Positions 1 through 64,000 of a stretch of 64,000 bases of DNA are shown one piece after another. The position numbers and the translations under genes were made by a program. The stretch comes from Syntrophotalea acetylenica (GTDB lineage Bacteria > Desulfobacterota > Desulfuromonadia > Desulfuromonadales > Syntrophotaleaceae), in NCBI RefSeq assembly GCF_001888165.1, contig NZ_CP015455.1, positions 1,854,001 through 1,918,000 on the forward strand, read 5' to 3'. Numbering within the stretch: position 1 is the first letter of the stretch; the number at the start of each line of letters is the position of its first letter. The notes below the pieces were generated by a model. The model did not search any database and was not told the origin of the DNA. It saw only the letters and a list, made by a program, of their open reading frames with translations.

Positions 1-549
1 CCGTACCCGATTGCCCGGCAACACGCCCAGAGACATCAGTTTCTGCATTTTTTTGGCATCGCTGGTGGCTAGATAGGCAATCTCGCCCTCCTGCCCCACC
101 TTCATTTCGGTGAGGGGCACGACGCCGATGTCCGCCGCGCGCCGTGCAGCCCGGCAACACTCACCGGGAGGAATGGGACGGCCGTGGGGACAGGTTGTGG
201 GGTGATTCAGAAGGGTGCAGATTCGGGTATCGACCCCTTCGTTGAGGAGATGCTCGAATTCACAGGCCTTGGCATTGGCATTGCTGCCTTTGAGATCAAG
301 AATATCCATCATCAGACGCTCGGCCAGACGGTGGCGACGCACCACTTTTTCGCCGGCCAGGCGTCCTTCGGAGCGCAGATAGACCCGCTCTCCCTTGATT
401 TCAACCAGGGCCTTACGTTCGAGATCCAGCAGCGCCGCATCGTCGGCCTTGACATTCAGCGCTTCGAAGGAGGCCGAGTTGTCCCCCTCTTCAACGACCG
501 CGATCCAAACGGCTTCCAGCAAATCTTCAGCCCTTTCCGAGCGTTCCAT
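1..549 (-). CDS. DtxR-family metal-dependent repressor with fused FeoA domain (partial)
   Basis: The gene runs off the left edge, so its C terminus is missing. The visible protein begins MERSERAEDLLEAVW, a winged-helix start, followed by a dimerisation/metal segment (RHRLAERLMMDIL, then EFEHLL) and the family signature CPHGRPIPPG. A FeoA-like SH3 segment follows (VPLTEMKVGQEGEIAYL, then LMSLGVLPGNRVR at the edge). DtxR/MntR regulators bind DNA when loaded with Fe(II) or Mn(II). The start codon overlaps the stop of the zinc-ribbon gene (ATGA), so it is the last visible gene of the feoB operon and probably senses the imported metal. Two adjacent cysteines follow the CPHG motif. Which metal it senses cannot be told from sequence. 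Confidence 0.88.
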   Translation of the reverse strand, partial: MERSERAEDLLEAVWIAVVEEGDNSASFEALNVKADDAALLDLERKALVEIKGERVYLRSEGRLAGEKVVRRHRLAERLMMDILDLKGSNANAKACEFEHLLNEGVDTRICTLLNHPTTCPHGRPIPPGECCRAARRAADIGVVPLTEMKVGQEGEIAYLATSDAKKMQKLMSLGVLPGNRVR

Positions 550-731
550 CAATCGTTCTCCTTGGATTTATCTTTTTCGCTCCATCGGCGCAAAAAGCCG
601 GGAACAACGGGATTTTCGTAACCACACCAGGGACAGTGAATCTTCCGGCATCCTCCCGGGCACGCTCCGCAAGGTTTCTGTTCCAACTTGTCGGGAGGCG
701 GCAGCTCGCGGCCGCAAAAACCGCACTTCAT
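549..731 (-). CDS. Small zinc-ribbon protein of the feo operon
   Basis: A 60-residue protein with four CxxC-type pairs or near pairs: CGFCGRE, CGACPGGC and CPWCGYE. It ends in a basic/acidic tail. The layout suggests a small zinc- or iron-binding ribbon. The start is the ATG that overlaps the feoB stop (ATGA), and its own stop overlaps the regulator start (ATGA), so translation of the three genes is probably coupled. It sits where other bacteria carry FeoC-like accessory genes, but it does not look like classical FeoC. A role in FeoB function is inferred from position only. Confidence 0.75.
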   Translation of the reverse strand: MKCGFCGRELPPPDKLEQKPCGACPGGCRKIHCPWCGYENPVVPGFLRRWSEKDKSKEND

Positions 732-2695
732 ACCAGCCACCCGGTAAAACCGAGGACCACATTGAGACTCCAGCCGACGCTGAAAGCCAACAGGGTAACC
801 AGCAGGAAGATGCCGGCGGAGACCTTCCAGCCACGCTCCTTCTTCATCATGAGGAACTGGGCGATGCAAGGCACAAACAGTGTCATGGTGACGGCTGCCA
901 CAGTCAATTGGCGCGGCGTCAGCAATCCCTGGGCGTGCATGTCGTAAAGTCCGGCAGCACCGAAATCACGCCGGAAAAAACCGAAAATGAAGGCGGCGGT
1001 GGTTTTTGCGGGCAGCCCCAGTGCGGCTATGGCAGGTGACATGCCCCGCACCAGGGCATTCAGTCCGCCGGTCATCTTGCCGGCCCACAGCAGAACCGAA
1101 GCGAAGATGAACAACGGAAAGATTTCCAGAAAATACCACTGCATGCGGCTCACCGTCTTTATGACAACATTACGGGCCTGGGGCAACCGCATGGGCGGCA
1201 ACTCCATGTAGAACATGGGGCGCTCTCCCGGCAACAGACGGGCGGACAGCAGGCCCACCAGCAGAAAAACAACCGTTATGCAGGCGATCCAGGTCGGCAA
1301 GGCGCCCGGCACGCCGGAAAGCAGGCCCATGATAACTCCGAGCTGAGCACTGCAGGGAATTGCCAGCGCCAGCAACAGCGTGACGATGATCCTTTCACGC
1401 ACCGTTTCCAGTGTTCGCGTTACCATGGTCGCCATGGTGTCGCATCCGAAACCCAACACCATGGGTATTACCGCCCGGCCGTTCAGCCCGATTTTTTTAA
1501 AGATCCGATCCACAAGCATGGCCAGGCGTGGGAAATAGCCGACATCCTCCATGATGGAAAAAGCCAGAAAGAAAGTGCCGACGATCGGCAGTACCAGAGC
1601 TACCGCATAGCGCACTCCAAGGGTGAATATACCGTATTCGCCGACCAGCAGTTCCCGCAGCCAGTACCAGTCCGTAAGCCGATGCACCAGGTCAATCACC
1701 CAGGGGTTCAGGTAATTTTCGAACAGCTGCCCTTCAAGCAGGTCCACCAGGGTGCCGGCACCGAAACTGCCCACAAACAGATAAATGCCGAAATAAAGCG
1801 CCAGTAGCAGCAGGGGGAAGCCGGTCCAGGGATTGATGGTCCAGGCCGCCAGCTTTTCGAAAAAGCCCGGTTTTCGATCGGCCTGCTGATAAATGACTTC
1901 TTCCAGAATGGCGCGACAGATCCTTTTGCGTTCAAGGCTGATGCGCAAGTTCAGATCCAGGCGCCGCTCGTAAACCGTTTCGTTGACCGCCGCCTCGATG
2001 GTCTTCAGGTTGTCGCAACATTCGGCGGCCCGCACCAGCTTCCAGGCATCCTCGTCCTTCTGCAGCAGCAGCAAGCCCATGGAACGCGGCACCAGGGTGT
2101 AATCGCCTTTGAGATGTTCCGAAACCTTGGCAATATCCTTTTCCAGTTCACGGGAATAGCCGAACACCGCTTTCACGGCAGGATCGTAGTCGGCTATGAC
2201 CTGGCGCAATTCGCTCAAACCACGTTTTCGCGCCATGGCCCCACCTATCACGGGGATGCCGAGTTTTTCCTGCAACAGCGGAATGTCAATACGCATTCCC
2301 CGTCGTTCGGCTTCATCCATAATATTGACCAGCAGCACCACCGGAAGCCCGGCCTCCACCAACTGCAGGGTCATGGGCAGCATGCGCTCGAGATTGCGGG
2401 CATCGATAACATGAACGACGGTGTGGGCTTTTTCCTTCAGGAGAATTTCCCGGCCGACACGTTCTTCTTCTGTAATCGGCAACAGTGAATACATGCCCGG
2501 CGTGTCGAGCACCTGATAGGAAACCCCTTCGATTTCACAATTGCCCCGGGATACCTCCACGGAGGTGCCGGGATAATTGGACACAACCGTATACGCCCCG
2601 GTCAGGGCGTTGAAAAGAACACTTTTGCCGACATTCGGACTACCGACCAGCACAATCTTGCGGACGGTGGAAGCAACTTCTGTTTGACCTGCCAT
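728..2695 (-). CDS. feoB: Ferrous iron transporter FeoB
   Basis: Inner-membrane Fe(II) importer of 655 residues. The N-terminal G domain carries GSPNVGKS (about 18-25), a switch segment NYPGTSVE, DTPG (64-67) and NIMD (124-127). A helical linker is followed by many membrane segments from about residue 285 onward. The first Gate region reads GFGCDTMATMVTRTLE. Classical FeoB proteins have a proline after the cysteine here, so this looks like a second-type FeoB with an altered permeation motif. The ATG at 2695 has only a weak ribosome-binding site. Fur is encoded 67 bases upstream on the same strand, and two small downstream genes overlap by ATGA, which argues for one iron-uptake operon. Confidence 0.95.
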   Translation of the reverse strand: MAGQTEVASTVRKIVLVGSPNVGKSVLFNALTGAYTVVSNYPGTSVEVSRGNCEIEGVSYQVLDTPGMYSLLPITEEERVGREILLKEKAHTVVHVIDARNLERMLPMTLQLVEAGLPVVLLVNIMDEAERRGMRIDIPLLQEKLGIPVIGGAMARKRGLSELRQVIADYDPAVKAVFGYSRELEKDIAKVSEHLKGDYTLVPRSMGLLLLQKDEDAWKLVRAAECCDNLKTIEAAVNETVYERRLDLNLRISLERKRICRAILEEVIYQQADRKPGFFEKLAAWTINPWTGFPLLLLALYFGIYLFVGSFGAGTLVDLLEGQLFENYLNPWVIDLVHRLTDWYWLRELLVGEYGIFTLGVRYAVALVLPIVGTFFLAFSIMEDVGYFPRLAMLVDRIFKKIGLNGRAVIPMVLGFGCDTMATMVTRTLETVRERIIVTLLLALAIPCSAQLGVIMGLLSGVPGALPTWIACITVVFLLVGLLSARLLPGERPMFYMELPPMRLPQARNVVIKTVSRMQWYFLEIFPLFIFASVLLWAGKMTGGLNALVRGMSPAIAALGLPAKTTAAFIFGFFRRDFGAAGLYDMHAQGLLTPRQLTVAAVTMTLFVPCIAQFLMMKKERGWKVSAGIFLLVTLLAFSVGWSLNVVLGFTGWLV

Positions 2696-2762
2696 GACGA
2701 AATCATTCCAGATGGGGTTGCAAAGAAAAAAAACGAAAAACTTGTTGTATAGATGGCCAGTT

Positions 2763-3194
2763 TCAGGAGGAGGAACACTTGGCGCAACGGCCGTATATTT
2801 CCAGACGGTGATCGGTCATGACGAAGCCATGCTCATGTGCAACCTGTTTCTGCAGTTCCTCGATACGCGCATTCTCGAACTCGATAATTTCACCGCATTC
2901 AACGCAGATGAGATGATCATGATGATAGCCGCGGTGAGCGACTTCGTAAAGGGACTGACCGCCGCCAAAGTCACGCTCTTTGGCAAGGCCACATTCCGCC
3001 AGCAGCTTGAGCGTCCGGTAAACTGTCGCATAGCCGATATGGGAATGCTTTTTTCGAACCCGGTGATAAAGTTCCTCGGTCGACAGATGGGCGGCAGCAC
3101 GGAGAAATTCATCCAGAATGATTTCCCGCTGACGCGTAAGCTTGAGTCCCTGCTGGCTGATATAATTTCGGAACATCTCGCGTTTGTCGGCCAT
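2763..3194 (-). CDS. fur: Fur-family ferric uptake regulator
   Basis: 143-residue metalloregulator. It has an N-terminal winged helix (LKLTRQREIILDEF) and a metal-binding region HHDHLICVECGEIIEFEN, with a second cysteine pair near the C terminus (CAKC), the usual structural zinc site. The start at 3194 is chosen because GGAGG lies about seven bases upstream. Longer in-frame starts lack such a site. A perfect interrupted palindrome TTGA-ATA-TCAA (3211-3221) lies just upstream and could be an autoregulatory operator, but it is not a canonical Fur box. The position directly ahead of feoB suggests it controls this iron operon. PerR or Zur specificity cannot be excluded. Confidence 0.9.
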   Translation of the reverse strand: MADKREMFRNYISQQGLKLTRQREIILDEFLRAAAHLSTEELYHRVRKKHSHIGYATVYRTLKLLAECGLAKERDFGGGQSLYEVAHRGYHHDHLICVECGEIIEFENARIEELQKQVAHEHGFVMTDHRLEIYGRCAKCSSS

Positions 3195-3282
3195 GGCACC
3201 TCCGATGAAATTGAATATCAAATTACCAGAGGCAACCGGCGCATGTCAAGATGCAACCGGGGCCGGCGGCACCTGAGCCAGA

Positions 3283-4017
3283 TCACCCGACAACCGGCAG
3301 CCATTGATAAAAAATGGCGGTCAAATAGCTGAAACCATTAAAAAATAGTAGAAGCCCTACAATCATGAGCATGATGCCGGTGAGCACCTCGGCGAGACGA
3401 ATATGCTTGCGGAAGCGATTAAAAAACCGCAGAAATCCGTGAAACATCAGGCCGGAAACCAGAAACGGCAACCCCAGACCGGCAGAATAGCTGGCGAGCA
3501 GGATGCCGCCACGCAAGGAACTTCCGGAAGATCCCGCCGCCATGGTCAGCACCGATCCGAGGATCGGCCCGGTACAGGGTGTCCATCCGGCTGAAAAAAC
3601 CAGACCGACAAGAAACGAACCAAAATAGCCGGCCGGCTTGTTGTGAATATGGACACGCTTTTCACCCAGCAAAATGCCGAAGTGAAAAAGCCCGGTCAAA
3701 TGTATGCCGAACAGAAAAACAAGCAGTCCTCCAAGCTTCTGAACCCAACGCAAACCATCCTGCAAAAGGCCGAAAAGACTGCCGGCAACCACTCCCATGA
3801 CGGTATATACCAATGAAAAACCCGCGATGAACAGCAGGCAGTGCAAAACCACCTGCCAGCGAACCCTGCTTCCGGGATGAGATTGCTGCAATTGCTGAAA
3901 ACTCAACCCAGTAATATAGGTGATAAAGGATGGGATCAGCGGCAGCACACACGGCGAGACAAACGAAGCCAGTCCTGCCGAAAAAGCAATCCAGAAGGTA
4001 ATATCGCCCGCCTGCAT
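3283..4017 (-). CDS. ccdA: CcdA-type thiol/disulfide transmembrane transporter
   Basis: 244-residue polytopic inner-membrane protein of the CcdA/DsbD-beta family, which passes electrons from cytoplasmic thioredoxin to periplasmic thiol proteins used in cytochrome c maturation. The two family cysteines are visible in FVSPCVLPLIPS near the N terminus and GWTPCTGPILG in the middle. About six hydrophobic segments are present. The start MQAGDITF at 4017 overlaps the stop of the upstream thioesterase gene by one base (TGATG), which supports it over the longer in-frame start. Cytochrome c maturation fits a Desulfuromonadales host. No other ccm genes lie in the window. Confidence 0.88.
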   Translation of the reverse strand: MQAGDITFWIAFSAGLASFVSPCVLPLIPSFITYITGLSFQQLQQSHPGSRVRWQVVLHCLLFIAGFSLVYTVMGVVAGSLFGLLQDGLRWVQKLGGLLVFLFGIHLTGLFHFGILLGEKRVHIHNKPAGYFGSFLVGLVFSAGWTPCTGPILGSVLTMAAGSSGSSLRGGILLASYSAGLGLPFLVSGLMFHGFLRFFNRFRKHIRLAEVLTGIMLMIVGLLLFFNGFSYLTAIFYQWLPVVG

Positions 4018-4529
4018 CAATAACGTCCTTCCGTTATCGGTTTTGCCGGGGCGACCAAGCTTTCCGCATCGCCGCACACGCCCGTAGCGGGCCGCAACAG
4101 CCTGAAATCCGCAGTGAATTCCGCCACCGCATGGTCCTGATCATCCTGAAGATCCACGTGGACAAGGTACCGGCGGCCATCGATCTGCTTTACCGTGGCA
4201 GCAGCGGTTACCGTACCCTGGCGAACCGGCGCGAGGAACCGCATGGAGAGGTTGCGGGTCGCGAAAGGCGTCGAGACCGGCAAGCAGGTTTTGACCGCCA
4301 TGGCGGCCGCCGTATCGGCCAGTGCGGTCAAGGCACCACCGTGCAAAAAGCCGCCCCCCTGAGAAAGTTTTACGACAAAGGGCATCGTCAACACAGCGCG
4401 CCCGTCACAGGCTTCGATAATGGACATTCCCACCAGTTTTTCAAACGGCGCCAGATCGACCCACCCTTCCATCTCGAACTGAGAGTCGGCGGGATTTCGC
4501 GGACTGTCGCCATCGACCAGAACTTTCAT
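4017..4529 (-). CDS. Hotdog-fold thioesterase (PaaI-like)
   Basis: 170-residue protein with the hotdog fold pattern: GMSIIEACDGRAVLTMPF, then GGFLHGGALTALADTAAAMA, in which the HGG and following acidic residue form the usual active-site region. This is followed by strands RNLSMRFLAPVRQGTVTAAATV. The family hydrolyses acyl- or aryl-CoA thioesters. The substrate cannot be assigned. The ATG at 4529 is preceded at good spacing by GGAG, better than the in-frame GTG at 4538. It is the first gene of the run leading into ccdA and is divergent from the AEC transporter gene. Confidence 0.8.
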   Translation of the reverse strand: MKVLVDGDSPRNPADSQFEMEGWVDLAPFEKLVGMSIIEACDGRAVLTMPFVVKLSQGGGFLHGGALTALADTAAAMAVKTCLPVSTPFATRNLSMRFLAPVRQGTVTAAATVKQIDGRRYLVHVDLQDDQDHAVAEFTADFRLLRPATGVCGDAESLVAPAKPITEGRY

Positions 4530-4611
4530 TGCGGACACTCCATGCTAAAAGAACATTGCAAACACCCGAAGCGGCAGGGTATGGTCGCAGGAAATCCAGC
4601 GGGGAATTCCC

Positions 4612-5568
4612 ATGCAGCACTTTTTAAACACCCTGAACATCATCCTGCCAGTGTTTGCCGTCATCACTCTCGGCGTCATTTTGCGTCGAATCGGCCTTAT
4701 TGACCAGACTTTTCTGCAACAGATCAACCGACTGCTGTATTATGTTTTTCTGCCGCTGCTGCTTTTCTACAAAATCAGCACGGCCGACTTCGCGACAAGC
4801 TTCAGCCCCAGGCTCACCCTGGCCATGATTGCCACATTGAGCCTGGGGGCCCTGCTGTCCTATGCCGCCGCATACCTGCTCGGTTATCCGCCGGAGGATC
4901 GCGGCACTTTCAGTCAGGGCGGTTTCCGCGGCAACCTTGCCTATGTAGGACTGCCCATCATCATGAGCGCTTACGGCGACGCCGGTTTCACCCGGGCCGG
5001 ACTTCTCATGGGATGCCTGGTTCCGATCATCAATGTGTGGTCCATTCTGGTGCATATCATGGCGCAGCGCCACCAGCAACCCGAACGGCATTGGCGCCTG
5101 ATCCGCCATCAACTGCTGTGCAATCCGCTTATCCTCGGTGCTGCCGCGGGTATTTTCTGGAACCTGGCAAAATGGCCCGTAGCGGGCGTGGCCGAACGAA
5201 GCCTGCACATGGTTACGGCGGCAACCCTGCCCCTGGCCCTGCTGACCATCGGCGGCGTGTTTTCACCGCGACAGCTGCAGGGGGACTTGAAACAGGCCGG
5301 GCTCGCCACCCTATTCAAGCTGGTCCTGTTTCCAATGCTGAACCTGCTGATCCTCTTGCCGATGCACCTGTCCACGATGGATCTCGGCATCGCCGTGCTG
5401 CTTGCCGCCACGCCCACCGCCGCCGCGAGTTATGTCATGGCGCAGGAACTGGGTGGCAATCCCCGCCTGGCCAGTTCCATTATCATCCTCTCAACCCTGT
5501 TTTCGGCGGTGAGCGTCACACTGCTGCTGCTGCTGTTGAGCTTTCTGCAGGGCATGCCAGCCTCATAG
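4612..5568 (+). CDS. AEC-family (auxin efflux carrier-like) transporter
   Basis: 318-residue inner-membrane protein with about ten hydrophobic segments in two halves. Family features include an N-terminal NIILPVFAVITLGVILRRIG, FRGNLAYVGLPI in the first half, and TPTAAASYVMAQELGGN near the C terminus, the usual AEC signature. Bacterial members move dicarboxylates such as malate or malonate, but the substrate here is unknown. GGGGA precedes the ATG. The gene stands alone and ends against a hairpin shared with the convergent pyruvate carboxylase gene. Confidence 0.88.
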   Translation: MQHFLNTLNIILPVFAVITLGVILRRIGLIDQTFLQQINRLLYYVFLPLLLFYKISTADFATSFSPRLTLAMIATLSLGALLSYAAAYLLGYPPEDRGTFSQGGFRGNLAYVGLPIIMSAYGDAGFTRAGLLMGCLVPIINVWSILVHIMAQRHQQPERHWRLIRHQLLCNPLILGAAAGIFWNLAKWPVAGVAERSLHMVTAATLPLALLTIGGVFSPRQLQGDLKQAGLATLFKLVLFPMLNLLILLPMHLSTMDLGIAVLLAATPTAAASYVMAQELGGNPRLASSIIILSTLFSAVSVTLLLLLLSFLQGMPAS

Positions 5569-5600
5569 CGGTTCGCGGCAGCGGCACAAGGGTACCAAAC

Positions 5601-5633
5601 ACAAAGAGCCAGACAGGGTGTCCGGCTCTTTGT
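5601..5633. terminator. Bidirectional terminator between AEC and pyc
   Basis: A 15-bp inverted repeat with one mismatch and a GGG loop lies between two convergent stop codons (5568 and 5660). It can act on both transcripts, though the T tracts are short. Confidence 0.75.
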
Positions 5634-5659
5634 GTCCATACATTTATCGAGCAGAAGCT

Positions 5660-8600
5660 CTATTCCAGGATCAGCAGCAATTCGCCCTGCTCCACCTGGG
5701 TTCCCTCCCTGATCAGAATCTCGGCAACCACGCCGTCCTTTTCGGCTTTGACATTGGTCTCCATCTTCATCGCTTCGGTAGACAACAGAATATCGCCTTT
5801 TTTCACAACACAACCGACATCGACCAGAATCCGGAACACTTTGCCGGGCATCGGCGCACCGACATGATGCAGATTGTCCGGATCGGCCTTGCGATGCTTG
5901 ATCTGATCGTCGGCTACCGAAAGGTCGGGAACCATGATCTGGCGCGGTTCGCCATTGAGCTCGAAATAGATGTCGCGATGTCCGTCATCCTGAATCCGGC
6001 CGATGGCATTGAGCTGCACCAGCAGGTTTTTGCCCGGCTCCATTTCTACGGTACATTCGTCGCCGAGATCCAGACCATAGAAGAACACCGGCGTCGGCAG
6101 CACCGACGTGTCCTGGTATTCCGTTCGATGTGCATCGAACTCCTCGAAAACGCCGGGGTAAAGCACCGCCGACAACACGTCCCGCTCCGAAACCGGATGG
6201 CCGAGTTTGTTCTCCAATTCCTGACGTTTGGCGACGAAATCGACCGGTTCGAGAAATTCACCAGGGCGGCAGGTCAAAGGTTCCTCGCCCTTGAGAACGA
6301 TCTTCTGCAGTTTCTCGGGGAAACCACCGTGAGGTTGCCCGATCATGCCCTTGAAGAAATCAACCACACCCTGCGGAAAAGTCAGTTCCTGCCCCCGTTC
6401 GTAAACATCCTCCGGTTGCAGATTGTTCTGCACCATGAACATGGTCATGTCGCCGACGATCTTGGATGACGGCGTGACCTTGATGATGTCGCCGAACATG
6501 TCGTTGACTTTGCGGTACATCTCCTTGCACTCTTCCCAGCGGTCGCCGAGACCAAATCCCTCAACCTGCGGTTTGTAGTTGGAATACTGGCCCCCGGGAA
6601 TCTCGTGATGGTAGACCTGGGCGGTGCCGCTGCGCAGCTCCGACTCGAACGGCGCATAATAGGTGCGCACCGTCTCCCAGTAATTGGCCAGCTTCTGAAT
6701 ACCTTCCTCGTCCAGACCGGGGTCGCGATCATGTCCTTTTAGAGCAGCCAGCAGCGCATTCATGTTGGGCTGCGCGGTCAGACCGGATACGGACGACAGG
6801 GCCGTATCAACGATATCGACACCGGCCTGGGCGGCCAGCAGCAGAGTCGCCCCGCCGTTGCTGGAGGTATCATGGGTGTGCAGGTGGATGGGAATCCCGA
6901 CCTCCTGTTTCAATGCCCGCACCAGTTTTTCGGCGGCCAGCGGCTTGAGCAGCCCGGCCATGTCCTTGATGCCAAGGATATGGGCACCCATTTTTTCCAG
7001 CTCTTTGGCCATGTTAACGTAGTAGGACAGTGGATACTTGTCGCGCTTGGGATCGAGAATGTCCCCGGTATAACAGATAGCCGCCTCGCAGACACCACCG
7101 GACTTGCGTACCGCATCCATGGCTACCTGCATCCCCTTGGTCCAGTTCAGAGAATCGAAAATGCGGAACACATCGATGCCGCTCTCTGCCGCCTTGGCGA
7201 CAAATTCCCGCACCACGTTATCAGGATAGTTGCAGTAACCGACGGCGTTGGAGGCCCGCAGCAGCATCTGGAACAGGATGTTGGGGATTTTTCTGCGCAG
7301 CCGGTCCAGACGCTCCCATGGATCCTCCCGCAGAAAACGCATGGCGACATCAAAAGATGCGCCGCCCCACATCTCCAGCGAAAAAAGCCCACTGCCAAGG
7401 TGACTGGTGGCCGGAGCAATCTTGGCCAGGTCATGGGTTCTGAAGCGGGTGGCCATCAGCGACTGGTGAGCGTCACGCATGGTGGTGTCGGTGATCAGCA
7501 ACTGCGGCTGCTCAAGAGCCCACCGCGCCAGGCCTTCGGCCCCCTTTTCGAGCAGGATGTCCCGTGAGCCCTTCGGACGCGGCACGTCATAGCGGATTTC
7601 CGGAATGCGGGGGTCGCGCAAATCCTTGTAATGCAATGGATTTTTAATGCCTGGATAGCCATTGACCACCACATGCCCGATATAGGACAGCAGCTTGCTG
7701 GAACGATCACGTTTTTCCGGTATCTCGAACAGTTCGGGATGCGTGTCGATAAAACTGGTATCGCAGGCCCCGGCCAGAAAGGTCGGGTGGTTGATGACGT
7801 TGGCCAGAAAACCAATATTGCATTTGACACCGCGCAGCCGGAATTCCGCCAGACTGCGGTCGGTAGTGCGGGCCGCCTCGCGCAGGGTCAATCCCCAACC
7901 GCTGATTTTAACCAGCAGCGAATCGTAATGGGGAGAGATCCGCGCCCCGGGAAAAGCGCTGCCGGCATCGAGACGCACGCCGAACCCGCCAGGGCTGCGA
8001 TAGGCCGTAATGGTGCCGAAATCAGGGGAAAAGTTCCGGGTCGGATCTTCGGTCGTGACACGGGCCTGAATGGCGAAACCGTTGAGCTGAATATCCTTCT
8101 GGCCGCGTATGTTGATTTCCGGATCGCTCAAACGGTATCCCTCGGCCACGCGGATCTGGGCCCGCACCAGATTTCGCCCGGTCACCATTTCCGTCACGGT
8201 ATGCTCGACCTGAATGCGGGTATTGACCTCGATAAAGTAGAAATGGCCTTCGGCATCCATCAGGAATTCAACCGTACCGGCGTTGACATAGCCGACATGA
8301 TTGGCGATGCGCAGGGCGTAATCGCACAACTCCTGCCGCTTGGCGGCGCTCAGGTTCGGCGAAGGTGCCACCTCGATGACTTTTTGGTGACGGCGTTGAA
8401 TGGAACAGTCGCGATCGTAGAAATGCACCACGCTGCCATGCTGGTCGCCAAGGATCTGCACTTCGACATGCTTGGGGTTTTCAATGTATTTTTCAAGGAA
8501 AACCGACGGGTTACCAAATGCCGCCTTGGCTTCCGAGGATGCCGACCGCAGACCTTCGGCCAACTCCTGCCGGTTACGCGCGATGCGCATGCCGCGCCCG

Positions 8601-9106
8601 CCGCCGCCAGCGGCGGCCTTGACCATGATGGGATAACCACATTTGGCGGCGAACAGCAGCGCTTCCTCTTCGCTGGTCACCGGCTTGTCGGTCCCGGGAA
8701 CCACCGGAACACCAGCCTCGATGGCCACCTTGCGCGCCGCCACTTTGTCGCCGAGCTTGCGCTGGATCTCGGCACCCGGGCCGATCAGGGCGATACCGGC
8801 CCTCTCGCAGGCTTCGGCAAATTCAGGGTTTTCCGACAGAAAGCCGTAGCCGGGATGGATGGCATCGACGTCCTTCTTCTTGGCCAGATCGATAATTTCG
8901 TCGATGCCGAGGTAAGCCTCGATAGGCCCTTTGCCCTTGCCGACGCGATAGGATTCATCCGCCTTGTAGCGATGCAGGGCCACCCGATCCTCTTCCGAAT
9001 AGATGGCCACCGTTTTGATGCCCAGTTCGATGCATGCGCGAAAGATGCGAATGGCGATTTCACCACGATTGGCCGCCATGACTTTATTGAATGTCTTTAT
9101 TTCCAT
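5660..9106 (-). CDS. pyc: Pyruvate carboxylase, single-chain
   Basis: 1148-residue biotin enzyme that converts pyruvate and bicarbonate to oxaloacetate with ATP, in the cytoplasm. Domains in order: biotin carboxylase (MAANRGEIAIRIF; ATP-grasp loop KAAAGGGGRGMRI; catalytic region FIEVNTRIQVEHTVTEM), carboxyltransferase beginning near residue 535 (TDTTMRDAHQSLMATR), and a C-terminal biotinyl domain with AMKMET, whose lysine is residue 1114. The length matches full-size pyruvate carboxylase. GGGAGG precedes the ATG. The biotin must be attached by BirA, whose gene in this same window appears frameshifted. Oxaloacetate from this step would feed the citrate synthase encoded near 48 kb. Confidence 0.97.
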   Translation of the reverse strand: MEIKTFNKVMAANRGEIAIRIFRACIELGIKTVAIYSEEDRVALHRYKADESYRVGKGKGPIEAYLGIDEIIDLAKKKDVDAIHPGYGFLSENPEFAEACERAGIALIGPGAEIQRKLGDKVAARKVAIEAGVPVVPGTDKPVTSEEEALLFAAKCGYPIMVKAAAGGGGRGMRIARNRQELAEGLRSASSEAKAAFGNPSVFLEKYIENPKHVEVQILGDQHGSVVHFYDRDCSIQRRHQKVIEVAPSPNLSAAKRQELCDYALRIANHVGYVNAGTVEFLMDAEGHFYFIEVNTRIQVEHTVTEMVTGRNLVRAQIRVAEGYRLSDPEINIRGQKDIQLNGFAIQARVTTEDPTRNFSPDFGTITAYRSPGGFGVRLDAGSAFPGARISPHYDSLLVKISGWGLTLREAARTTDRSLAEFRLRGVKCNIGFLANVINHPTFLAGACDTSFIDTHPELFEIPEKRDRSSKLLSYIGHVVVNGYPGIKNPLHYKDLRDPRIPEIRYDVPRPKGSRDILLEKGAEGLARWALEQPQLLITDTTMRDAHQSLMATRFRTHDLAKIAPATSHLGSGLFSLEMWGGASFDVAMRFLREDPWERLDRLRRKIPNILFQMLLRASNAVGYCNYPDNVVREFVAKAAESGIDVFRIFDSLNWTKGMQVAMDAVRKSGGVCEAAICYTGDILDPKRDKYPLSYYVNMAKELEKMGAHILGIKDMAGLLKPLAAEKLVRALKQEVGIPIHLHTHDTSSNGGATLLLAAQAGVDIVDTALSSVSGLTAQPNMNALLAALKGHDRDPGLDEEGIQKLANYWETVRTYYAPFESELRSGTAQVYHHEIPGGQYSNYKPQVEGFGLGDRWEECKEMYRKVNDMFGDIIKVTPSSKIVGDMTMFMVQNNLQPEDVYERGQELTFPQGVVDFFKGMIGQPHGGFPEKLQKIVLKGEEPLTCRPGEFLEPVDFVAKRQELENKLGHPVSERDVLSAVLYPGVFEEFDAHRTEYQDTSVLPTPVFFYGLDLGDECTVEMEPGKNLLVQLNAIGRIQDDGHRDIYFELNGEPRQIMVPDLSVADDQIKHRKADPDNLHHVGAPMPGKVFRILVDVGCVVKKGDILLSTEAMKMETNVKAEKDGVVAEILIREGTQVEQGELLLILE

Positions 9107-9299
9107 GAATCAAACCTCCCTGGTGCTAAGTGTTTGGACCGGCCGGCTACTTTACCAAAATCACAAGTCCAAAACAACAATCTGTTTATTCGAGAAAACC
9201 GATATATCGAAACTGCCCGAAAGCATTTACGCCGCATCTCGCCGCGGCACCCCGTCATTCAGGAGCGATGCAGACCGTCAGCATGACCAAGACATGCGA

Positions 9300-10049
9300 T
9301 CATTCTTTGTGCGGGCCTCCCAAAAACGGCCGGACAAGATCCACCGGAAACGGGAAAACTACCGTCGAACTGTTCTCCGTGGCGATTTCGGTCAGGGTCT
9401 GAAGATAACGCAACTGCAGGGCGCCCGGCTGGGAAGAGATAATGCCGGCCGCATCGGTGAGCTTCTGTGCCGCCTGAAATTCCCCTTCGGCATGAATGAC
9501 CTTGGAACGCCGCTCGCGTTCGGCCTCGGCCTGACGGGCCATGGCCCGCTGCATCTCCACCGGCAGATCGACATGCTTGATCTCGACATTGGAAACCTTC
9601 ACCCCCCAGGGATCGGTCTGACGATCGAGGATTTCCTGCAGATGCCGGTTGATATTCTCGCGATGCGCCAGCAGTTCGTCCAGTTCGGACTGCCCCAGCA
9701 CACTGCGCAGGGAAGTCTGCGCCAGCTGACTGGTCGCGTAAAGGTAGTTTTCCACCTCGATGATCGATTTTTCCGGGCTGACCACCCGGAAATAAAGCAC
9801 CGCGTTGACCTTGACGGAGACGTTGTCCTTGGTGATGACGTCCTGCGGTGCGACATCCATGGCCACAGTGCGCAGGCTGATTTTCATCAGGCGGTCAACC
9901 ACCGGAATGATGAGTCGCAGTCCCGGCCCTTTGACTCCGGCAAAACGTCCCAGACGAAACACCACGCCACGTTCGTATTCGTAAATCACTTTCACGGCAC
10001 TGGAAAGGATCAGGACCAGAAAAACCAGGACTATGACGGGATAGATCAT
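9300..10049 (-). CDS. Slipin/stomatin-like SPFH membrane protein
   Basis: 249 residues with one N-terminal membrane segment ([15 protein letters not shown]), then a Band 7 domain beginning [16 protein letters not shown] and including [22 protein letters not shown] helical C-terminal part rich in Q, A, E and R follows ([18 protein letters not shown]). Such proteins form membrane microdomain scaffolds. AAGGAG precedes the ATG. Its start overlaps the stop of the NfeD gene by four bases, the usual pairing in which the NfeD protease cuts the stomatin partner. This pairing is established for the families and inferred here. Confidence 0.92.
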
Positions 10050-11452
10050 GGGATATTCTCCTTGTCGGAACCTGACATTGGGTGTGTATTCACCACGGTG
10101 TGAACCGGTTTCGGACGCCGCACTTCCAGGCGCAGGCCCTGCGCCATTCGCACCACCTCGACGGTCTCACCGGCGGGAATCGGCTCGTCGGCGTAGGCGG
10201 ACCAGTATTCGCCACGCACGAAAATCTGCCCATCTCGATATACTTCGGTAAGCGTCTCGCCGCGCAGACCGGCCATGCCCTCCTGCCCGGACACAACACG
10301 CCGCCGTTGGGCGCGGACGACAAACCAGGCCACCAGCAGACAGAACCCGGCCGTCACCACTGCCGTCCCGGCGATAACCGCCCTGGAAAGCCGCATAAAG
10401 GGTTCGGTATGTTCAAACAACATCAGTGAGCCGAAGGTCATGCTGATCAGGCCTCCGACGGTAAGCATGCCGAACGAGGTCACTTTCACCTCCAGAACAA
10501 ACAGTACCAGAGCCAGTACAATCAGCAGCATGCCGACATAATTGACCGGCAGGGTCTGAAAGGCAAACAGCGCCAGCAGTAACGCCATGGCGCCGACGGC
10601 GCCGGGCAGCACCACCCCGGGTTGACTGATTTCGAAAAAAATGCCGAGCAAACCGAGCAGGAGCAGCATATAGGCCACATTCGGGTCGCTTATGGTATTA
10701 AGAATCTTCTGCCGCCAGTCCATGCCGGAAAACTTTACCGTGGCATCCTGGCAGACCAGCTGACGAATCTCATCACCGCGACGGTACGTGCGCCCATGCA
10801 GCATCCGCAGCAGTTCCGTACGGTTCTCGGCCACCAGATCGACAACCTGACGCTGCAACGCCTCATGGGCCGCGATGGAAACGCTATCACGCACCATCTT
10901 CTCCGCCCATACCGGGTTGCGACCCCGGCGCATTGCCAGACTGCGTGCATAGGCGGCCGCATCTTCCACGACCTTTCCCATCAACACATCGTCACCATTG
11001 TCCCGTCCGCCGCCGATGGATACCGGGTGAGCCGCACCGATGTTGGTACCCGGCGCCATACCGGCAAAGTCGGCGGCCAGGGTTATCAGCGCGCCGGCTG
11101 AAGCGGCGCGTGCACCGGCGGGGCCAACAAACACCACCACCGGCACCTGCGAACCGAGCACCGCCTTGACGATCTGGCGCATAGCAAGGTCCAGGCCTCC
11201 AGGCGTGTCGAGCTCCAGAAGAAAAGCCGCGGGCTTTTCACGGTTGACGCGATCGAGTTGCTCCGTTACAAATGCAGCAACGGCGGGGTTGATGGTCCCC
11301 GAGATGCGCACTGCCTCGACCACCGGAGCAGACACCGGCACCTCGGCCGCATCTGACCGGGAACCAGGCATGCCAACCAGCATAAACAGCAGCGGGACCA
11401 GCATCCAGACAGGCGATACAAAGATTCTGTGAGCGCCCCATGCGTCAATCAT
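10046..11452 (-). CDS. NfeD-family membrane serine protease (ClpP-like)
   Basis: About 468 residues. A signal or anchor segment is followed by a ClpP-class protease domain: [16 protein letters not shown], then [16 protein letters not shown] with the likely nucleophile serine, and GAAHPVS. Next come five or so membrane segments ([17 protein letters not shown] onward) and a C-terminal OB-fold NfeD domain ([23 protein letters not shown]). This is the long NfeD1b type, normally linked to a slipin. I prefer the ATG at 11452, with GGGGTGGTG upstream. An in-frame GTG at 11497 would add 15 residues. The downstream slipin overlaps by ATGA. Confidence 0.92.
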
Positions 11453-11580
11453 TTGAATCACCACCCCATCAATGCGCCAATTTTTTAACGCAAACACTTG
11501 CCTGAGCCTTCAGGACATGGTAGCTTCCTAGCATAGCGTCAATCGGATGACAAAGCCACCTTTTTTTCACAGGTTACGCC

Positions 11581-12963
11581 ATGAAAAACATATCACAGAT
11601 TCTGGTTATCGAAGACGAAGCCGCCAACCGGGAAGCCATCGCCCTGCTGTTGAGCAGCGCCGGCTACCAGGTGACCACCGCCGAAACCGGCGAAAAAGCC
11701 CTTGAGATTCTGGCCAAAACGCCTTTCGAGGTCATCCTCACCGATCTTTTTCTGCCCGGCGTCAGCGGCATCGAGATCCTGAAGCGCGTCAAGGAGCAGT
11801 GGCCCTTCACCAATGTCATACTGATCACCGGCAAAGGTTCAGCAGAGTCGGCGGTCGAAGCCATGAAAGAAGGGGCCTTTGACTATATTACCAAACCTCT
11901 GCACTTCGAAAAGCTGCAGGTTATCATTGCCAAAGCCCTGGAAAAAAGCCGGCTCATCGCGGAGAACCTGTACCTTCGTCAGCAACTGCGAGGCAAATAC
12001 CGCTTCGACAACATTATCGGCAACAGCCTTGCAATGCAGCATGTCTTCTCCCGCATGGAAAAGGTTCTGCACACCGATTCGACGATTCTGATTCTCGGGG
12101 AATCGGGTACCGGCAAGGAACTGGTCGCCAAAGCCATCCACTACAATGGCCACCGAAAGGAAAAACCGTTTGTGGCCATCAACTGCGGCGCCATCCCCGC
12201 GGAGCTACTGGAAAGCGAGTTGTTCGGCCATGTTCGCGGGGCCTTTACCGGTGCGGTGGCGGATAAGACAGGGAAATTCCAGCAGGCCCATCAGGGAACC
12301 GTGTTCCTGGATGAAATCGGTACCATGCCGCTGCACCTGCAGATGAAGATGCTGCGCGTGCTGCAGGAACAGGAAGTGGAAAAAGTCGGATCATCAAAGA
12401 AAATAAAGCTGGACGTAAGGGTCATCTCCGCAACCAACGCCAACCTGGAACAAGAAGTCGAACGGGGTCGCTTCCGCGCCGACCTCTACTACCGGCTCAA
12501 TGTTATCCCCATAACGCTGCCGGCCCTGAGGGAAAGACGCGAGGATATTGCCTTGCTGGCTCGTTATTTTCTGCAGAAAACCTGCAATGAACTGAACCGG
12601 CCGCTACTGTCCATCACGCCCGGAGCCATGTCCTGCCTGGAAAACTACCACTGGCCGGGAAATGTGCGCGAACTCGAGAATGTCATAGAACGCACCGTCA
12701 CCCTCACCGAAGGATTGGCCATCGGCAAAAGCGATCTGCCGGCCAATATCAGCGGCAGCAGCTGCGAGGACGAAGAACCTCAGATTTCCTGCCCCCGGCT
12801 GACCGAAGCGGGGCTGGATATGCCCGAGATCATCGCCAACATCGAACGTTGCCTGATCCGCTCCGCCATGGACCTGAGCCAGGGGGTCAAGGCCCGCGCC
12901 GCGGAACTGCTCAACATCAAACGCACCACCCTGGTTGAAAAAATCAAGCGACTGAATCTCTGA
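11581..12963 (+). CDS. Sigma-54-dependent response regulator (NtrC/AtoC type)
   Basis: 460 residues in three parts. The receiver has phospho-acceptor D55 (VILTDLFLPG) and K105. The AAA+ domain has GESGTGKE (174-181), the sigma-54 contact loop GAFTGA (221-226) and Walker B FLDEIG. A Fis-type helix-turn-helix closes the protein (GVKARAAELLNIKRTTLVEKIKRLN). All key residues for phosphorylation, ATP hydrolysis and sigma-54 activation are present. No histidine kinase is adjacent, so its partner is unknown. It is divergent from nfeD across about 130 bases and may act on that operon, which is inference from position only. Confidence 0.93.
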   Translation: MKNISQILVIEDEAANREAIALLLSSAGYQVTTAETGEKALEILAKTPFEVILTDLFLPGVSGIEILKRVKEQWPFTNVILITGKGSAESAVEAMKEGAFDYITKPLHFEKLQVIIAKALEKSRLIAENLYLRQQLRGKYRFDNIIGNSLAMQHVFSRMEKVLHTDSTILILGESGTGKELVAKAIHYNGHRKEKPFVAINCGAIPAELLESELFGHVRGAFTGAVADKTGKFQQAHQGTVFLDEIGTMPLHLQMKMLRVLQEQEVEKVGSSKKIKLDVRVISATNANLEQEVERGRFRADLYYRLNVIPITLPALRERREDIALLARYFLQKTCNELNRPLLSITPGAMSCLENYHWPGNVRELENVIERTVTLTEGLAIGKSDLPANISGSSCEDEEPQISCPRLTEAGLDMPEIIANIERCLIRSAMDLSQGVKARAAELLNIKRTTLVEKIKRLNL

Positions 12964-13199
12964 GCCCGGATCCGGCGCTTTCCGACCTGGGCGCTGCCGC
13001 TCCAGATGTAGGGCATGACAGCGGCGGCAATCAGCTGCACCCGGGGATTGAAGGCCCCGGAAGATAAAACGGCAACAGAACTGGCGGCGGGGAAGAGATC
13101 GGAATCATGCTTTTGTAACCGGCGGGAAATTGCGGCATACGGCATGGCGCCGGCCAATGTCTTTGGCCTGTAGGAACCTTAGCGCAAAAGATGCGAAGC

Positions 13200-14405
13200 T
13201 TATAAAATGCGCAGGGACTCGTCGGACAGGGTCAGGGATTCGAGGCCGTCGCGGGTCACCACAAAGGTATTTTCGATGCCAACCGCGCCCAGCCCCGGAA
13301 AAACCGCCTTCGGCTCAAAGGCGAAGGTCATGTTTTCTTCCAGCCGCTGGTCGTGCATATTGCGGGCGATAAAAGGATATTCATCGATTTCAAGCCCGAT
13401 GCCATGACCGATAAAGGACACCTGGTTACCCACGGTCCCCATGAAGTGCTCCGCGTACCCAAGATCGGTGGCCAGGCGGCAACACTCATCGTACAAACAG
13501 CCCCACGTCGCACCGGGGCGGGCGGTTTCAACCAGCAAGGCCTGTATTTGACACATGGCATCGTAAGCCCTGCACAGCTTTTTATCAAGGTGACCCAGAG
13601 CAAAGGTGCGGGTCTGATCCGCATAATACCCCGCCCCGTAGCCAATCAGATCCACCGTTACCGGCACGCCAGCGGTCAAAGGCTTTCCGCTGGGACCGAA
13701 ACCGATGGCCGGGTGCAGCCCCACGCCTCCCAGCGGAGTGTTGCGAAAGGACGGCACGGCGCCGTTGTCGCCGATCAGGACCATGCCCATGGCGACTTCG
13801 CCGTTAAAAGCACGCATGCGCGCATAGCCGGGGTGCCCGAGGCTGCGCGCCCTCCCCTCCAGAGCAACGGCCAGTTCGAGATCGGTAAGCCCCTCACATG
13901 CCAGGTGCAGCGCCAGTCGCCAGACTTCGTCGAGACCGATGGCGGCCCGCCGCATTTGCTGCAATTCCCAGGCAGACTTTATCGCCCGCGTCCGGCGGAT
14001 CAGCGGCGAAACATCTTGGATATGGGGGTTTCCCAGAGCCGCGTCCAGCTGCCGGTACAAAGCCACCGGCAACACATCGAGTTCCAGACCGATCCGCCGA
14101 CCGGGAGGCAAGCCGAAGTCTTGAAGGATACCGGATAGTTCCCGGAAGGAACCAAAAGTGATGATACGCGAAAGGCAGGATTCGCGGCGAGCCCGAGCGG
14201 CATCCCGTCGTACCAGATAAACCGGTTCGCCCGCCGCGGGGATGTAGAGCAGTCCGCTCTGAAGCGTTCCGGTAAAATAATAAAGATCGGCATTCTGCAT
14301 GACCACCCCGGCATCGAGGCCGGCCACGGCCATGCGCCGCTGCAGAGCGCCAAGTCGCGCCTCAAGCTCGGTGCATGGCACGTTCGCTTCGAATTCGCCG
14401 CCCAC
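13200..14405 (-). CDS. M24-family aminopeptidase P-like peptidase
   Basis: 401 residues with an N-terminal creatinase-like domain (MQNADLYYFTGTLQSG) and a pita-bread peptidase domain. Metal ligands are visible in order: YYADQTRTFALG (two D), FIGHGIGLEIDEYP (H), MTFAFEPK (E) and GIENTFVV (E). Members remove N-terminal residues before proline or cleave Xaa-Pro dipeptides. The start is a GTG eight bases after the stop of the acyl-CoA synthetase gene, so the two are probably cotranscribed, although no functional link is obvious. Confidence 0.87.
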   Translation of the reverse strand: MGGEFEANVPCTELEARLGALQRRMAVAGLDAGVVMQNADLYYFTGTLQSGLLYIPAAGEPVYLVRRDAARARRESCLSRIITFGSFRELSGILQDFGLPPGRRIGLELDVLPVALYRQLDAALGNPHIQDVSPLIRRTRAIKSAWELQQMRRAAIGLDEVWRLALHLACEGLTDLELAVALEGRARSLGHPGYARMRAFNGEVAMGMVLIGDNGAVPSFRNTPLGGVGLHPAIGFGPSGKPLTAGVPVTVDLIGYGAGYYADQTRTFALGHLDKKLCRAYDAMCQIQALLVETARPGATWGCLYDECCRLATDLGYAEHFMGTVGNQVSFIGHGIGLEIDEYPFIARNMHDQRLEENMTFAFEPKAVFPGLGAVGIENTFVVTRDGLESLTLSDESLRIL

Positions 14406-14413
14406 GGTCGCGC

Positions 14414-16078
14414 CTAGGCCGTTTCCACCGAATTGGCAGCCTCGAGGTTCAGCTCCTTGATGGCCATCTCCCGCAGCTTGAATTTCTGAATCTTGCCGCT
14501 GGCGGTCATGGGAAACTCATCAACAAATTTGACATAGCGCGGCACCTTGTAATTGGCAATGCTGCCCCGGCAGAAATCCTGGATTTCCTCTGCCGTCGCC
14601 ACCGTATCTTCCTTGAGCTTGATGGCCGCCATGACCTGTTCGCCATACTTGATATCCGGCACGCCGTACACCTGAACATCGGCAACTTTCGGATGGGAAT
14701 ACAGAAACTCCTCGATCTCACGGGGATAAATATTTTCCCCGCCGCGGATAATCATGTTCTTGATGCGTCCCGTGATCTTGCAATAGCCATTTTCATCCAT
14801 AACCGCCAGGTCGCCCGTATGCAGCCAGCCCTCGCCATCAATTACCCGCGCGGTTTCCTCAGGCATCTTGTAATAGCCCTTCATGACCAGATAACCGCGG
14901 GTGCAGAGTTCTCCCTGGCGGCCGGGAGGCAGGGTCTGGCCATTCTCGATGTCGACGATCTTGACTTCGACATCCGGCAGCGCCCGCCCGACGGTAGCAA
15001 CCCGCAACTCGATGGGGTCGTCGGTGCGGGTCTGGGTGATGACCGGCGAAGACTCGGTCTGACCGTAGGCAATTGTAATTTCGGTCAGGTTCATGTCGCG
15101 AATGACGCGCTTCATGACCTCGATGGGACAGGGCGACCCGGCCATGATGCCAGAACGAAGACTGGTCAGATCGTAACGACCGAAATTGGGATGATCGAGT
15201 TCAGCGATGAACATGGTCGGCACGCCATGCACCGCCGTGCAGCGCTCGGCCTCGATGGTCCGCAAAACCACCTCCGCACTGAAGGTCTCGACCGGCACCA
15301 TGGTGCTGCCATGGGTTACGCAGGCCAGCACCGCGAGGACGCAGCCGAAACAGTGAAAAAACGGCACGGGGATGCACAGCCGGTCCTTTTCGGTGAACCG
15401 CATGCATTCACCGATATTGAAACCGTTGTTGACGATATTGTGGTGCGTCAGCATCACCCCTTTGGGAAACCCCGTGGTGCCGGATGTGTACTGCATATTG
15501 ATGACTTCATGCTCATCCAGGCTGGAGGCAATTGCAGCCAGCTGCGCATCCTCGATATCCCGACCGAGGGATTCCATCTCGCTCCAGCAGCGCATGCCTG
15601 GAAACTGCCGGTCCCCCAAAAACACGACATGCTTCAGAAACGGCAGCCGCTCGGAACAGAGCTGTCCCGGCCCGGCATCGCGCAGCTCCGGCACCACACT
15701 GTAGAGGGTTTCAACATAATCGGTATCCTTGAATCCCGAAACCAGAAACAAGGTGGTGGCATCCGACTGTTTCAGCACGTACTCGAGCTCCACGGACTTG
15801 TAATTGGTGTTAACCGTTACCAGGACAGCGCCAATCTTGGCGGTGGCGAACTGCAGAACAACCCACTGCGGCACATTGGTGGCCCAGATGGCGACATGGT
15901 CGCCTTTGCGAACGCCCAACGCCAGCAGGCCTTTGGCCACCCGCTCACAAAGAGCGTTGAATTCCAGATAGGAGTAGCGCAGTCCCTGATCCGCGTAAAC
16001 CAGGGCATCGTTGTCCGGAAACCGGTTGGCGATGTCGTCCAGCAGTTGCCCCATGGTGAAATGCAGCCTGTTGCTCAT
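14414..16078 (-). CDS. AMP-forming acyl-CoA synthetase
   Basis: 554-residue adenylate-forming enzyme that activates a carboxylic acid with ATP and CoA. Motifs: P-loop [16 protein letters not shown], adenine-binding [10 protein letters not shown], hinge segment [16 protein letters not shown], and the C-terminal catalytic lysine in [12 protein letters not shown]. Overall it resembles medium- or long-chain fatty acyl-CoA ligases; the exact acid is not determined. The start at 16078 ([13 protein letters not shown]) is chosen because AGGAAGG lies at suitable distance. The longer in-frame extension to 16183 has no family resemblance. The M24 peptidase follows after eight bases. Confidence 0.92.
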
Positions 16079-16364
16079 ATCGAAATACCTTCCTTCGTGC
16101 TTAAAATGCCCTGCGAAATATGCCGGGCCGGGATACACCCACGAAAATAAAACATTGTATCCATTGGGCGAGTTGAATACCACAAAGCCATGATATGGTC
16201 AAACGCTAATCCATGGCACCGACCCTCAGCGTCACCTTGCCGCCCCCCGCCGGGTAGCAACCAGCGGCCCGATAGACAATCTGGCCGAGTTCCGCGAAAT
16301 AGTGGCGGTCAGGCCCGTTCGGCAGCCACCCTCCTCATGCCGCGCCGCTCTGCCAGCGACAAGA

Positions 16365-17066
16365 TCAGCGAAAACGTACCTTGCGTACCCCTTCCAGGTT
16401 GGCAATATCCTCAACAAGCGTACTGGACCTCATGGGCCCGATGCGCACGACCACATAATCGTAACGCACCTCCCCTGCTTGCTTGTCCTTTTCCACGGCG
16501 ACATCGACACGTCGCAGTCCCTGGGCATCGAGGCAGGCTTCCACCAGAGTGCCGACCGATGGATTGGCGTCGCAATATACCGTCAGGGTGGCGTAGGAAT
16601 CCTTGGCCATGGATTCCTCCACGCGTTTGAGGAACATCAGGGCGCCCACGGCCATGCCGGTCACGGCCAGCGCCGGCACATACAATCCCGTGCCCACGGC
16701 CATGCCTATCCCCGCAGCAACCCATAAGCAAGCCGCGGTGGTCAAGCCGCGAATCGCCGACCCGTCCTTGATAATGGCACCGGCACCGAGAAAACCGATG
16801 CCGGTCACGATCTGGGCCGCGATCCGGCCCGGATCGATGCGCATAGCCGCACCGCTGGTGAGTCCGTGATACTTCACGAAAAAAAATTCCGAGACCAGCA
16901 TCATCAGGCAGGCCCCAAGGGCAACCAGCAGATGGGTGCGGAATCCGGCCGGACGGCCGTGAATTTCCCGCTCGAAACCGAGCATGCCCCCGAGCAGTGC
17001 CGCGAGCAGCAAACGGCCCATAAGGGAAAAATCGTAGTTCAGAAGTCCGGGATCGATGGTATTCAT
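16365..17066 (-). CDS. MgtC/SapB-family membrane protein
   Basis: 233 residues. Four or five hydrophobic helices include the family signature LLLAALLGGMLGFEREIHGRPAGFRTHLLVALGA (conserved ER and RPAGFRTH) and GIGFLGAGAIIKDGSAIRGLTTAA. A C-terminal cytoplasmic ACT-like domain follows (LTVYCDANPSVGTLVEAC onward). MgtC proteins affect magnesium limitation growth and, in pathogens, ATP synthase activity. The gene starts ten bases after the mogA stop, so it is likely read through from the MOSC-mogA pair. Confidence 0.9.
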   Translation of the reverse strand: MNTIDPGLLNYDFSLMGRLLLAALLGGMLGFEREIHGRPAGFRTHLLVALGACLMMLVSEFFFVKYHGLTSGAAMRIDPGRIAAQIVTGIGFLGAGAIIKDGSAIRGLTTAACLWVAAGIGMAVGTGLYVPALAVTGMAVGALMFLKRVEESMAKDSYATLTVYCDANPSVGTLVEACLDAQGLRRVDVAVEKDKQAGEVRYDYVVVRIGPMRSSTLVEDIANLEGVRKVRFR

Positions 17067-17076
17067 GCCGGTTTTT

Positions 17077-17574
17077 TCATCGCGCGCAGTCGGTGGGGTC
17101 GCCTTTGAGCTTCTTCAATCCATGCGTCAGCGCCGGAAGCACCACTTCCAGGTTTTCACGCACGCCTTTGGGGCTTCCGGGCAGATTGATAATTATGGAC
17201 TGGCGGCGCACACCCGCACGAGCGCGGGACAGCATGGCGTGCGGCGTCTTTTTCATGCTCGCCGCACGCATGGCTTCGGCCATCCCGGGAATTTCCCAAT
17301 CAAGAACTCGGGCGGTAGCCTCCGGGGTGACATCCCGGGGGCTGAGGCCGGTGCCGCCGGTGGTCAAAACAAGATCCACGCCGTCACGATCCACCCAGTC
17401 GACAAGGGTTTCCACGATTGTCTCCAGATCGTCGGGGATCACCCGGTAATGGGTAACTTCACCCACTGCAGCGATCATCTCGCGAATCACCTCTCCGCTG
17501 AGGTCCTCCCGCTCTCCCCGCGCCCCCTTGTCGGACAGGGTCAGAATGCCTATGGTAAAGGAGTATTCGGTCAT
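17077..17574 (-). CDS. mogA: Molybdopterin adenylyltransferase-like protein (MogA/MoaB)
   Basis: 165 residues of the MoCF-binding fold. Motifs: ILTLSDKGARGEREDLSG at the N terminus, DLVLTTGGTGLSPRDVTPEA in the middle and INLPGSPKGVRENL near the end. The family adenylates molybdopterin before molybdenum insertion. The start overlaps the stop of the upstream MOSC gene by ATGA, a pairing common in this lineage, which supports a role in molybdenum cofactor handling. MoaB and MogA are hard to tell apart by sequence alone. Confidence 0.88.
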   Translation of the reverse strand: MTEYSFTIGILTLSDKGARGEREDLSGEVIREMIAAVGEVTHYRVIPDDLETIVETLVDWVDRDGVDLVLTTGGTGLSPRDVTPEATARVLDWEIPGMAEAMRAASMKKTPHAMLSRARAGVRRQSIIINLPGSPKGVRENLEVVLPALTHGLKKLKGDPTDCAR

Positions 17575-18032
17575 GCAGGGTCCTTTCTGTCAACGGGCGG
17601 CAGAACCAGGATATCGTCCCCGGTTTTGACCGGGCCGCCCCTGAGTACCACGGCAAAGATGCCCTCCCTGGGCATGACGCAATCGCCGGCCTGATAATAG
17701 ATGGCACAACGGGTGTGACACACCTTGCCGATCTGTGAAACCTCGAGCAGCACCTCCGCACCAACCTGCAGGCGCGTACCGATGGGCAGGGAAAACAGTT
17801 CCAACCCCTCGGTGGTGAGATTTTCCGCAAAATCCCCGGGATGGACGTCAAGCCCTTTGGCCTGCATGGAGGCAATGCTTTCCATCGCCAGAAGGCTGAC
17901 CTGGCGATGCCAGTCGCCGCCGTGACCGTCGCCCTCCAGCCCGAAGCCTTCAATAAGGGTTCCGTGTCCCACATTTTTCTTGCGCGCGCCTTTTTCCGGA
18001 CTGACGCACACAGCTACAATCCTTCCTCTCAT
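17571..18032 (-). CDS. MOSC-domain protein
   Basis: 153 residues forming a single MOSC domain: HGTLIEGFGLEGDGHGGDWHRQVSLLA, then HPGDFAENLTTEGLEL, LPIGTRLQVGAEVLLEVSQIGKVCH and the conserved late cysteine CHTRCAIYYQAGDCVMPREG. MOSC domains bind sulfur carriers or the molybdenum cofactor. The start at 18032 (MRGRIVAVCVSPEKG) has AAGGAG upstream; the longer frame to 18146 is not supported. It overlaps mogA by four bases. Confidence 0.88.
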   Translation of the reverse strand: MRGRIVAVCVSPEKGARKKNVGHGTLIEGFGLEGDGHGGDWHRQVSLLAMESIASMQAKGLDVHPGDFAENLTTEGLELFSLPIGTRLQVGAEVLLEVSQIGKVCHTRCAIYYQAGDCVMPREGIFAVVLRGGPVKTGDDILVLPPVDRKDPA

Positions 18033-18171
18033 AAAGCCCTTCTCCTTGAAGACTACGGCCCACGGACGGCACCAATTCCATAGGTGGCGGGGCCTTGCGC
18101 GGGCGTTGTTCACGTCAGTTTGAAAAACACTGCCATCCTCCGGCAAAAACCGAAGAGGTCATCCACCCGAA

Positions 18172-19107
18172 TCAGCCCTGCCGGTTTTTGCTCATCAGCA
18201 TGCGCCGGGCATTGTTTGCAATCACGGGAGAAACCTCACGGCTTTTCACCAGGTTTTTGAGATCTTTTTCCGTCAGGGCCCCCATGAAACGCAGGGCATT
18301 GCCCATCGGCGTGCGTGGATGCATGATCAGGGCCAGCTTGATGGCATAATTTTTCGTCCATTCCCGATTCAGCAGGATAAGACGGATCAGCTCTTCGCTG
18401 CTCGACTTGTTGCGAGCTATGGCATTGACCTCACCTTCGGTAATCCGCGGATTTTTCAGAACCGCCGCCGACACCAGCCTGTTGGAATCATTGACCAGCA
18501 ACCCGCGCCATTCCTTGTCTCCGGTCAGGGCGGCCTTGATCTTGTCCGCGACGCCCATCTCCAGGGACATCTGATATTTGGAAAGATGCTCGGTGGCCTT
18601 CTGCGTTTCTTCCTCACCTGACTCCGTCTCAGCCCCGTCATGGTGTTCTTTGTCGGCCGTTTCCGATGCCTCGGATGGCGACGCACAGGCGTTGCCCTGC
18701 GTTGCCATGGAGCGCCGCGAGGCCAAGGACTCAAGAGGCCCGCGCAGATTCTCCGGCAGGTTGGGGTTGGTCAGCAGCAACGGTTCCAAGGCATGCCGGG
18801 CCGCGTAGCGCCTGGCCAGAAAACCGACCAGAAGCGGAGGCAGGGTGGCGTCTGCCGCCAATTCGCGCAGGCTCTGCACCGGAAATTTTTCCAAAGCCTG
18901 GCGTACCTCGCCGGCCAGGATCTGCGGTTGTTTCTGTTCAAAATAAATCAACAGGGTCAAGCGTTCGCTATCGGTCAGATCAAGCTGCCCCCGGATTGCC
19001 TGCAACTGTGCATCGGTGCCGCCCTGACCGTCTGCGATGCGGGCGACGCGGGACGAAACTTTAAGACGCAGACGCGGTGCGGTTTTTTGTGCTGTGACTT
19101 CGTTCAT
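18172..19107 (-). CDS. Conserved hypothetical helical-repeat protein
   Basis: 311 residues with no enzyme motif. The sequence is rich in short helices and leucine, with repeat-like units such as LLVNDSNRLVSAAVLKNPRITEGEVNAIARNKSSSEELIRLIL and a matching N-terminal block around LLTNPNLPENLRGPL. This resembles HEAT or leucine-rich-variant repeats. A middle stretch (about residues 145-175) is acidic and low in complexity (EASETADKEHHDGAETESGEEE). The start is set at MNEVTAQK; the frame further upstream has no sensible protein. It follows the EF-G-like gene by about 100 bases on the same strand. Function unknown. Confidence 0.75.
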   Translation of the reverse strand: MNEVTAQKTAPRLRLKVSSRVARIADGQGGTDAQLQAIRGQLDLTDSERLTLLIYFEQKQPQILAGEVRQALEKFPVQSLRELAADATLPPLLVGFLARRYAARHALEPLLLTNPNLPENLRGPLESLASRRSMATQGNACASPSEASETADKEHHDGAETESGEEETQKATEHLSKYQMSLEMGVADKIKAALTGDKEWRGLLVNDSNRLVSAAVLKNPRITEGEVNAIARNKSSSEELIRLILLNREWTKNYAIKLALIMHPRTPMGNALRFMGALTEKDLKNLVKSREVSPVIANNARRMLMSKNRQG

Positions 19108-19205
19108 AAGCCTTGTGGAACAACCAGCGGAAAGGCAAGGCCGCCGGCGGGTGGCGCACGCCGGCGGCCTTAATCGCGGTTTTGGCAATAAAATAAGGTT
19201 AGCGG

Positions 19206-21284
19206 TTACACTTCGCGCTTCAATTCGGCCAGCAGCTTGCCGGTCAGATGGCCGGGAACTTCCTCGTAATGGGAGAACTCCATGGTGAACATCCCCCTGT
19301 CCGAAGTCATGGAACGTAGTTCCGGCGAATATTTCAGTACTTCGGCCAGCGGCACCATGACGTTGATCTGCTGGATCCCCCCTTTGGGATCCATGCCCAG
19401 AACCTTGCCGCGCCGCGAGTTCATGTCGCCGATCACATCCCCGACACATTCATCGGGCACGGAGATTTCCATCTTCATAATCGGTTCAAGCAACACCGGA
19501 GAAGCCATCTCGGCCCCTTTTTTAAATCCCATGGATCCGGCGATCTTGAAGGCCATTTCCGATGAATCCACGGTATGAAAGGAACCGTCGAAAAGCGTCG
19601 CCTTGAAATCCACGGTCGGAAATCCGGCCAGCACGCCGCTTCGCGCAGCTTCGGCAATACCTTTTTCCACCGCCGGGATGTACTGGCGCGGAACGGCGCC
19701 ACCGACGATCTTGTCTTCGAACTGGAATCCCTCTCCGCGCCCCAACGGACTGAATTCAAGCCAGACATCGGCGTACTGACCCCGGCCCCCGGACTGCTTT
19801 TTGTATTTGCTCTGAAGTTTGGCGCTGCCGCGCAGGGTCTCGCGATAGGGTACCTTGGGTTCCCTGAGATCGACCTCGACGTTGAATTTGCGCTTGAGTT
19901 TTTCCACCGTGACTTCGACATGAATCTGGCCCATGCCTGACAGGATCAGTTCATGGGTTTCCTCGTCCCGCAACAGTTGCAGAGTCGGATCTTCCTCGAC
20001 AAGGCGTTGCAGAGCGGAATGAATCTTGTCCTCGTCGTTCTTGCTGTGTGCCTCAAGAGCGAAGGAAATCACCGGCTTGAGGGGGGCGGGAAAATCCAGC
20101 CGGATCGGATGGGAGCCATCGCACAGGGTATCGCCGGTCACGGTTTCCTTGAGTTTGGCCACCGCCACGAACTCGCCCGGCATGGCCTGATCCACGGCGA
20201 TCTGTTTTTTGCCGACCATCTTGAAAAGCTGCCCGATGCGTTCGGCGCAATCGCGGGCGGCATTGAAGATGGTCGAATCGGATTTCAGAACTCCGGAATA
20301 AACCCGCATCAGATTAAGTTTCCCGGTATACGGATCGCTGATGGTTTTGAATACCAGCGCCGAAAACGGTGCATCGGATGCATTTGGTCGCTCATCCATC
20401 TCCTCCGATTTCGGATCGACACCAATGGCGGCAGGCCGATCCGCCGGCGATGGCAGGCACATGGTCACGGCGTCGAGCAGCAGGCCGACACCGCGATTGG
20501 CCGGCCCGCTGCCGCACATCACCGGCACAATGTCACCGGCCAGAGTAGCGGCGCGCAACCCGATCCGGATCTCTTCCTCGCCGAGATCATCCTCTTCGAG
20601 GTATTTTTCCATAAGCACTTCATCGGTCTCAGCGGCGGCCTCCACCAGGGCAATGCGCTGGATCTGCGCCTCTTCCCGCAATTCCTCCGGAATATCGGCT
20701 TCCTCCATACGTCCGCTCGTGTCGTCCGCGAAAAAGTAGGCTTTCATCGCAACCAGATCGATCACCCCGCGAAAATCGCTCTCTGCCCCGATGGGCAGCA
20801 CCAGCGGGACCGCGCGGATCGACAGGGCTTCGGCCATGGATGCCACGGCATTGCTGAAATTGGCTCGTTCCCGATCCATTTTGCTGACAAAAGCGACGGC
20901 CGGAAGGTGCCGCTGGCGGCCCCATTCCCAGATTTTCTGCGTCTGGGATTTGACCCCGGAAATGGCCGAAGCCAGCAATACCAGACCGTCCACGACACGC
21001 AGGCAGTTGCGGGTATCGTGAAGGAAATTGGCGTACCCCGGAGTATCGAGAATATTCAGTTCATGTTCTTTCCACGAGAGACAACAGGAACCGGCGTCTA
21101 TGGAACTGGTCCGCTTGACCTCCTCCGGTTGATGGTCCAGCAACGAACTGCCGTCATCGACCCGCCCCAGCCGATCCGTGACCCCGCTGCAGAACAGCAT
21201 AGCCTCGACCAGGGAGGTCTTACCCGCCCCGCCGTGTGCAACAACTCCAAAATTCCTCAACCTAGCCGTGTCGTACTTTCCCAT
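19206..21284 (-). CDS. Elongation factor G-like GTPase (EF-G2 type)
   Basis: 692-residue five-domain translational GTPase. G1 reads AHGGAGKT (residues 16-23) where true EF-G has AHIDAGKT. The switch I region lacks the usual RGITI and reads KRTSSIDAG. G3 DTPGYANF is normal. G4 is SKMD instead of NKMD. Domain IV contains QSGGRGQYADVWLEFSPL and domain V MNSRRGKVLGMDPKGG. It is therefore a paralogue of FusA with relaxed GTPase motifs, of a type found in Geobacter and Myxobacteria; its role in translation or recycling is unclear. The start at 21284 follows GGGAG. It lies downstream of coaX. Confidence 0.9.
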   Translation of the reverse strand: MGKYDTARLRNFGVVAHGGAGKTSLVEAMLFCSGVTDRLGRVDDGSSLLDHQPEEVKRTSSIDAGSCCLSWKEHELNILDTPGYANFLHDTRNCLRVVDGLVLLASAISGVKSQTQKIWEWGRQRHLPAVAFVSKMDRERANFSNAVASMAEALSIRAVPLVLPIGAESDFRGVIDLVAMKAYFFADDTSGRMEEADIPEELREEAQIQRIALVEAAAETDEVLMEKYLEEDDLGEEEIRIGLRAATLAGDIVPVMCGSGPANRGVGLLLDAVTMCLPSPADRPAAIGVDPKSEEMDERPNASDAPFSALVFKTISDPYTGKLNLMRVYSGVLKSDSTIFNAARDCAERIGQLFKMVGKKQIAVDQAMPGEFVAVAKLKETVTGDTLCDGSHPIRLDFPAPLKPVISFALEAHSKNDEDKIHSALQRLVEEDPTLQLLRDEETHELILSGMGQIHVEVTVEKLKRKFNVEVDLREPKVPYRETLRGSAKLQSKYKKQSGGRGQYADVWLEFSPLGRGEGFQFEDKIVGGAVPRQYIPAVEKGIAEAARSGVLAGFPTVDFKATLFDGSFHTVDSSEMAFKIAGSMGFKKGAEMASPVLLEPIMKMEISVPDECVGDVIGDMNSRRGKVLGMDPKGGIQQINVMVPLAEVLKYSPELRSMTSDRGMFTMEFSHYEEVPGHLTGKLLAELKREV

Positions 21285-21434
21285 GGTCTCTCCCTTCATT
21301 TTCCCCGCCGGGGGAACGCGCGTGAGAATCACATCTACAGGAAACAACGAACGCTGCGATAAAAACATCGCGGCTTATGACATCGTCCCGGCAGCCACTG
21401 CCGGATTATGCATGAGGAACACTGTCTTTTATGC

Positions 21435-21451
21435 CCTGTCCGCCGGACAGG
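21435..21451 (-). terminator. Hairpin downstream of coaX
   Basis: A 7-bp GC-rich stem with a 3-base loop sits just past the coaX stop, followed on the minus strand by GCATAAAAG. It is a weak candidate terminator separating coaX from the EF-G-like gene. Confidence 0.4.
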
Positions 21452-21465
21452 TTCAACGGGCATCA

Positions 21466-22233
21466 TTACCCCTTGTTGCGCAGATAAAGAATTCTCAAAC
21501 CTTCCAGGGTCAGATCGGGGTCCACCTCGTCTATGGTTTGGGTTTCGTTGGCCATAAGAACGGCCAGACCTCCGGTGGCAACGACCAGAGGATCATCGCG
21601 GGTTTCCTTTTTCATGCGGCCGACAATGCCGTCGACCAGGCCGACATAGCCGTAAAACAGTCCGGACTGGATGCTGTTGACGGTGTTTTTTGCCACCACG
21701 GCGGGTGGTCTGGCGACTTCCACCCGTGGCAGTTTGCTGGCTTTTTCGAACAGGGCATCGGCGCTGATTTTAAGCCCCGGGGCAATGGCGCCGCCTTGAT
21801 ACTGCCCCTTGGCGGTCACATAATCGAAGGTGGTGGCCGTGCCAAAATCGACCACGATCAAACTGCGCTGCCAGCGGGCAAAAGCCGCCACGGCATTCAC
21901 GATGCGATCGGCCCCCACCTCGCGGGGGTTATCGTAAAGGATCGGCATCCCCGTCTTGATGCCGGGACCGACCACATAAGGAAGCCGACCTATATATTTG
22001 AGACACAGCGTTTCTATAGCGTGCTGCGTCGGCGGAACGACACTGGACACCATGACGTCCCCGATGCGGTCGAAGCTCACATTGGCCAGGCGCAGCAGTT
22101 CGTGCAACAGCAAGGCGTATTCATCACCGGTACGCCCCTTGTCGGTGGTAATCCGCCAGTTGTGAGCCAGGGTCTGTCCGTCATACAGGCCGACCACGGT
22201 ATTGGTGTTGCCGACATCGATAACCAGAAGCAT
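21466..22233 (-). CDS. coaX: Type III pantothenate kinase
   Basis: 255-residue cytoplasmic kinase for the first step of coenzyme A synthesis, using ATP or a monovalent-cation-dependent mechanism. ASKHA-fold motifs are visible: [19 protein letters not shown] at the N terminus, the GADR segment in [14 protein letters not shown], and [16 protein letters not shown] in the middle. The gene follows birA by 18 bases. This birA-coaX order is common because some BirA/CoaX proteins are even fused in other bacteria. Confidence 0.95.
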
Positions 22234-22251
22234 GTTTCTATCCGAGTCCTT

Positions 22252-23237
22252 CTATTTCAGGGGGCGCACATCCCCGGCCAGAACACGTTCCCGGGAACCA
22301 TCGCCCAGCACCAGCAGCAGTGCGCCGTCATCGTCGAGCCCCGCAACCGTGCCAACCACACGGCGATCATGGTAATCGACCTCCACGGCACGTCCGATCA
22401 GATCGAAATAAGACATCCAGGCTTCCAGCACCGGGACAAACCCCTGCGTCAGATAAAGTTCGTAAAGAACATCGAGGTGGCGCAACAGACAGCGTGTGAA
22501 ATCGATGCGGGACACACTTCTGCCGGTTGCCAGCAACATGGAGGTTGCAGGATAACGCAAGTCTTCGGGGAACTGGTCGGCCGTCATATTGAGATTGACG
22601 CCAATCCCCAACACCAGATAGTGGATACGCTCGGTTTCGGCATCGAGTTCGTTGAGCAAACCGGCGATTTTTCGACCTGCCACCAACACATCGTTGGGCC
22701 ATTTGACCGAAACCGGAAGCGAAGCCGTTTCGGCAACGGTTCTGGCGACAGCGGCAGCGGACAAAAATGTCAGCTGGCTGGCATGCCGCGGCGCCACGGG
22801 GGGCGTACCAGCACTGAAGCATAGAGATTGACCCCTGCCGGAGAAGACCACCTGCGACCCAGGCGCCCCTTGCCTGCCGTCTGGCTGTCGGCCAGTACCA
22901 CCGTTCCCTCCGGAGCGCCCGACTTTCCAAGTTCGTGGGCCCGCAGGTTGGTCGAATCGGTTTGCGCAAAGTATATCACCTGGCGGCCAATATGCCGGGT
23001 CCCCAGTGCATTCGACACCTCGGCGGGCAACAGCAGATCGGGACTGCCCTGCAGGCGATACCCTTTGGAGGGCACCGCCTCGATGGCATAACCGAGAAGC
23101 CTGAGCTGTTCGATTTTTTTCCAGACCGCTGTGCGCGATACCCCGAGCGTGCGACTGATTCGGGCGCCGGAAACAAATCCGTCACCCGCGACGCGAAACA
23201 GTTCGAGAATGGTGCTGCGCGCATTCTGCACGGTCAT
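22252..23237 (-). CDS. birA: Biotin-protein ligase/repressor BirA, apparently frameshifted
   Basis: Two overlapping frames together make one BirA of about 328 residues. The first (from 23237) holds the helix-turn-helix (ISRTLGVSRTAVWKKIEQLRLLGY) and the catalytic GKGRLGRRWSSP, then runs into VRPPWRRGMPAS and stops. The second frame holds VAPRHASQLTFLSAAA, the biotin and AMP contact VKWPNDVLV, and the C-terminal domain. The switch falls on a run of six G (plus strand 22798-22803); adding one base joins VRPP to VAPRHAS cleanly. As written neither half has a full active site. BirA would attach biotin to the pyruvate carboxylase of this window and repress biotin genes. It sits between nadC and coaX, ten to twenty bases from each. 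Confidence 0.9.
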
Positions 23238-23246
23238 GACAACCCG

Positions 23247-24071
23247 CTATTGAAAAAGCATGGAAATGTCGACCGCCGGACTCGAATGGGTCAAGGCGCC
23301 AACGGAAACAAAATCAATGCCGGTTTCAGCGATCCCGCGCACCGTTTCGAGGGTAACGCCACCCGAAGCCTCGGTAATGGCGCGGCCATCGATAAGCGCC
23401 ACCGCCTGCCGCAAGGTATCGAGGTCCATGTTGTCCAGCATGATAACATCGGCGTTCGCCGCCAGGGCCTCCTCCACCTCGACCAGGTTACGCGTTTCAA
23501 CTTCGATGCGCAGGGTATGGGGGGCAATCTCCCGCGCCCGGGCCACGGCCACGGCGATGCCGCCGGCCGCCGCAACATGGTTTTCCTTGATCAGCACCCC
23601 GTCATAAAGGGAAGTGCGGTGGTTGCGGCCGCCACCGGCGCGAACCGCGTATTTTTCCAGCACGCGCAACCCCGGAGTGGTTTTACGGGTATCGACCACC
23701 GCCGTACCGGTGCCTTCCAGTTCCTTCACGAATGCCGCCGCGTGGGTGGCGATAGCGCTCATGCGCTGCAGCAGGTTGAGCGCCACACGCTCACCCTGCA
23801 ACAGAACGGCGGCATCGCCCCTGATCCAGGCCAGCACGTCACCACGCTGAACCCGTTGGCCGTCTTCGCGCAGTTTTTCAAAAGCGACCGAAGGATCCAG
23901 TTGCCCGAAAACCTGTCGGGCCACATCGATACCGGCCAGAACAAAATCCTGCTTTGCGACCAGTTCGGCGCGGGCCATGGTGCCCGGCGCAATGGTTGCC
24001 TGGGTGGTTATGTCGCCCAGTCCGATATCTTCCTGCAGGGCGGTCCGGATAATGCGCTCGATTTCGAACAT
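23247..24071 (-). CDS. nadC: Nicotinate-nucleotide pyrophosphorylase (quinolinate phosphoribosyltransferase)
   Basis: 274 residues. The enzyme turns quinolinate and PRPP into nicotinate mononucleotide in de novo NAD synthesis. Motifs: EDIGLGDITTQ at the N terminus, the substrate site RKTTPGLRVLEKYAVRAGGG followed by NHRTSLYDGVLIKENH, the EVETRNLVEVEEAL segment and a phosphate-binding EASGGVTLETVRG. The length fits the family. It is the first gene of the nadC-birA-coaX cofactor run and is divergent from the OmpA lipoprotein gene. Confidence 0.95.
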   Translation of the reverse strand: MFEIERIIRTALQEDIGLGDITTQATIAPGTMARAELVAKQDFVLAGIDVARQVFGQLDPSVAFEKLREDGQRVQRGDVLAWIRGDAAVLLQGERVALNLLQRMSAIATHAAAFVKELEGTGTAVVDTRKTTPGLRVLEKYAVRAGGGRNHRTSLYDGVLIKENHVAAAGGIAVAVARAREIAPHTLRIEVETRNLVEVEEALAANADVIMLDNMDLDTLRQAVALIDGRAITEASGGVTLETVRGIAETGIDFVSVGALTHSSPAVDISMLFQ

Positions 24072-24102
24072 GCATATGCTCCACGCGAGAGTTTAAAACA
24101 TT

Positions 24103-24131
24103 TTTACATCAGTAACATCAGCCTTTTATAT
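24103..24131 (+). promoter_or_regulatory. Sigma-70-like promoter ahead of the OmpA lipoprotein gene
   Basis: TTTACA and TTATAT separated by 17 bases. It would give a leader of about 125 bases that includes the repeat tip at 24200-24230. Confidence 0.45.
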
Positions 24132-24199
24132 AGCATGGTCCAAGAAGACCCCGCAACCAATAAAGCCTCATTTGGTCTTTACAAACACTTACCTTTTCG

Positions 24200-24230
24200 C
24201 TAGTGTCCATCCGGAAATGGCCCTTTTGCC
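24200..24230 (-). repeat. Solo end of the 42.85-43.03 kb repeat element
   Basis: About 31 bases match, with few changes, the right end (reverse complement) of the MITE-like element at 42846-43028: CTAGT, TCCATCCGGAAA and GGCCCTTTT are shared in order. It lies in the 5' leader of the OmpA-like lipoprotein gene, 34 bases before its start codon. No second end is seen nearby. Confidence 0.6.
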
Positions 24231-24263
24231 AGCTGTCAATTGCCACACTGAAAGGAAAAAGAC

Positions 24264-25169
24264 GTGCACAAGCCCTTTCTGTCCATTGCAGCCATTCCGG
24301 TGCTGGTTTTTCTTGCGTCCGGATGCATCAGCCGCTCCGAGTTTCAACGCAAAACGGACGAAGCGCAGCATTTCGCGGCCCTGAGCCAGAGCCTTGAGCA
24401 GGATTATGCCAAACTGCTGGAACAGCAGAAACAAACGGCACTGCGTTACGATGAGATGGCAGGTCAGCTGGAGGATGCCCGCAGCGCCCTGACCGCCTTG
24501 CGCAACGAGAAACTGCGCGCCAAGGCCGACATCGAACGACTGGAGGGAATCCTTGCCGAAAGAGGCCATGAAACCGGAAAAGCCATGACCGAACTGCGAC
24601 AGGCCGTTGACCGTCTGGAAGAGGAAAAACGCGCCATCACAGAGCAGTTGCAGCAGGAAAAGCTGGCCCGTCAGGCACGCATCGCGGAACTTAAAACAAC
24701 CTACGATGCGTTGGTGGGAAAACTGGAAAACGAAATCAGACGCGGTGAAATCACAATCACCGACTTGCAGGGACGCTTGACTGTGAACCTGGTGGAAAGG
24801 ATTCTCTTCGACTCCGGCCAGGCCGAAATCAAACCCGCCGGCCTTGGCGTCCTCAGACGTGTCGGCAGCGTACTCAAACAGGCTGCCGGCAAAACCATTC
24901 GTGTCGAGGGACATACCGACAACGTCCCCATCAGTCCACGACTGAAAAAAATCTACCCGTCCAACTGGGAATTGTCCACCGCTCGCGCCGCGAGCGTCGT
25001 GCATTTTCTGCAGGAAAGCCTGGGCATTGCCGGCGAACGGCTGGCCGTCTGCGGCTTTGGACCCTATCAGCCTGCAGCGAGCAACGCCACCGCCCAGGGC
25101 AGGGCTCAGAACCGCCGCATCCGCATCATTCTGACAACTGTGGATGAAAACCCGGGAAAAACGCCCTGA
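24264..25169 (+). CDS. OmpA-family outer-membrane lipoprotein with coiled coil
   Basis: 301 residues. A lipoprotein signal peptide ends at VLFLASGC-type lipobox (cysteine at about residue 21), followed by a long predicted coiled coil (about 30-170, rich in E, Q, L and R). A C-terminal OmpA/MotB peptidoglycan-binding domain has ILFDSGQAEIKPAGLGVL, VEGHTDNVPISPRLKK and NWELSTARAASVV. It probably tethers the outer membrane to the cell wall. The start is a GTG with AAAGGA eight bases upstream. It is a single gene closed by a strong terminator; a long antisense frame over it is only a shadow. Confidence 0.88.
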   Translation: MHKPFLSIAAIPVLVFLASGCISRSEFQRKTDEAQHFAALSQSLEQDYAKLLEQQKQTALRYDEMAGQLEDARSALTALRNEKLRAKADIERLEGILAERGHETGKAMTELRQAVDRLEEEKRAITEQLQQEKLARQARIAELKTTYDALVGKLENEIRRGEITITDLQGRLTVNLVERILFDSGQAEIKPAGLGVLRRVGSVLKQAAGKTIRVEGHTDNVPISPRLKKIYPSNWELSTARAASVVHFLQESLGIAGERLAVCGFGPYQPAASNATAQGRAQNRRIRIILTTVDENPGKTP

Positions 25170-25210
25170 TCCCTGCTTTCCACGGACGCTGTGCCAGAAA
25201 CACCTTACAC

Positions 25211-25251
25211 AACGCAAAAGGCCGGACATGCCCTGTCCGGCCTTTTGCGTT
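25211..25251. terminator. Strong hairpin terminator
   Basis: A perfect 18-bp stem with a 5-base loop. The outer arm carries A and T tracts on either side, so it can terminate both the OmpA lipoprotein transcript (plus) and the convergent PhoU-like gene (minus). Confidence 0.85.
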
Positions 25252-25286
25252 GCAGCAAAAAAAACCCGCGGCGCCACGTGTTCCGC

Positions 25287-25925
25287 TCAACCCGCCTGAT
25301 GGGAAATTTCGCGAAGCAGTCTGGCAACGGAAATTTCGTGCTGGGCCATGACTTTCAGACAATCCAGAATACCGAGGTACAGCGGGGCGGCGTGCGGAGT
25401 ACAGAGACCTTCGATAAGGCGCGCCTCGTGATCGGTGGCAAACTCCATACAGAGGTTGGACAAATGGGGCCCCTTATCGTCGATGATATAGGTTTTAAGA
25501 ATGTCGTTATCGGTTTTGAGAATATCAGCCAGGGTGCGGATAATGTCGAGATGCCGCTGGAAAAGCTCATTCACCTGGCTACAGGCCTTGGGTGAAAAAG
25601 GTATGCCGTCGCCGATCTGCCGCCGCAGGGGATGGGTAAGTTCGCTCAGGGCCTCGGTGACAATTTGCAAATGGGACAACACACTGTGCAGTTTAAGGAC
25701 TCGCACATGAGCTTCACCCGAAAGGCCACTGAGCTGATTCTCTATCCGTTCGGTGGCCAGGGAAAATTCTTCCTCGATGATCCCTTTCTGGTGCTCCATT
25801 TCATCCAGCATCTGGCGGCACTGATGATTGAATGCGCTGCGCGCCATCTCGACCATAATGGAAAGGTTGTCGACAACCGCTCCAAACAGGTCCGACTGGT
25901 TTCCGACGGGTTCGGTAAATCCCAT
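25287..25925 (-). CDS. Conserved hypothetical alpha-helical protein (PhoU-like)
   Basis: 212 residues, almost wholly helical by eye, with heptad-like hydrophobic spacing. The pattern resembles PhoU or Na/phosphate cotransporter regulatory domains (e.g. NLSIMVEMARSAFNHQCRQM, then EEEFSLATERIENQLSGLSG). No catalytic motif, signal peptide or membrane segment is seen. AGGG precedes the ATG closely. It is flanked by a terminator downstream and by a 160-base gap upstream, so it is probably a single-gene unit. Function not assigned. Confidence 0.65.
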   Translation of the reverse strand: MGFTEPVGNQSDLFGAVVDNLSIMVEMARSAFNHQCRQMLDEMEHQKGIIEEEFSLATERIENQLSGLSGEAHVRVLKLHSVLSHLQIVTEALSELTHPLRRQIGDGIPFSPKACSQVNELFQRHLDIIRTLADILKTDNDILKTYIIDDKGPHLSNLCMEFATDHEARLIEGLCTPHAAPLYLGILDCLKVMAQHEISVARLLREISHQAG

Positions 25926-26085
25926 ATCATCCCTCGCCTTGTCGCCTGGGTTATGGTTGATTTCGATTCAATAATACCAGACCCCGATGACATGCTCCAG
26001 AAGATTCTGACACCGGCACACCGGACAGGATTCGCCGAGAACACTGTGAAATTTCAGGGAGCAGGATGGCCAAATCCGGCAACCG

Positions 26086-26847
26086 TCAGTTCCCACGGTT
26101 CAGCGTCACGGTTTCAAAAGCCACATGGGGTTTGAACAAACGCGTCCCGCCCCCTTCGGAGACAACCCGGAACACACCGTCGCAATCGAGCACCCGGGCT
26201 CCGGAAATCTGGGTGACAGGCGTGTCGGCGAAAATCTCCGGACACAAGGGTGCCGACGGACCCAGCAGCAGCACACCACGCGGATCACCGAGGCTGCTCA
26301 GCAGATCATCAAGGGTGCCGGTAATCAGGCTGGTACCGGTCAGAATGGCAATATCACACGCCTTGAGGGCTTTTTTACCCTGCTCCGGCGAAATAACGCC
26401 AGGGCGGCTCGAATCAAGTTCGATAATGTCCAGATGGCAGCCGACCTTGCCCAAATCACTGACCACCGGACCAAAATATCCGACCATGGCAACCCGGCTA
26501 TCCGCCGTGATACCGAGCGGTGACAAGGCGTTGACGGTGGTCGCGCCGGGACATGGATGAGCGGCGAGCGCCGCATTGGCGGTGGCCAGTCCCAAGGCAC
26601 GCAGCAAGGGACGTGCTTCCGTCAGCCCTGCCAGTAATTCCATGGCGGGTTTTTCGCAAAGGGTTCCGGCATTGTGCAGATGAGTACATTCTCCGCCCAT
26701 ACTCTTCGGAGTCCAGGCCAGACCCGCCTGCCCGTTGTCGAGTTTAACCGCCGTATAACCCAGGCCAATGCGAACCTCGGCAATCTTGACTCCGGCGACC
26801 CTGTCAGCGATGAAATCCTGCAGCTTTCCCTGCATAACCAAGGACAT
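26086..26847 (-). CDS. DUF4213/DUF364 (putative heavy-metal chelation) protein
   Basis: 253 residues. The N-terminal half has the DUF4213 pattern (VRIGLGYTAVKLDNGQAGLAW, enolase-N-like) and the C-terminal half a Rossmann-like DUF364 domain with SRVAMVGYFGPVV, LDIIELDSSRPG, CDIAILTGTSLITGTLDDLL and VLLLGPSAPLCPEIF. Related proteins are found near molybdenum, nitrogenase or metal transport genes and are thought to bind metal or a metal ligand; the true substrate is unknown. AAGGAG seven bases before the ATG at 26847 fixes the start, shorter than the maximal frame. It is preceded by 330 bases without a gene. Confidence 0.82.
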   Translation of the reverse strand: MSLVMQGKLQDFIADRVAGVKIAEVRIGLGYTAVKLDNGQAGLAWTPKSMGGECTHLHNAGTLCEKPAMELLAGLTEARPLLRALGLATANAALAAHPCPGATTVNALSPLGITADSRVAMVGYFGPVVSDLGKVGCHLDIIELDSSRPGVISPEQGKKALKACDIAILTGTSLITGTLDDLLSSLGDPRGVLLLGPSAPLCPEIFADTPVTQISGARVLDCDGVFRVVSEGGGTRLFKPHVAFETVTLNRGN

Positions 26848-27180
26848 GAAACTTCTCCTTAAATTAAGGTTCATCTAGATGTTTGTCGCACCCTTATAGC
26901 ACAACTGTTTTTGATCTGCACCTGTTTTCCCCCCAGCGGCAACTGCGCCTGCCTTCGCCGAATAAAAAAGTGCCGCTGTATCAAATGGCGCATGTGCTCC
27001 ATCTCCATACAACGGCCAGGTTGGGTAAGGTGCAACAAGGAGGCCCTGAAACTTTTTTGGTGGCGACCGGCTCCGGTAACCGAAGCTTGCCTTCAATCAT
27101 GGCTTATCCGCTGTATAGCACCGTCTATAGCGAAGACTGTCATAGATATCTGAAAGTTGCAACCCCTTTTTAATAAAATA
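26848..27180. other. Gene-free stretch upstream of the DUF364 gene
   Basis: About 330 bases hold no convincing coding frame. Seen on the minus strand there are several short GC-rich inverted repeats (for example GCGCATGTGC near 26990 and the GGTTACCGG segment near 27070), so a structured leader for the DUF364 mRNA is possible. It does not match the conserved cores of cobalamin, TPP, cyclic-di-GMP or molybdenum-cofactor riboswitches that I can recall. Confidence 0.4.
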
Positions 27181-28488
27181 TTAAAACTCCTTGGACCATG
27201 CCAGACTCATGGAAGAACCACCATACCCGCTTGTTATCCCGTCTTCCCGCAACAACCCGAAATTGTGATTGAACCCCAACTCGAGCTGCGAGTTCCAGGG
27301 AGCACCGCAGGTCACCGCAACATTAACCGCAGGCAGCATATCCGATTCCCAGTCCAGACTGCCATGTCGGATACGCGGTCGATCGATCCACGCCAACTGC
27401 CCGCGCAGATGCAGATAGCAGAAAAACAGCAGTTCGCTCCGGTATTCCAGATTGGCGATGGCATAACCGCGGCTGTAAAATTCATCGAACATGGCACCCA
27501 GCAGGTTAGGCCTGGAAAGCGCCTCCCATTCGCCGCCGCCAGGTTCGCCGCCAAGCCGAAAGGCGCTGAAGCGGTCCAGATCCTCGCCCATGCCGGCGAA
27601 AACCGAAGCCACCAGGCGGTGACGCTCACTGCTGGTCCAGGGCAAAGGCAGGGCGGCGAGCGCGTGAAACCGCCCCGCAATCCAGGTGTCATGATCCGCC
27701 CCGCTCTGCCAAGCGGAAAACCGCCCGCCTCCCCAATCGTCCCAGCGGGCACGGTGGCCGTAAAAACCATCGACTCCGGCGGCCCACCCGGCATGAGGCA
27801 GTTCCATGACATTGCGTTCCAATGCATCGGCGCGCAGTCGAAAATGCACCCTGCCCTCATAGGTATCCCGGGGCTGACGGAAATCTCCCGCCGTATCGCC
27901 GCCGTCGCTGAACCACAAAAACCCCGGCTCGTAGGTCAGCGCGACCTCCAGGGCATTGTCCTGATGTCCGGGAGCCAGCGGGGTCCGCCAGCCAAACCCG
28001 AAACCGAAATGCAGGCGATGCCATTCCAGTTCTTCCTGATCGATTCGACGCCCCTCGACAAACTCCTGGCGCGCCATGGGAACGGTCATGCTGTCCAGCG
28101 TCACGACCAGTTCAGTCTTGCCGAGTCGGTCGGGACTCAGATGATATCGCACTTCATTGTAAAATCCCGCCAGCACCGCGCGCAACCTCTGGCGACCACC
28201 GTCCTTGTTCCGCCACAAAAACAGCGCACCGAAGGGCAAAACCTCATAATCACTCGGCGCATCTTCGACCCATTGCACACCAAGGTTGAGAGCCGTAACG
28301 TTGCAGCGATCGCGGGGCGGTACCGTCACCGCCTCGCCAAGCACCACCGTCGAAAAACCGTCCCCCGCCCTCGGTGTACGATAACCATCCGCCAGAACAA
28401 CTGAAACACTCATCACCACTACGAGCAGGGCGCCTGATAATCGCCCCACCCCGAACCGGACCCATGCCGGCGATGTGTTACCCAACAA
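27181..28488 (-). CDS. Hypothetical outer-membrane beta-barrel protein
   Basis: 435 residues with a cleavable signal peptide (LSGALLVVVMSVSVVLADG) and alternating hydrophobic/polar strands through to a C-terminal phenylalanine (MSLAWSKEF), the usual outer-membrane insertion signal. Aromatic girdle residues are frequent. No family is recognised; it has the look of a surface-antigen or transport barrel. The start appears to be a TTG at 28488, eight bases after GGGAGGG. It stands between the DUF364 gene and the ZIP transporter, with a gap of about 90 bases from the latter. Confidence 0.72.
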   Translation of the reverse strand: MLGNTSPAWVRFGVGRLSGALLVVVMSVSVVLADGYRTPRAGDGFSTVVLGEAVTVPPRDRCNVTALNLGVQWVEDAPSDYEVLPFGALFLWRNKDGGRQRLRAVLAGFYNEVRYHLSPDRLGKTELVVTLDSMTVPMARQEFVEGRRIDQEELEWHRLHFGFGFGWRTPLAPGHQDNALEVALTYEPGFLWFSDGGDTAGDFRQPRDTYEGRVHFRLRADALERNVMELPHAGWAAGVDGFYGHRARWDDWGGGRFSAWQSGADHDTWIAGRFHALAALPLPWTSSERHRLVASVFAGMGEDLDRFSAFRLGGEPGGGEWEALSRPNLLGAMFDEFYSRGYAIANLEYRSELLFFCYLHLRGQLAWIDRPRIRHGSLDWESDMLPAVNVAVTCGAPWNSQLELGFNHNFGLLREDGITSGYGGSSMSLAWSKEF

Positions 28489-28579
28489 GTTATTTTCCCT
28501 CCCGATTCATATTCATGCTCCATCCATGCAATAAATCCTTGTCCGGCGACACATTCCGCCGCTACGTTAACCGATTGGC

Positions 28580-29392
28580 CTAGCCCAATCCGACATCCAG
28601 GGTCATCATGGCCACAAACCCCAACATGGCGCACAAGGTAGCGAAGTCGCCAAAATCGCCCTGCTGCGTCTCGGGCACCACCTCCTCGATCACCACGAAA
28701 ATCATGGCACCGGCGGCAAAAGCAAGCGCATAAGGCAATATGGGGCGCGCATGCAGAACGGCAGCAGCGCCGATCACCCCGGCGACAACCTCAACGAAAC
28801 CGGAGAGCTGACCATACCAAAAACTTTTCCTTCGCGACAAACCATCCCTTCGCAGAGGCATGGACACGGCCACCCCTTCGGGGAAATTCTGCAGGCCTAT
28901 CCCCAGGGCCAGTGCGATGGCAGCCGCAAGACCGGTCGCCTCGAGCCCGGCACCGGCGGCGCCAAAAGCGACCCCGACCGCCAAACCTTCCGGTATGTTA
29001 TGTAACGTTACGGCCAATACAAACAAGGTACTGCGTGGCCAATGGGTTTTGATCCCCTCGGCCCGACTGCGCGGCAAGTCTCTGTGAAGATGGGGCAAGA
29101 GCAAATCGAGTCCGCGCAAAAACAATCCGCCAAGCAGAAAACCTATAGCGGGAGGCAGCCAGGATGGCAGCGCCTGGCCTTGAGACAATTCAATGGCCGG
29201 CGCCAGCAAGGACCAGTAACTGGCGGCAATCATGACCCCGCCCGCAAATCCGAGCATCCCGTCGAGGGTCTTGCGGCTGGGCTGGCGGGAAAGAAAAACC
29301 GCAGCAGCCCCCAGGGATGTGACGCCCCAGGTAAAACATGTCGCGAGCAAGGCTTGTACCACAGGGTGCATATTGCCAAACAGGTTCAGCAT
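28580..29392 (-). CDS. ZIP-family divalent metal transporter
   Basis: 270 residues with eight hydrophobic segments. Metal-binding helix motifs are clear: [17 protein letters not shown] in the fourth and [17 protein letters not shown] in the fifth membrane helix, both hallmarks of ZIP/ZupT proteins. These move Zn(II), Fe(II) or related ions inward. The cytoplasmic loop between helices three and four holds HLHRD, a short histidine-rich loop. GGGGAGGG precedes the ATG. Substrate choice cannot be settled from sequence. Confidence 0.92.
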
Positions 29393-29449
29393 CCGTCCCT
29401 CCCCAATTGCGATTGTTGTGCGACTTGACTTTCACGAGTGCGGATTTTA

Positions 29450-29490
29450 TAGTTGCTTCCCATTCGGAAACTCCGAATGGAAGCCGTATT
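29450..29490. repeat. Hairpin related to the left end of the 42.85 kb element
   Basis: CCATTCGGA-AAC-TCCGAATGG is a perfect 9-bp hairpin. The left end of the element at 42846 has the same loop and shape with compensating changes in the stem, and flanking TAGTT and CGTA are shared too. It lies between the divergent ZIP and LpxH-like genes. Confidence 0.5.
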
Positions 29491-29541
29491 GCCCCCTGAC
29501 ATTCCCCCTCTGCCGATTCCTGCTTGGGAAGCCAAGATACG

Positions 29542-30252
29542 ATGAAAGACCTTTTCCTGGCCGACACGCATCTGGTCGATCCGCGCGATGAACGCTACAG
29601 CCGCCTGCTGACGTTTCTCGACGAAAACCGCGGGCAGTTGCGCAGTCTGGTGATGCTTGGCGACATCTTTGATTTCTGGATCGGCTATCGCCACTGCGTT
29701 TTTTCCGCTTACATCCCCTTGCTCGAAAGCCTGCGTCGCCTGTCCGAGGCGGGCACTGAACTTGTTTTCGTCGAAGGCAACCACGACTTTCATCTTGGCC
29801 CCTACTTTCGCGACACGCTCGGCTGCCGCATCCTGCCTGATGGAGGCTGCCTGGAGCGCGATGGACGCAAGATCTTCATCGCGCATGGTGACCTGATCAA
29901 TCCGCGGGACCAAGGGTATCGGCTGTTGCGTCGTTTCCTGCGCCACAACTGGACCCGCCATCTGATGATGATGATCCCCCCCGATTCGGCGTGGCGCATC
30001 GCCCGCTGGGCCAGCGCCAAAAGCGCCCGCAAAAACGGCGGCCGCGACCGCCACCGCCTGCCCCGCGAGGACTTGTTGGCTTTTGCGCGGAGCCGGTTTT
30101 CCGAAGGGTACGACACCGTCATTACCGGCCATTTCCATGTTCCCCTGATGCATCGGGAGAAGCGGCACACCCTGATCGCCCTGGGAGACTGGAGCACAAA
30201 GCCATCCTACGCCATTCTGGAAAACGGCGATTTCACTCTCTATTCCTGCTGA
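29542..30252 (+). CDS. LpxH-like metallophosphoesterase (UDP-2,3-diacylglucosamine hydrolase)
   Basis: 236 residues. All five metallophosphoesterase blocks are present: LADTHL, MLGDIFDFW, EGNHDFHLG, FIAHGDLIN and TGHFHVP. The spacing matches LpxH, which removes UMP from UDP-diacylglucosamine in lipid A synthesis at the inner membrane. In LpxH the first block usually reads SDLHL; here the second residue is T rather than L. ATG at 29542 is used; the in-frame TTG at 29524 is less likely. The 3' end overlaps the end of the convergent YihY gene by 13 bases. A run of seven C inside the gene is intact. Confidence 0.85.
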   Translation: MKDLFLADTHLVDPRDERYSRLLTFLDENRGQLRSLVMLGDIFDFWIGYRHCVFSAYIPLLESLRRLSEAGTELVFVEGNHDFHLGPYFRDTLGCRILPDGGCLERDGRKIFIAHGDLINPRDQGYRLLRRFLRHNWTRHLMMMIPPDSAWRIARWASAKSARKNGGRDRHRLPREDLLAFARSRFSEGYDTVITGHFHVPLMHREKRHTLIALGDWSTKPSYAILENGDFTLYSC

Positions 30253-31607
30253 ACATTCGTCGTCCTGGAAGCGGCAGCCTGTTTTTCCCGAACAAGATCG
30301 CGATAGTTCAGATTTCCCAGTGCCACATTTTCCGCCTTTCGAAGGGTTTCTTCCAGTTCGCGGATGATTTCCCGGCCCGGCATGCGAAAATTGCGCGGCT
30401 GGGTCGCCCCGTCTTCACGCAGCATTCGGAGCACACCCCGAATAACCATCGTTTCGGGTGCCCTCCCGGGATGGTAGACGAAATCGTCCTCGGGAGGATT
30501 TTCCACCCTGGCGAGCAGCCCGATCCTGACCAGGTCATTGAGCACAGCGCGCACCAACCGCGGCGGCAATTTGAGATCCTCGCAGAAGCGTGCATGGGAC
30601 CACGCAGAGCCGTCGTCCTGGAAAGATTCGCAACAGAGCAGCAAAATTGTAAGCGCGACGCGCTCCCGGCTGGCAAAACTTACCCTCTCCTCGCCGTATT
30701 TTTCCCGAAGGATGGTCACATTCTGCGTCGCGTAGGTCATCTCCAGCCCCAGCAGAACAATCATCCATGAAACATACAGCCACACAATCAAAATAGGCAG
30801 GGCCGCCATGGTTCCGTAGATGGCATTATAGCGCGAAACACCGATCTGAAAATTGACATAGGCCCATTGCGCCAACTGCCAGAGAGTCCCTCCGAAAACG
30901 CCGCCAACCAGTGCCGGCCCCAGACGAACCCGCGTATTGGGCATAAACAGGTACATGAAGGTAAAAGCCGCCCAGACCGCCAGGTAAGGAAGAATATTGA
31001 ATGCCAGCAGCAAAGCCTCTCCGACCACCGCTGTCTCCAGCAACCGCTGCACCAATGCCTGGCTACGCAGGCTGGTTGTCAGGGACAGGGCCGCGACAAT
31101 CAGCAGCGGACTTAGCAGTACGACGGAAAAATAGTCCGCAAAACGGCGAGCCAAAGAGCGGGTTTCCGCCACACCCCAGATGTGGTTGAAGCTTTTTTCG
31201 ATATTCGACAAAAGGGTCAGAACGGTTGCCATCAGAATCACTAGCCCGACAGTACCCAGACGCCGGAAATTTGTATTTTCAATATAAGAAAGGATTTCCG
31301 CGATCACTTCCTCGGAGCCATGCGTAAACAGTTTGAAGAGAAACGGCTCCAGCAGGTTCTGCCCGCCAAAGCCCTTGATCAGGGAAAACATCAGAGCCAG
31401 CAAAGGGACGATGGACAGCATCGTCGCGTAAGTCAGCGCCGACGCCCGCAACATGCAGCCATCCGAGAAGAAGCCACGCGCGACAATAGCGGCAACCTGC
31501 AGCTGACGCAGGAAAAACAGTCGCCAATGGGTCAGGCCGCGGGGGTCGAAATGCCACAGATCATGCAGCAGGAAGACACGCAGTTTTTCCCGTAACCGAT
31601 TTGCCAC
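30240..31607 (-). CDS. YihY/virulence factor BrkB family membrane protein
   Basis: About 455 residues. Six membrane segments form the YihY domain (CMLRASALTYATMLSIVPLLALMFSLIKGFG; FNHIWGVAETRSL; SRYNAIYGTMAALPILIVWLYVSWMIVLLGLE). A soluble C-terminal part of roughly 150 residues resembles a winged helix (FCEDLKLPPRLVRAVLNDLVRIGLLARVE). The family was once mis-called RNase BN and its transport role is unproven. The start is taken as GTG at 31607 because GGAG lies seven bases upstream; an ATG-type start further up is not supported. Confidence 0.85.
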   Translation of the reverse strand: MANRLREKLRVFLLHDLWHFDPRGLTHWRLFFLRQLQVAAIVARGFFSDGCMLRASALTYATMLSIVPLLALMFSLIKGFGGQNLLEPFLFKLFTHGSEEVIAEILSYIENTNFRRLGTVGLVILMATVLTLLSNIEKSFNHIWGVAETRSLARRFADYFSVVLLSPLLIVAALSLTTSLRSQALVQRLLETAVVGEALLLAFNILPYLAVWAAFTFMYLFMPNTRVRLGPALVGGVFGGTLWQLAQWAYVNFQIGVSRYNAIYGTMAALPILIVWLYVSWMIVLLGLEMTYATQNVTILREKYGEERVSFASRERVALTILLLCCESFQDDGSAWSHARFCEDLKLPPRLVRAVLNDLVRIGLLARVENPPEDDFVYHPGRAPETMVIRGVLRMLREDGATQPRNFRMPGREIIRELEETLRKAENVALGNLNYRDLVREKQAAASRTTNVQQE

Positions 31608-31697
31608 CTGAGTCTCCTTCCAAAATACCCTTCTCGACCGAACGCACCAATTCACAATATCTTAAACAATAAAAAAGCATGTAAAATAAGTATGATA

Positions 31698-32233
31698 TCA
31701 CGTTACATCTAGAATCATTCGAGCTATGGTCAGGCGTTGCCACCGATCCACCCGAACATCATCGGCCTGTTTGAGAAAAACGGCATTAACCGCCGCCAGA
31801 GCGGCATTGAGCCGGTCGATATCGATCATTCTGTCACCGGACAGAGTATCGAGATTTTGGCAATTTTGCGGGCAGAAATCGACCATCGCCTGCCCGTTGA
31901 TACGTGAGAGAACAGGTAACCCGTGGGTGCGACAAATGATGGGACGCGCATGGTAAATCAGGCAGGCATGATTCTCAAGCAGCGGGCATGGACCATCGGG
32001 TTCTGCATTCAGGGCACGCAGTCGCAGCGTCTCTTGCTGGGGGCGGGTAACGCCGCGACAGCCCCGGCCATCGCTTCGGCCTCCACCGGGAACAGGCTCA
32101 GATGCCGGCAGCAAAGGTCGCAGCCTTTATGGCAGACCAGGTGCCCTTTTAGTCGCGCGGTTATAGCAGCGCACAATTGATCCACACGAGTCAGCAGATC
32201 ATGATAATTTTGCAGATTTTTGGTTTCTGGCAT
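31698..32233 (-). CDS. YkgJ-family cysteine-cluster protein, apparently frameshifted
   Basis: Two overlapping frames join into one protein of about 178 residues. The first part has CHKGCDLCCRHLSLFPVEAEA, then loses frame at AALPAPSK. The second supplies QQETLRLRAL, CPLLENHACLIYHARPIICRTHGLP and CPQNC. Together this gives the Cx3Cx2C and CPLLx4Cx12C pattern of zinc- or iron-chelating YkgJ (Fe/Zn cluster) proteins. The break lies in a run of five G on the plus strand (32039-32043); one extra base restores the frame. An intact relative is encoded at 44255-44926. The function of this family is not established. Confidence 0.82.
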
Positions 32234-32278
32234 CCGTCGAATCGCTCCGCTGTTGCGAAGCGCCCCATATCATGCTGT

Positions 32279-33697
32279 TCACGGCGGAGATATCGTCTTG
32301 AGCGGCATCCCGAGCTGGTCCGACAAAAGGTCGGGCCGATCGGGGTTTCCTACCAGAAACAAGGTCTGCTGCCCAGGCAACAGCCGACGTTGCGCCACCT
32401 CCAGCACGGCATCGGCATCAACCGCGGCGATCCGGTCGCGGTAGCGGACCAGATAATCTTCGGGATATCCGTAAAACGCCAAGCGCATGCTCTGGCTGAC
32501 CACCTCGTGGGAATCCGCAAAGCCGAACACAAAAGAGTTGATCAGGCTCTCCTTGGCCAGAGCCAGTTCATCTGCGCTCACCCGTTCTTTGCGCAGGCTT
32601 TCCATTTCGCGACGCATCAGGCGGACCACTTCGGCGACCGAGGCATTCCTGGTTTCGGCGCCGGCCACAAACAATCCGGGCAGGCGACGCCCGACCTGGA
32701 ATTGGGAATAAACCGAGTAGGCAAGCCCGCGCCGGGTACGGATTTCCTGCATGAGGCGCGAGTTGAAGTTGCCGCTTCCCAGAATAAAGTCGGCAACCCG
32801 CAGGGCGTAAAGATCCGGATCGCCCTTGTCGATCCCCCGTTGCCCAAGCACTACGGTAGTCTGGGGAAGATCCTTGGGAACCAGCATCACGCATGGCGAA
32901 GGCGCGGCAGGAAGTGGCTCGACCGCAAAAAGCGGTGGTTTTGCGTGGTTACGCCAATCCTCAAGAAGAGGGCTCAGCAGAGCTGACAGCGAGGTTCGGT
33001 CAATATCCCCGGAAACAGCCATCCACATATTGCCTGGCATAAAGACGTTTTGATGGTAGGCCAGGAGATCCTCGCGTCGAATCGCCGAGACGGACTTAGA
33101 AGAGGGCAGCTCGCCCAACACGTGCCCCTGATAAAGGGTGGAAATCAGCGCCTTGCGCGCCACCAACGCGGGTTGATCGTGCTCGCGCCGCAAATTTTCC
33201 AGAAAACGCTCACGCGCCAGCGCGACCCCATCGGCGTCAAAGCGCGGATGACGCAGCACGTCCGCAATAATGCCCATACCTTCCGCCAGATCGGAACTCT
33301 GGACGGAAAAACGCAGCAGCGTCGCGTAGGTATCGGCCGTTATCGACAGATCGGCAGCGATGCCCTCCAGCGCTTGATCGACATCCAAGGCACGGCGGTC
33401 ACCGGCACCGCCTCCGCGCAATGCACTGGCGTGAAGCGACGCCAGACCGCTTTTACCCTGCGGGTCGCAAATACTGCCGCCCTCGAACATAATGGTGATG
33501 GTCACCAGCGGCAATTCCTGGTCCTCCTGCAAAAAAAACCGGACGCCGCTATCCAGACGAAATCTGTCGATTTTCGGCAGATCGAAGCCGAGTTCTGCAA
33601 ATTCCAGGGTATTCGGATGCGGCGGGGCGTGCCCGGCGACACACCCGCACAGCAGAACAAGCCCTGCCACGAACAACATGCGAAACCCTGTCATCAT
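32279..33697 (-). CDS. M16-family peptidase-like subunit, inactive type
   Basis: 472 residues. An N-terminal lipoprotein-type signal (LFVAGLVLLCGC) is followed by two M16 domains. Where the zinc motif HxxEH belongs, this protein has LASLHASALRGG, so the metal site is not conserved. The second half keeps the R/Y substrate region (IRTRRGLAYSVYSQF). This fits the non-catalytic partner of two-subunit periplasmic M16 proteases. Its ATG overlaps the stop of the catalytic gene by four bases, so both are made together. Confidence 0.88.
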   Translation of the reverse strand: MMTGFRMLFVAGLVLLCGCVAGHAPPHPNTLEFAELGFDLPKIDRFRLDSGVRFFLQEDQELPLVTITIMFEGGSICDPQGKSGLASLHASALRGGGAGDRRALDVDQALEGIAADLSITADTYATLLRFSVQSSDLAEGMGIIADVLRHPRFDADGVALARERFLENLRREHDQPALVARKALISTLYQGHVLGELPSSKSVSAIRREDLLAYHQNVFMPGNMWMAVSGDIDRTSLSALLSPLLEDWRNHAKPPLFAVEPLPAAPSPCVMLVPKDLPQTTVVLGQRGIDKGDPDLYALRVADFILGSGNFNSRLMQEIRTRRGLAYSVYSQFQVGRRLPGLFVAGAETRNASVAEVVRLMRREMESLRKERVSADELALAKESLINSFVFGFADSHEVVSQSMRLAFYGYPEDYLVRYRDRIAAVDADAVLEVAQRRLLPGQQTLFLVGNPDRPDLLSDQLGMPLKTISPP

Positions 33698-35190
33698 GGC
33701 GTTTGCCCTTTTGGCTTGAGGACTGCCACCGTGCGGTTTTCGGCGGTCAGATATCTTCTGACGACATCAGAGACATCGGCGGGGGTAATGGCCGCAATCC
33801 TGCGGTCGTATTCGGTCAGATAACGCCAGTCGCCGACAATGGTCTGAAAGTGCGTCAGAGTGCGCGCCAGACCGTCGTTGTCCTGCAATGAACGCAACTG
33901 ATCCACCTGCAGGCGCCGGCGAATCCGATCGAGGTCCGTCTCGCTGACCGGCTCACGGCCAAAGCGTTCAAGCTCCTGATAGACGGCCTTTTCCAGCTCT
34001 TCGACCGTATGCGGATAGCGCGGCACAACAGAAATGACAAACAGATTCGGATAACGTGCCCCGGGGGCCCCGTAGGTGGCGACATCGGCAGCCAGCTGCT
34101 TTTCAACCACCAGACGTTGGTAAAGCTGTGAGGTCCTGCCATACCCCAGAAGCAGATCGATGACATCGAAAACGTAATCATCCGCCGCCGGCAAGGTCGG
34201 CTTATGGTACGCGATTGCCAGCATCGGCTGTGCATCGAATACCACCTCGACGCGCCTTTCGCCACGCTGCACAGGCTCGATAGTCGCTACCGGCGGCACC
34301 ACAGTGCCGGCGGGCAAATGCCCGAAATACCTGCCAACCGTATCCACGCAAGCGTCGAAATCGACATCACCCACCAAAGCAATGACCGTATTGGCGGGAG
34401 CGTAATATTTATCCATGAAACCGCGAACATCCGCTGGACTGAGATTTTCGATGTCGGAGGACCAGCCGATAATGGGATGCCGGTAGGGATGGGCAATAAA
34501 AGCGGTCGCCAGCAGATGCTCGTAGAGCAAACCGCGGGGATTGCCGTCATAGGACCGGCGCCGCTCTTCCAGAATCACCTGGCGCTCCGTATAGAACTCC
34601 CGCAGCACCGTATTGGCCATGCGGTCGGATTCAACCGCCGCCCAAAGCTCGAGTTTGTTGGACGGCAGGGAAACGACATAACTTGTCAAATCCTTGCTGG
34701 TAAAGGCATTGTAACCGACACCGCCGTTGCGGGCATAGATATTCGAGGCCTCATCCGAAACCACAAAGGCCTGGTGTTTGTGCTGAAGCTCCGCCAGGCG
34801 GGTTTCCAGTGCGGCTATCTGCTGTTGGTCGGCCCGTGGGTCGCGTCGCAGGCGATCGAGGGTCTCGCCTGTTTCTTCAATGGCTTCCAGCAGGGGCTTT
34901 TCGGCGGCATAATTGCGCGTTCCGAGAGTTTTGGTGCCCTTGAAACGCAAATGTTCGAGAAAATGGGCCACGCCGCGGTTGCCGTTGGTTTCGTCAACCG
35001 ACCCGACCCCCACAGTCAGATGCGCCGTAAAGATCGGCGCGTTGCTCCGCTCGACCACCAGCAAACGCAAACCGTTGGCAAATACATGTTCCCGCACCTT
35101 TTCAGCCAGGGGCTGAGCCTGGCCGACGGATACCCACAGAAAACACAAAAAAAAGGCGGCCACCCGCCGCCATCCGCTCAGGATCGACAC
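33694..35190 (-). CDS. M16-family zinc peptidase, catalytic subunit
   Basis: About 498 residues with a Sec signal peptide (VAAFFLCFLWVSVGQA). The inverted zinc motif HFLEH is present (GVAHFLEHLRFKGT), with the downstream glutamate region ELWAAVESDRM. A long helical insertion (about residues 100-145) separates the first helix from the strand NGGVGYNAFTSKDLTSY. The C-terminal domain has GYGRTSQLYQRLVVEKQLA. It probably works as a periplasmic heterodimer with the following gene. The likely start is GTG at 35190, eight bases past GGGAG, two codons inside the maximal frame. Confidence 0.9.
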   Translation of the reverse strand: MSILSGWRRVAAFFLCFLWVSVGQAQPLAEKVREHVFANGLRLLVVERSNAPIFTAHLTVGVGSVDETNGNRGVAHFLEHLRFKGTKTLGTRNYAAEKPLLEAIEETGETLDRLRRDPRADQQQIAALETRLAELQHKHQAFVVSDEASNIYARNGGVGYNAFTSKDLTSYVVSLPSNKLELWAAVESDRMANTVLREFYTERQVILEERRRSYDGNPRGLLYEHLLATAFIAHPYRHPIIGWSSDIENLSPADVRGFMDKYYAPANTVIALVGDVDFDACVDTVGRYFGHLPAGTVVPPVATIEPVQRGERRVEVVFDAQPMLAIAYHKPTLPAADDYVFDVIDLLLGYGRTSQLYQRLVVEKQLAADVATYGAPGARYPNLFVISVVPRYPHTVEELEKAVYQELERFGREPVSETDLDRIRRRLQVDQLRSLQDNDGLARTLTHFQTIVGDWRYLTEYDRRIAAITPADVSDVVRRYLTAENRTVAVLKPKGQTP

Positions 35191-35300
35191 AACCAACTCT
35201 CCCGGACTCTGGTGATCTGATTTAGTAAGGCCTCCCCGTGACTATACCGAAGCCCCGAAGCTAAAGCAAGATTCAACACTTCGAGACCATGCCGTACAGA

Positions 35301-37691
35301 TCATGAACCGGGCCGCGGGTCAAGCAGGACGGAAGGATGCTCCACAAACAGATGTGGTTTGTGTTCCGTCTCGGCGATCAGAATATGAGCCATGACATCC
35401 GTCATGCTGCCGACCGGAATGATAGTCATTTCACAAAGAATCTGATCGTCAAGTTCCTTGAGATTTTCCCGGTTGCGTTCCGGGAGCAGGACGGTAGTTA
35501 CCCCGGCCCGTCTGGCCGCCAGCACCTTTTCCTTCACGCCACCAACTGGCAGGATCCGGCCAGTCAGGGTCAATTCTCCCGTCATGGCGACATTGCGCCG
35601 GGCCGGGCGACCGGTCAGCAGGGAAATGAGTGACGCCGCGATGGTGACCCCGGCCGACGGGCCATCCTTGGGAATGGCCCCGGACGGCACATGGATATGG
35701 ATATCGCTGTGCTCGAAGACTTTGGCATCGATGCCGAAGGCGGCATGATTGGCCCGTACGTAAGAGAGTGCCGTTTTTGCCGACTCCTGCATGACGCCGC
35801 CGAGACTGCCGGTCAGGATCAGCTCCTTACGGCCGGCCATGGCTGCGGCCTCGATAAATATGATGTCCCCTCCCGACTCGGTCCAGGCCAGGCCGGTCAC
35901 GACACCGATGCGGTCCTCCTCTGCCGCCACATCCGAAAAATACCGGCGCGGCCCCAGCATTTCCTCTACCTGCCCGGCGCTGATGACAACCGCGGCAGCA
36001 GCGCCCCGGGCGACATCCTTGGCGACCTTGCGGCACACGGAGGCAATCTTGCGGTCGATGCCGCGCACTCCGGCCTCGCGGGTATAATCCTTTATGATTT
36101 TAAGCACCGCATCTTCCTCGAACTCCAGGGGATGCGCCTGCAGGCCGTTTTCGGCCTTCTGCTTGGGGATCAGGTATTTGAATGCGATCTGCAGTTTTTC
36201 CTCGTCACTGTACCCGGGCAGGCGCAACACCTCCATGCGATCCCGCAAAGGCGGGGGAACCGTGTCGATCACGTTGGCCGTGGTAATGAACATCACATGC
36301 GACAAATCGAAAGGTACGTCAAGGTAGTGATCGGTAAAAGTGTCGTTCTGTTCCGGGTCGAGGACTTCCAGCAGAGCCGCGGCGGGATCGCCACGAAAAT
36401 CCTGGCCGATCTTATCCACTTCATCAAGCATGAATACCGGATTATTGGCACCGGCACGGCAGATTTCCTGAATAATGCGCCCGGGCAGGGCACCGATATA
36501 GGTGCGGCGATGTCCACGGATTTCCGCTTCATCCTTCATCCCCCCAAGGGAGATGCGGATGAATTTCCGTCCCAGCGAGCGGGCAATGGAACGTCCCAGA
36601 GAGGTCTTCCCTACGCCGGGTGGCCCTACCAGGCAGAGGATCGGGCCCTTTAGAGAAGCCTTGAGGGTGTGGACGGCCAGAAACTCCAGAATCCGTTCCT
36701 TGATTTCCACCAGATCGTAGTGGTCCTCATCGAGGACTCTCTGGGCACGATCGATGTCGAGGACATCCGCGGTACCTCGCTGCCAGGGCATGTTGCAGAG
36801 ATACTCGACATAAGTGCGCGCCACCGTGTATTCGGGCGAGGAAGGATTGATGCGTTCAAGACGGGCCAGTTCCTTTTCGGCCACCGAGCGCACCACCTTG
36901 GGCATTTCACCATTTTCCACAATCTTTCGGAACTGACGGATTTCGGCCTGTTGCGGATCATCTTCTCCAAGCTGGTTCTGGATCTGCTTGAGCTGTTCGC
37001 GCAGCAGGTTTTCTTTCTGACTGCGAGCCGCCTTCCTGGAGACTTCGCCTTCCCCCTGCCCACGGGACTGCATTTTCTGAATCTCGGAAGTCAGAAAAAG
37101 ATAAACCTCCTTCAATCGCTCCAGGGGATCGAGGGTTTCCAGCAGGCGTTGCTGATCCTTGACTTCCATATTCAGGTAGACAGCCAGAATATCGGCAAGC
37201 TGGCCGGCTTCATCGAGACGGCCAACCATACTGTTCACATCGTCAGGCATGGCCTGCCCGAGGGACTGGGCCACCCGCAGCAGTGCGATGATGCTCTGCA
37301 TCAGAGCCTGAGCTATGGAATTGCGGTTTTCCCGATCGGGAATCAGGCTGACCGAAGCCATGACAAAGGGCGTCAGTTGACGGGTATTGATCAGGCGAAC
37401 CCGGTTGCGTCCCTCCAGCATAATCTTGCAGCCCCCTTCAGGAAACCGCAGAATCTGACTGATGCTGCACAGGGTGCCGACCCGGGCATACTGTTCGCGC
37501 CCGGTGATCGGATCCACGGCCAGCACCGTCAGAATCACCAGTAGATGGTTTTTGCGCAAAGCCTCTTCGACAATCCCCATGTGCTCCCTGCCGACAAACA
37601 GCGGAAACGTCATGTGGGGAAAAATCACCTGCTCATGCAACGGGTAAACAGGCAGTTCCGGAGGCAGGCTATCGAAAGGCGATCCGCTCAT
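35301..37691 (-). CDS. lon: ATP-dependent protease Lon
   Basis: 796 residues in the standard order: N-terminal substrate domain ([22 protein letters not shown]), coiled-coil linker, AAA+ module with GPPGVGKT (356-363) and MLDEVDKI, then a serine-lysine protease domain with catalytic S679 (PKDGPSAGV) and K722 ([14 protein letters not shown]). Lon degrades misfolded and regulatory proteins in the cytoplasm. It is a single gene with its own upstream promoter candidate. No heat-shock inverted repeat (CIRCE) is visible upstream. Confidence 0.96.
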
Positions 37692-38020
37692 AGATATGTC
37701 TCCTTCGGCGCGAACCGGTTATCATCCACACACGGGCTTGCCACCGTAACGGCGCCGATCAGCGGACTTGTTTGTAATGTGGCCCCTTTGTGGATCTCGT
37801 TCCGCGGGTAGTTACAGACAGTCCAGGCAGACAGGTTGAATTGATTGCCTGCGCGAGACGTCATGGCCGGGCACGGATCATGGCGGCTATGCGCACGGTT
37901 TGATTCAGAGGCACTGACTATATGATAGCAACCGCTAATGGACTGTCAAGGCAGGGAATAGCTTATCATTCCGGGGAGTTGTGAATTTCGGGAAAACCGT
38001 GGGAAACACGGGAGCAGCAC
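37692..38020. other. Gene-free stretch between lon and the polyprenyl synthase gene
   Basis: No coding frame of note. It contains the sigma-70-like promoter listed at 37922-37949 and about 230 bases of presumed lon leader, with no clear terminator hairpin after the polyprenyl synthase gene. Confidence 0.5.
37922..37949 (-). promoter_or_regulatory. Sigma-70-like promoter upstream of lon
   Basis: On the minus strand TTGACA and TATCAT are separated by 16 bases. It points toward lon, whose start codon lies about 230 bases downstream. Confidence 0.55.
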
Positions 38021-38989
38021 TCAGCAACGGCGCCGGACAGCGGACCGGGCCAGCGCGACAAGCTCTTTTCGAGCCGTGCCGTCCGGGAAATATTCCAGCT
38101 GCGCACAGGCTTGCCGCACAGAGAGATCCGCCTGCCGCCGGGTGTAATCGATACTTCCATATCGGGAAAGAAGGCCCTGAACAAAACCGAGATCCGCCTC
38201 GATCGGATCTTTTCCGACAAATATCCGCTGGAGCATGCGCCGCTCGCTTTCATCGCAGTAGCGCAGCGCGTGAATCAATGGCAGGGTCATTTTCCCCTCG
38301 GCAAGATCACGGCCGACAACCTTGCCGGATTCATCCGGATCGGCAATATAATCAAGGGCATCGTCCACCAGCTGAAAGGCCACGCCGAGATGCATGCCAA
38401 AAGCAGCCAGGTTTTTTTCCCGGTCGGAATCGAGCTGACCGAGGATCGCCGCGCATCGGCAAGTTGTGGAAAACAGCGCCGCTGTTTTGCTGCGCACTAC
38501 CCTCAGATAACGCCCCTCGTCCAGCATCAGATCGCCGCTGTTCATAAGCTGGATTACCTCGCCCTGAGCCATCAGCGAGGTCGTTTCCGCCAACACCCGC
38601 ATAATACGGCGGTCACAGAAATCAACCATCATCTCGAAACATCGTGCGAACAGATAATCACCAACCAGGACCGCTGCCTGGTTGCCCCAGGCGATATTGG
38701 CGGAAATCCGCCCGCGACGCAGGGTGGCGCTGTCAACCACGTCATCGTGCAGCAAGGTTGCGGTATGCAGAAATTCTATAACGGCGGCAAGCGGATACCT
38801 GGATTCCCCTTCATAACCACACAAACGCGCGCAGAGCAGCAAAAGAATCGGCCGTATGCGCTTGCCCCCGCTGGCCAGAATGTAATCGCTCATCTGCCGC
38901 ACCAACGGCACTTCGGAAGTCAGATGTTGCCGAAGGCTCTTTTCGACGCGGTCCAGATCCTCCTTGAGCCACTCCCGGTCAAACTGCAT
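38021..38989 (-). CDS. Polyprenyl diphosphate synthase (octaprenyl type)
   Basis: 322 residues of the trans-isoprenyl diphosphate synthase fold. The two aspartate motifs are LLHDDVVD (first) and FQLVDDALDY (second); GGKRIRP near the N terminus binds the substrate phosphates. The residues before the first aspartate motif are small (TATL), which permits long chain products, so it most likely makes the quinone side chain. The start at 38989 follows GGGG by six bases. It is followed by lon after about 330 bases with a separate promoter. Confidence 0.9.
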   Translation of the reverse strand: MQFDREWLKEDLDRVEKSLRQHLTSEVPLVRQMSDYILASGGKRIRPILLLLCARLCGYEGESRYPLAAVIEFLHTATLLHDDVVDSATLRRGRISANIAWGNQAAVLVGDYLFARCFEMMVDFCDRRIMRVLAETTSLMAQGEVIQLMNSGDLMLDEGRYLRVVRSKTAALFSTTCRCAAILGQLDSDREKNLAAFGMHLGVAFQLVDDALDYIADPDESGKVVGRDLAEGKMTLPLIHALRYCDESERRMLQRIFVGKDPIEADLGFVQGLLSRYGSIDYTRRQADLSVRQACAQLEYFPDGTARKELVALARSAVRRRC

Positions 38990-39199
38990 GCAAATCCCCA
39001 TATCCTTTCATCGGGTAATCACCCGGCTACCGCACGTTGTTTGACCGAAAGCGCCCGCTTGTGAGTGGGCCAGGAAAAATATCATCCTTCAAAGACAAGT
39101 GTTTATTCAGAAAGGAAGTCATATATCCAATCTGTCGAGGTCGTAAAAGGGCCGTATCGCCGCAGGACAAAGCTATAACGACGCCATCAGATTCGATGC

Positions 39200-39228
39200 A
39201 TCCTAGAAATTAGCGCAATACTTGTCAA
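39200..39228 (-). promoter_or_regulatory. Sigma-70-like promoter for the polyprenyl synthase gene
   Basis: On the minus strand TTGACA and TAGGAT are separated by exactly 17 bases. The next gene in that direction begins at 38989. Confidence 0.6.
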
Positions 39229-39291
39229 AACATTTCTGTCGCCGGACAGCTGTCGGACTCAGCGCTTCTCATCCGCCGCCCCCATGCAAAA

Positions 39292-39317
39292 CGGGCAGGA
39301 TTCATTGTCCTGCCCGC
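39292..39317 (-). terminator. Terminator of the J-domain gene
   Basis: A 9-bp GC-rich stem with a 7-base loop, followed on the minus strand by TTTTGC, 30 bases past the stop codon at 39348. Confidence 0.75.
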
Positions 39318-39347
39318 CTATCGCTTCAAAGACAGAAGTATCCGCTG

Positions 39348-40124
39348 CTACCACCGGAACATCGATCCGTCCCCATAGAGTTGATTGTGCTCCCGGTGCT
39401 GCCGGGCCAGTTCTTCCATCTCTTCGTGACTGAAAAGGGCATTTTCCACAAAAAAACGGCCGAGCTTCTGCTGCCGTGAGCGTTGATAAAACAACAGGGT
39501 CTGCAACTGTTTCTGGCTGATATAGTCTAGACGCACGGCCTTTTCGCCAAACCGTCTTCCGGCGCCGCGAACCCCCAGGATACAGTTAACCTCGTCCTCG
39601 CTCAGCCATCCCCAGCGCAGCGCGATATCCCCGAGGTTGGGACGTTGCCGGCGTTGCCAAAACAACGCCTCCATCAGCAACCGATAATCGATCAGCCTCC
39701 GATAATAGAGAAACAGGCCGATCTGCAGAACCTGCCTCGGCAAAAAACCGGAGGCAGCTGTTTCCGCCCTGCCGGGAGGTCGCTGGTGGGCGTATCGACC
39801 GCCGGAGTGCGTCCGCTGCTGAGCCGCAGGTTGCCGCGGAGTACAAGCGGGCGCCCATAATCCGCTGTCGCGCAACTTGAAGTAATCGCAAACAGTCTCA
39901 TAAGAAGATCGCAGTTTCTGAAAGACCTCGGTACGGGAGCGCTGCAAGGTGCTTCCCTCGTTACCGAAAAGGTCCGGATGGGTTTCCTTGACCTTGCGAC
40001 GATAGGCGGATTTGGCCCCGCTGGGCTGAAGGTAGGAAAAAAAATCCGGAGAAAGCTGGACATCATTCCCGAAAAGGGCGCGACAAGCCTCGAAAAGATC
40101 GCTTTCAGATATCCGCACACTCAA
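39348..40124 (-). CDS. J-domain-like protein with C-terminal helical domain
   Basis: 258 residues. The first 90 look like a diverged DnaJ domain with the HPD tripeptide (KSAYRRKVKETHPDLFG), which normally stimulates DnaK. A low-complexity linker rich in Q, R and P follows. The C-terminal 120 residues have two blocks resembling MshEN/GspE N-terminal units (LGDIALRWGWLSEDEVN, then RFGEKAVRLDYISQKQL and LGRFFVENALFSHEEM). The likely start is TTG at 40124, six bases after GGGGAG. No DnaK or pilus gene is nearby. Function unknown. Confidence 0.7.
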   Translation of the reverse strand: MSVRISESDLFEACRALFGNDVQLSPDFFSYLQPSGAKSAYRRKVKETHPDLFGNEGSTLQRSRTEVFQKLRSSYETVCDYFKLRDSGLWAPACTPRQPAAQQRTHSGGRYAHQRPPGRAETAASGFLPRQVLQIGLFLYYRRLIDYRLLMEALFWQRRQRPNLGDIALRWGWLSEDEVNCILGVRGAGRRFGEKAVRLDYISQKQLQTLLFYQRSRQQKLGRFFVENALFSHEEMEELARQHREHNQLYGDGSMFRW

Positions 40125-40630
40125 AACCGGCTCCCCTGAAAGTAGCAACAGCTGTATTCGCCGCCAGGCATTCGATGCCTGGAATCACCTCCGCAGAGCA
40201 AGACGGCGACCTTACGCCATTTAACCTTTTGAGGCTGTTTTGTCAATAGCAGGCTGTCGAGAGCAACCGGTGACGCCCGGCCACGAGCGGCCAATAGCAT
40301 GGGAAAGTCTCGCCGTGCCGCCCCGGAGCAAAGGCGCCCCGAGCCAGGACACCGTTTGTCCGGGGGGGCCAAAATGGGCCATACAAAAAAATTCAACCTT
40401 CGTCAATATCATGACAAAAGGGCCACGCCATAAACCGCCGGCCGCGACAACTGATTTTTATTGCATGAGCCTGGGGCTAGCGTATCCCCCCGCTTTACGG
40501 TACAACCTTTGCAGTCGATTTGTATTTCTACCGGTGACATATTTGATATTTCCGGTCATTTGTTTCACCCCGGTGACAAGGTCCGGCTTTGCCGGGCATT
40601 CCATAGGCCGACAGAGGGAGGGAGCAACTC
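40125..40630. other. 500-base divergent intergenic region with regulatory features
   Basis: No coding frame is supported between the J-domain gene (minus) and the chemoreceptor gene (plus). On the minus side there is a promoter candidate (40219-40246) and a stable leader hairpin CCAGGCAT-TCG-ATGCCTGG (40164-40182). On the plus side CCGGTGACA occurs twice (about 40531 and 40571) with a related CCGGTCATT between, possibly an operator array for the chemoreceptor gene. No sigma-54 or sigma-28 promoter was recognised. Confidence 0.45.
40219..40246 (-). promoter_or_regulatory. Sigma-70-like promoter for the J-domain gene
   Basis: On the minus strand TTGACA and TTAAAT are separated by 16 bases, about 95 bases ahead of the start codon. 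Confidence 0.45.
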
Positions 40631-42778
40631 GTGAAGGATCTTAAGATTTCTGCAAAAATTTTTCTGCTCAGTGGCAGCATCGTCCTGGTTTTCACCCTGG
40701 TTGCGTCATGGCTCTATATCCAGTTCCGCGACAACATCATGGAAGCGCGCCGCAACGAAATCCGTCACGTGGTCGAATCCGCATGGGGGCAGGTCGAGCA
40801 CTTCGCCCGTGTGGCCCAAACCGGGCAGATGCCCGTTGAGCAGGCACAGACACAGGCCAAGGCCGTGATCCAAAATTTGCGTTTTGCCGGCGACAACTAT
40901 TTCTGGATCAATGACATGCAGCCAGCCATGGTCCTGCATCCCCTCGATCCGGAGCTCAACGGCACCTCTCTGGCGACCAGGGAAGATTCAAACGGCATGC
41001 GGATGTTTGTCAAAATGACCGAACTCTGTCGTGAAAATGGCGAGGGTTTCGTCGAATACGCATGGCACAAGGACGGCTTCAGCAAACCTGTCGGCAAAAT
41101 TTCCTTTGTCAAAAAGGTCGAGGGCTGGGACTGGGTCATCGGCGCCGGTCTCTACCTCGACGACATTGAAGCGGTGCTTGCCCGGCTGTTTTACACTACC
41201 TTCGGCATCCTGCTGCTGGTTATCGCCTGCTCCATGGGTCTGGTGTTTTTCGTCACCCGATCCATTTCACGGCCGCTGAACGAATCCACTGAAATTATGG
41301 AGAAGATCGGCAAGGGTGATTTCAGCCTGCGCCTGGATCTGGACCGCAAAGATGAAATCGGACGCATGGCCAAAGCTCTCAACGAATGTTTCGACAATGT
41401 CCGCGAGATGTTCCTCAATATCCGCACCATGGGCGTGCAGATCGCCGTCAATACCCTCAAGGTGTCGTCCCAGGTGGAGATGTCCTCGCACAACAGCAGG
41501 GAGCAGGGAATCCTGGCGCAGGACATTTTTGCCAGCAGCCAGGAAACCAATGCCGCGCATGGTGAAATCTCGGCCAACACCCAGAAAATATGCGCCTCGA
41601 CATCGAACAACCTCGATACGGCGCAAACCTCCTTTCAGGAACTCATGGCGACCAATGCCAGCATCAACAGCATGACGGAAAAGATTGCCGGCTACACCGT
41701 AACCATCAACAAGATGGACAGTGAATCGCAGGAAATCAAAAAAATCGTGTCCCTGATAAAATCGATCGCGACCCAGACATCCCTGCTTTCCCTCAACGCA
41801 GCCATCGAAGCAGCCAGAGCCGGAGTGGCCGGCAAGGGTTTCGCCATTGTTGCGGATGAAGTGAAGGCACTGGCCGAGCAGGTCAATGGCGCCAGCGAGG
41901 ACATTGCGGGCAAGATCAACAACATGCTTTCCCACATCGAAACCTGCATCAGTGAAACCGAGGATATCAGCAACGTCGCCAAGGCAACCCAGGCAGCCGT
42001 CAGCAAATCCTGCAACGGCTTCAAAACCATGATCAGCGACCTTGAAAAAAGCGATGATCAACTGCAAAGCATTACCGCCTCGGTGGAGGAACTGTCAGCC
42101 GCCAACAACGAGGTGCACGGCAAGGTCACGCATATCAATCAGATCAGCCGCGAAGTGTCGGACACCATGGAGGAGGCCAAAACCTCGACGGAAAACCTCT
42201 ACCAGATCACGGAAAACCTGCAGCGCATGAATGCCCGTTTCAAAACCGGCAGGGGATATGGCGAGTATATCGTCGGCGAATTACGTAATGCCCGTAACAA
42301 AGTTCGCAAAAACCTGGAGAAAATGCTGGAGCGCGGCATCGATATTTTTGATCGTGATTATCAGCCGGTGCCGGGGACCGATCCCGCGAAATATCGCACT
42401 GCCTACACCGACGCTTTTGGCAAAGATCTTCAGCCGATTTATGACAAACTGGTCAACGACCTGAAAGGCGGCGTATTTGCCGTCTGCGTCGATGTCAATG
42501 GCTATGCGGGGACCCACAACAGTTTCTGCTCGCAACCTGTGACCGGCGATCCGGAAATCGATGCGATACACAGCCGTGACCAGCGCATCTTTGATGATCC
42601 CAGCAGCCTGACCGCCGCGCGCAATACCGATCCGGTGCTGCTGCACACCTACCAGCGCGACGATGGAGAGATCCTGAGCGAATTCGCCATGCCCATATTC
42701 ATCAAAGGAAAGCATTGGGGAGCCTTGCGGCTCGGCTGCGACCCCGAAGTGGCCATGGACATGAGCTATATTTCCTGA
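40631..42778 (+). CDS. Methyl-accepting chemotaxis protein with periplasmic and C-terminal sensor domains
   Basis: 715 residues. An N-terminal membrane helix is followed by a periplasmic single-Cache domain (about 40-185; DNYFWINDMQPAMVLHP, WDWVIGAGLYLDDIE), a second membrane helix (TTFGILLLVIACSMGLVFFV) and HAMP. The signalling hairpin carries the conserved tip IKSIATQTSLLSLNAAIEAARAG followed by KGFAIVADEVKALAEQ. After the signalling helices a further folded region of about 175 residues (about 540-715; GVFAVCVDVNGYAGTHNSF to PIFIKGKHWGALRLGC) resembles a Cache/PAS-like sensor in the cytoplasm. GTG start after GGGAGGGAG. No che genes are adjacent. Confidence 0.93.
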   Translation: MKDLKISAKIFLLSGSIVLVFTLVASWLYIQFRDNIMEARRNEIRHVVESAWGQVEHFARVAQTGQMPVEQAQTQAKAVIQNLRFAGDNYFWINDMQPAMVLHPLDPELNGTSLATREDSNGMRMFVKMTELCRENGEGFVEYAWHKDGFSKPVGKISFVKKVEGWDWVIGAGLYLDDIEAVLARLFYTTFGILLLVIACSMGLVFFVTRSISRPLNESTEIMEKIGKGDFSLRLDLDRKDEIGRMAKALNECFDNVREMFLNIRTMGVQIAVNTLKVSSQVEMSSHNSREQGILAQDIFASSQETNAAHGEISANTQKICASTSNNLDTAQTSFQELMATNASINSMTEKIAGYTVTINKMDSESQEIKKIVSLIKSIATQTSLLSLNAAIEAARAGVAGKGFAIVADEVKALAEQVNGASEDIAGKINNMLSHIETCISETEDISNVAKATQAAVSKSCNGFKTMISDLEKSDDQLQSITASVEELSAANNEVHGKVTHINQISREVSDTMEEAKTSTENLYQITENLQRMNARFKTGRGYGEYIVGELRNARNKVRKNLEKMLERGIDIFDRDYQPVPGTDPAKYRTAYTDAFGKDLQPIYDKLVNDLKGGVFAVCVDVNGYAGTHNSFCSQPVTGDPEIDAIHSRDQRIFDDPSSLTAARNTDPVLLHTYQRDDGEILSEFAMPIFIKGKHWGALRLGCDPEVAMDMSYIS

Positions 42779-42801
42779 CGGACAGTCCTTAGCGGAAAAT
42801 G

Positions 42802-42841
42802 AAAACGCCCGCCTCCATGAACGGATGGCCGGGCGTTTTTT
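42802..42841 (+). terminator. Rho-independent terminator of the chemoreceptor gene
   Basis: AAAACGCCCG pairs with CGGGCGTTTT around a loop of about 18 bases, followed by a T tract, 25 bases past the stop codon. Confidence 0.8.
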
Positions 42842-42845
42842 ATAG

Positions 42846-43028
42846 TTAGTGTCCGTCCGGAAACTCCGGATGGATACAGCGTAGTTTTCATATGGGAAAC
42901 GATCAATTTTTCGTTGTGGCAAGGAAATCAAGGGGTTGCGCGGAGGCGTACATCGGTACGCCGCACAAGCAAGCCTGCGGATTGACGCCGCCATGGCGGA
43001 AAAGGGCCGTTTCCGGATGGAAACTAGT
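42846..43028. mobile_element. MITE-like non-autonomous element, about 182 bp
   Basis: The ends are an imperfect inverted repeat of about 19 bases: left TTAGTGTCCGTCCGGAAAC, right (reverse complement) CTAGTTTCCATCCGGAAAC. Inside are further palindromes: a hairpin TCCGTCCGGA-AAC-TCCGGATGGA next to the left end, GGCGTAC-ATCG-GTACGCC (42945-42962) and CCGCCATGGCGG (42988-42999). There is no coding frame and no clear target duplication. Partial relatives occur at 24200-24230 and 29450-29490. It sits directly after a terminator and before a convergent gene end. Confidence 0.65.
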
Positions 43029-43060
43029 TACTTCAGTCAAATACGCAGGGCGCTGATTTT

Positions 43061-44152
43061 TCACATGCAATCCATTGGAACTTCGCAAGGCAGGAAGGGC
43101 CGGTGAAGCAGCCGGTCCGGCAAAAACACCAGACGGGTTTCCGGTGGCGGGCACAATTCCAGGTACAGATCCCCGCTTCTGTGGCTGCAGGATTTGGACA
43201 AGTGCACAGGCATATAGAAATCCGGCTGTATTTCGGCCAGCAGCCGGTTCATATCCCGGGTGCAGAGATGAAATGAGCGGCGGGCCTTTTGCTTGTGGTC
43301 CGCAAGAAAAGCGCATTCCCCCACAAGCAATCTGACTCCCTTGAGCAATGCGGTCACCACAGTCTGATTCTGCCTTGAAAAACCGATATCCGTCAGGTAG
43401 CCAATGGACGCACCTGACTGGCGGCGGCAAATGTTTTCATACAACTCGCGGGTATTTTCCACCAGACAGGCAATCGTATGACCATTTTCGTCAAAACGCG
43501 TCGCGTTCAGCGGGGTCCTGCCCAGCAAACCGTGATAAAATTGATGTTTAAGAACATCGATCCAGGGACCACCAACCAACCCTTGCGTGGCAATGCGCTC
43601 CGCATCCAGTGAAAAACCTGCCTTTTCGGTCAGGCGATACACCAGAACCGGGATCCGGTGACTGGCCTGCCGGGCCTCTACTTTGACCCAGCGGTTTTCA
43701 AAAATCGTCCCTCCAACACGGTCATCCTGCCCCTCAAAACAGCGGATAAAGCGTTGCGGCCCGGGGAAAATCCACCGATGCACCCTGTCGCCGGACAGCT
43801 CGTGCACACGAAAGCTGCACCAGAAATGTTCGTGCAGATTCCAGTCGTAGGCCGCCAGTTTGTGCTCTACCTTGTCGGCCAGTCCGGGAGGGCCAAAGAC
43901 ATCAAAAGTGCGGGGCGATACAAGCACCTGCCTCACCAGGGTATCGAATCCCATGAAATGATCCATGTGCGCGTGGCTGATGAAAACAGCAGCGACGGAT
44001 TTCAGCACCCGCTTGGCCAGATGGTGCAACTGACCGCAATCGAATAACAAGGAGCGGCCCCAGGGACGCACTTTGACCCACAACACCGGATCATCCAGAA
44101 GACCGGCAAAAAAGGTTGGCTCAAGATAGCGAAAGGACAAGCGGCAGGCCAT
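43061..44152 (-). CDS. Metallo-beta-lactamase-fold hydrolase (RNase Z-like)
   Basis: 363 residues. The zinc motif HAHMDH is present (VFISHAHMDHFMGFD), with an N-terminal SLLFDCGQLHHLAKRVL segment, a TDIGFSRQN aspartate block and a late HLSKSCSH histidine. Layout and length resemble the RNase Z/ElaC branch rather than glyoxalase II, but the fit is loose and an unrelated phosphodiesterase or hydrolase role is equally possible. ATG at 44152 with GGAG upstream is preferred to the GTG two codons earlier. The next gene upstream on this strand is the cysteine-cluster protein. Confidence 0.82.
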   Translation of the reverse strand: MACRLSFRYLEPTFFAGLLDDPVLWVKVRPWGRSLLFDCGQLHHLAKRVLKSVAAVFISHAHMDHFMGFDTLVRQVLVSPRTFDVFGPPGLADKVEHKLAAYDWNLHEHFWCSFRVHELSGDRVHRWIFPGPQRFIRCFEGQDDRVGGTIFENRWVKVEARQASHRIPVLVYRLTEKAGFSLDAERIATQGLVGGPWIDVLKHQFYHGLLGRTPLNATRFDENGHTIACLVENTRELYENICRRQSGASIGYLTDIGFSRQNQTVVTALLKGVRLLVGECAFLADHKQKARRSFHLCTRDMNRLLAEIQPDFYMPVHLSKSCSHRSGDLYLELCPPPETRLVFLPDRLLHRPFLPCEVPMDCM

Positions 44153-44254
44153 GCGCACTCCGGAAATCGAACCCCACGGTACCTGTATGCAAGGTTCCTG
44201 GTCGGCGAAAAATGCAGATACTAAAACCTTGGAAAAGCCTTTACAAACAACGCT

Positions 44255-44926
44255 TCAGACGTCAGCATCTCCAGGGAAAGAGTGAAAATCGATGAATAAC
44301 ACGGCAGGAATAAAAGTATCCGCCTCATTGACCGGCGTGCCGAACAACTCGGTGGTAAAGGCGCCGAAAAGCGCCATTTCCTTCACAAAATGCCCCCGAA
44401 AATCCCATCTCAATTCCGGGCATTCAAAGGGATTCTCTCCGACAAAATTAAGACTGCAGTAAAGCTCGGAGAAAACAGTTCCCGACAGATCGATGTTCGG
44501 CAGGCCGTGCTGGCGGCATATCAAAGGTCGCCAGGAATACACCAGGCAAGCACCGTTCTCGTCCAGAAACGGGCAAGGGGTAGGATCATCCTCGGGCATA
44601 TCTGTCCATAGATGATCCGGCAGGTTGTTCAGCAGATAGGGCGGCTGGAAATCGGCCCACTGCTGCTGCAAAGCCTGCAATTGCCTTCGGGCCCGTCCGG
44701 CGATTTGCCGGCGGCGACCAGCAGGCAACCGCGAATAACCCTGCTGGAGCAGATAGGCATCAAGAAGGGTGATGTCAAACAACCCTCTGCAGCATGCAGA
44801 ACAACCCTCACCGCAGCGGATCCGATCCCCAACCTGCATTTTGCACTGGGCAAACCAGGCGTCCACTGTCTCCAGAAGATGCCGGTATCGCAAGGCGATG
44901 GCATCGAGTGCGGATGTATTCACCAT
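44255..44926 (-). CDS. YkgJ-family cysteine-cluster protein
   Basis: About 223 residues. It contains CGEGCSACCRGLFDITLLDA, CPFLDENGACLVYSWRPLICRQHGLP and a later YCSLNF/CPEL pair, the cysteine pattern of YkgJ (putative zinc- or iron-chelating) proteins. It is the intact counterpart of the frameshifted gene at 31698-32233, though longer at the C terminus. The start is set at MVNTSALDAIALRY; GGAG lies 11 bases upstream, a long spacing, so the exact start is uncertain. Function not established. Confidence 0.78.
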   Translation of the reverse strand: MVNTSALDAIALRYRHLLETVDAWFAQCKMQVGDRIRCGEGCSACCRGLFDITLLDAYLLQQGYSRLPAGRRRQIAGRARRQLQALQQQWADFQPPYLLNNLPDHLWTDMPEDDPTPCPFLDENGACLVYSWRPLICRQHGLPNIDLSGTVFSELYCSLNFVGENPFECPELRWDFRGHFVKEMALFGAFTTELFGTPVNEADTFIPAVLFIDFHSFPGDADV

Positions 44927-45193
44927 TATGAATGAGTCTCCGGGCTGTTTCAGCCGGGGCGAAACATGCCACTTTCCGGGGAAGAACGCTTTATAAAAAA
45001 TCACGGCAGAGGTTGCGTCCCTCGCGAAGCACAATTTACAAATCCGATGGTGCCGCAAAAAATCCGTTCTACAGCGTTACGGCGTTTTTTACCACCAGAA
45101 CACACGACAAACATGCCTTCACCCCTGAAAAACCCCAAGCCCTGCAGGACGAATTTTTTGCCTGGACGTCCAGGTTTTCACAAACACCTCAAT

Positions 45194-47170
45194 CTAATCA
45201 GTAAAAACCAGCCCATCGAAATCATCGTCGGTTGCCGTAATCAGTTGATCGAAATTCTTCCTGGCGAGCGTTGCCAATTCACCAAGGGGGATGATCTTGA
45301 AAGGATCGAAATCGAAGCTGCTCATGTTCCTGGTTACATGGTAAAAAGCAATGGCTTTCTCCGGTTTGATGCCCATCGCCAGCAGTTGCCGGCAACCTTG
45401 CTGCAACAACACTATTTTACCGTACAAGTCATCCTTGTCGGCAACAGTCCAGACACCGAGATAGATGGGGCTGTCTATGTTCTTGACATCGCCCTTGAAT
45501 TCACCGCGAATGAGCTGATCTCTTTTCCTGTTTAAAAGCGGTACGAAATCCAGGTGCTCGGCCAATCGCCGGTCGGCAGCATAAAAATTCCCGGTATCCG
45601 GATCAAGCGTAAAGATGATGGTTTTATTGATGGCCTGTCCGTAACTTTTAAAATATATGCCCTTGTAATCCTCAAAATCATATGTATTCAGAAGAAATTT
45701 TTCATTCTTTTTGATACGATTGATCATGCCAAGCAGCCAGAATTTAATGATTTCGTGATCAACTCGATATTTCTCAATTTCTTCTTTAATCTGTTTGAAA
45801 CTGGTTTTTCCATACCGATAGGTCAGAATAAGTTTGAAGATATCACGGACGTTATTGTAATTACTGAAAGACTGAATCAGATCATAACTGAAGATTTCCA
45901 TCCGCCTTAAATGCCAGATCAGGGAAGCCACTTCGGTCCGGCCGCTTTTATCACTCAACTCCAGCGTCTCGGTCGCCTTCATGAACCCGATAAAGCGCGT
46001 CTCAAGCAAGCCAAGGCGGTCGGTTTTTTTCTTGGTGCTGATATTCAGGGTGATGGTCCAGCGGGTAAACTTGCCCTCGCGGCTTTCGACCTTGATATTC
46101 CCCGCACCAAACGTCGAAAAAACCTGTCGGGTTCCGACACCCTCCCCTGCCCTGTCCGCCTTGGTCGTTTTGCCTACGAATAGCGGAAGGTTGCGATTGT
46201 CGAGCTGCAACCGCTCCGCGCCAATGCCGACTCCATTGTCCTGGATGATCAGCACCACCTTCCCTTCCTTGCGGGTAATCATGATCTGAATGAGCCCGCT
46301 TCTGCCAGCCTCTTCGATGGCATCAATGGCGTTGGAAGTCAGATTGATCAGCGCCCGGCTGTAATCCATGTAACCGCCGATGACAGGGGGTATGCTTGCT
46401 CCCAGCACGAGGCGAACCTCACAGGGGACATTGGAAGCTTCAATGAAAGGTATCACCCTGTTGGTGAGAATTTCCTTGATATTGACTTCGTGAGAAGCTT
46501 TGATTTTATCTTCATACATACTCAAGGTATTGAGCAGTGCCGTATTTTCCCGATTGATATCTTCGATAATATTATTGAAGTTATCAACAGACATGATGGA
46601 AACCATATCCGATAGAACTTTGAGGGATTTTTTCGCATCATGCCGGACCTTGCTCAACTCCTCCAGAACCGATACATCTTTATCCTTGAGCGATATACCT
46701 TTTTCCAGGATTGATTTTGCGGTAGCGGACATAAGGTAGAAACGCATTTTACGATATACCGTGGACTCTTCAAGATTAAAACCGTTGCTATAAAAAAAGT
46801 CTATCGTGCTTACAAGTTTTTCCCATACGAACAAATAAATATAGGATTCACCAGGAACGTCTTTGGCAAGTTTTCTTATAAAGGTTGAACCTATGCCTTT
46901 GCCTCGTCCAAAAGGTGAAGTAACCTGTTTATATACCTGAAACTTTGTCTTGTCCGGATTTGAATAAACGAGAATATATCCAAGAAATTCTCCCTCTTCG
47001 TCCCATACGTAACTGTGCTCATAATCGATTTCTAGAAATTTGTCCTTGATAAAAGGTGAAGGGATGAGAATTGAATCAATATTTAAAAACGGGATTTTCT
47101 TGATCTTGTTCTGATCTTCAATTGTAAGACACCTGATATAGGTAAAGTCATTTGTTGCAACCTCATCCAT
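45194..47170 (-). CDS. GNAT acetyltransferase/histidine-kinase ATPase fusion protein
   Basis: 658 residues. Residues 1-145 are a GNAT-like domain: acetyl-CoA loop RGKGIGSTFI (89-98) and FFYSNGF (125-131). A helical linker carries VRHDAKKSL (H177), reminiscent of the RHD phospho-acceptor box of AgrC/Spo0B-type kinases. A HATPase domain follows (NLTSNAIDAIEEA from 276, DNGVGIG 311-317, AGEGVGTRQVFSTFGAG 341-357). Residues 380-658 match nothing I recognise. No membrane segment or response regulator is present. AGGAAGAGG precedes the ATG. Base composition is lower in G+C than the flanks (the 60 bases from 45661 have 16 G or C), which hints at transfer. Confidence 0.82.
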   Translation of the reverse strand: MDEVATNDFTYIRCLTIEDQNKIKKIPFLNIDSILIPSPFIKDKFLEIDYEHSYVWDEEGEFLGYILVYSNPDKTKFQVYKQVTSPFGRGKGIGSTFIRKLAKDVPGESYIYLFVWEKLVSTIDFFYSNGFNLEESTVYRKMRFYLMSATAKSILEKGISLKDKDVSVLEELSKVRHDAKKSLKVLSDMVSIMSVDNFNNIIEDINRENTALLNTLSMYEDKIKASHEVNIKEILTNRVIPFIEASNVPCEVRLVLGASIPPVIGGYMDYSRALINLTSNAIDAIEEAGRSGLIQIMITRKEGKVVLIIQDNGVGIGAERLQLDNRNLPLFVGKTTKADRAGEGVGTRQVFSTFGAGNIKVESREGKFTRWTITLNISTKKKTDRLGLLETRFIGFMKATETLELSDKSGRTEVASLIWHLRRMEIFSYDLIQSFSNYNNVRDIFKLILTYRYGKTSFKQIKEEIEKYRVDHEIIKFWLLGMINRIKKNEKFLLNTYDFEDYKGIYFKSYGQAINKTIIFTLDPDTGNFYAADRRLAEHLDFVPLLNRKRDQLIRGEFKGDVKNIDSPIYLGVWTVADKDDLYGKIVLLQQGCRQLLAMGIKPEKAIAFYHVTRNMSSFDFDPFKIIPLGELATLARKNFDQLITATDDDFDGLVFTD

Positions 47171-47293
47171 AGAAAGCCTCTTCCTTTCAGTTTATCCGGT
47201 CAGGGCGACTGGTCCTGAACAATCTGCCGGGCACCGACTCGTCTCTCGCTTCCGGCATTGAAACGTCACAGGCATCGAAAAAAACGATTCAAA

Positions 47294-47334
47294 CACCAAC
47301 GGACCCTTACTCGCACAGTAAGAGTCCGTTGGTG
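47294..47334 (-). terminator. Terminator of the citrate synthase gene
   Basis: An 18-bp stem with one mismatch and a 5-base loop. A T-rich tract follows on the minus strand (TTTGAATCGTTTTTTTC), 60 bases past the stop at 47394. Confidence 0.8.
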
Positions 47335-47393
47335 TGCTGCAATCTGCTGGCGACAATCGTCGACCTTCGCATGCGAGCCTTCCTGGCAAAGAT

Positions 47394-48698
47394 TCAGCGA
47401 ATCCCCGCCACATCCTCCATCATGTCCAGGGTTACGGATTTGGGCCGTTCCAGAGGATAGCCAAGAGCCCGGTCCCAGATAATATTGGCCAGCACGCCTA
47501 TCGCCCGACCGACGGCAAACAAAACGGTATAGTATTCATATTGGGTTATACCATAGTGCCACTGGATCACGCCGGACTGGGCGTCGACGTTCGGCCAGGG
47601 GTTCCGGGCCTTGCCATGTTCCCGCAGCACATTCGGCGCCACCTTGTAAAGCATCTTGACCAACCGATATAACTTGTCATCAGGCAGATATTTTTCGCAG
47701 AACTCCATCTGCGCCTCAAACCGCGGATCGGTGCGCCGCAAGACCGCATGCCCGTAACCCGGGATAACCTGGCCGCTGTTCAGGGTTTCCCACAAATAAG
47801 CCGCCAACTCTTCTTCAGTGGGAATTCTTCCGTCGAGCTTTTCCATCTTCCCCTGAATCCAGCGCAACACCTCCTGATTGGCCAGACCGTGCAAAGGCCC
47901 CGAAAGACCGTTGACGCCGGCGGAAAAGCTGTAATAGGCATCGGCCAGAGCTGAAGCCACCAGGCGGGTGGTGTGGGTCGAGACGTTGCCCGACTCGTGG
48001 TCGGAATGCAGAATGAAATACATGCGCGCAACATCGTCGTAGGGCGGCGCAATCCCCATCATATGTGCGAAATCCCCGCCAAGATCAAGCTCCGGATCCG
48101 AGGGTATGGGAGTATCACCCTTGTATTTGAGACGATATATAAACGCGGCAATGGCAGGCAGCCTGGCCAGCAGGTTGCAGGAATCCTCATACATGGGATC
48201 CCAGAGGTCGCCCTTGCTCATGCCTTCATTGTATCGCCTTGAAAAAAGCGATTCGCGCTGCATGACGACAACGGCAGCGGAGAGCATGGCCATGGGATGC
48301 AGATCACGAGGCATGGCTCGCAAAGCCTCGAAAACGTAGCCCGGCACAGGCCGCCGTGCCTGAAAATCCTTGACGACCTGGAGGGTTTGATCCATAGTCG
48401 GCACCTCCCCCGTCAGGAGAAAGTACCAGAACCCCTCGACAAAGGGATATTCGGACCCAGGCACCCTGGGCAGGGCTGCGAAGGTTTCGGCTATGGTTTT
48501 TCCACGAAACCGCACGCCCTCCTCGGGGTCGAGATAGGAAATATCGCTGACCAGACACTTTACTCCCCGCACACCGCCGATGGCCTGCGCTATGGAGACC
48601 CTGTCCAGCTCTACCCGGCCAAACTCCTTGAGCAGACGGGTCACGCGGGGACGCTGCTCCTCAATTTTTTTGAACAGAACGTCTTTCAGCCTGGGCAT
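47394..48698 (-). CDS. gltA: Citrate synthase, eukaryote-like type
   Basis: 434 residues. The enzyme condenses oxaloacetate and acetyl-CoA at the entry of the TCA cycle. Catalytic regions: HSDHESGNVSTHTTRLV, PLHGLANQEVL, PGYGHAVLRRTDPRFEAQMEF and the late NVDAQSGVIQWHYGI. The GYGHAVLR-TDPR block and length are like mitochondrial citrate synthase rather than the E. coli GltA form; such enzymes were described in Geobacteraceae. The start at 48698 has AAGGAG six bases upstream; the maximal frame to 48887 is not supported. Single gene, divergent from dusB. Confidence 0.95.
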   Translation of the reverse strand: MPRLKDVLFKKIEEQRPRVTRLLKEFGRVELDRVSIAQAIGGVRGVKCLVSDISYLDPEEGVRFRGKTIAETFAALPRVPGSEYPFVEGFWYFLLTGEVPTMDQTLQVVKDFQARRPVPGYVFEALRAMPRDLHPMAMLSAAVVVMQRESLFSRRYNEGMSKGDLWDPMYEDSCNLLARLPAIAAFIYRLKYKGDTPIPSDPELDLGGDFAHMMGIAPPYDDVARMYFILHSDHESGNVSTHTTRLVASALADAYYSFSAGVNGLSGPLHGLANQEVLRWIQGKMEKLDGRIPTEEELAAYLWETLNSGQVIPGYGHAVLRRTDPRFEAQMEFCEKYLPDDKLYRLVKMLYKVAPNVLREHGKARNPWPNVDAQSGVIQWHYGITQYEYYTVLFAVGRAIGVLANIIWDRALGYPLERPKSVTLDMMEDVAGIR

Positions 48699-48946
48699 CG
48701 GCAACTCCTTGAACATAGTGCATTTTGCATATTGAAAACGGCCAGGATAAACACCGGATAGCAATTGCACAGCCGTTTGACCGGCCGGGGTGCGTGTTCG
48801 GCACAAGTGCTGCAAGGATCCTGGAAAAAATCCTTGTAACTCTGTAACCTGGGGGAACACATCCGAAACGGCATCATTGGCTTTCAATGTATCGCATGCT
48901 CAACATCTTGTAAATACAGTTAAATTTCAGCTCACCGGATTTTCCC

Positions 48947-48975
48947 TTGCAATCTGGTCGGGTCGTGTTTAAACT
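48947..48975 (+). promoter_or_regulatory. Sigma-70-like promoter for dusB-ntrBC
   Basis: TTGCAA and TAAACT are separated by 17 bases. Transcription would begin only a few bases before the first GTG of dusB, leaving almost no leader. Confidence 0.45.
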
Positions 48976-48986
48976 GCATAAAAATT

Positions 48987-49970
48987 GTGCAAATGAAAAT
49001 AGGATCGCTACACCTTAAACACAAATTATTATTGGCGCCCATGGCGGGGATCACCGATCTTGCCTGCCGGCTGATCATGCGCCCGTTCGGTATCGGCCTT
49101 GCTTTTTCGGAAATGGTCAGTGCCAATGGCCTGGTTCTGGGTGGCGAGGCAACAAAAGATCTGCTGATATCCGTACCCGAGGACCGGCCTCTCGGCATCC
49201 AATTGTTCGGCGAAAATCCCGAAATTCTGGCCGAGGCCTGCCGCCGGATCGAGGAACATTGTGATGTCATCGACATCAATATGGGATGCCCGGTAAAAAA
49301 AGTCGTACGCAGCGGCGCCGGCAGCGCCCTGTTGAAAAATCCGGCGCGAGCAGCCGGAATCGTCGCTGCCATGCGCAAAGCAACCAGCCGGCCTCTGACA
49401 GTCAAAATCCGCGCTGGATGGGATCAGGCCTGCATCAATTTCCTGGAGATCGCGCACATCGCCGAACAGGAAGGAGCCGATGCCGTAACCCTGCACCCGC
49501 GGACCCGCAGTCAGGGTTTTTCCGGCTGCGCTGATTGGACCCTGATTGCCACGTTGAAGCAGCAAATTAAAATCCCGGTCATCGGCAGCGGTGATGTTTT
49601 TACACCCCGTGATGCCCTGCGCATGCTGGAGGAAACCGGCTGCGACGCCGTGATGCTCGGGCGCGGCTGTTATGGTAACCCCTGGCTGGCCGGCCAGATT
49701 CTCGATCTGCTGGGCGGCAAAGTGCCGCACGCACCAACGACTCAGGAACGCTGCGAAATCGCGCTGCTGCACATGGATACTTTTCTGCGTCATAACAGCG
49801 AGCGTAAAACCGTGCTGGACATGCGTAAACATCTTTGCTGGTACGCCAGAGGTTTAAGCGGAGCCGCCCAGTTCCGGGCCGCCGTTAACAAGGTGGAGCA
49901 ATTGGAGGAACTGCGCTCCGTGGTCAAGCAATTTTTCAGGAACGCCGAACCGCCCGCCGAGGTCTCATGA
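48987..49970 (+). CDS. dusB: tRNA-dihydrouridine synthase DusB
   Basis: 327-residue FMN enzyme that reduces uridines in the tRNA D loop. TIM-barrel motifs: LLAPMAGITDLACRLI, the catalytic-cysteine region DINMGCPVKKVVRSGAGSALL, VTLHPRTRSQGFSG and GSGDVFTPRDALRML followed by GCDAVMLGRGCYGNPWL. The first start is GTG at 48987, with ATG at 48993 as an alternative; neither has a visible Shine-Dalgarno site. The stop overlaps the ntrB start by ATGA, the classic nifR3/dusB-ntrB-ntrC arrangement. Confidence 0.94.
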   Translation: MQMKIGSLHLKHKLLLAPMAGITDLACRLIMRPFGIGLAFSEMVSANGLVLGGEATKDLLISVPEDRPLGIQLFGENPEILAEACRRIEEHCDVIDINMGCPVKKVVRSGAGSALLKNPARAAGIVAAMRKATSRPLTVKIRAGWDQACINFLEIAHIAEQEGADAVTLHPRTRSQGFSGCADWTLIATLKQQIKIPVIGSGDVFTPRDALRMLEETGCDAVMLGRGCYGNPWLAGQILDLLGGKVPHAPTTQERCEIALLHMDTFLRHNSERKTVLDMRKHLCWYARGLSGAAQFRAAVNKVEQLEELRSVVKQFFRNAEPPAEVS

Positions 49971-51067
49971 AAAACCGGGAGCCAAAGGATCGTGCCCTCT
50001 ACATGAGGGTGCTGGAAAACATGGAAGAGGCGGTGGTCGCCATCGACAATGACGAGCGCATCGTGCTGTTCAATCCCGCCGCGCAGATATGCACCGGATA
50101 CTCTGAACGGCAGGCGTTAAAACGGCTCCTTGGCGACCTGTTCGGCTCGAGCGCCGACCTGCTGCGTCTGGTGCGCTCTGCCCTTAGCTCGGGACGCTCG
50201 ATCACCAGTCATGAGGATATCATGCTCAGCCGCAGTGGCGCTACGCCGCTGCCGGTCGGCGTGTCGGCTTCTCCATTGTTCAACGATGATGGCGAGCAGG
50301 AAGGAGCGGTTCTGATCCTGCGTGATCATTCCCAAATCCGGGAACTGGAGGAGACGGTCCGTCAGGCGGACAGGCTCGCCATGCTCGGCACCCTCGCTGC
50401 CGGCCTGGCCCATGAAATAAAAAACCCCCTTGGCGGCATTAAAGGAGCGGCTCAATTGCTGAACCTCGAATTGCCTCCCGAAAACCCTTTGCGGGAATAC
50501 ACCCGGGTCATGACCCGCGAAGTCAACAGGGTCAATGATCTCATCGAAGAGCTTCTTGACCTGACGCGACCTCGTCCGACACAGTTCGGCGAAGTCAATC
50601 TGTCACGCATTTTGGCCGACCAGGTTTTACTGCAGAAACAAAGCCATCCGGACAAGCAGATCAGCTATCAACTGCAACTCGACCCCAGCATCCCGACAAT
50701 ACGGGGCGACGAAGCCCTGCTTTCACGGCTGTTCCTGAACCTGTTGAAAAACGCCGGCGAGGCCATCGAAAGCAAGGGGTTGATTACGGTAACCTCGCGC
50801 ATCGCCGGGCAATATCTTTTCAACAAACCCGGCGAACGACCGGTACCGATGGTCACGGTAGAGATCCAGGACAACGGACCGGGTATCCCCGAAGACCAGA
50901 TCGACCGCATCTTTACACCCTTTTTCACCACCAAAACCCGTGGCTGTGGATTGGGACTGGCCATCTGCCAGAAAATCATCAACGAGCATCAGGGGTCGCT
51001 GCGGGTCAACAGCCGGCCGGATCAGGGCACGACTTTCACCATCTCCTTGCCCCTGAAAAGAGGTTGA
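49967..51067 (+). CDS. ntrB: Nitrogen-regulation histidine kinase NtrB
   Basis: 366 residues, cytoplasmic. A PAS domain (about 12-125) is followed by the dimerisation/phospho-acceptor helix AGLAHEIKNPLGGIKGAAQLL with H149, then N box LLKNAGEAIE and G boxes DNGPGIPEDQI and GCGLGLAICQKII. NtrB phosphorylates or dephosphorylates NtrC in response to the PII protein. It overlaps dusB by four bases and is followed by ntrC after about 80 bases, so nitrogen control is the expected role. Confidence 0.93.
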   Translation: MKNREPKDRALYMRVLENMEEAVVAIDNDERIVLFNPAAQICTGYSERQALKRLLGDLFGSSADLLRLVRSALSSGRSITSHEDIMLSRSGATPLPVGVSASPLFNDDGEQEGAVLILRDHSQIRELEETVRQADRLAMLGTLAAGLAHEIKNPLGGIKGAAQLLNLELPPENPLREYTRVMTREVNRVNDLIEELLDLTRPRPTQFGEVNLSRILADQVLLQKQSHPDKQISYQLQLDPSIPTIRGDEALLSRLFLNLLKNAGEAIESKGLITVTSRIAGQYLFNKPGERPVPMVTVEIQDNGPGIPEDQIDRIFTPFFTTKTRGCGLGLAICQKIINEHQGSLRVNSRPDQGTTFTISLPLKRG

Positions 51068-51150
51068 CCAACCGTCTGCACCACACCGGATCATCGCGAT
51101 TTTAGCCGACTGCAGTAATGCAGCCCTAAACCTCACAAGCAGGATCGAGC

Positions 51151-52584
51151 ATGTCCATTCAACGCATTCTGGTAGCCGATGACGAAGAAAGTATCCGCTG
51201 GGTGCTGCGCAAGGCGCTGAGCAAACAGGGTTTTAATGTGGACCTTGCCGCCGATGGTGGCGAAGCCAAAAATCTTTTCAGGCGACGGCACTACGATCTG
51301 GCCATCCTGGACATCAAGATGCCGGATACTTCCGGACTGGATCTGCTGCGCTACTTTCAGGAACAGCGCCCGGAAATGCTGGTCATCATCATCACTGCCG
51401 AATCCTCCATGAAAAATGCGGTGGAGGCCATGAAACTCGGCGCCTATGATTATCTGACCAAACCCTTCGACCTGGATGCCCTCGAAGCCATTATCGTCAA
51501 GGCCCAAAAAGCAGCAGCGGCCGCCGAGGAAGTGCATCGCCTCAAAACCGAGCTGAAAGAACAATATCCCCTGGATCGCGCCATCATCGGCAAGAGCAAA
51601 CCGATGCAGGAGATCTATAAAATCCTCGGCCGCGTGGCGCCCACGGACGTCACGGTGCTCATCACCGGCGAAAGCGGCACCGGCAAGGAGCTGGTCGCCC
51701 GGGCGATTCACTACAACAGCCCCCGGGTTGGCAAGGACTTTCTGGCGCTGAACTGTGCCGCCATCCCCGGAGAGTTGCTGGAAAGCGAGCTGTTCGGTCA
51801 CGAAAAAGGCGCCTTTACCGGTGCCACCGATCGCAAGATAGGCAAATTCGAGCAGGCCAGCGGCGGAACCTTGTTTCTCGACGAAATCGGCGACATGCCC
51901 CTTGAGCTGCAGGCCAAACTGCTGCGCGTTCTCCAGGAGAAGGAGATCACCCGCACCGGCGGCAGCAGCTCCATACCCGTTGATGTGCGCATCGTTGCCG
52001 CCACCAACCAGAACCTGCGGGAAAAAGTCGCCGCCCGCGAATTCCGCGAGGATCTGTTCTACCGACTGAATGTCGTCCCCATCGCCATTCCGGCCTTGAG
52101 AGAGCGGCGGGACGATATTCCCCTGCTGGTGGAGTTTTTTCTCGACCGTGCCCGCGAGGATCTCAATGTCGGCGTTCAGGGATGCACCAGGGAGGCCATG
52201 GCACACCTGAAGCGCCATGACTGGCCCGGCAACGTCAGGGAACTGGAAAACACCCTGAAGCGTGCAGCCCTGTTATCCTCAGACCAGATGCTCACCCCCA
52301 GTGACTTTCCCGGGCTGGTTCCGGAACCGGCCCGCAAGGAAGCCGAGGAATCCCTGGAAGCACTGATCGCCAACAAGCTAACAACCACCTTTGCGCCCAT
52401 GGATGTCAATGAGCTCAATAATCTTTATCAGATGGTGCTGCATCAGATGGAACGCCCCCTGATCACCATCATTCTCGAAAAAACCCGTGGCAATCAGGTG
52501 CGCGCGGCGGAAATTCTAGGTATCAACCGCAATACCTTGCGCAAAAAAATTCAGACGCTGGATATTGACCTGAAGGAACTGTAA
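51151..52584 (+). CDS. ntrC: Nitrogen-regulation response regulator NtrC
   Basis: 477 residues. Receiver with D54 (LAILDIKMPD), AAA+ domain with GESGTGKE (173-180), GAFTGA (220-225) and Walker B FLDEIG, and a Fis-type helix-turn-helix at the C terminus (GNQVRAAEILGINRNTLRKKIQTL). It activates sigma-54 promoters of nitrogen assimilation genes when phosphorylated by NtrB. It ends the dusB-ntrBC operon and is closed by a strong hairpin. It is clearly distinct from the orphan regulator at 11.6 kb. Confidence 0.94.
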   Translation: MSIQRILVADDEESIRWVLRKALSKQGFNVDLAADGGEAKNLFRRRHYDLAILDIKMPDTSGLDLLRYFQEQRPEMLVIIITAESSMKNAVEAMKLGAYDYLTKPFDLDALEAIIVKAQKAAAAAEEVHRLKTELKEQYPLDRAIIGKSKPMQEIYKILGRVAPTDVTVLITGESGTGKELVARAIHYNSPRVGKDFLALNCAAIPGELLESELFGHEKGAFTGATDRKIGKFEQASGGTLFLDEIGDMPLELQAKLLRVLQEKEITRTGGSSSIPVDVRIVAATNQNLREKVAAREFREDLFYRLNVVPIAIPALRERRDDIPLLVEFFLDRAREDLNVGVQGCTREAMAHLKRHDWPGNVRELENTLKRAALLSSDQMLTPSDFPGLVPEPARKEAEESLEALIANKLTTTFAPMDVNELNNLYQMVLHQMERPLITIILEKTRGNQVRAAEILGINRNTLRKKIQTLDIDLKEL

Positions 52585-52609
52585 CCTGCCGGGCCCGCAA
52601 CCGATCACT

Positions 52610-52653
52610 AGCAAAAACGGCTCCGGAGCACATGTCCCGGAGCCGTTTTTGCT
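52610..52653. terminator. Terminator between ntrC and dnaB
   Basis: A perfect 17-bp stem (AGCAAAAACGGCTCCGG and its complement) with a 10-base loop, between two convergent stop codons. A and T tracts in the stem allow action on both strands. Confidence 0.85.
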
Positions 52654-52675
52654 GATTATTGCCAAAGCCACCGCA

Positions 52676-54045
52676 TCAGTAGGGTTCCTCACGTCGAACC
52701 TGATTTTCGAAACGGGTGAATTGACCGAAAAAGGTCAGATGCACAGTACCGATGGGACCGTTGCGTTGCTTGCCGATAATGATTTCCGCATCCTTGTCGT
52801 GCCCTTTTTCGCAGGTACGCTCTTTACTGCGGCAATCGTCGCAATAAACCGCTTCACGATAAATGAACATGATCACGTCCGCGTCCTGTTCGATGGCGCC
52901 TGACTCACGCAGGTCCGCCATGATGGGGCGCTTGTCGGTGCGGTTTTCCAGAGAACGATTCAACTGGGACAGCGCCAGCACAGGCACATTGATTTCCTTG
53001 GCAAGCGCCTTCAGCGAACGGGAAATTTCCGAAATCTCCTGTTGGCGGCTCTCGGGATTGTGCCCCTGCATGAGCTGCAGGTAGTCAACCACAACCATGC
53101 CAAGATTGTGTTCTGCCTTGAGTCGACGGGCTTTGGCCCGCAGTTCCATGACGGTAATGGCCGGCGTATCGTCGATGAATATGGGAGCTTCGGAGAGCTT
53201 GCTGGCCCCCTCGATAAGCTTCGGCCAGTCGGACTCGACCAGATTGCCGGTCCTCAGGCGGCCGGCATCTACCCTTGCAAGGGAGCACAGCATACGCTGA
53301 ACCAGCGACTCCTTGCTCATCTCCAGCGAAAAAATGACCGTTGGAACGGGTTTGGCACCATGGACCGCGGCATTTTCCACGAGATTAAGGACAAAGGCGG
53401 TTTTCCCCATGGAGGGGCGACCGGCAACGATAATGAGGTCCGAGGGCTGCAATCCGGCGGTCATTTCGTCCAGGACCTTGTATCCGGTCGTGACGCCGGT
53501 TACCAGCTCCTTGCGATGGTATAGATCCTCGATAATCTGGATGGTGTCCTTCATGATTTCCCGGGTGGAAAAATACGAAGGACGGTTTTTCATGCCGCTG
53601 ATTTCGAAGATGGATTTTTCCGACCAGTCGAGCAAAGCCTCCACATCGCCACCGGTATAGCCGCGCGTTGCGATTTCCGTCGCCACGGAAATAAGATGGC
53701 GGGTCAGGGCCTTTTCCTTTACCAGCCGGCAATAATAAACGATGTTGGCAGCGGTCGGAACATAATCGACAAGGGTGCTGAGATAGGAGCTTCCGCCAAC
53801 CGCATCGAGTTCGCCCTTTTTCTGCAGTGCCGCGGTCAGGGTCACCAGATCGGCGGGCTCACCGACATCGGACAGTTCGACGAGGGTGGCAAAAATTTTT
53901 CTGTGGCTTTCCCGGTAAAAGTCGTCCGGACGCAGAATTCCCAAAGCCTTGTTGAGGGCTTCGTTTTCAAGAAGAATGCCCCCAGAACGGACATTTCGCC
54001 TTCCAGGGATTGCGGGGGAAGCTTGGTCACCGAAATCTCGGTCAT
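52676..54045 (-). CDS. dnaB: Replicative DNA helicase DnaB, apparently frameshifted
   Basis: The main frame (from about 53980) holds most of DnaB: GILRPDDFYRESHRKIFATL, the linker, Walker A GRPSMGKTAF, DYLQLMQGHN and FIYREAVY. The true N terminus MTEISVTKLPPQSLEGEMSVLG starts at 54045 in another frame. The break lies in a run of five C on the plus strand (53979-53983). One more base would give SVLGGILLENEALNKALGIL and a protein of 456 residues, the usual size. DnaB unwinds DNA at the replication fork and is essential. It follows rplI, as in the rpsF-rpsR-rplI-dnaB order of many bacteria. Confidence 0.92.
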
Positions 54046-54107
54046 AAAAAACAACTTACTACGCTGAAACAGCCGGTACCGGGGCATGCCCGATACCGGC
54101 CGCAAGT

Positions 54108-54554
54108 TTAATCAAGAGCGGTTACGGCCACTTTCACCGTTGCGACGATGCCGGCGGGCAGCCTGACGCCAACCTCGTAATCGCCGAGTGCCTTGATGGG
54201 CTCATCGAGCTGGATCTTCTTGCGATCGATCTCGATACCCGCCTCGGCAAGCTTGGCCTGAATTTCCATGCTGGTAACGGAACCGAACAGCTTGCCGTCT
54301 TCACCGGCGCGCAGAGCAAAAGCACAGGACACCTTTTCGATCTGAGCCTTGACCAGTTCCGAAGCCTGGAGCATTTTCTGGGCCTTGTGTTCCATCTGGC
54401 GTTTCTGATGCTCAAGTTCCTTGATATTGCGGGTATTGGCTTCTACCGCAAATTTTTTGGGAATAAGAAAGTTGCGCGCGTAGCCGGGCTTGACTTTGAC
54501 GAGATCACCGATCTGGCCCAGTCCTTCCACGTTTTCCATCAAGATGATATCCAT
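54108..54554 (-). CDS. rplI: Ribosomal protein L9
   Basis: 148 residues with the typical start MDIILMENVEGLGQIGDLV and VKPGYARNFLIPKKFAVEA, a long central helix (NIKELEHQKRQMEHKAQKML) and a C-terminal globular domain (LFGSVTSMEIQAKLAEAGIEIDRKK). The ATG at 54554 follows GGAGGAACTCA; the frame upstream to 54803 is antisense to no known protein and is excluded. It binds domain V of 23S rRNA. Same-strand order is rpsF-rpsR-DUF2232-rplI-dnaB. Confidence 0.96.
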   Translation of the reverse strand: MDIILMENVEGLGQIGDLVKVKPGYARNFLIPKKFAVEANTRNIKELEHQKRQMEHKAQKMLQASELVKAQIEKVSCAFALRAGEDGKLFGSVTSMEIQAKLAEAGIEIDRKKIQLDEPIKALGDYEVGVRLPAGIVATVKVAVTALD

Positions 54555-54574
54555 TGAGTTCCTCCAAAAAGGAT

Positions 54575-55531
54575 CTAATCCTTGTGTTTTCCAGGTTTGC
54601 GAAAATCGATCCAGAGATCGAATATTCCAACCCCCGTTGCAAGCACCCGCAAGGGAAAACTCGCAACAACCAGAAAATAACCGATCGCCCTGAACGCTGG
54701 CGGAAATCGTTTCACCCTGAAATAGTGGCTCAGGATGGCCAACCCCTGCAGGAAATAAATGCCCAGCACTACCACCAGAACATTCCACGCAAGACGCTGC
54801 CAACCTCCCTGCAGAAAGGTGGTCCCGACACCCCCGGCAATCAAAACCCAGATCAGGTTTTCAGGCACCTTCCAGGCGCAAAACGCAACTTGTTCAGGGA
54901 GCAATGCGCCCGTCCTGCGGTTCAGAAACCACACTGTAGCCAGCAGCATCACAGCCACCGTCAAAATGATTACGGCCGGATACAGCGCAATGAGACTGTG
55001 GCCCAGATCACGGAACAAGGCCTGTGTCTGCTGAACCATTTCAGGTGGCAGATCGGCGGTTTTCAGGGCCTCCAGAGCCCGATTGACCTCACGATTCGCC
55101 CATTCGTCCGCCAGTTGCAGCGGGTTTTTCCCGATGCGGACCGCATAAGCGGTCATCCCTAGACTGCCAATGGCAATGATGGTGCCCGTGCCGATGGCCA
55201 CCACCCGGTCCCACCGGCAGCCCTTATGGAGCAAACCGGAAACGATCAGAGAAGCCAATCCAAACTGGCACAGGTAAGCGGCACCAAAGGGCCACCCTGC
55301 CCAGCCTCCGAGGATCACCGCGCTGGCCAGCACCGCCGCAATGCCATCCGCGACGCCTTGCCGGACAACCAGCAGTGCCACGGGCCACGATACGCAAAGC
55401 GCCATGACACTACCCATAAGGGTCAGCAGGCTGTTTTGTGCCTGTGAAATAAGGCCGGCCACCATCGCCTGCAAACCGATGGTTAGCACTACCGTGCAAG
55501 ACAGCGACAAAAGCCTTTGCGTGATCCTCAA
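54575..55531 (-). CDS. DUF2232 membrane protein (YybS-like)
   Basis: 318 residues with about eight hydrophobic segments. The family pattern is visible in SLLTLMGSVMALCVSWPVALLVVRQG near the N terminus and LFRDLGHSLIALYPAVIILTVAVMLL and VFFL-like segments after it. Such genes often sit inside the rpsR-rplI region of Firmicutes and deltaproteobacteria. The role is unknown; a link to ribosome or envelope function is only inferred from the fixed position. It starts 15 bases after the rpsR stop and ends 20 bases before rplI. Confidence 0.82.
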   Translation of the reverse strand: MRITQRLLSLSCTVVLTIGLQAMVAGLISQAQNSLLTLMGSVMALCVSWPVALLVVRQGVADGIAAVLASAVILGGWAGWPFGAAYLCQFGLASLIVSGLLHKGCRWDRVVAIGTGTIIAIGSLGMTAYAVRIGKNPLQLADEWANREVNRALEALKTADLPPEMVQQTQALFRDLGHSLIALYPAVIILTVAVMLLATVWFLNRRTGALLPEQVAFCAWKVPENLIWVLIAGGVGTTFLQGGWQRLAWNVLVVVLGIYFLQGLAILSHYFRVKRFPPAFRAIGYFLVVASFPLRVLATGVGIFDLWIDFRKPGKHKD

Positions 55532-55546
55532 AGCGGCTTTCCCGGT

Positions 55547-55822
55547 TTAATCGAGAGAATGACCGGCCGTAAAGGGCAGCAGGGCGATGTTGCGCGCCCG
55601 CTTGATCGCTTCACGAACCTTGCGCTGATGTTCGGCACAATTGCCGGAAATCCTGCGCGGTACGATTTTGCCGCGTTCGCTGACGAAATAGCGCAGATTG
55701 CGCACTTCCTTGTAATCGATTTTGAGGGTGCTGTCAGCGCAAAACCGGCAGCCCTTGCGCCGCGAAAAGCGACGGCGGACAGAACGTTTTGCGGGAGCGC
55801 CGGTAGTATTTCTTTCATTCAT
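55547..55822 (-). CDS. rpsR: Ribosomal protein S18
   Basis: 91 residues. The core is clear: [69 protein letters not shown]. The cysteine/histidine set (CRFC and CAEH) marks the zinc-binding form, so this organism keeps the C-plus version. The ATG at 55822 follows AAGGAGG by eight bases. It pairs with S6 in the 30S platform. Confidence 0.96.
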
Positions 55823-55873
55823 GATCAATTCCTCCTTCAGTACGATGCGATGGGCCAGTTGCCCGATTCCGGT

Positions 55874-56224
55874 TTACTCTTCTTCTTCGAAACCAGCGGT
55901 TTCCTCAGCAGCGGCGGAGGAAGACTCTTCCACAAAGCCTTTTTCCAGTTGAACTGTCTGGAATTTGAGAACGGCTTCGTCGAGGCGCAGTCGGCGCTCG
56001 AACTCGTCAATAATGCTCGGATCGGCTTCGAAAACGGTCAGAACGTAACTGCCGCGGCCCTGTTTCCTGACCGGATAGGCAAGCTTGCGCACGCCCCATT
56101 CATCGACTTTAAGGAGGTTGGCGTTCAGGTCACCGAGAACGCCCTTGAATTTTTCGACAACGGCGTTGTACTCGTCACCCACTTTTTCCGGATGCACGAT
56201 CATAATGTTTTCGTAGGTACGCAT
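55874..56224 (-). CDS. rpsF: Ribosomal protein S6
   Basis: 116 residues. Typical start MRTYENIMIVHPEKVGDEYNAVVEKF, then WGVRKLAYPVRKQGRGSYVLTVFEADPSIIDEFERRLRLDEAVLKFQTV. The C terminus is a glutamate-rich tail, common in this protein. GAGGAG precedes the ATG. It is the first gene of the operon, and the upstream leader has hairpins that may bind the S6:S18 complex. Confidence 0.96.
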   Translation of the reverse strand: MRTYENIMIVHPEKVGDEYNAVVEKFKGVLGDLNANLLKVDEWGVRKLAYPVRKQGRGSYVLTVFEADPSIIDEFERRLRLDEAVLKFQTVQLEKGFVEESSSAAAEETAGFEEEE

Positions 56225-56252
56225 TTATCTCTCTCCTCTCGAGTGTTTAGCC

Positions 56253-56291
56253 CCGGCACCCGCCGGAACAAGGAGTAGGCACCAAGTGCCT
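56253..56291 (-). promoter_or_regulatory. Possible S6:S18 autoregulatory leader
   Basis: Two inverted repeats lie 30-70 bases ahead of the rpsF start: CCGGC-ACCC-GCCGG (56253-56266) and AGGCAC-CAA-GTGCCT (56277-56291). Known rpsF leaders have a hairpin with a CCG bulge bound by S6:S18; the element here has CCG-containing stems but was not modelled. Confidence 0.3.
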
Positions 56292-56458
56292 GCCACAAAC
56301 CAGAACATGATTTACTATCATATAAATCGGTCTATTTCAATGTTTTTCAGATCGTCAAGCCGTCAGGAGTCTGGAAGTTTGCGTCAGTCAGAGAAAGGGC
56401 GCAATCCATCACAAAATTCCCAAGAGGCGATCGGCCACCTGGAAAACGTAAAAGCAAC

Positions 56459-57553
56459 CTATACATTGAACCTAAAATGCATAACGTCACCATCCTGCAC
56501 GACATAATCCTTGCCTTCCAGACGCAGCAGGCCTTTTTCCTTTGCGCCTGCTTCGCCGCGGCACGCCACGAAATCATCGTAGGCTATTACTTCGGCCCGG
56601 ATAAATCCTTTTTCAAAGTCACTGTGAATAACACCGGCAGCCTGAGGAGCGCGGTCCCCCTGACGAATGGTCCAGGCACGCACCTCCTTGACGCCTGCCG
56701 TGAAATAGGTAATCAGGCCTAGCAACTGATAGCCGGCCTGGATCATACGATCGAGGCCGGAGCACTCCAGCCCCATTTCCTTGAGAAACTCCTGTTTTTC
56801 CTCTCCGTCGAGTTCGGCAATCTCCGCTTCGATCTTGCCGCAGATAGCCACGGCTTCTGCGCCTTCGCGGGCTGCGAGCTCCCGTACCCTGGCGACATGC
56901 GGATGTTCACCCTGCAGATCGTCCTCGGCGACATTGGCAACGTACAGTACCGGCTTGGCGGTTATAAGATGCAGATCGTAGACAAGACCGCGTTCTTCGT
57001 CGGACAGGCCTGCCGCCCGCGCCGGTTTTCCGGCATTGAGAACCTCTCGTACTTTTTCCAGAACCTCCTGCTGCGCCTTGAGTTCCTTGTCGCCGCTTTT
57101 GGCCTGCTTTTGAATCCGCGACAGGCGCTTCTCAAGGGTATCCAGATCGGCCAGGTTGAGTTCCGTCTGGATGACTTCGATATCCCGCAAGGGGTCGACG
57201 GACCCATCGACGTGCACAACATTGTCGTCATCGAAACAGCGTACGATATTGGCAATGGCGTCAACCTGGCGGATATGTCCCAGGAACTGATTTCCAAGGC
57301 CCTCTCCACGGCTGGCGCCGCGGACCAGTCCGGCGATATCGACGAACTCGATGGTGGTAGGCAACACCCTCTGAGGTTTGACGATTGCCGCCAGCGCATC
57401 GAGCCGCGGATCAGGCACGGAAACCACGCCCACGTTCGGCTCGATGGTACAGAAGGGGTAATTGGCCGACTCGGCTCCGGCCGAGGTGATGGCGTTGAAA
57501 ATGGTCGATTTACCGACGTTGGGCAAGCCAACGATGCCACATTTGAATCCCAT
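56459..57553 (-). CDS. ychF: Redox-regulated ATPase/GTPase YchF
   Basis: 364 residues. Obg-like P-loop domain: [59 protein letters not shown]; a coiled-coil insertion (about 130-200); and a C-terminal TGS domain ([33 protein letters not shown]). In G4 the usual NKxD is replaced by NVAE ([11 protein letters not shown]), as in YchF proteins, which prefer ATP. The start at 57553 follows AGGA; the maximal frame is too long. Last gene before the hppA terminator when read upstream. Confidence 0.95.
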
Positions 57554-57574
57554 GAAAATATCCTGCCTAAATAA

Positions 57575-57603
57575 CGATAGCCGGGAAGAGATCCCGGCTA
57601 TCG
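57575..57603 (-). terminator. Terminator of the pyrophosphatase gene
   Basis: A perfect 12-bp stem with a 5-base loop, 33 bases past the stop at 57636 and just ahead of the ychF start. Confidence 0.7.
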
Positions 57604-57635
57604 ATTTTAACGATGTCAGATTCTGACGCTGCGAA

Positions 57636-59657
57636 TCAAACCAGCAGCGGTGCAATAACCAGCGATACAACGCTCATCAGCTTGATAAGGATGTTCATGG
57701 CAGGACCCGAGGTATCCTTGAACGGATCGCCAACGGTATCGCCGACAACGGCCGCCTTGTGAGCCTCGCCGCCTTTGACTTCGCCGTCAAGCTCACCCTT
57801 CTCGATAAATTTCTTGGCATTATCCCAGGCACCACCGCCGTTGGACATCATCAGCGCCAGCATTACGCCGGCCAGGGTCGCACCGGCCAGCATGCCCCCG
57901 AGGGCTTCCTTGCCGATTACGAATCCGACCAGAACCGGAGCTATGACGGCGACCATGCCGGGCAGCACCATTTCGCGCAGAGCGGCACGGGCGGAGATAT
58001 CAATGCATTTTTCCGGTTCAGGCTTGGCACCAGGCTTGCCTTCGAGAAGCCCGGGAATTTCGCGGAACTGACGACGGATTTCATCAACCATCTTGCCAGC
58101 GGCACGACCAACGCTGGTCATGGTCAAAGCACCGATGAAGAAAGGCAGCATGCCGCCAATGAACAGCCCGATGATGGTGGAGGGATTGATAAGGTCGATT
58201 TTCTCCAGACCCACCGTGGTGGCATAGGCAGAGAACAGGGCCAGCGCGGTCAGCGCCGCGGAGCCGATGGCGAACCCTTTGCCGATAGCGGCGGTGGTGT
58301 TGCCGATCGAGTCGAGTCCGTCGGTAATCTTGCGAACGTCCGGTCCCAGACCGCACATTTCGGAAATGCCGCCGGCATTGTCGGCGATGGGGCCATAGGC
58401 GTCGACGGTCATGGTGACGCCAACCGTGGCCAGCATGCCGACCGCGGCGATACCGATACCGTAAAGGCCGGCGTAGTAGTTGGCGACAAAAATGGAAACG
58501 CAGATGATCAGTACCGGCAGGGCACAGCTCTCAAGACCGACGGCCAGACCATGGATGATGTTGGTGGCGGGACCGGTTTTGCTGGCCTCGGCAATACGGG
58601 TAACGGGGCTGCCCGCGGTATAGTATTCGGTTACCTGGCCAATGGCGATGCCGGACAGGGTACCTGCCAGAATCGCCCAGAACACACCTACGCTCAGGCC
58701 TAAACCCATGATCAGGAAATATGCCGCCACCAGAAAACCACCGGCGGCAACGAACGTGGTGTAATGCAGAGCCTTGGCGGGTGCGATGCCCTTGAGGAAC
58801 TTCATGGAGCCGATGCCGATCAGCGAAAACAGCAGGCCGACGGTCGCCATGGCCAAAGGCAGCTGCATTGCAGCGGCCTGGACATTCACGCCGGATCCGA
58901 GCTGGGCCAGCAATGCAGGGCTGGCGGCGGCGGCAATGGCAATGGTTGCAATGATAGAACCGACGTAGGATTCAAAAATGTCGGCGCCCATACCGGCGGT
59001 ATCGCCGACGCAGTCACCGACGTTATCGGCAATGACGCCGGGATTGCGGGGATCGTCCTCGGGGATGCCGGCTTCAACCTTGCCAACCAGGTCCGCCCCG
59101 ACATCGGCAGCCTTGGTATAGATCCCGCCACCGACACGGGCGAACAGGGCGATGGACGAAGCACCCATGGCAAAGCCGTTGATGTACTGTGCGGTCTGGG
59201 GATCGCCGAACAGCAGATAGGCGATGCCGACGCCGACCAGGCCCAGGGACGCAACCGCCAGGCCCATGACAGCACCACCATTGAAGGACACCAGCAGCGC
59301 TTTGCTCTGGCCGGACTGGCGGGCGGCTTCCGTGGTGCGCACATTCGCGCGGGTGGCGGCTTTCATGCCGATAAACCCGCAGACCATCGAGCAGACGGCA
59401 CCACCCACAAAGGCCAGGGCGGTTTCCTTGTTCATGCCCATGAAGATCAGAAAGAAAACAAGAACGATAAAAATTGCCAGAACCCGATACTCACGTCCGA
59501 GGAAGGCCATGGCGCCGGAATGAATGGCGTCCGAAATTTCCTTCATGCGCGCATTGCCGACCGGCTGCGCCTTGATCACATTGTAGATGACAATGGCGAT
59601 CACAAACCCCACCGCACCAAAGATCGGTGCAAGCTTTGCAAGCATTTGCAGTTCCAT
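57636..59657 (-). CDS. hppA: Membrane-bound ion-translocating pyrophosphatase
   Basis: 673 residues with about 16 membrane helices. It couples hydrolysis of pyrophosphate to pumping of protons or sodium ions. Conserved catalytic loop: [26 protein letters not shown], then [22 protein letters not shown]. The potassium-dependence site reads [14 protein letters not shown], with alanine where potassium-independent enzymes carry lysine, so this is predicted to be the potassium-dependent class, many of whose members pump sodium. Single gene with its own terminator. Confidence 0.95.
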
Positions 59658-59676
59658 TTGTGTTCTTCCCTCTCTG

Positions 59677-60252
59677 TTAATTTAAAAACACCCGGTTATT
59701 GAACTCGTTCATGGCATGCTGTGCACCTTTTTGCATCAACACCTCCAGTGCCCTGACCGAGCTATCCAACACGTTGTCGAGTTGTGATTTCTCCGCGGAA
59801 GAAAAGGGGCCCAGGACATATCGGGCAACATCGATCGGTCCGACTGGTCTGCCTATACCAATCCGCAGCCGGATAAAATCCCGCGATCCGACCAGCTCCA
59901 TGATACTTCGCAGGCCATTGTGCCCGCCATGCCCCCCGCCGGTCTTGATGCGCACCGAACCGAAGGGCAGATCGATTTCATCGTGGATGACGACGAGATC
60001 TTCCACACCGAGGCCCTTGCACTTCATGGCGGAGGCTACCGATATACCGCTGCGGTTCATGTAGGTCTGGGGCAGCAGCACCATAACCTCATGCCCTTCC
60101 ACACGACCGTTCCCCACGATAGCCTGATAAGACTGCCGCTTCAGGGACATGCCGGCTTTTTCAGCAAACTTCTGGGCAACCAGAAAACCGATATTATGCC
60201 TTGTTACAGCATATTCCGGCCCCGGGTTGCCCAGACCAACAAGCAGCTTCAA
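59677..60252 (-). CDS. pth: Peptidyl-tRNA hydrolase
   Basis: 191 residues. The enzyme frees tRNA from dropped-off peptidyl-tRNA. N-terminal [23 protein letters not shown] with the catalytic histidine, [11 protein letters not shown], and [31 protein letters not shown] with the catalytic aspartate. The start is a TTG at 60252 with GGGGA six bases upstream, an uncommon start codon. It follows rplY by 17 bases, the usual neighbour. Confidence 0.95.
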
Positions 60253-60269
60253 GGATTATCCCCGCGTCC

Positions 60270-60878
60270 CTATTCCGCGGTTTCTTCCTCGACGGATGCA
60301 GCAGATTCTTCCGTCTCGGAGGAACGGCCCGTGACGGTCACCACGGTAAAATTGACATCCGGGGGCAATTCGACACCGGCGGGGAGCCGGAGGTCGCTGG
60401 CGTGCAGCGCATCGCCGATATTCAACCCGGTGACGTCAACTTCAAGAGACCCGGGGATATTGGTCGGCAGGCACACAAGTTCGATCTCGTGGCGGATAAC
60501 CTGCAGATTGCCGCCCTGTTTCTCGCCTTCGGACTTGCCGACGGCAACCAGAGGAACCATAACATGGGCTTTCTCTTTGAGATTGAGGGCCTGAAAGTCG
60601 ACATGCAGGGGGACTCCGCGCACCGGATCAAGCTGCATGTCCTTCAGGATTACAACCTTGCCGTCAAAGTCGCCTTCGCCCTTGAGGGTGATCAGCGTAT
60701 TCCAGGCAGTTTCGCTCTCGAGAATAGCGGCGAGTTTTTTGGGTTCCACGGTCAAAGCGCAAGCCGCAACCCCTTTGCCGTACATGACGGCGGGTACCAG
60801 CCCTTCGCGACGCAGACTGCGAGCAGTCCCTTTTCCAAGCCCTTCACGCAGGCTGACATTCAATTCCGTCTGTGCCAT
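60270..60878 (-). CDS. rplY: Ribosomal protein L25/general stress protein Ctc
   Basis: 202 residues: an N-terminal L25 5S-rRNA-binding domain (LREGLGKGTARSLRREGLVPAVMYGKG) and a C-terminal TL5/Ctc domain (VMVPLVAVGKSEGEKQGGNLQVIRHEIELVCLPTNIPGSLEVDV) with an acidic tail. GGAGG precedes the ATG. It sits between prs and pth, a conserved order. Confidence 0.95.
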   Translation of the reverse strand: MAQTELNVSLREGLGKGTARSLRREGLVPAVMYGKGVAACALTVEPKKLAAILESETAWNTLITLKGEGDFDGKVVILKDMQLDPVRGVPLHVDFQALNLKEKAHVMVPLVAVGKSEGEKQGGNLQVIRHEIELVCLPTNIPGSLEVDVTGLNIGDALHASDLRLPAGVELPPDVNFTVVTVTGRSSETEESAASVEEETAE

Positions 60879-60935
60879 GTATCAGATCCTCCAATCATCA
60901 GTCTGTTACGGTTCATGTAGAACCCTGTCGGTGTT

Positions 60936-61874
60936 TTATACAAAAAGAGAGCTGACCGATTCACTGCCGTTAATGCGCCGAATGGCCTCGGCAAGAAGCT
61001 CGGCCACGGAAAGTTGCCGTAACCGTTTGCAGGCTTTGAGTTTATCCAGCAAGGGAATCGTGTTGGTGACCACCACTTCTTCCAGGCAGCTGTTGTCGAT
61101 CCGCTCCAGAGCGGGACCGGAAAGAACCGCATGGGTCGCAAAGGCATGCACCTTCCCGGCGCCCTTGTCCTTCAGCGCCTGGGCAGCCTGACAAAGCGTT
61201 CCGGCGGTATCGATCATATCATCCACGATGATGCAGGTTTTGCCTTCGACATCACCGATGATGTTCATGACCTGAGAAACATTGGGGCCGCTGCGACGCT
61301 TGTCGATGATCGCAAGACTGGCATCGAGGCGTTTGGCAAAGGCCCTGGCCCGCTCCGTGCCGCCGGCATCAGGGGAAACAACCACCAGCGAATCCGAAAA
61401 CCGGTCGGCAATGTCCCGCAGAATCACCGGTGCGGCATAGAGATGATCGACGGGAATATTAAAGAAACCCTGTATCTGACCGGCGTGAAGATCCATGGTC
61501 AGCACCCTGTCGAACCCCGATGTAGAAATGAGATCGGCGATCAGCTTGCTGGTAATCGGGGTACGCGGCGCAACCTTGCGATCCTGCCTTGCATATCCAA
61601 AATAGGGAATAACGGCGGTAATACGGGCGGCCGAAGCCCGTTTAAGGGCATCGGCCATGATCAGCAACTCCATAAGATTGTCGTTGGCGGGCGCACAGGT
61701 AGGCTGAACCACATAAACATCCCTCCCCCTGACGTTTTCTCCGATCTCGACCATGATTTCGCCATCCGAAAAAGGGCGCACCTTGGCAGCCCCCAACGGA
61801 ACGGCCAGATGACCACAGATTTCACGCGCAAGAGGCGTGTTCGAATTACCAGAGAAAATTTTCAGGTTGTTCAC
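60936..61874 (-). CDS. prs: Ribose-phosphate pyrophosphokinase
   Basis: 312 residues. The enzyme makes PRPP from ribose 5-phosphate and ATP, feeding nucleotide, histidine and NAD synthesis (NadC of this window uses PRPP). Motifs: [36 protein letters not shown], the flexible catalytic region [32 protein letters not shown] and the PRPP loop [14 protein letters not shown]. The start is a GTG at 61874 with GGGGA upstream. It follows the tRNA-Gln gene by about 150 bases. Confidence 0.96.
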
Positions 61875-62018
61875 GACAGATCCCCAGAGATTTTAAGTAG
61901 AAAAAAACTGCAGGCCATGGAAACCATGACCTGTTATGCGACGAACCCCGGAAGTGTCCGCCTGCCGACTCGCACCACCATCGAAACAGCCTTCCGAAGG
62001 GGGCACGACTATGTAGGG

Positions 62019-62093
62019 TGGCTGGGGCGCCAGGGTTCGAACCTGGGAATGCCGGAATCAAAATCCGGTGCCTTACCGCTTGGCGACGCCCCA
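62019..62093 (-). tRNA. tRNA-Gln (anticodon TTG)
   Basis: A full cloverleaf read on the minus strand. Acceptor stem TGGGGCG pairs with CGCCCCA; the anticodon loop is TTTTGAT, giving anticodon TTG; the T arm has CCAGG-TTCGAAC-CCTGG. The 3' CCA is encoded. It lies between ispE and prs, a conserved order in related genomes. Confidence 0.96.
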
Positions 62094-62148
62094 ACAATAC
62101 ACACAATCTCTATATCTTTCCGACAAACCCTGTCTTTCGTCAAAGACA

Positions 62149-62991
62149 TCAATCATTTATCGGCTTGACAGCAAAAGCCCTGAATCCGGGCTGTCTACCC
62201 ATTTCCTCGGCGGCGGCACGAGCCCGATCGCCATTGCTGAAGACACCAAAAACGGTCGATCCGCTGCCACTCATGAGAGCCCCTTCGGCCCCCAGATCAA
62301 TCAGCTGTCGCTTGACCTGCCCGATCAGAGGAAAACGCGCTGCCGTTACGTTCTCAAGATCGTTGTGCAGCACATTAACGATTTCCTCTACCGTGCCGGA
62401 AAACCGAGGTATTCTAAGATCATCCCGACCAGATGTCAACCGCAAATTTTGATAAACCCAAGCCGTTGAAACTTCCAGTCCCGGATTGACCAGTACATAC
62501 CACAAAGGCGGCAGCCCGACCACCCGTTCCAGGTTTTCACCGATGCCCGTAGCCCACGCGGCATGCCTGAAAATGAAAAAAGGCACATCGGCACCGAGTT
62601 TAACCCCCGTCTCCATGAGCTGGGCAGGCGAAAATCCCAGCTCCAGCATCTGATTGAGGCCCATCAGCACCGTTGCCGCATCGGACGAACCACCACCGAG
62701 ACCGGCCGCTACAGGGATATTTTTCTCAATGACAATCTCCACTCCCCGGCTCATGCCGGCGCGCCGGAGAAGCGCCTCGGCGGCCCGGGCCGCGATATTT
62801 CCCTGGCCTGCTGGCAAGGTCAGGCCGTCACATCGGACCCGGATTCCAGGGCCCTCGACAATGGCCATCTCAATTTGATCATATAGCGAAACCCGCTGCA
62901 TAAGCATGGCCAGGTCATGATAACCGTCTTCGCGGCGCCTGAGCACATGCAGACAAAGATTGATTTTGGCCGGCGCCAGAAAAGTGGTCAT
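62149..62991 (-). CDS. ispE: 4-diphosphocytidyl-2-C-methyl-D-erythritol kinase
   Basis: 280 residues of the GHMP kinase fold, for the fourth step of the MEP isoprenoid pathway. Motifs: AKINLCLHVLRRREDGYHDL, the ATP loop PVAAGLGGGSSDAATVLMGLN, and the C-terminal MSGSGSTVFGVF. Isoprenoids from this path supply the polyprenyl synthase near 38.5 kb. The gene is 55 bases ahead of tRNA-Gln. AAGG precedes the ATG. Confidence 0.96.
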   Translation of the reverse strand: MTTFLAPAKINLCLHVLRRREDGYHDLAMLMQRVSLYDQIEMAIVEGPGIRVRCDGLTLPAGQGNIAARAAEALLRRAGMSRGVEIVIEKNIPVAAGLGGGSSDAATVLMGLNQMLELGFSPAQLMETGVKLGADVPFFIFRHAAWATGIGENLERVVGLPPLWYVLVNPGLEVSTAWVYQNLRLTSGRDDLRIPRFSGTVEEIVNVLHNDLENVTAARFPLIGQVKRQLIDLGAEGALMSGSGSTVFGVFSNGDRARAAAEEMGRQPGFRAFAVKPIND

Positions 62992-63133
62992 TGAAAGCAG
63001 CCTTAACGCGAAAAATGAACAAACAGGTTCTGTGTCGGGATTACTCCCTCAAGGCGCCTATCTATTAATAAATTCGCCTCCTCATGTCAAGCCTTATCCC
63101 GGCTATAAATGGCCCCGAATGATGGATTTAATT

Positions 63134-64000
63134 TTAAAGACGGACGAAATAATCTTCCCAGGCCGCCGTGATGGTCTCCTTGCTGAGAACCGGCGGATAG
63201 CCGTGATAGGAGGCATCGGCCAATATGTGTTCGACCAGATCCTGAGGATGACAGGCGCTGTAACGGATTTCGAGCCGCTTGTAATAATTGCTCATCAGGT
63301 AATCGAAAACTTCCTTGTCAAAAACAATACTGTTGAGTTGACAGACCTGACGGAAAATGTTCTCGAACTGTTCCTCTGTAGGGTAGTCGACTTTGAACTT
63401 GTAATGGATGCGCCGCAGAAAGGCTTCATCCACCAGCTGCTGCGGCTCGATGTTGGTGGAAAAAATCACCAGGTTATCGAAGGGAATTTCAAATTTCATC
63501 CCTGTGTGCAGCGTAAGAAAGTCGATACGCCGGTCAAGCGGAACCATCCAACGGTTTAACAGCAATTGGGGGTCGACCGATTGTCGTCCGAAATCGTCGA
63601 TAATGAAAATGCCGTTATTGGCCTTTACCTGAAGGGGGGATTCGTAATATTTGGTGATCGGATTGAAGTCGAGATCGAGGGTTCGCAAGGTCAGCTCGCC
63701 TCCGGCAATGACCACCGGCCGCCGTACAAACAGCCAGCGCTCGTCATAGGCACAGGCTCCGTTTTCAACTTCCAGAGCGTGATGGTTGACCGGGTCGTAG
63801 ACATTGATGATTTCCCCCGCACATACAATGCATAGGGCATATAAATGCCGCCCGGCAGCAGTTCGGCAACAGCCTCGGCGATGGAGGTCTTGCCGTTGCC
63901 CGGCGGTCCGTAAAGAAAAATTTCCTTTCCCGAACTCAGTGCCGGCCCCAGACGCCGCAACAACCGATCGCTGACAACCAGATGGGAGAAGACCTGATGC
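63134..64000 (-). CDS. AAA-family ATPase, partial and apparently frameshifted
   Basis: The gene enters from the right edge. The first frame reads SHLVVSDRLLRRLGPALSSGKEIFLYGPPGNGKTSIAEAVAELL with Walker A, then GGIYMPYALYV and loses frame. The second frame continues INVYDPVNHHALEVENGACAYDERW, Walker B GIFIIDDFGRQ and the arginine-finger region DEAFLRRIHYKFKVDYP. The switch lies in a run of five C on the plus strand (63814-63818); adding one base gives ALYVRGEIINVYDP. A soluble ATPase of unknown role. The upstream part is outside the window. Confidence 0.82.
   Translation of the reverse strand, partial: ASGLLPSGCQRSVVAASGAGTEFGKGNFSLRTAGQRQDLHRRGCCRTAAGRHLYALCIVCAGEIINVYDPVNHHALEVENGACAYDERWLFVRRPVVIAGGELTLRTLDLDFNPITKYYESPLQVKANNGIFIIDDFGRQSVDPQLLLNRWMVPLDRRIDFLTLHTGMKFEIPFDNLVIFSTNIEPQQLVDEAFLRRIHYKFKVDYPTEEQFENIFRQVCQLNSIVFDKEVFDYLMSNYYKRLEIRYSACHPQDLVEHILADASYHGYPPVLSKETITAAWEDYFVRL

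Follow-up and report, generated by a model that had tools for sequence, protein, structure and literature searches.

A soluble protein joining a GNAT domain, a histidine kinase core and a conserved C-terminal domain: an apparently undescribed family in Desulfuromonadia and spirochaetes

The window analysed here, a stretch of 64,000 nucleotides from Syntrophotalea acetylenica, carries on its minus strand an open reading frame at 45194..47170 (stop codon included) that begins with ATG and encodes a protein of 658 amino acids. The genome holds a single full-length copy, and seven further matches cover only parts of residues 155–382, the kinase core. A sequence-only reading of this DNA had described the product as a three-part fusion of a GNAT domain, a kinase core and a domain of about 280 residues of no recognised kind, and Pfam bears this out, with matches to GNAT and HATPase_c and nothing on residues ~383–658. 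The claim that a membrane anchor is absent also holds, as the highest 19-residue Kyte-Doolittle mean in the protein is 1.21 and hydropathy reveals no membrane segment (no mean above 1.6) in any of the 82 proteins of the family, the window's and some fragments included. A model of the full-length protein has a mean pLDDT of 74.8 and a pTM of 0.45, with values below 50 at residues 160–226. All features described below as parts of this gene lie on the minus strand.

The N-terminal part is a GNAT domain at residues 45–131 (46778..47038), matched by Pfam Acetyltransf_1 (PF00583) at 32.4 bits against a cut-off of 20.7 (E 1.2e-7) and detected in all 40 members scanned, that of the window among them. 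The R/Q-x-x-G-x-G/A acetyl-CoA loop is present as PFGRGKGIG at residues 86–94 (46889..46915), with R89 an arginine in 80 of 82 members and a lysine in the other two, and with G92 and G94 in all 82. Outside the loop, P37-S38-P39 is kept in 40/40 members. In GNAT enzymes, the tyrosine of an lYeklGF-type segment near the end of the domain is a frequent general acid. At the place of this residue in NAA50, the only PDB protein whose sequence matches the GNAT profile at E<=1e-4, the window's protein has F126, and the family has Phe in 78 and Tyr in four of its 82 members. Judged from these residues, loss of the usual tyrosine favours a binding over a catalytic role, although a domain with Phe in this place could be catalytic nonetheless. 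The reading of acetyl-CoA by this domain would be compatible with the combination of a conserved CoA loop and a missing tyrosine.

Two predicted helices at residues ~170–225 (46496..46663) follow, which resemble the DHp helices of histidine kinases and over which the model is weak (pLDDT <50). They contain the RHDAKKSL box to which the sequence-only reading had drawn attention; the motif begins at R176, so that the predicted phosphoacceptor is H177 (46640..46642), which is followed by the acidic D178, both residues being identical in 82/82 members. Lysine at position H+4, K181 (46628..46630), is likewise present in 82/82. In one HMMER alignment, to an HK853 variant (4jas), RHDxxK lies over the HELRT box, with H177 on the acceptor histidine and K181 opposite the threonine at H+4 (T264 in HK853 numbering); this placement comes from one of the four HMMER alignments shown, the other three beginning downstream of the box. 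Pfam HisKA has no match in the window's protein (E<=1) and is absent from the families matched by the 40 members scanned (E<=0.01).

How unusual this lysine is can be gauged from 24 other kinase-like boxes, all taken from the DNA gathered for analysis of the kinase family, in which H+4 is Asn in 15, Thr in seven, Ser in one and Lys in one, giving T or N in 22/24; the lone lysine box is probably a chance match to the search pattern, as is one of the 58 family matches. According to PMC5706477, Glu or Asp next to the acceptor histidine is needed for kinase activity and Asn or Thr for phosphatase activity. With a lysine at H+4 in place of that Asn or Thr, the box suggests a kinase that would work without the common phosphatase chemistry.

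The ATP-binding (CA) domain of the kinase core, residues 271–376 (46043..46360), matches HATPase_c (PF02518) with an E-value of 1.9e-10 and 41.6 bits against a cut-off of 26.4, and the domain, with its N, G1, F and G2 boxes, is matched in 40/40 members scanned. Its fold agrees with kinase CA domains at Z-scores of up to 19.6 (ZraS 9jfj, rmsd 2.7, 145 residues aligned). In one spirochaete clade (L121, L150 and L176), an insert of several dozen residues occupies the ATP-lid region ahead of the G2 box; the L150 protein is 718 amino acids long, with identity that is uneven along its length (53% and then 37%).

Directly after the CA domain comes a region that appears in AlphaFold as two parts, a helical one at residues 379–513 (45632..46036) and an alpha/beta one at residues 514–645 (45236..45631) with many invariant polar residues. 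Modelled alone from 64 sequences (the 74-row alignment described below with ten rows left out), residues 378–658 give a confident structure, with a mean pLDDT of 91.6 and a pTM of 0.88. The profile search and structure prediction proposed for this region by the sequence-only reading thus give a region with no described family and a confident model with no clear counterpart in the PDB. Pfam has no match on residues ~383–658 and only scattered weak names on 64 C-terminal regions, and a Foldseek search of the PDB and of viral models has no result at E<=0.001. The best PDB match is the Stay-Green protein 7y5y (Foldseek E 0.12); VIA-align superposes the alpha/beta half on it with Z 6.5 and rmsd 4.4 over 125 residues, a range that the tool flags as perhaps a mere common arrangement, so that a Stay-Green or ADF-H-like fold is a tentative match at most. 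The helical half aligns with the GGA3 GAT domain (1yd8; Z 9.5, rmsd 2.3, 89 residues), a score to which the tool's caution also applies, and helical bundles may share an arrangement only. No known enzyme fold is recognised in the C-terminal domain. Matches in PHROGs are weak throughout: some fall on the kinase and GNAT parts, and a single one on residues 179–256.

The C-terminal domain is found only in the GNAT-kinase protein, bar one chimera-like locus. At this locus (L080, genome G626), the family's C-terminal part stands behind a TIR-like start, named by eye and opening with DVFISYASEE, and the ATPase domain is halved; the locus may have arisen as a chimera, in assembly or by recombination. 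A further C-terminal match, in genome G673, is by eye an apparent membrane HD phosphohydrolase and was taken as a chance match.

For the protein as a whole, no characterised family emerges from Pfam, from the PADLOC models of anti-phage defence (0 families matched) or from the best 25 of 40 NCBIfam matches, all of which are far under cut-off, with ZraS and AtoS at the top. A literature search over titles and abstract openings found no published fusion of a GNAT domain with a histidine kinase. The earlier statement that no described system has its domains in this order is upheld within these libraries and this search, and the soluble GNAT, kinase and C-terminal protein looks like an apparently undescribed family.

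Members of the family are concentrated in one bacterial class, with a second group in another phylum. In the Desulfuromonadia, 52 of 277 genomes match at E<=1e-30 with one copy each, most of them full length, and the full-length matches are 51–82% identical; the gene is carried by 6/6 genomes of the window's genus and 13/14 of its family. A profile of the C-terminal region recovers 51 of 271 Desulfuromonadia genomes at the same loci, together with two extra short fragments at contig ends, and a C-terminal search of a phylum-wide sample matches 2/395 genomes. In a sample of Spirochaetota, 10/392 genomes hold the gene, and one further match, that in G673, is taken as chance. A scan of named genomes, which required one of two peptide patterns, gives 73 loci whose titles are of Desulfuromonadales or Geobacter type (some only "Deltaproteobacteria") or spirochaetes. 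Homologues from named strains include those of Geomonas sp. Red32 (L112) and Alkalispirochaeta alkalica DSM 8900 (L135). As the divergent spirochaetes surfaced only in the search of the Spirochaetota sample and not in the pattern scan, other phyla may hold members too. Among viral contigs and phages there is no relative, and plasmids give one match, covering 23% of the query in its kinase part.

The architecture is more than chance, since relatives at 40–82% identity keep the same domain order in two phyla. Homologues also conserve the GNAT and ATPase motifs on which the sequence-only reading depends. In an alignment of 82 members, R176, H177, D178, K181, E203, E208, N276, N280, D311, G313, G315, G342, G344 and G346 are identical throughout, as are W419, N440, R442, Y510, Q512, T521, G556 and W574 in the C-terminal domain and, within its alpha/beta part, R534, E538, H539, D541, R555, E557, D561, K605, Y610 and T613. 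Between the two phyla, GNAT and DHp each average 47% identity, CA 44%, the C-terminal helices 31% and the alpha/beta part 48%; columns conserved at >=97% number 21/150 in GNAT, 11/56 in DHp, 22/153 in CA, 8/135 in the helices and 24/132 in the alpha/beta part. By these counts, fixed positions are most frequent in DHp and in the alpha/beta part, with GNAT and CA next. A 74-row alignment leaves out eight rows (L072, L077, L078, L079, L080, L081, L149 and L150).

The base composition of the gene had been taken as a sign of acquisition, a claim of which one half stands. G+C is indeed lower in the gene (44.1%) than in its flanks (55.4%). In the other five members of the genus, the gene is also 7–12 points under its flanks, and because low G+C is thus common to the whole genus, a recent import into the window's genome is unlikely. 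Among the 39 other Desulfuromonadia loci whose flanks are long enough, the gene is 0–7 points below in 31, 17 below in one and above in seven; the mean difference at 25 spirochaete loci is 1.5 points. A gene tree (built without L079, L080, L081 and L149, and with L173–L175 also not included) separates spirochaete from Desulfuromonadia members cleanly and places the window's genus next to a second genus from the same family, at an SH-aLRT of 89, which is modest rather than firm. The window's family sits in two places in the tree, although it may have a single origin.

At its own locus, the gene starts 223 bp past a citrate synthase gene on the same strand and is followed by a gene for a CxxCxxCC-domain protein. 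A citrate-synthase-like ORF lies ~200 bp upstream in six loci, with Pfam confirmation for the window's only, and the start of the citrate-synthase-like protein is similar in L031–L034. Neither promoter-like (sigma-70) sites (6, versus 3.8 +- 1.8 in shuffled sequences) nor terminator-like sites (3, versus 2.8 +- 2.0) are in excess in 45000–47600. That no partner regulator is nearby, as had been claimed, is true of the immediate neighbours and fails further out, where a kinase and regulator pair lies 2.8–5.4 kb away on the other strand. This adjacent pair consists of a PAS histidine kinase with an HEIKNPL box (49967–51067) and an NtrC-type sigma-54 regulator (51151–52584).

A survey of the neighbours of homologues, proposed in the sequence-only reading, finds none conserved family-wide. 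When ORFs are clustered at 82 loci, 33 of which have flanks shorter than 3 kb on one side or both, no conserved operon partner appears: the largest clusters consist of antisense ORFs inside the gene and the rest are limited to close relatives or small groups. Among the small-group neighbours, named by eye, are an ABC-ATPase-like gene in eight spirochaetes and an aspartate-kinase-like gene in four. Receiver domains are only slightly denser near the gene than further out, with ten, in nine loci, at <=1.5 kb (245 kb of sequence) against 18 at 1.5–7.5 kb (778 kb), as counted at 90 loci, some with short flanks. Genus g310, with all six of its loci, and genus g315, with both of its own, account for eight of these nine. 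The receiver proteins at the nine are not alike: some are single-domain regulators of two kinds, one (L039) is a longer regulator, and others are hybrid kinases, again of two kinds.

Two more specific candidates were tried and rejected as general partners. In L053 and L075, which belong to two families, an HDOD histidine kinase and then a REC-PAS-GGDEF-EAL gene lie upstream of the GNAT kinase (positions 3522–7863 of the oriented L053 and 3641–8028 of L075), with products that are 28.7% and 39.5% identical between the loci. These neighbours offer hints of c-di-GMP signalling. The HDOD kinase occurs in 80/234 genomes of the class, 66 of them outside the carriers of the GNAT kinase, and was not found in the window's genome or in ten further genomes of the window's family, all listed as unmatched. 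In the spirochaetes, L188 and L196 (from the small genomes G661 and G658, respectively) have a similar REC protein that ends in a tail of ~110 residues and lacks a linked kinase. At E<=1e-28, this protein is found in 57/392 sampled Spirochaetota genomes, namely 7/10 with the GNAT kinase and 50/382 without, a co-occurrence that relatedness alone could explain. At the same threshold, seven Desulfuromonadia and three spirochaete carriers give nothing (best E 5e-24), and their weaker matches are mainly to the receiver domain, with a few, at 28–32% identity, reaching residue 180–214 of 243.

Sequence and models show the order of the domains, the conserved motifs, a soluble protein, no neighbour common to the family and wide retention. 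The best reading, to which we give about an even chance, is a cytoplasmic HisKA-like kinase with a CoA-binding GNAT input that acts in trans on a regulator encoded elsewhere and has a C-terminal gating domain. The GNAT domain would bind acetyl- or acyl-CoA and serve mainly as an input domain, with CoA as the probable signal. The CA domain would bind ATP and phosphorylate H177 within a presumed dimer, as other kinases do, and the phosphoryl group would then be handed to a response regulator from another locus, probably not the same one in every lineage. Lysine at H+4 would leave the protein biased toward kinase activity and presumably without ordinary transmitter phosphatase activity, and the C-terminal domain may gate the kinase on binding a second ligand or some conserved partner. 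This reading is favoured because the kinase boxes and H177 are invariant, the CA fold matches, the H box aligns with HELRT, F126 replaces the GNAT tyrosine, no membrane segment is present, receivers neighbour the gene in g310 and g315, and L053 and L075 have the same signalling genes upstream; it is weakened because HisKA has no match, the DHp model is poor, the H-box alignment is a single one, no partner was found, the nearby receivers are little enriched and of several kinds, and a GNAT domain with Phe could be catalytic.

Among the alternatives, the one that survives best, though we consider it doubtful, makes the GNAT domain an active lysine acetyltransferase that is switched by the kinase module, so that the protein would write both phosphorylation and acetylation on one shared regulator. 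Both CoA-loop glycines are kept in 82/82 members, and the P37-S38-P39 segment in 40/40 is conservation beyond the CoA loop of the kind that an acceptor pocket would show. A precedent is also at hand, as the GNAT protein Pat of Porphyromonas gingivalis is described as acetylating the orphan regulator RprY (PMC5706477). Against this stand the replacement of the usual tyrosine by Phe in 78/82 and the lack of any conserved neighbour gene fit to be the substrate.

Somewhat less probable, and in our view unlikely, is a metabolic or stress switch that uses no response regulator, in which the GHKL ATPase and the conserved histidine drive a C-terminal alpha/beta effector, either an enzyme or a binding module. 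At least ten invariant polar residues in the alpha/beta part, its restriction to the GNAT-kinase protein (apart from L080) and the lack of a conserved partner all count in favour of such a switch. Retention of the DHp-like helices, the acceptor histidine and all of the CA boxes speaks against it, the DHp is as rich in near-invariant columns (11/56) as the alpha/beta part (24/132), and the latter has no recognised enzyme fold.

Two further ideas fare worse. K181 lies one helical turn from H177, and because a GNAT domain coexists here with an invariant lysine at a position normally served by the amide or hydroxyl of a side chain, it can be imagined that the GNAT domain acetylates K181 in cis, the amide-like acetyl-lysine mimicking Asn or Thr so that the level of acetyl-CoA would decide whether the protein changes from kinase to phosphatase, with the C-terminal domain as a new sensory fold; we regard this as a long shot. 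That the protein is an ordinary, newly acquired two-component kinase with nothing special about it is most improbable, as its G+C, 11 points under the flanks, recurs at 7–12 points below in a genus of which 6/6 members carry the gene, and the tree mostly tracks families.

If the favoured reading of a CoA-responsive, trans-acting kinase is true, a soluble histidine kinase would give His-Asp signalling a direct link to the acetyl-CoA pool within one protein, and such an acetyl-CoA-coupled kinase would have been kept in both Desulfuromonadia and spirochaetes. The invariant lysine at H+4 provides a sharp and testable prediction for the balance of kinase and phosphatase activity, and the C-terminal domain, conserved and of no described family, offers in its invariant residues ready targets for mutation.

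Three known systems come closest to the protein. With the GNAT acetyltransferases it shares the RxxGxG CoA loop and the GNAT core, here within a kinase fusion; it differs in having Phe for the usual tyrosine (78/82) and in joining the GNAT domain to a kinase. The closest kinases, by the best 25 of 40 NCBIfam matches and by PDB matches, are of the ZraS, AtoS, KinB and HK853 type, a class we take to be HPK4. Like these HisKA/HPK4-type kinases, the fusion has the CA fold with its boxes and H-D/E at the acceptor; unlike them, it has a GNAT input, Lys at H+4, an extra C-terminal domain and no Pfam HisKA match. The Pat-RprY system of Porphyromonas gingivalis is similar in that a GNAT protein acts on two-component signalling without a linked kinase, and it is dissimilar in that Pat stands alone as a protein whose gene is co-transcribed with that of the regulator (PMC5706477), whereas here GNAT domain and kinase form one protein.
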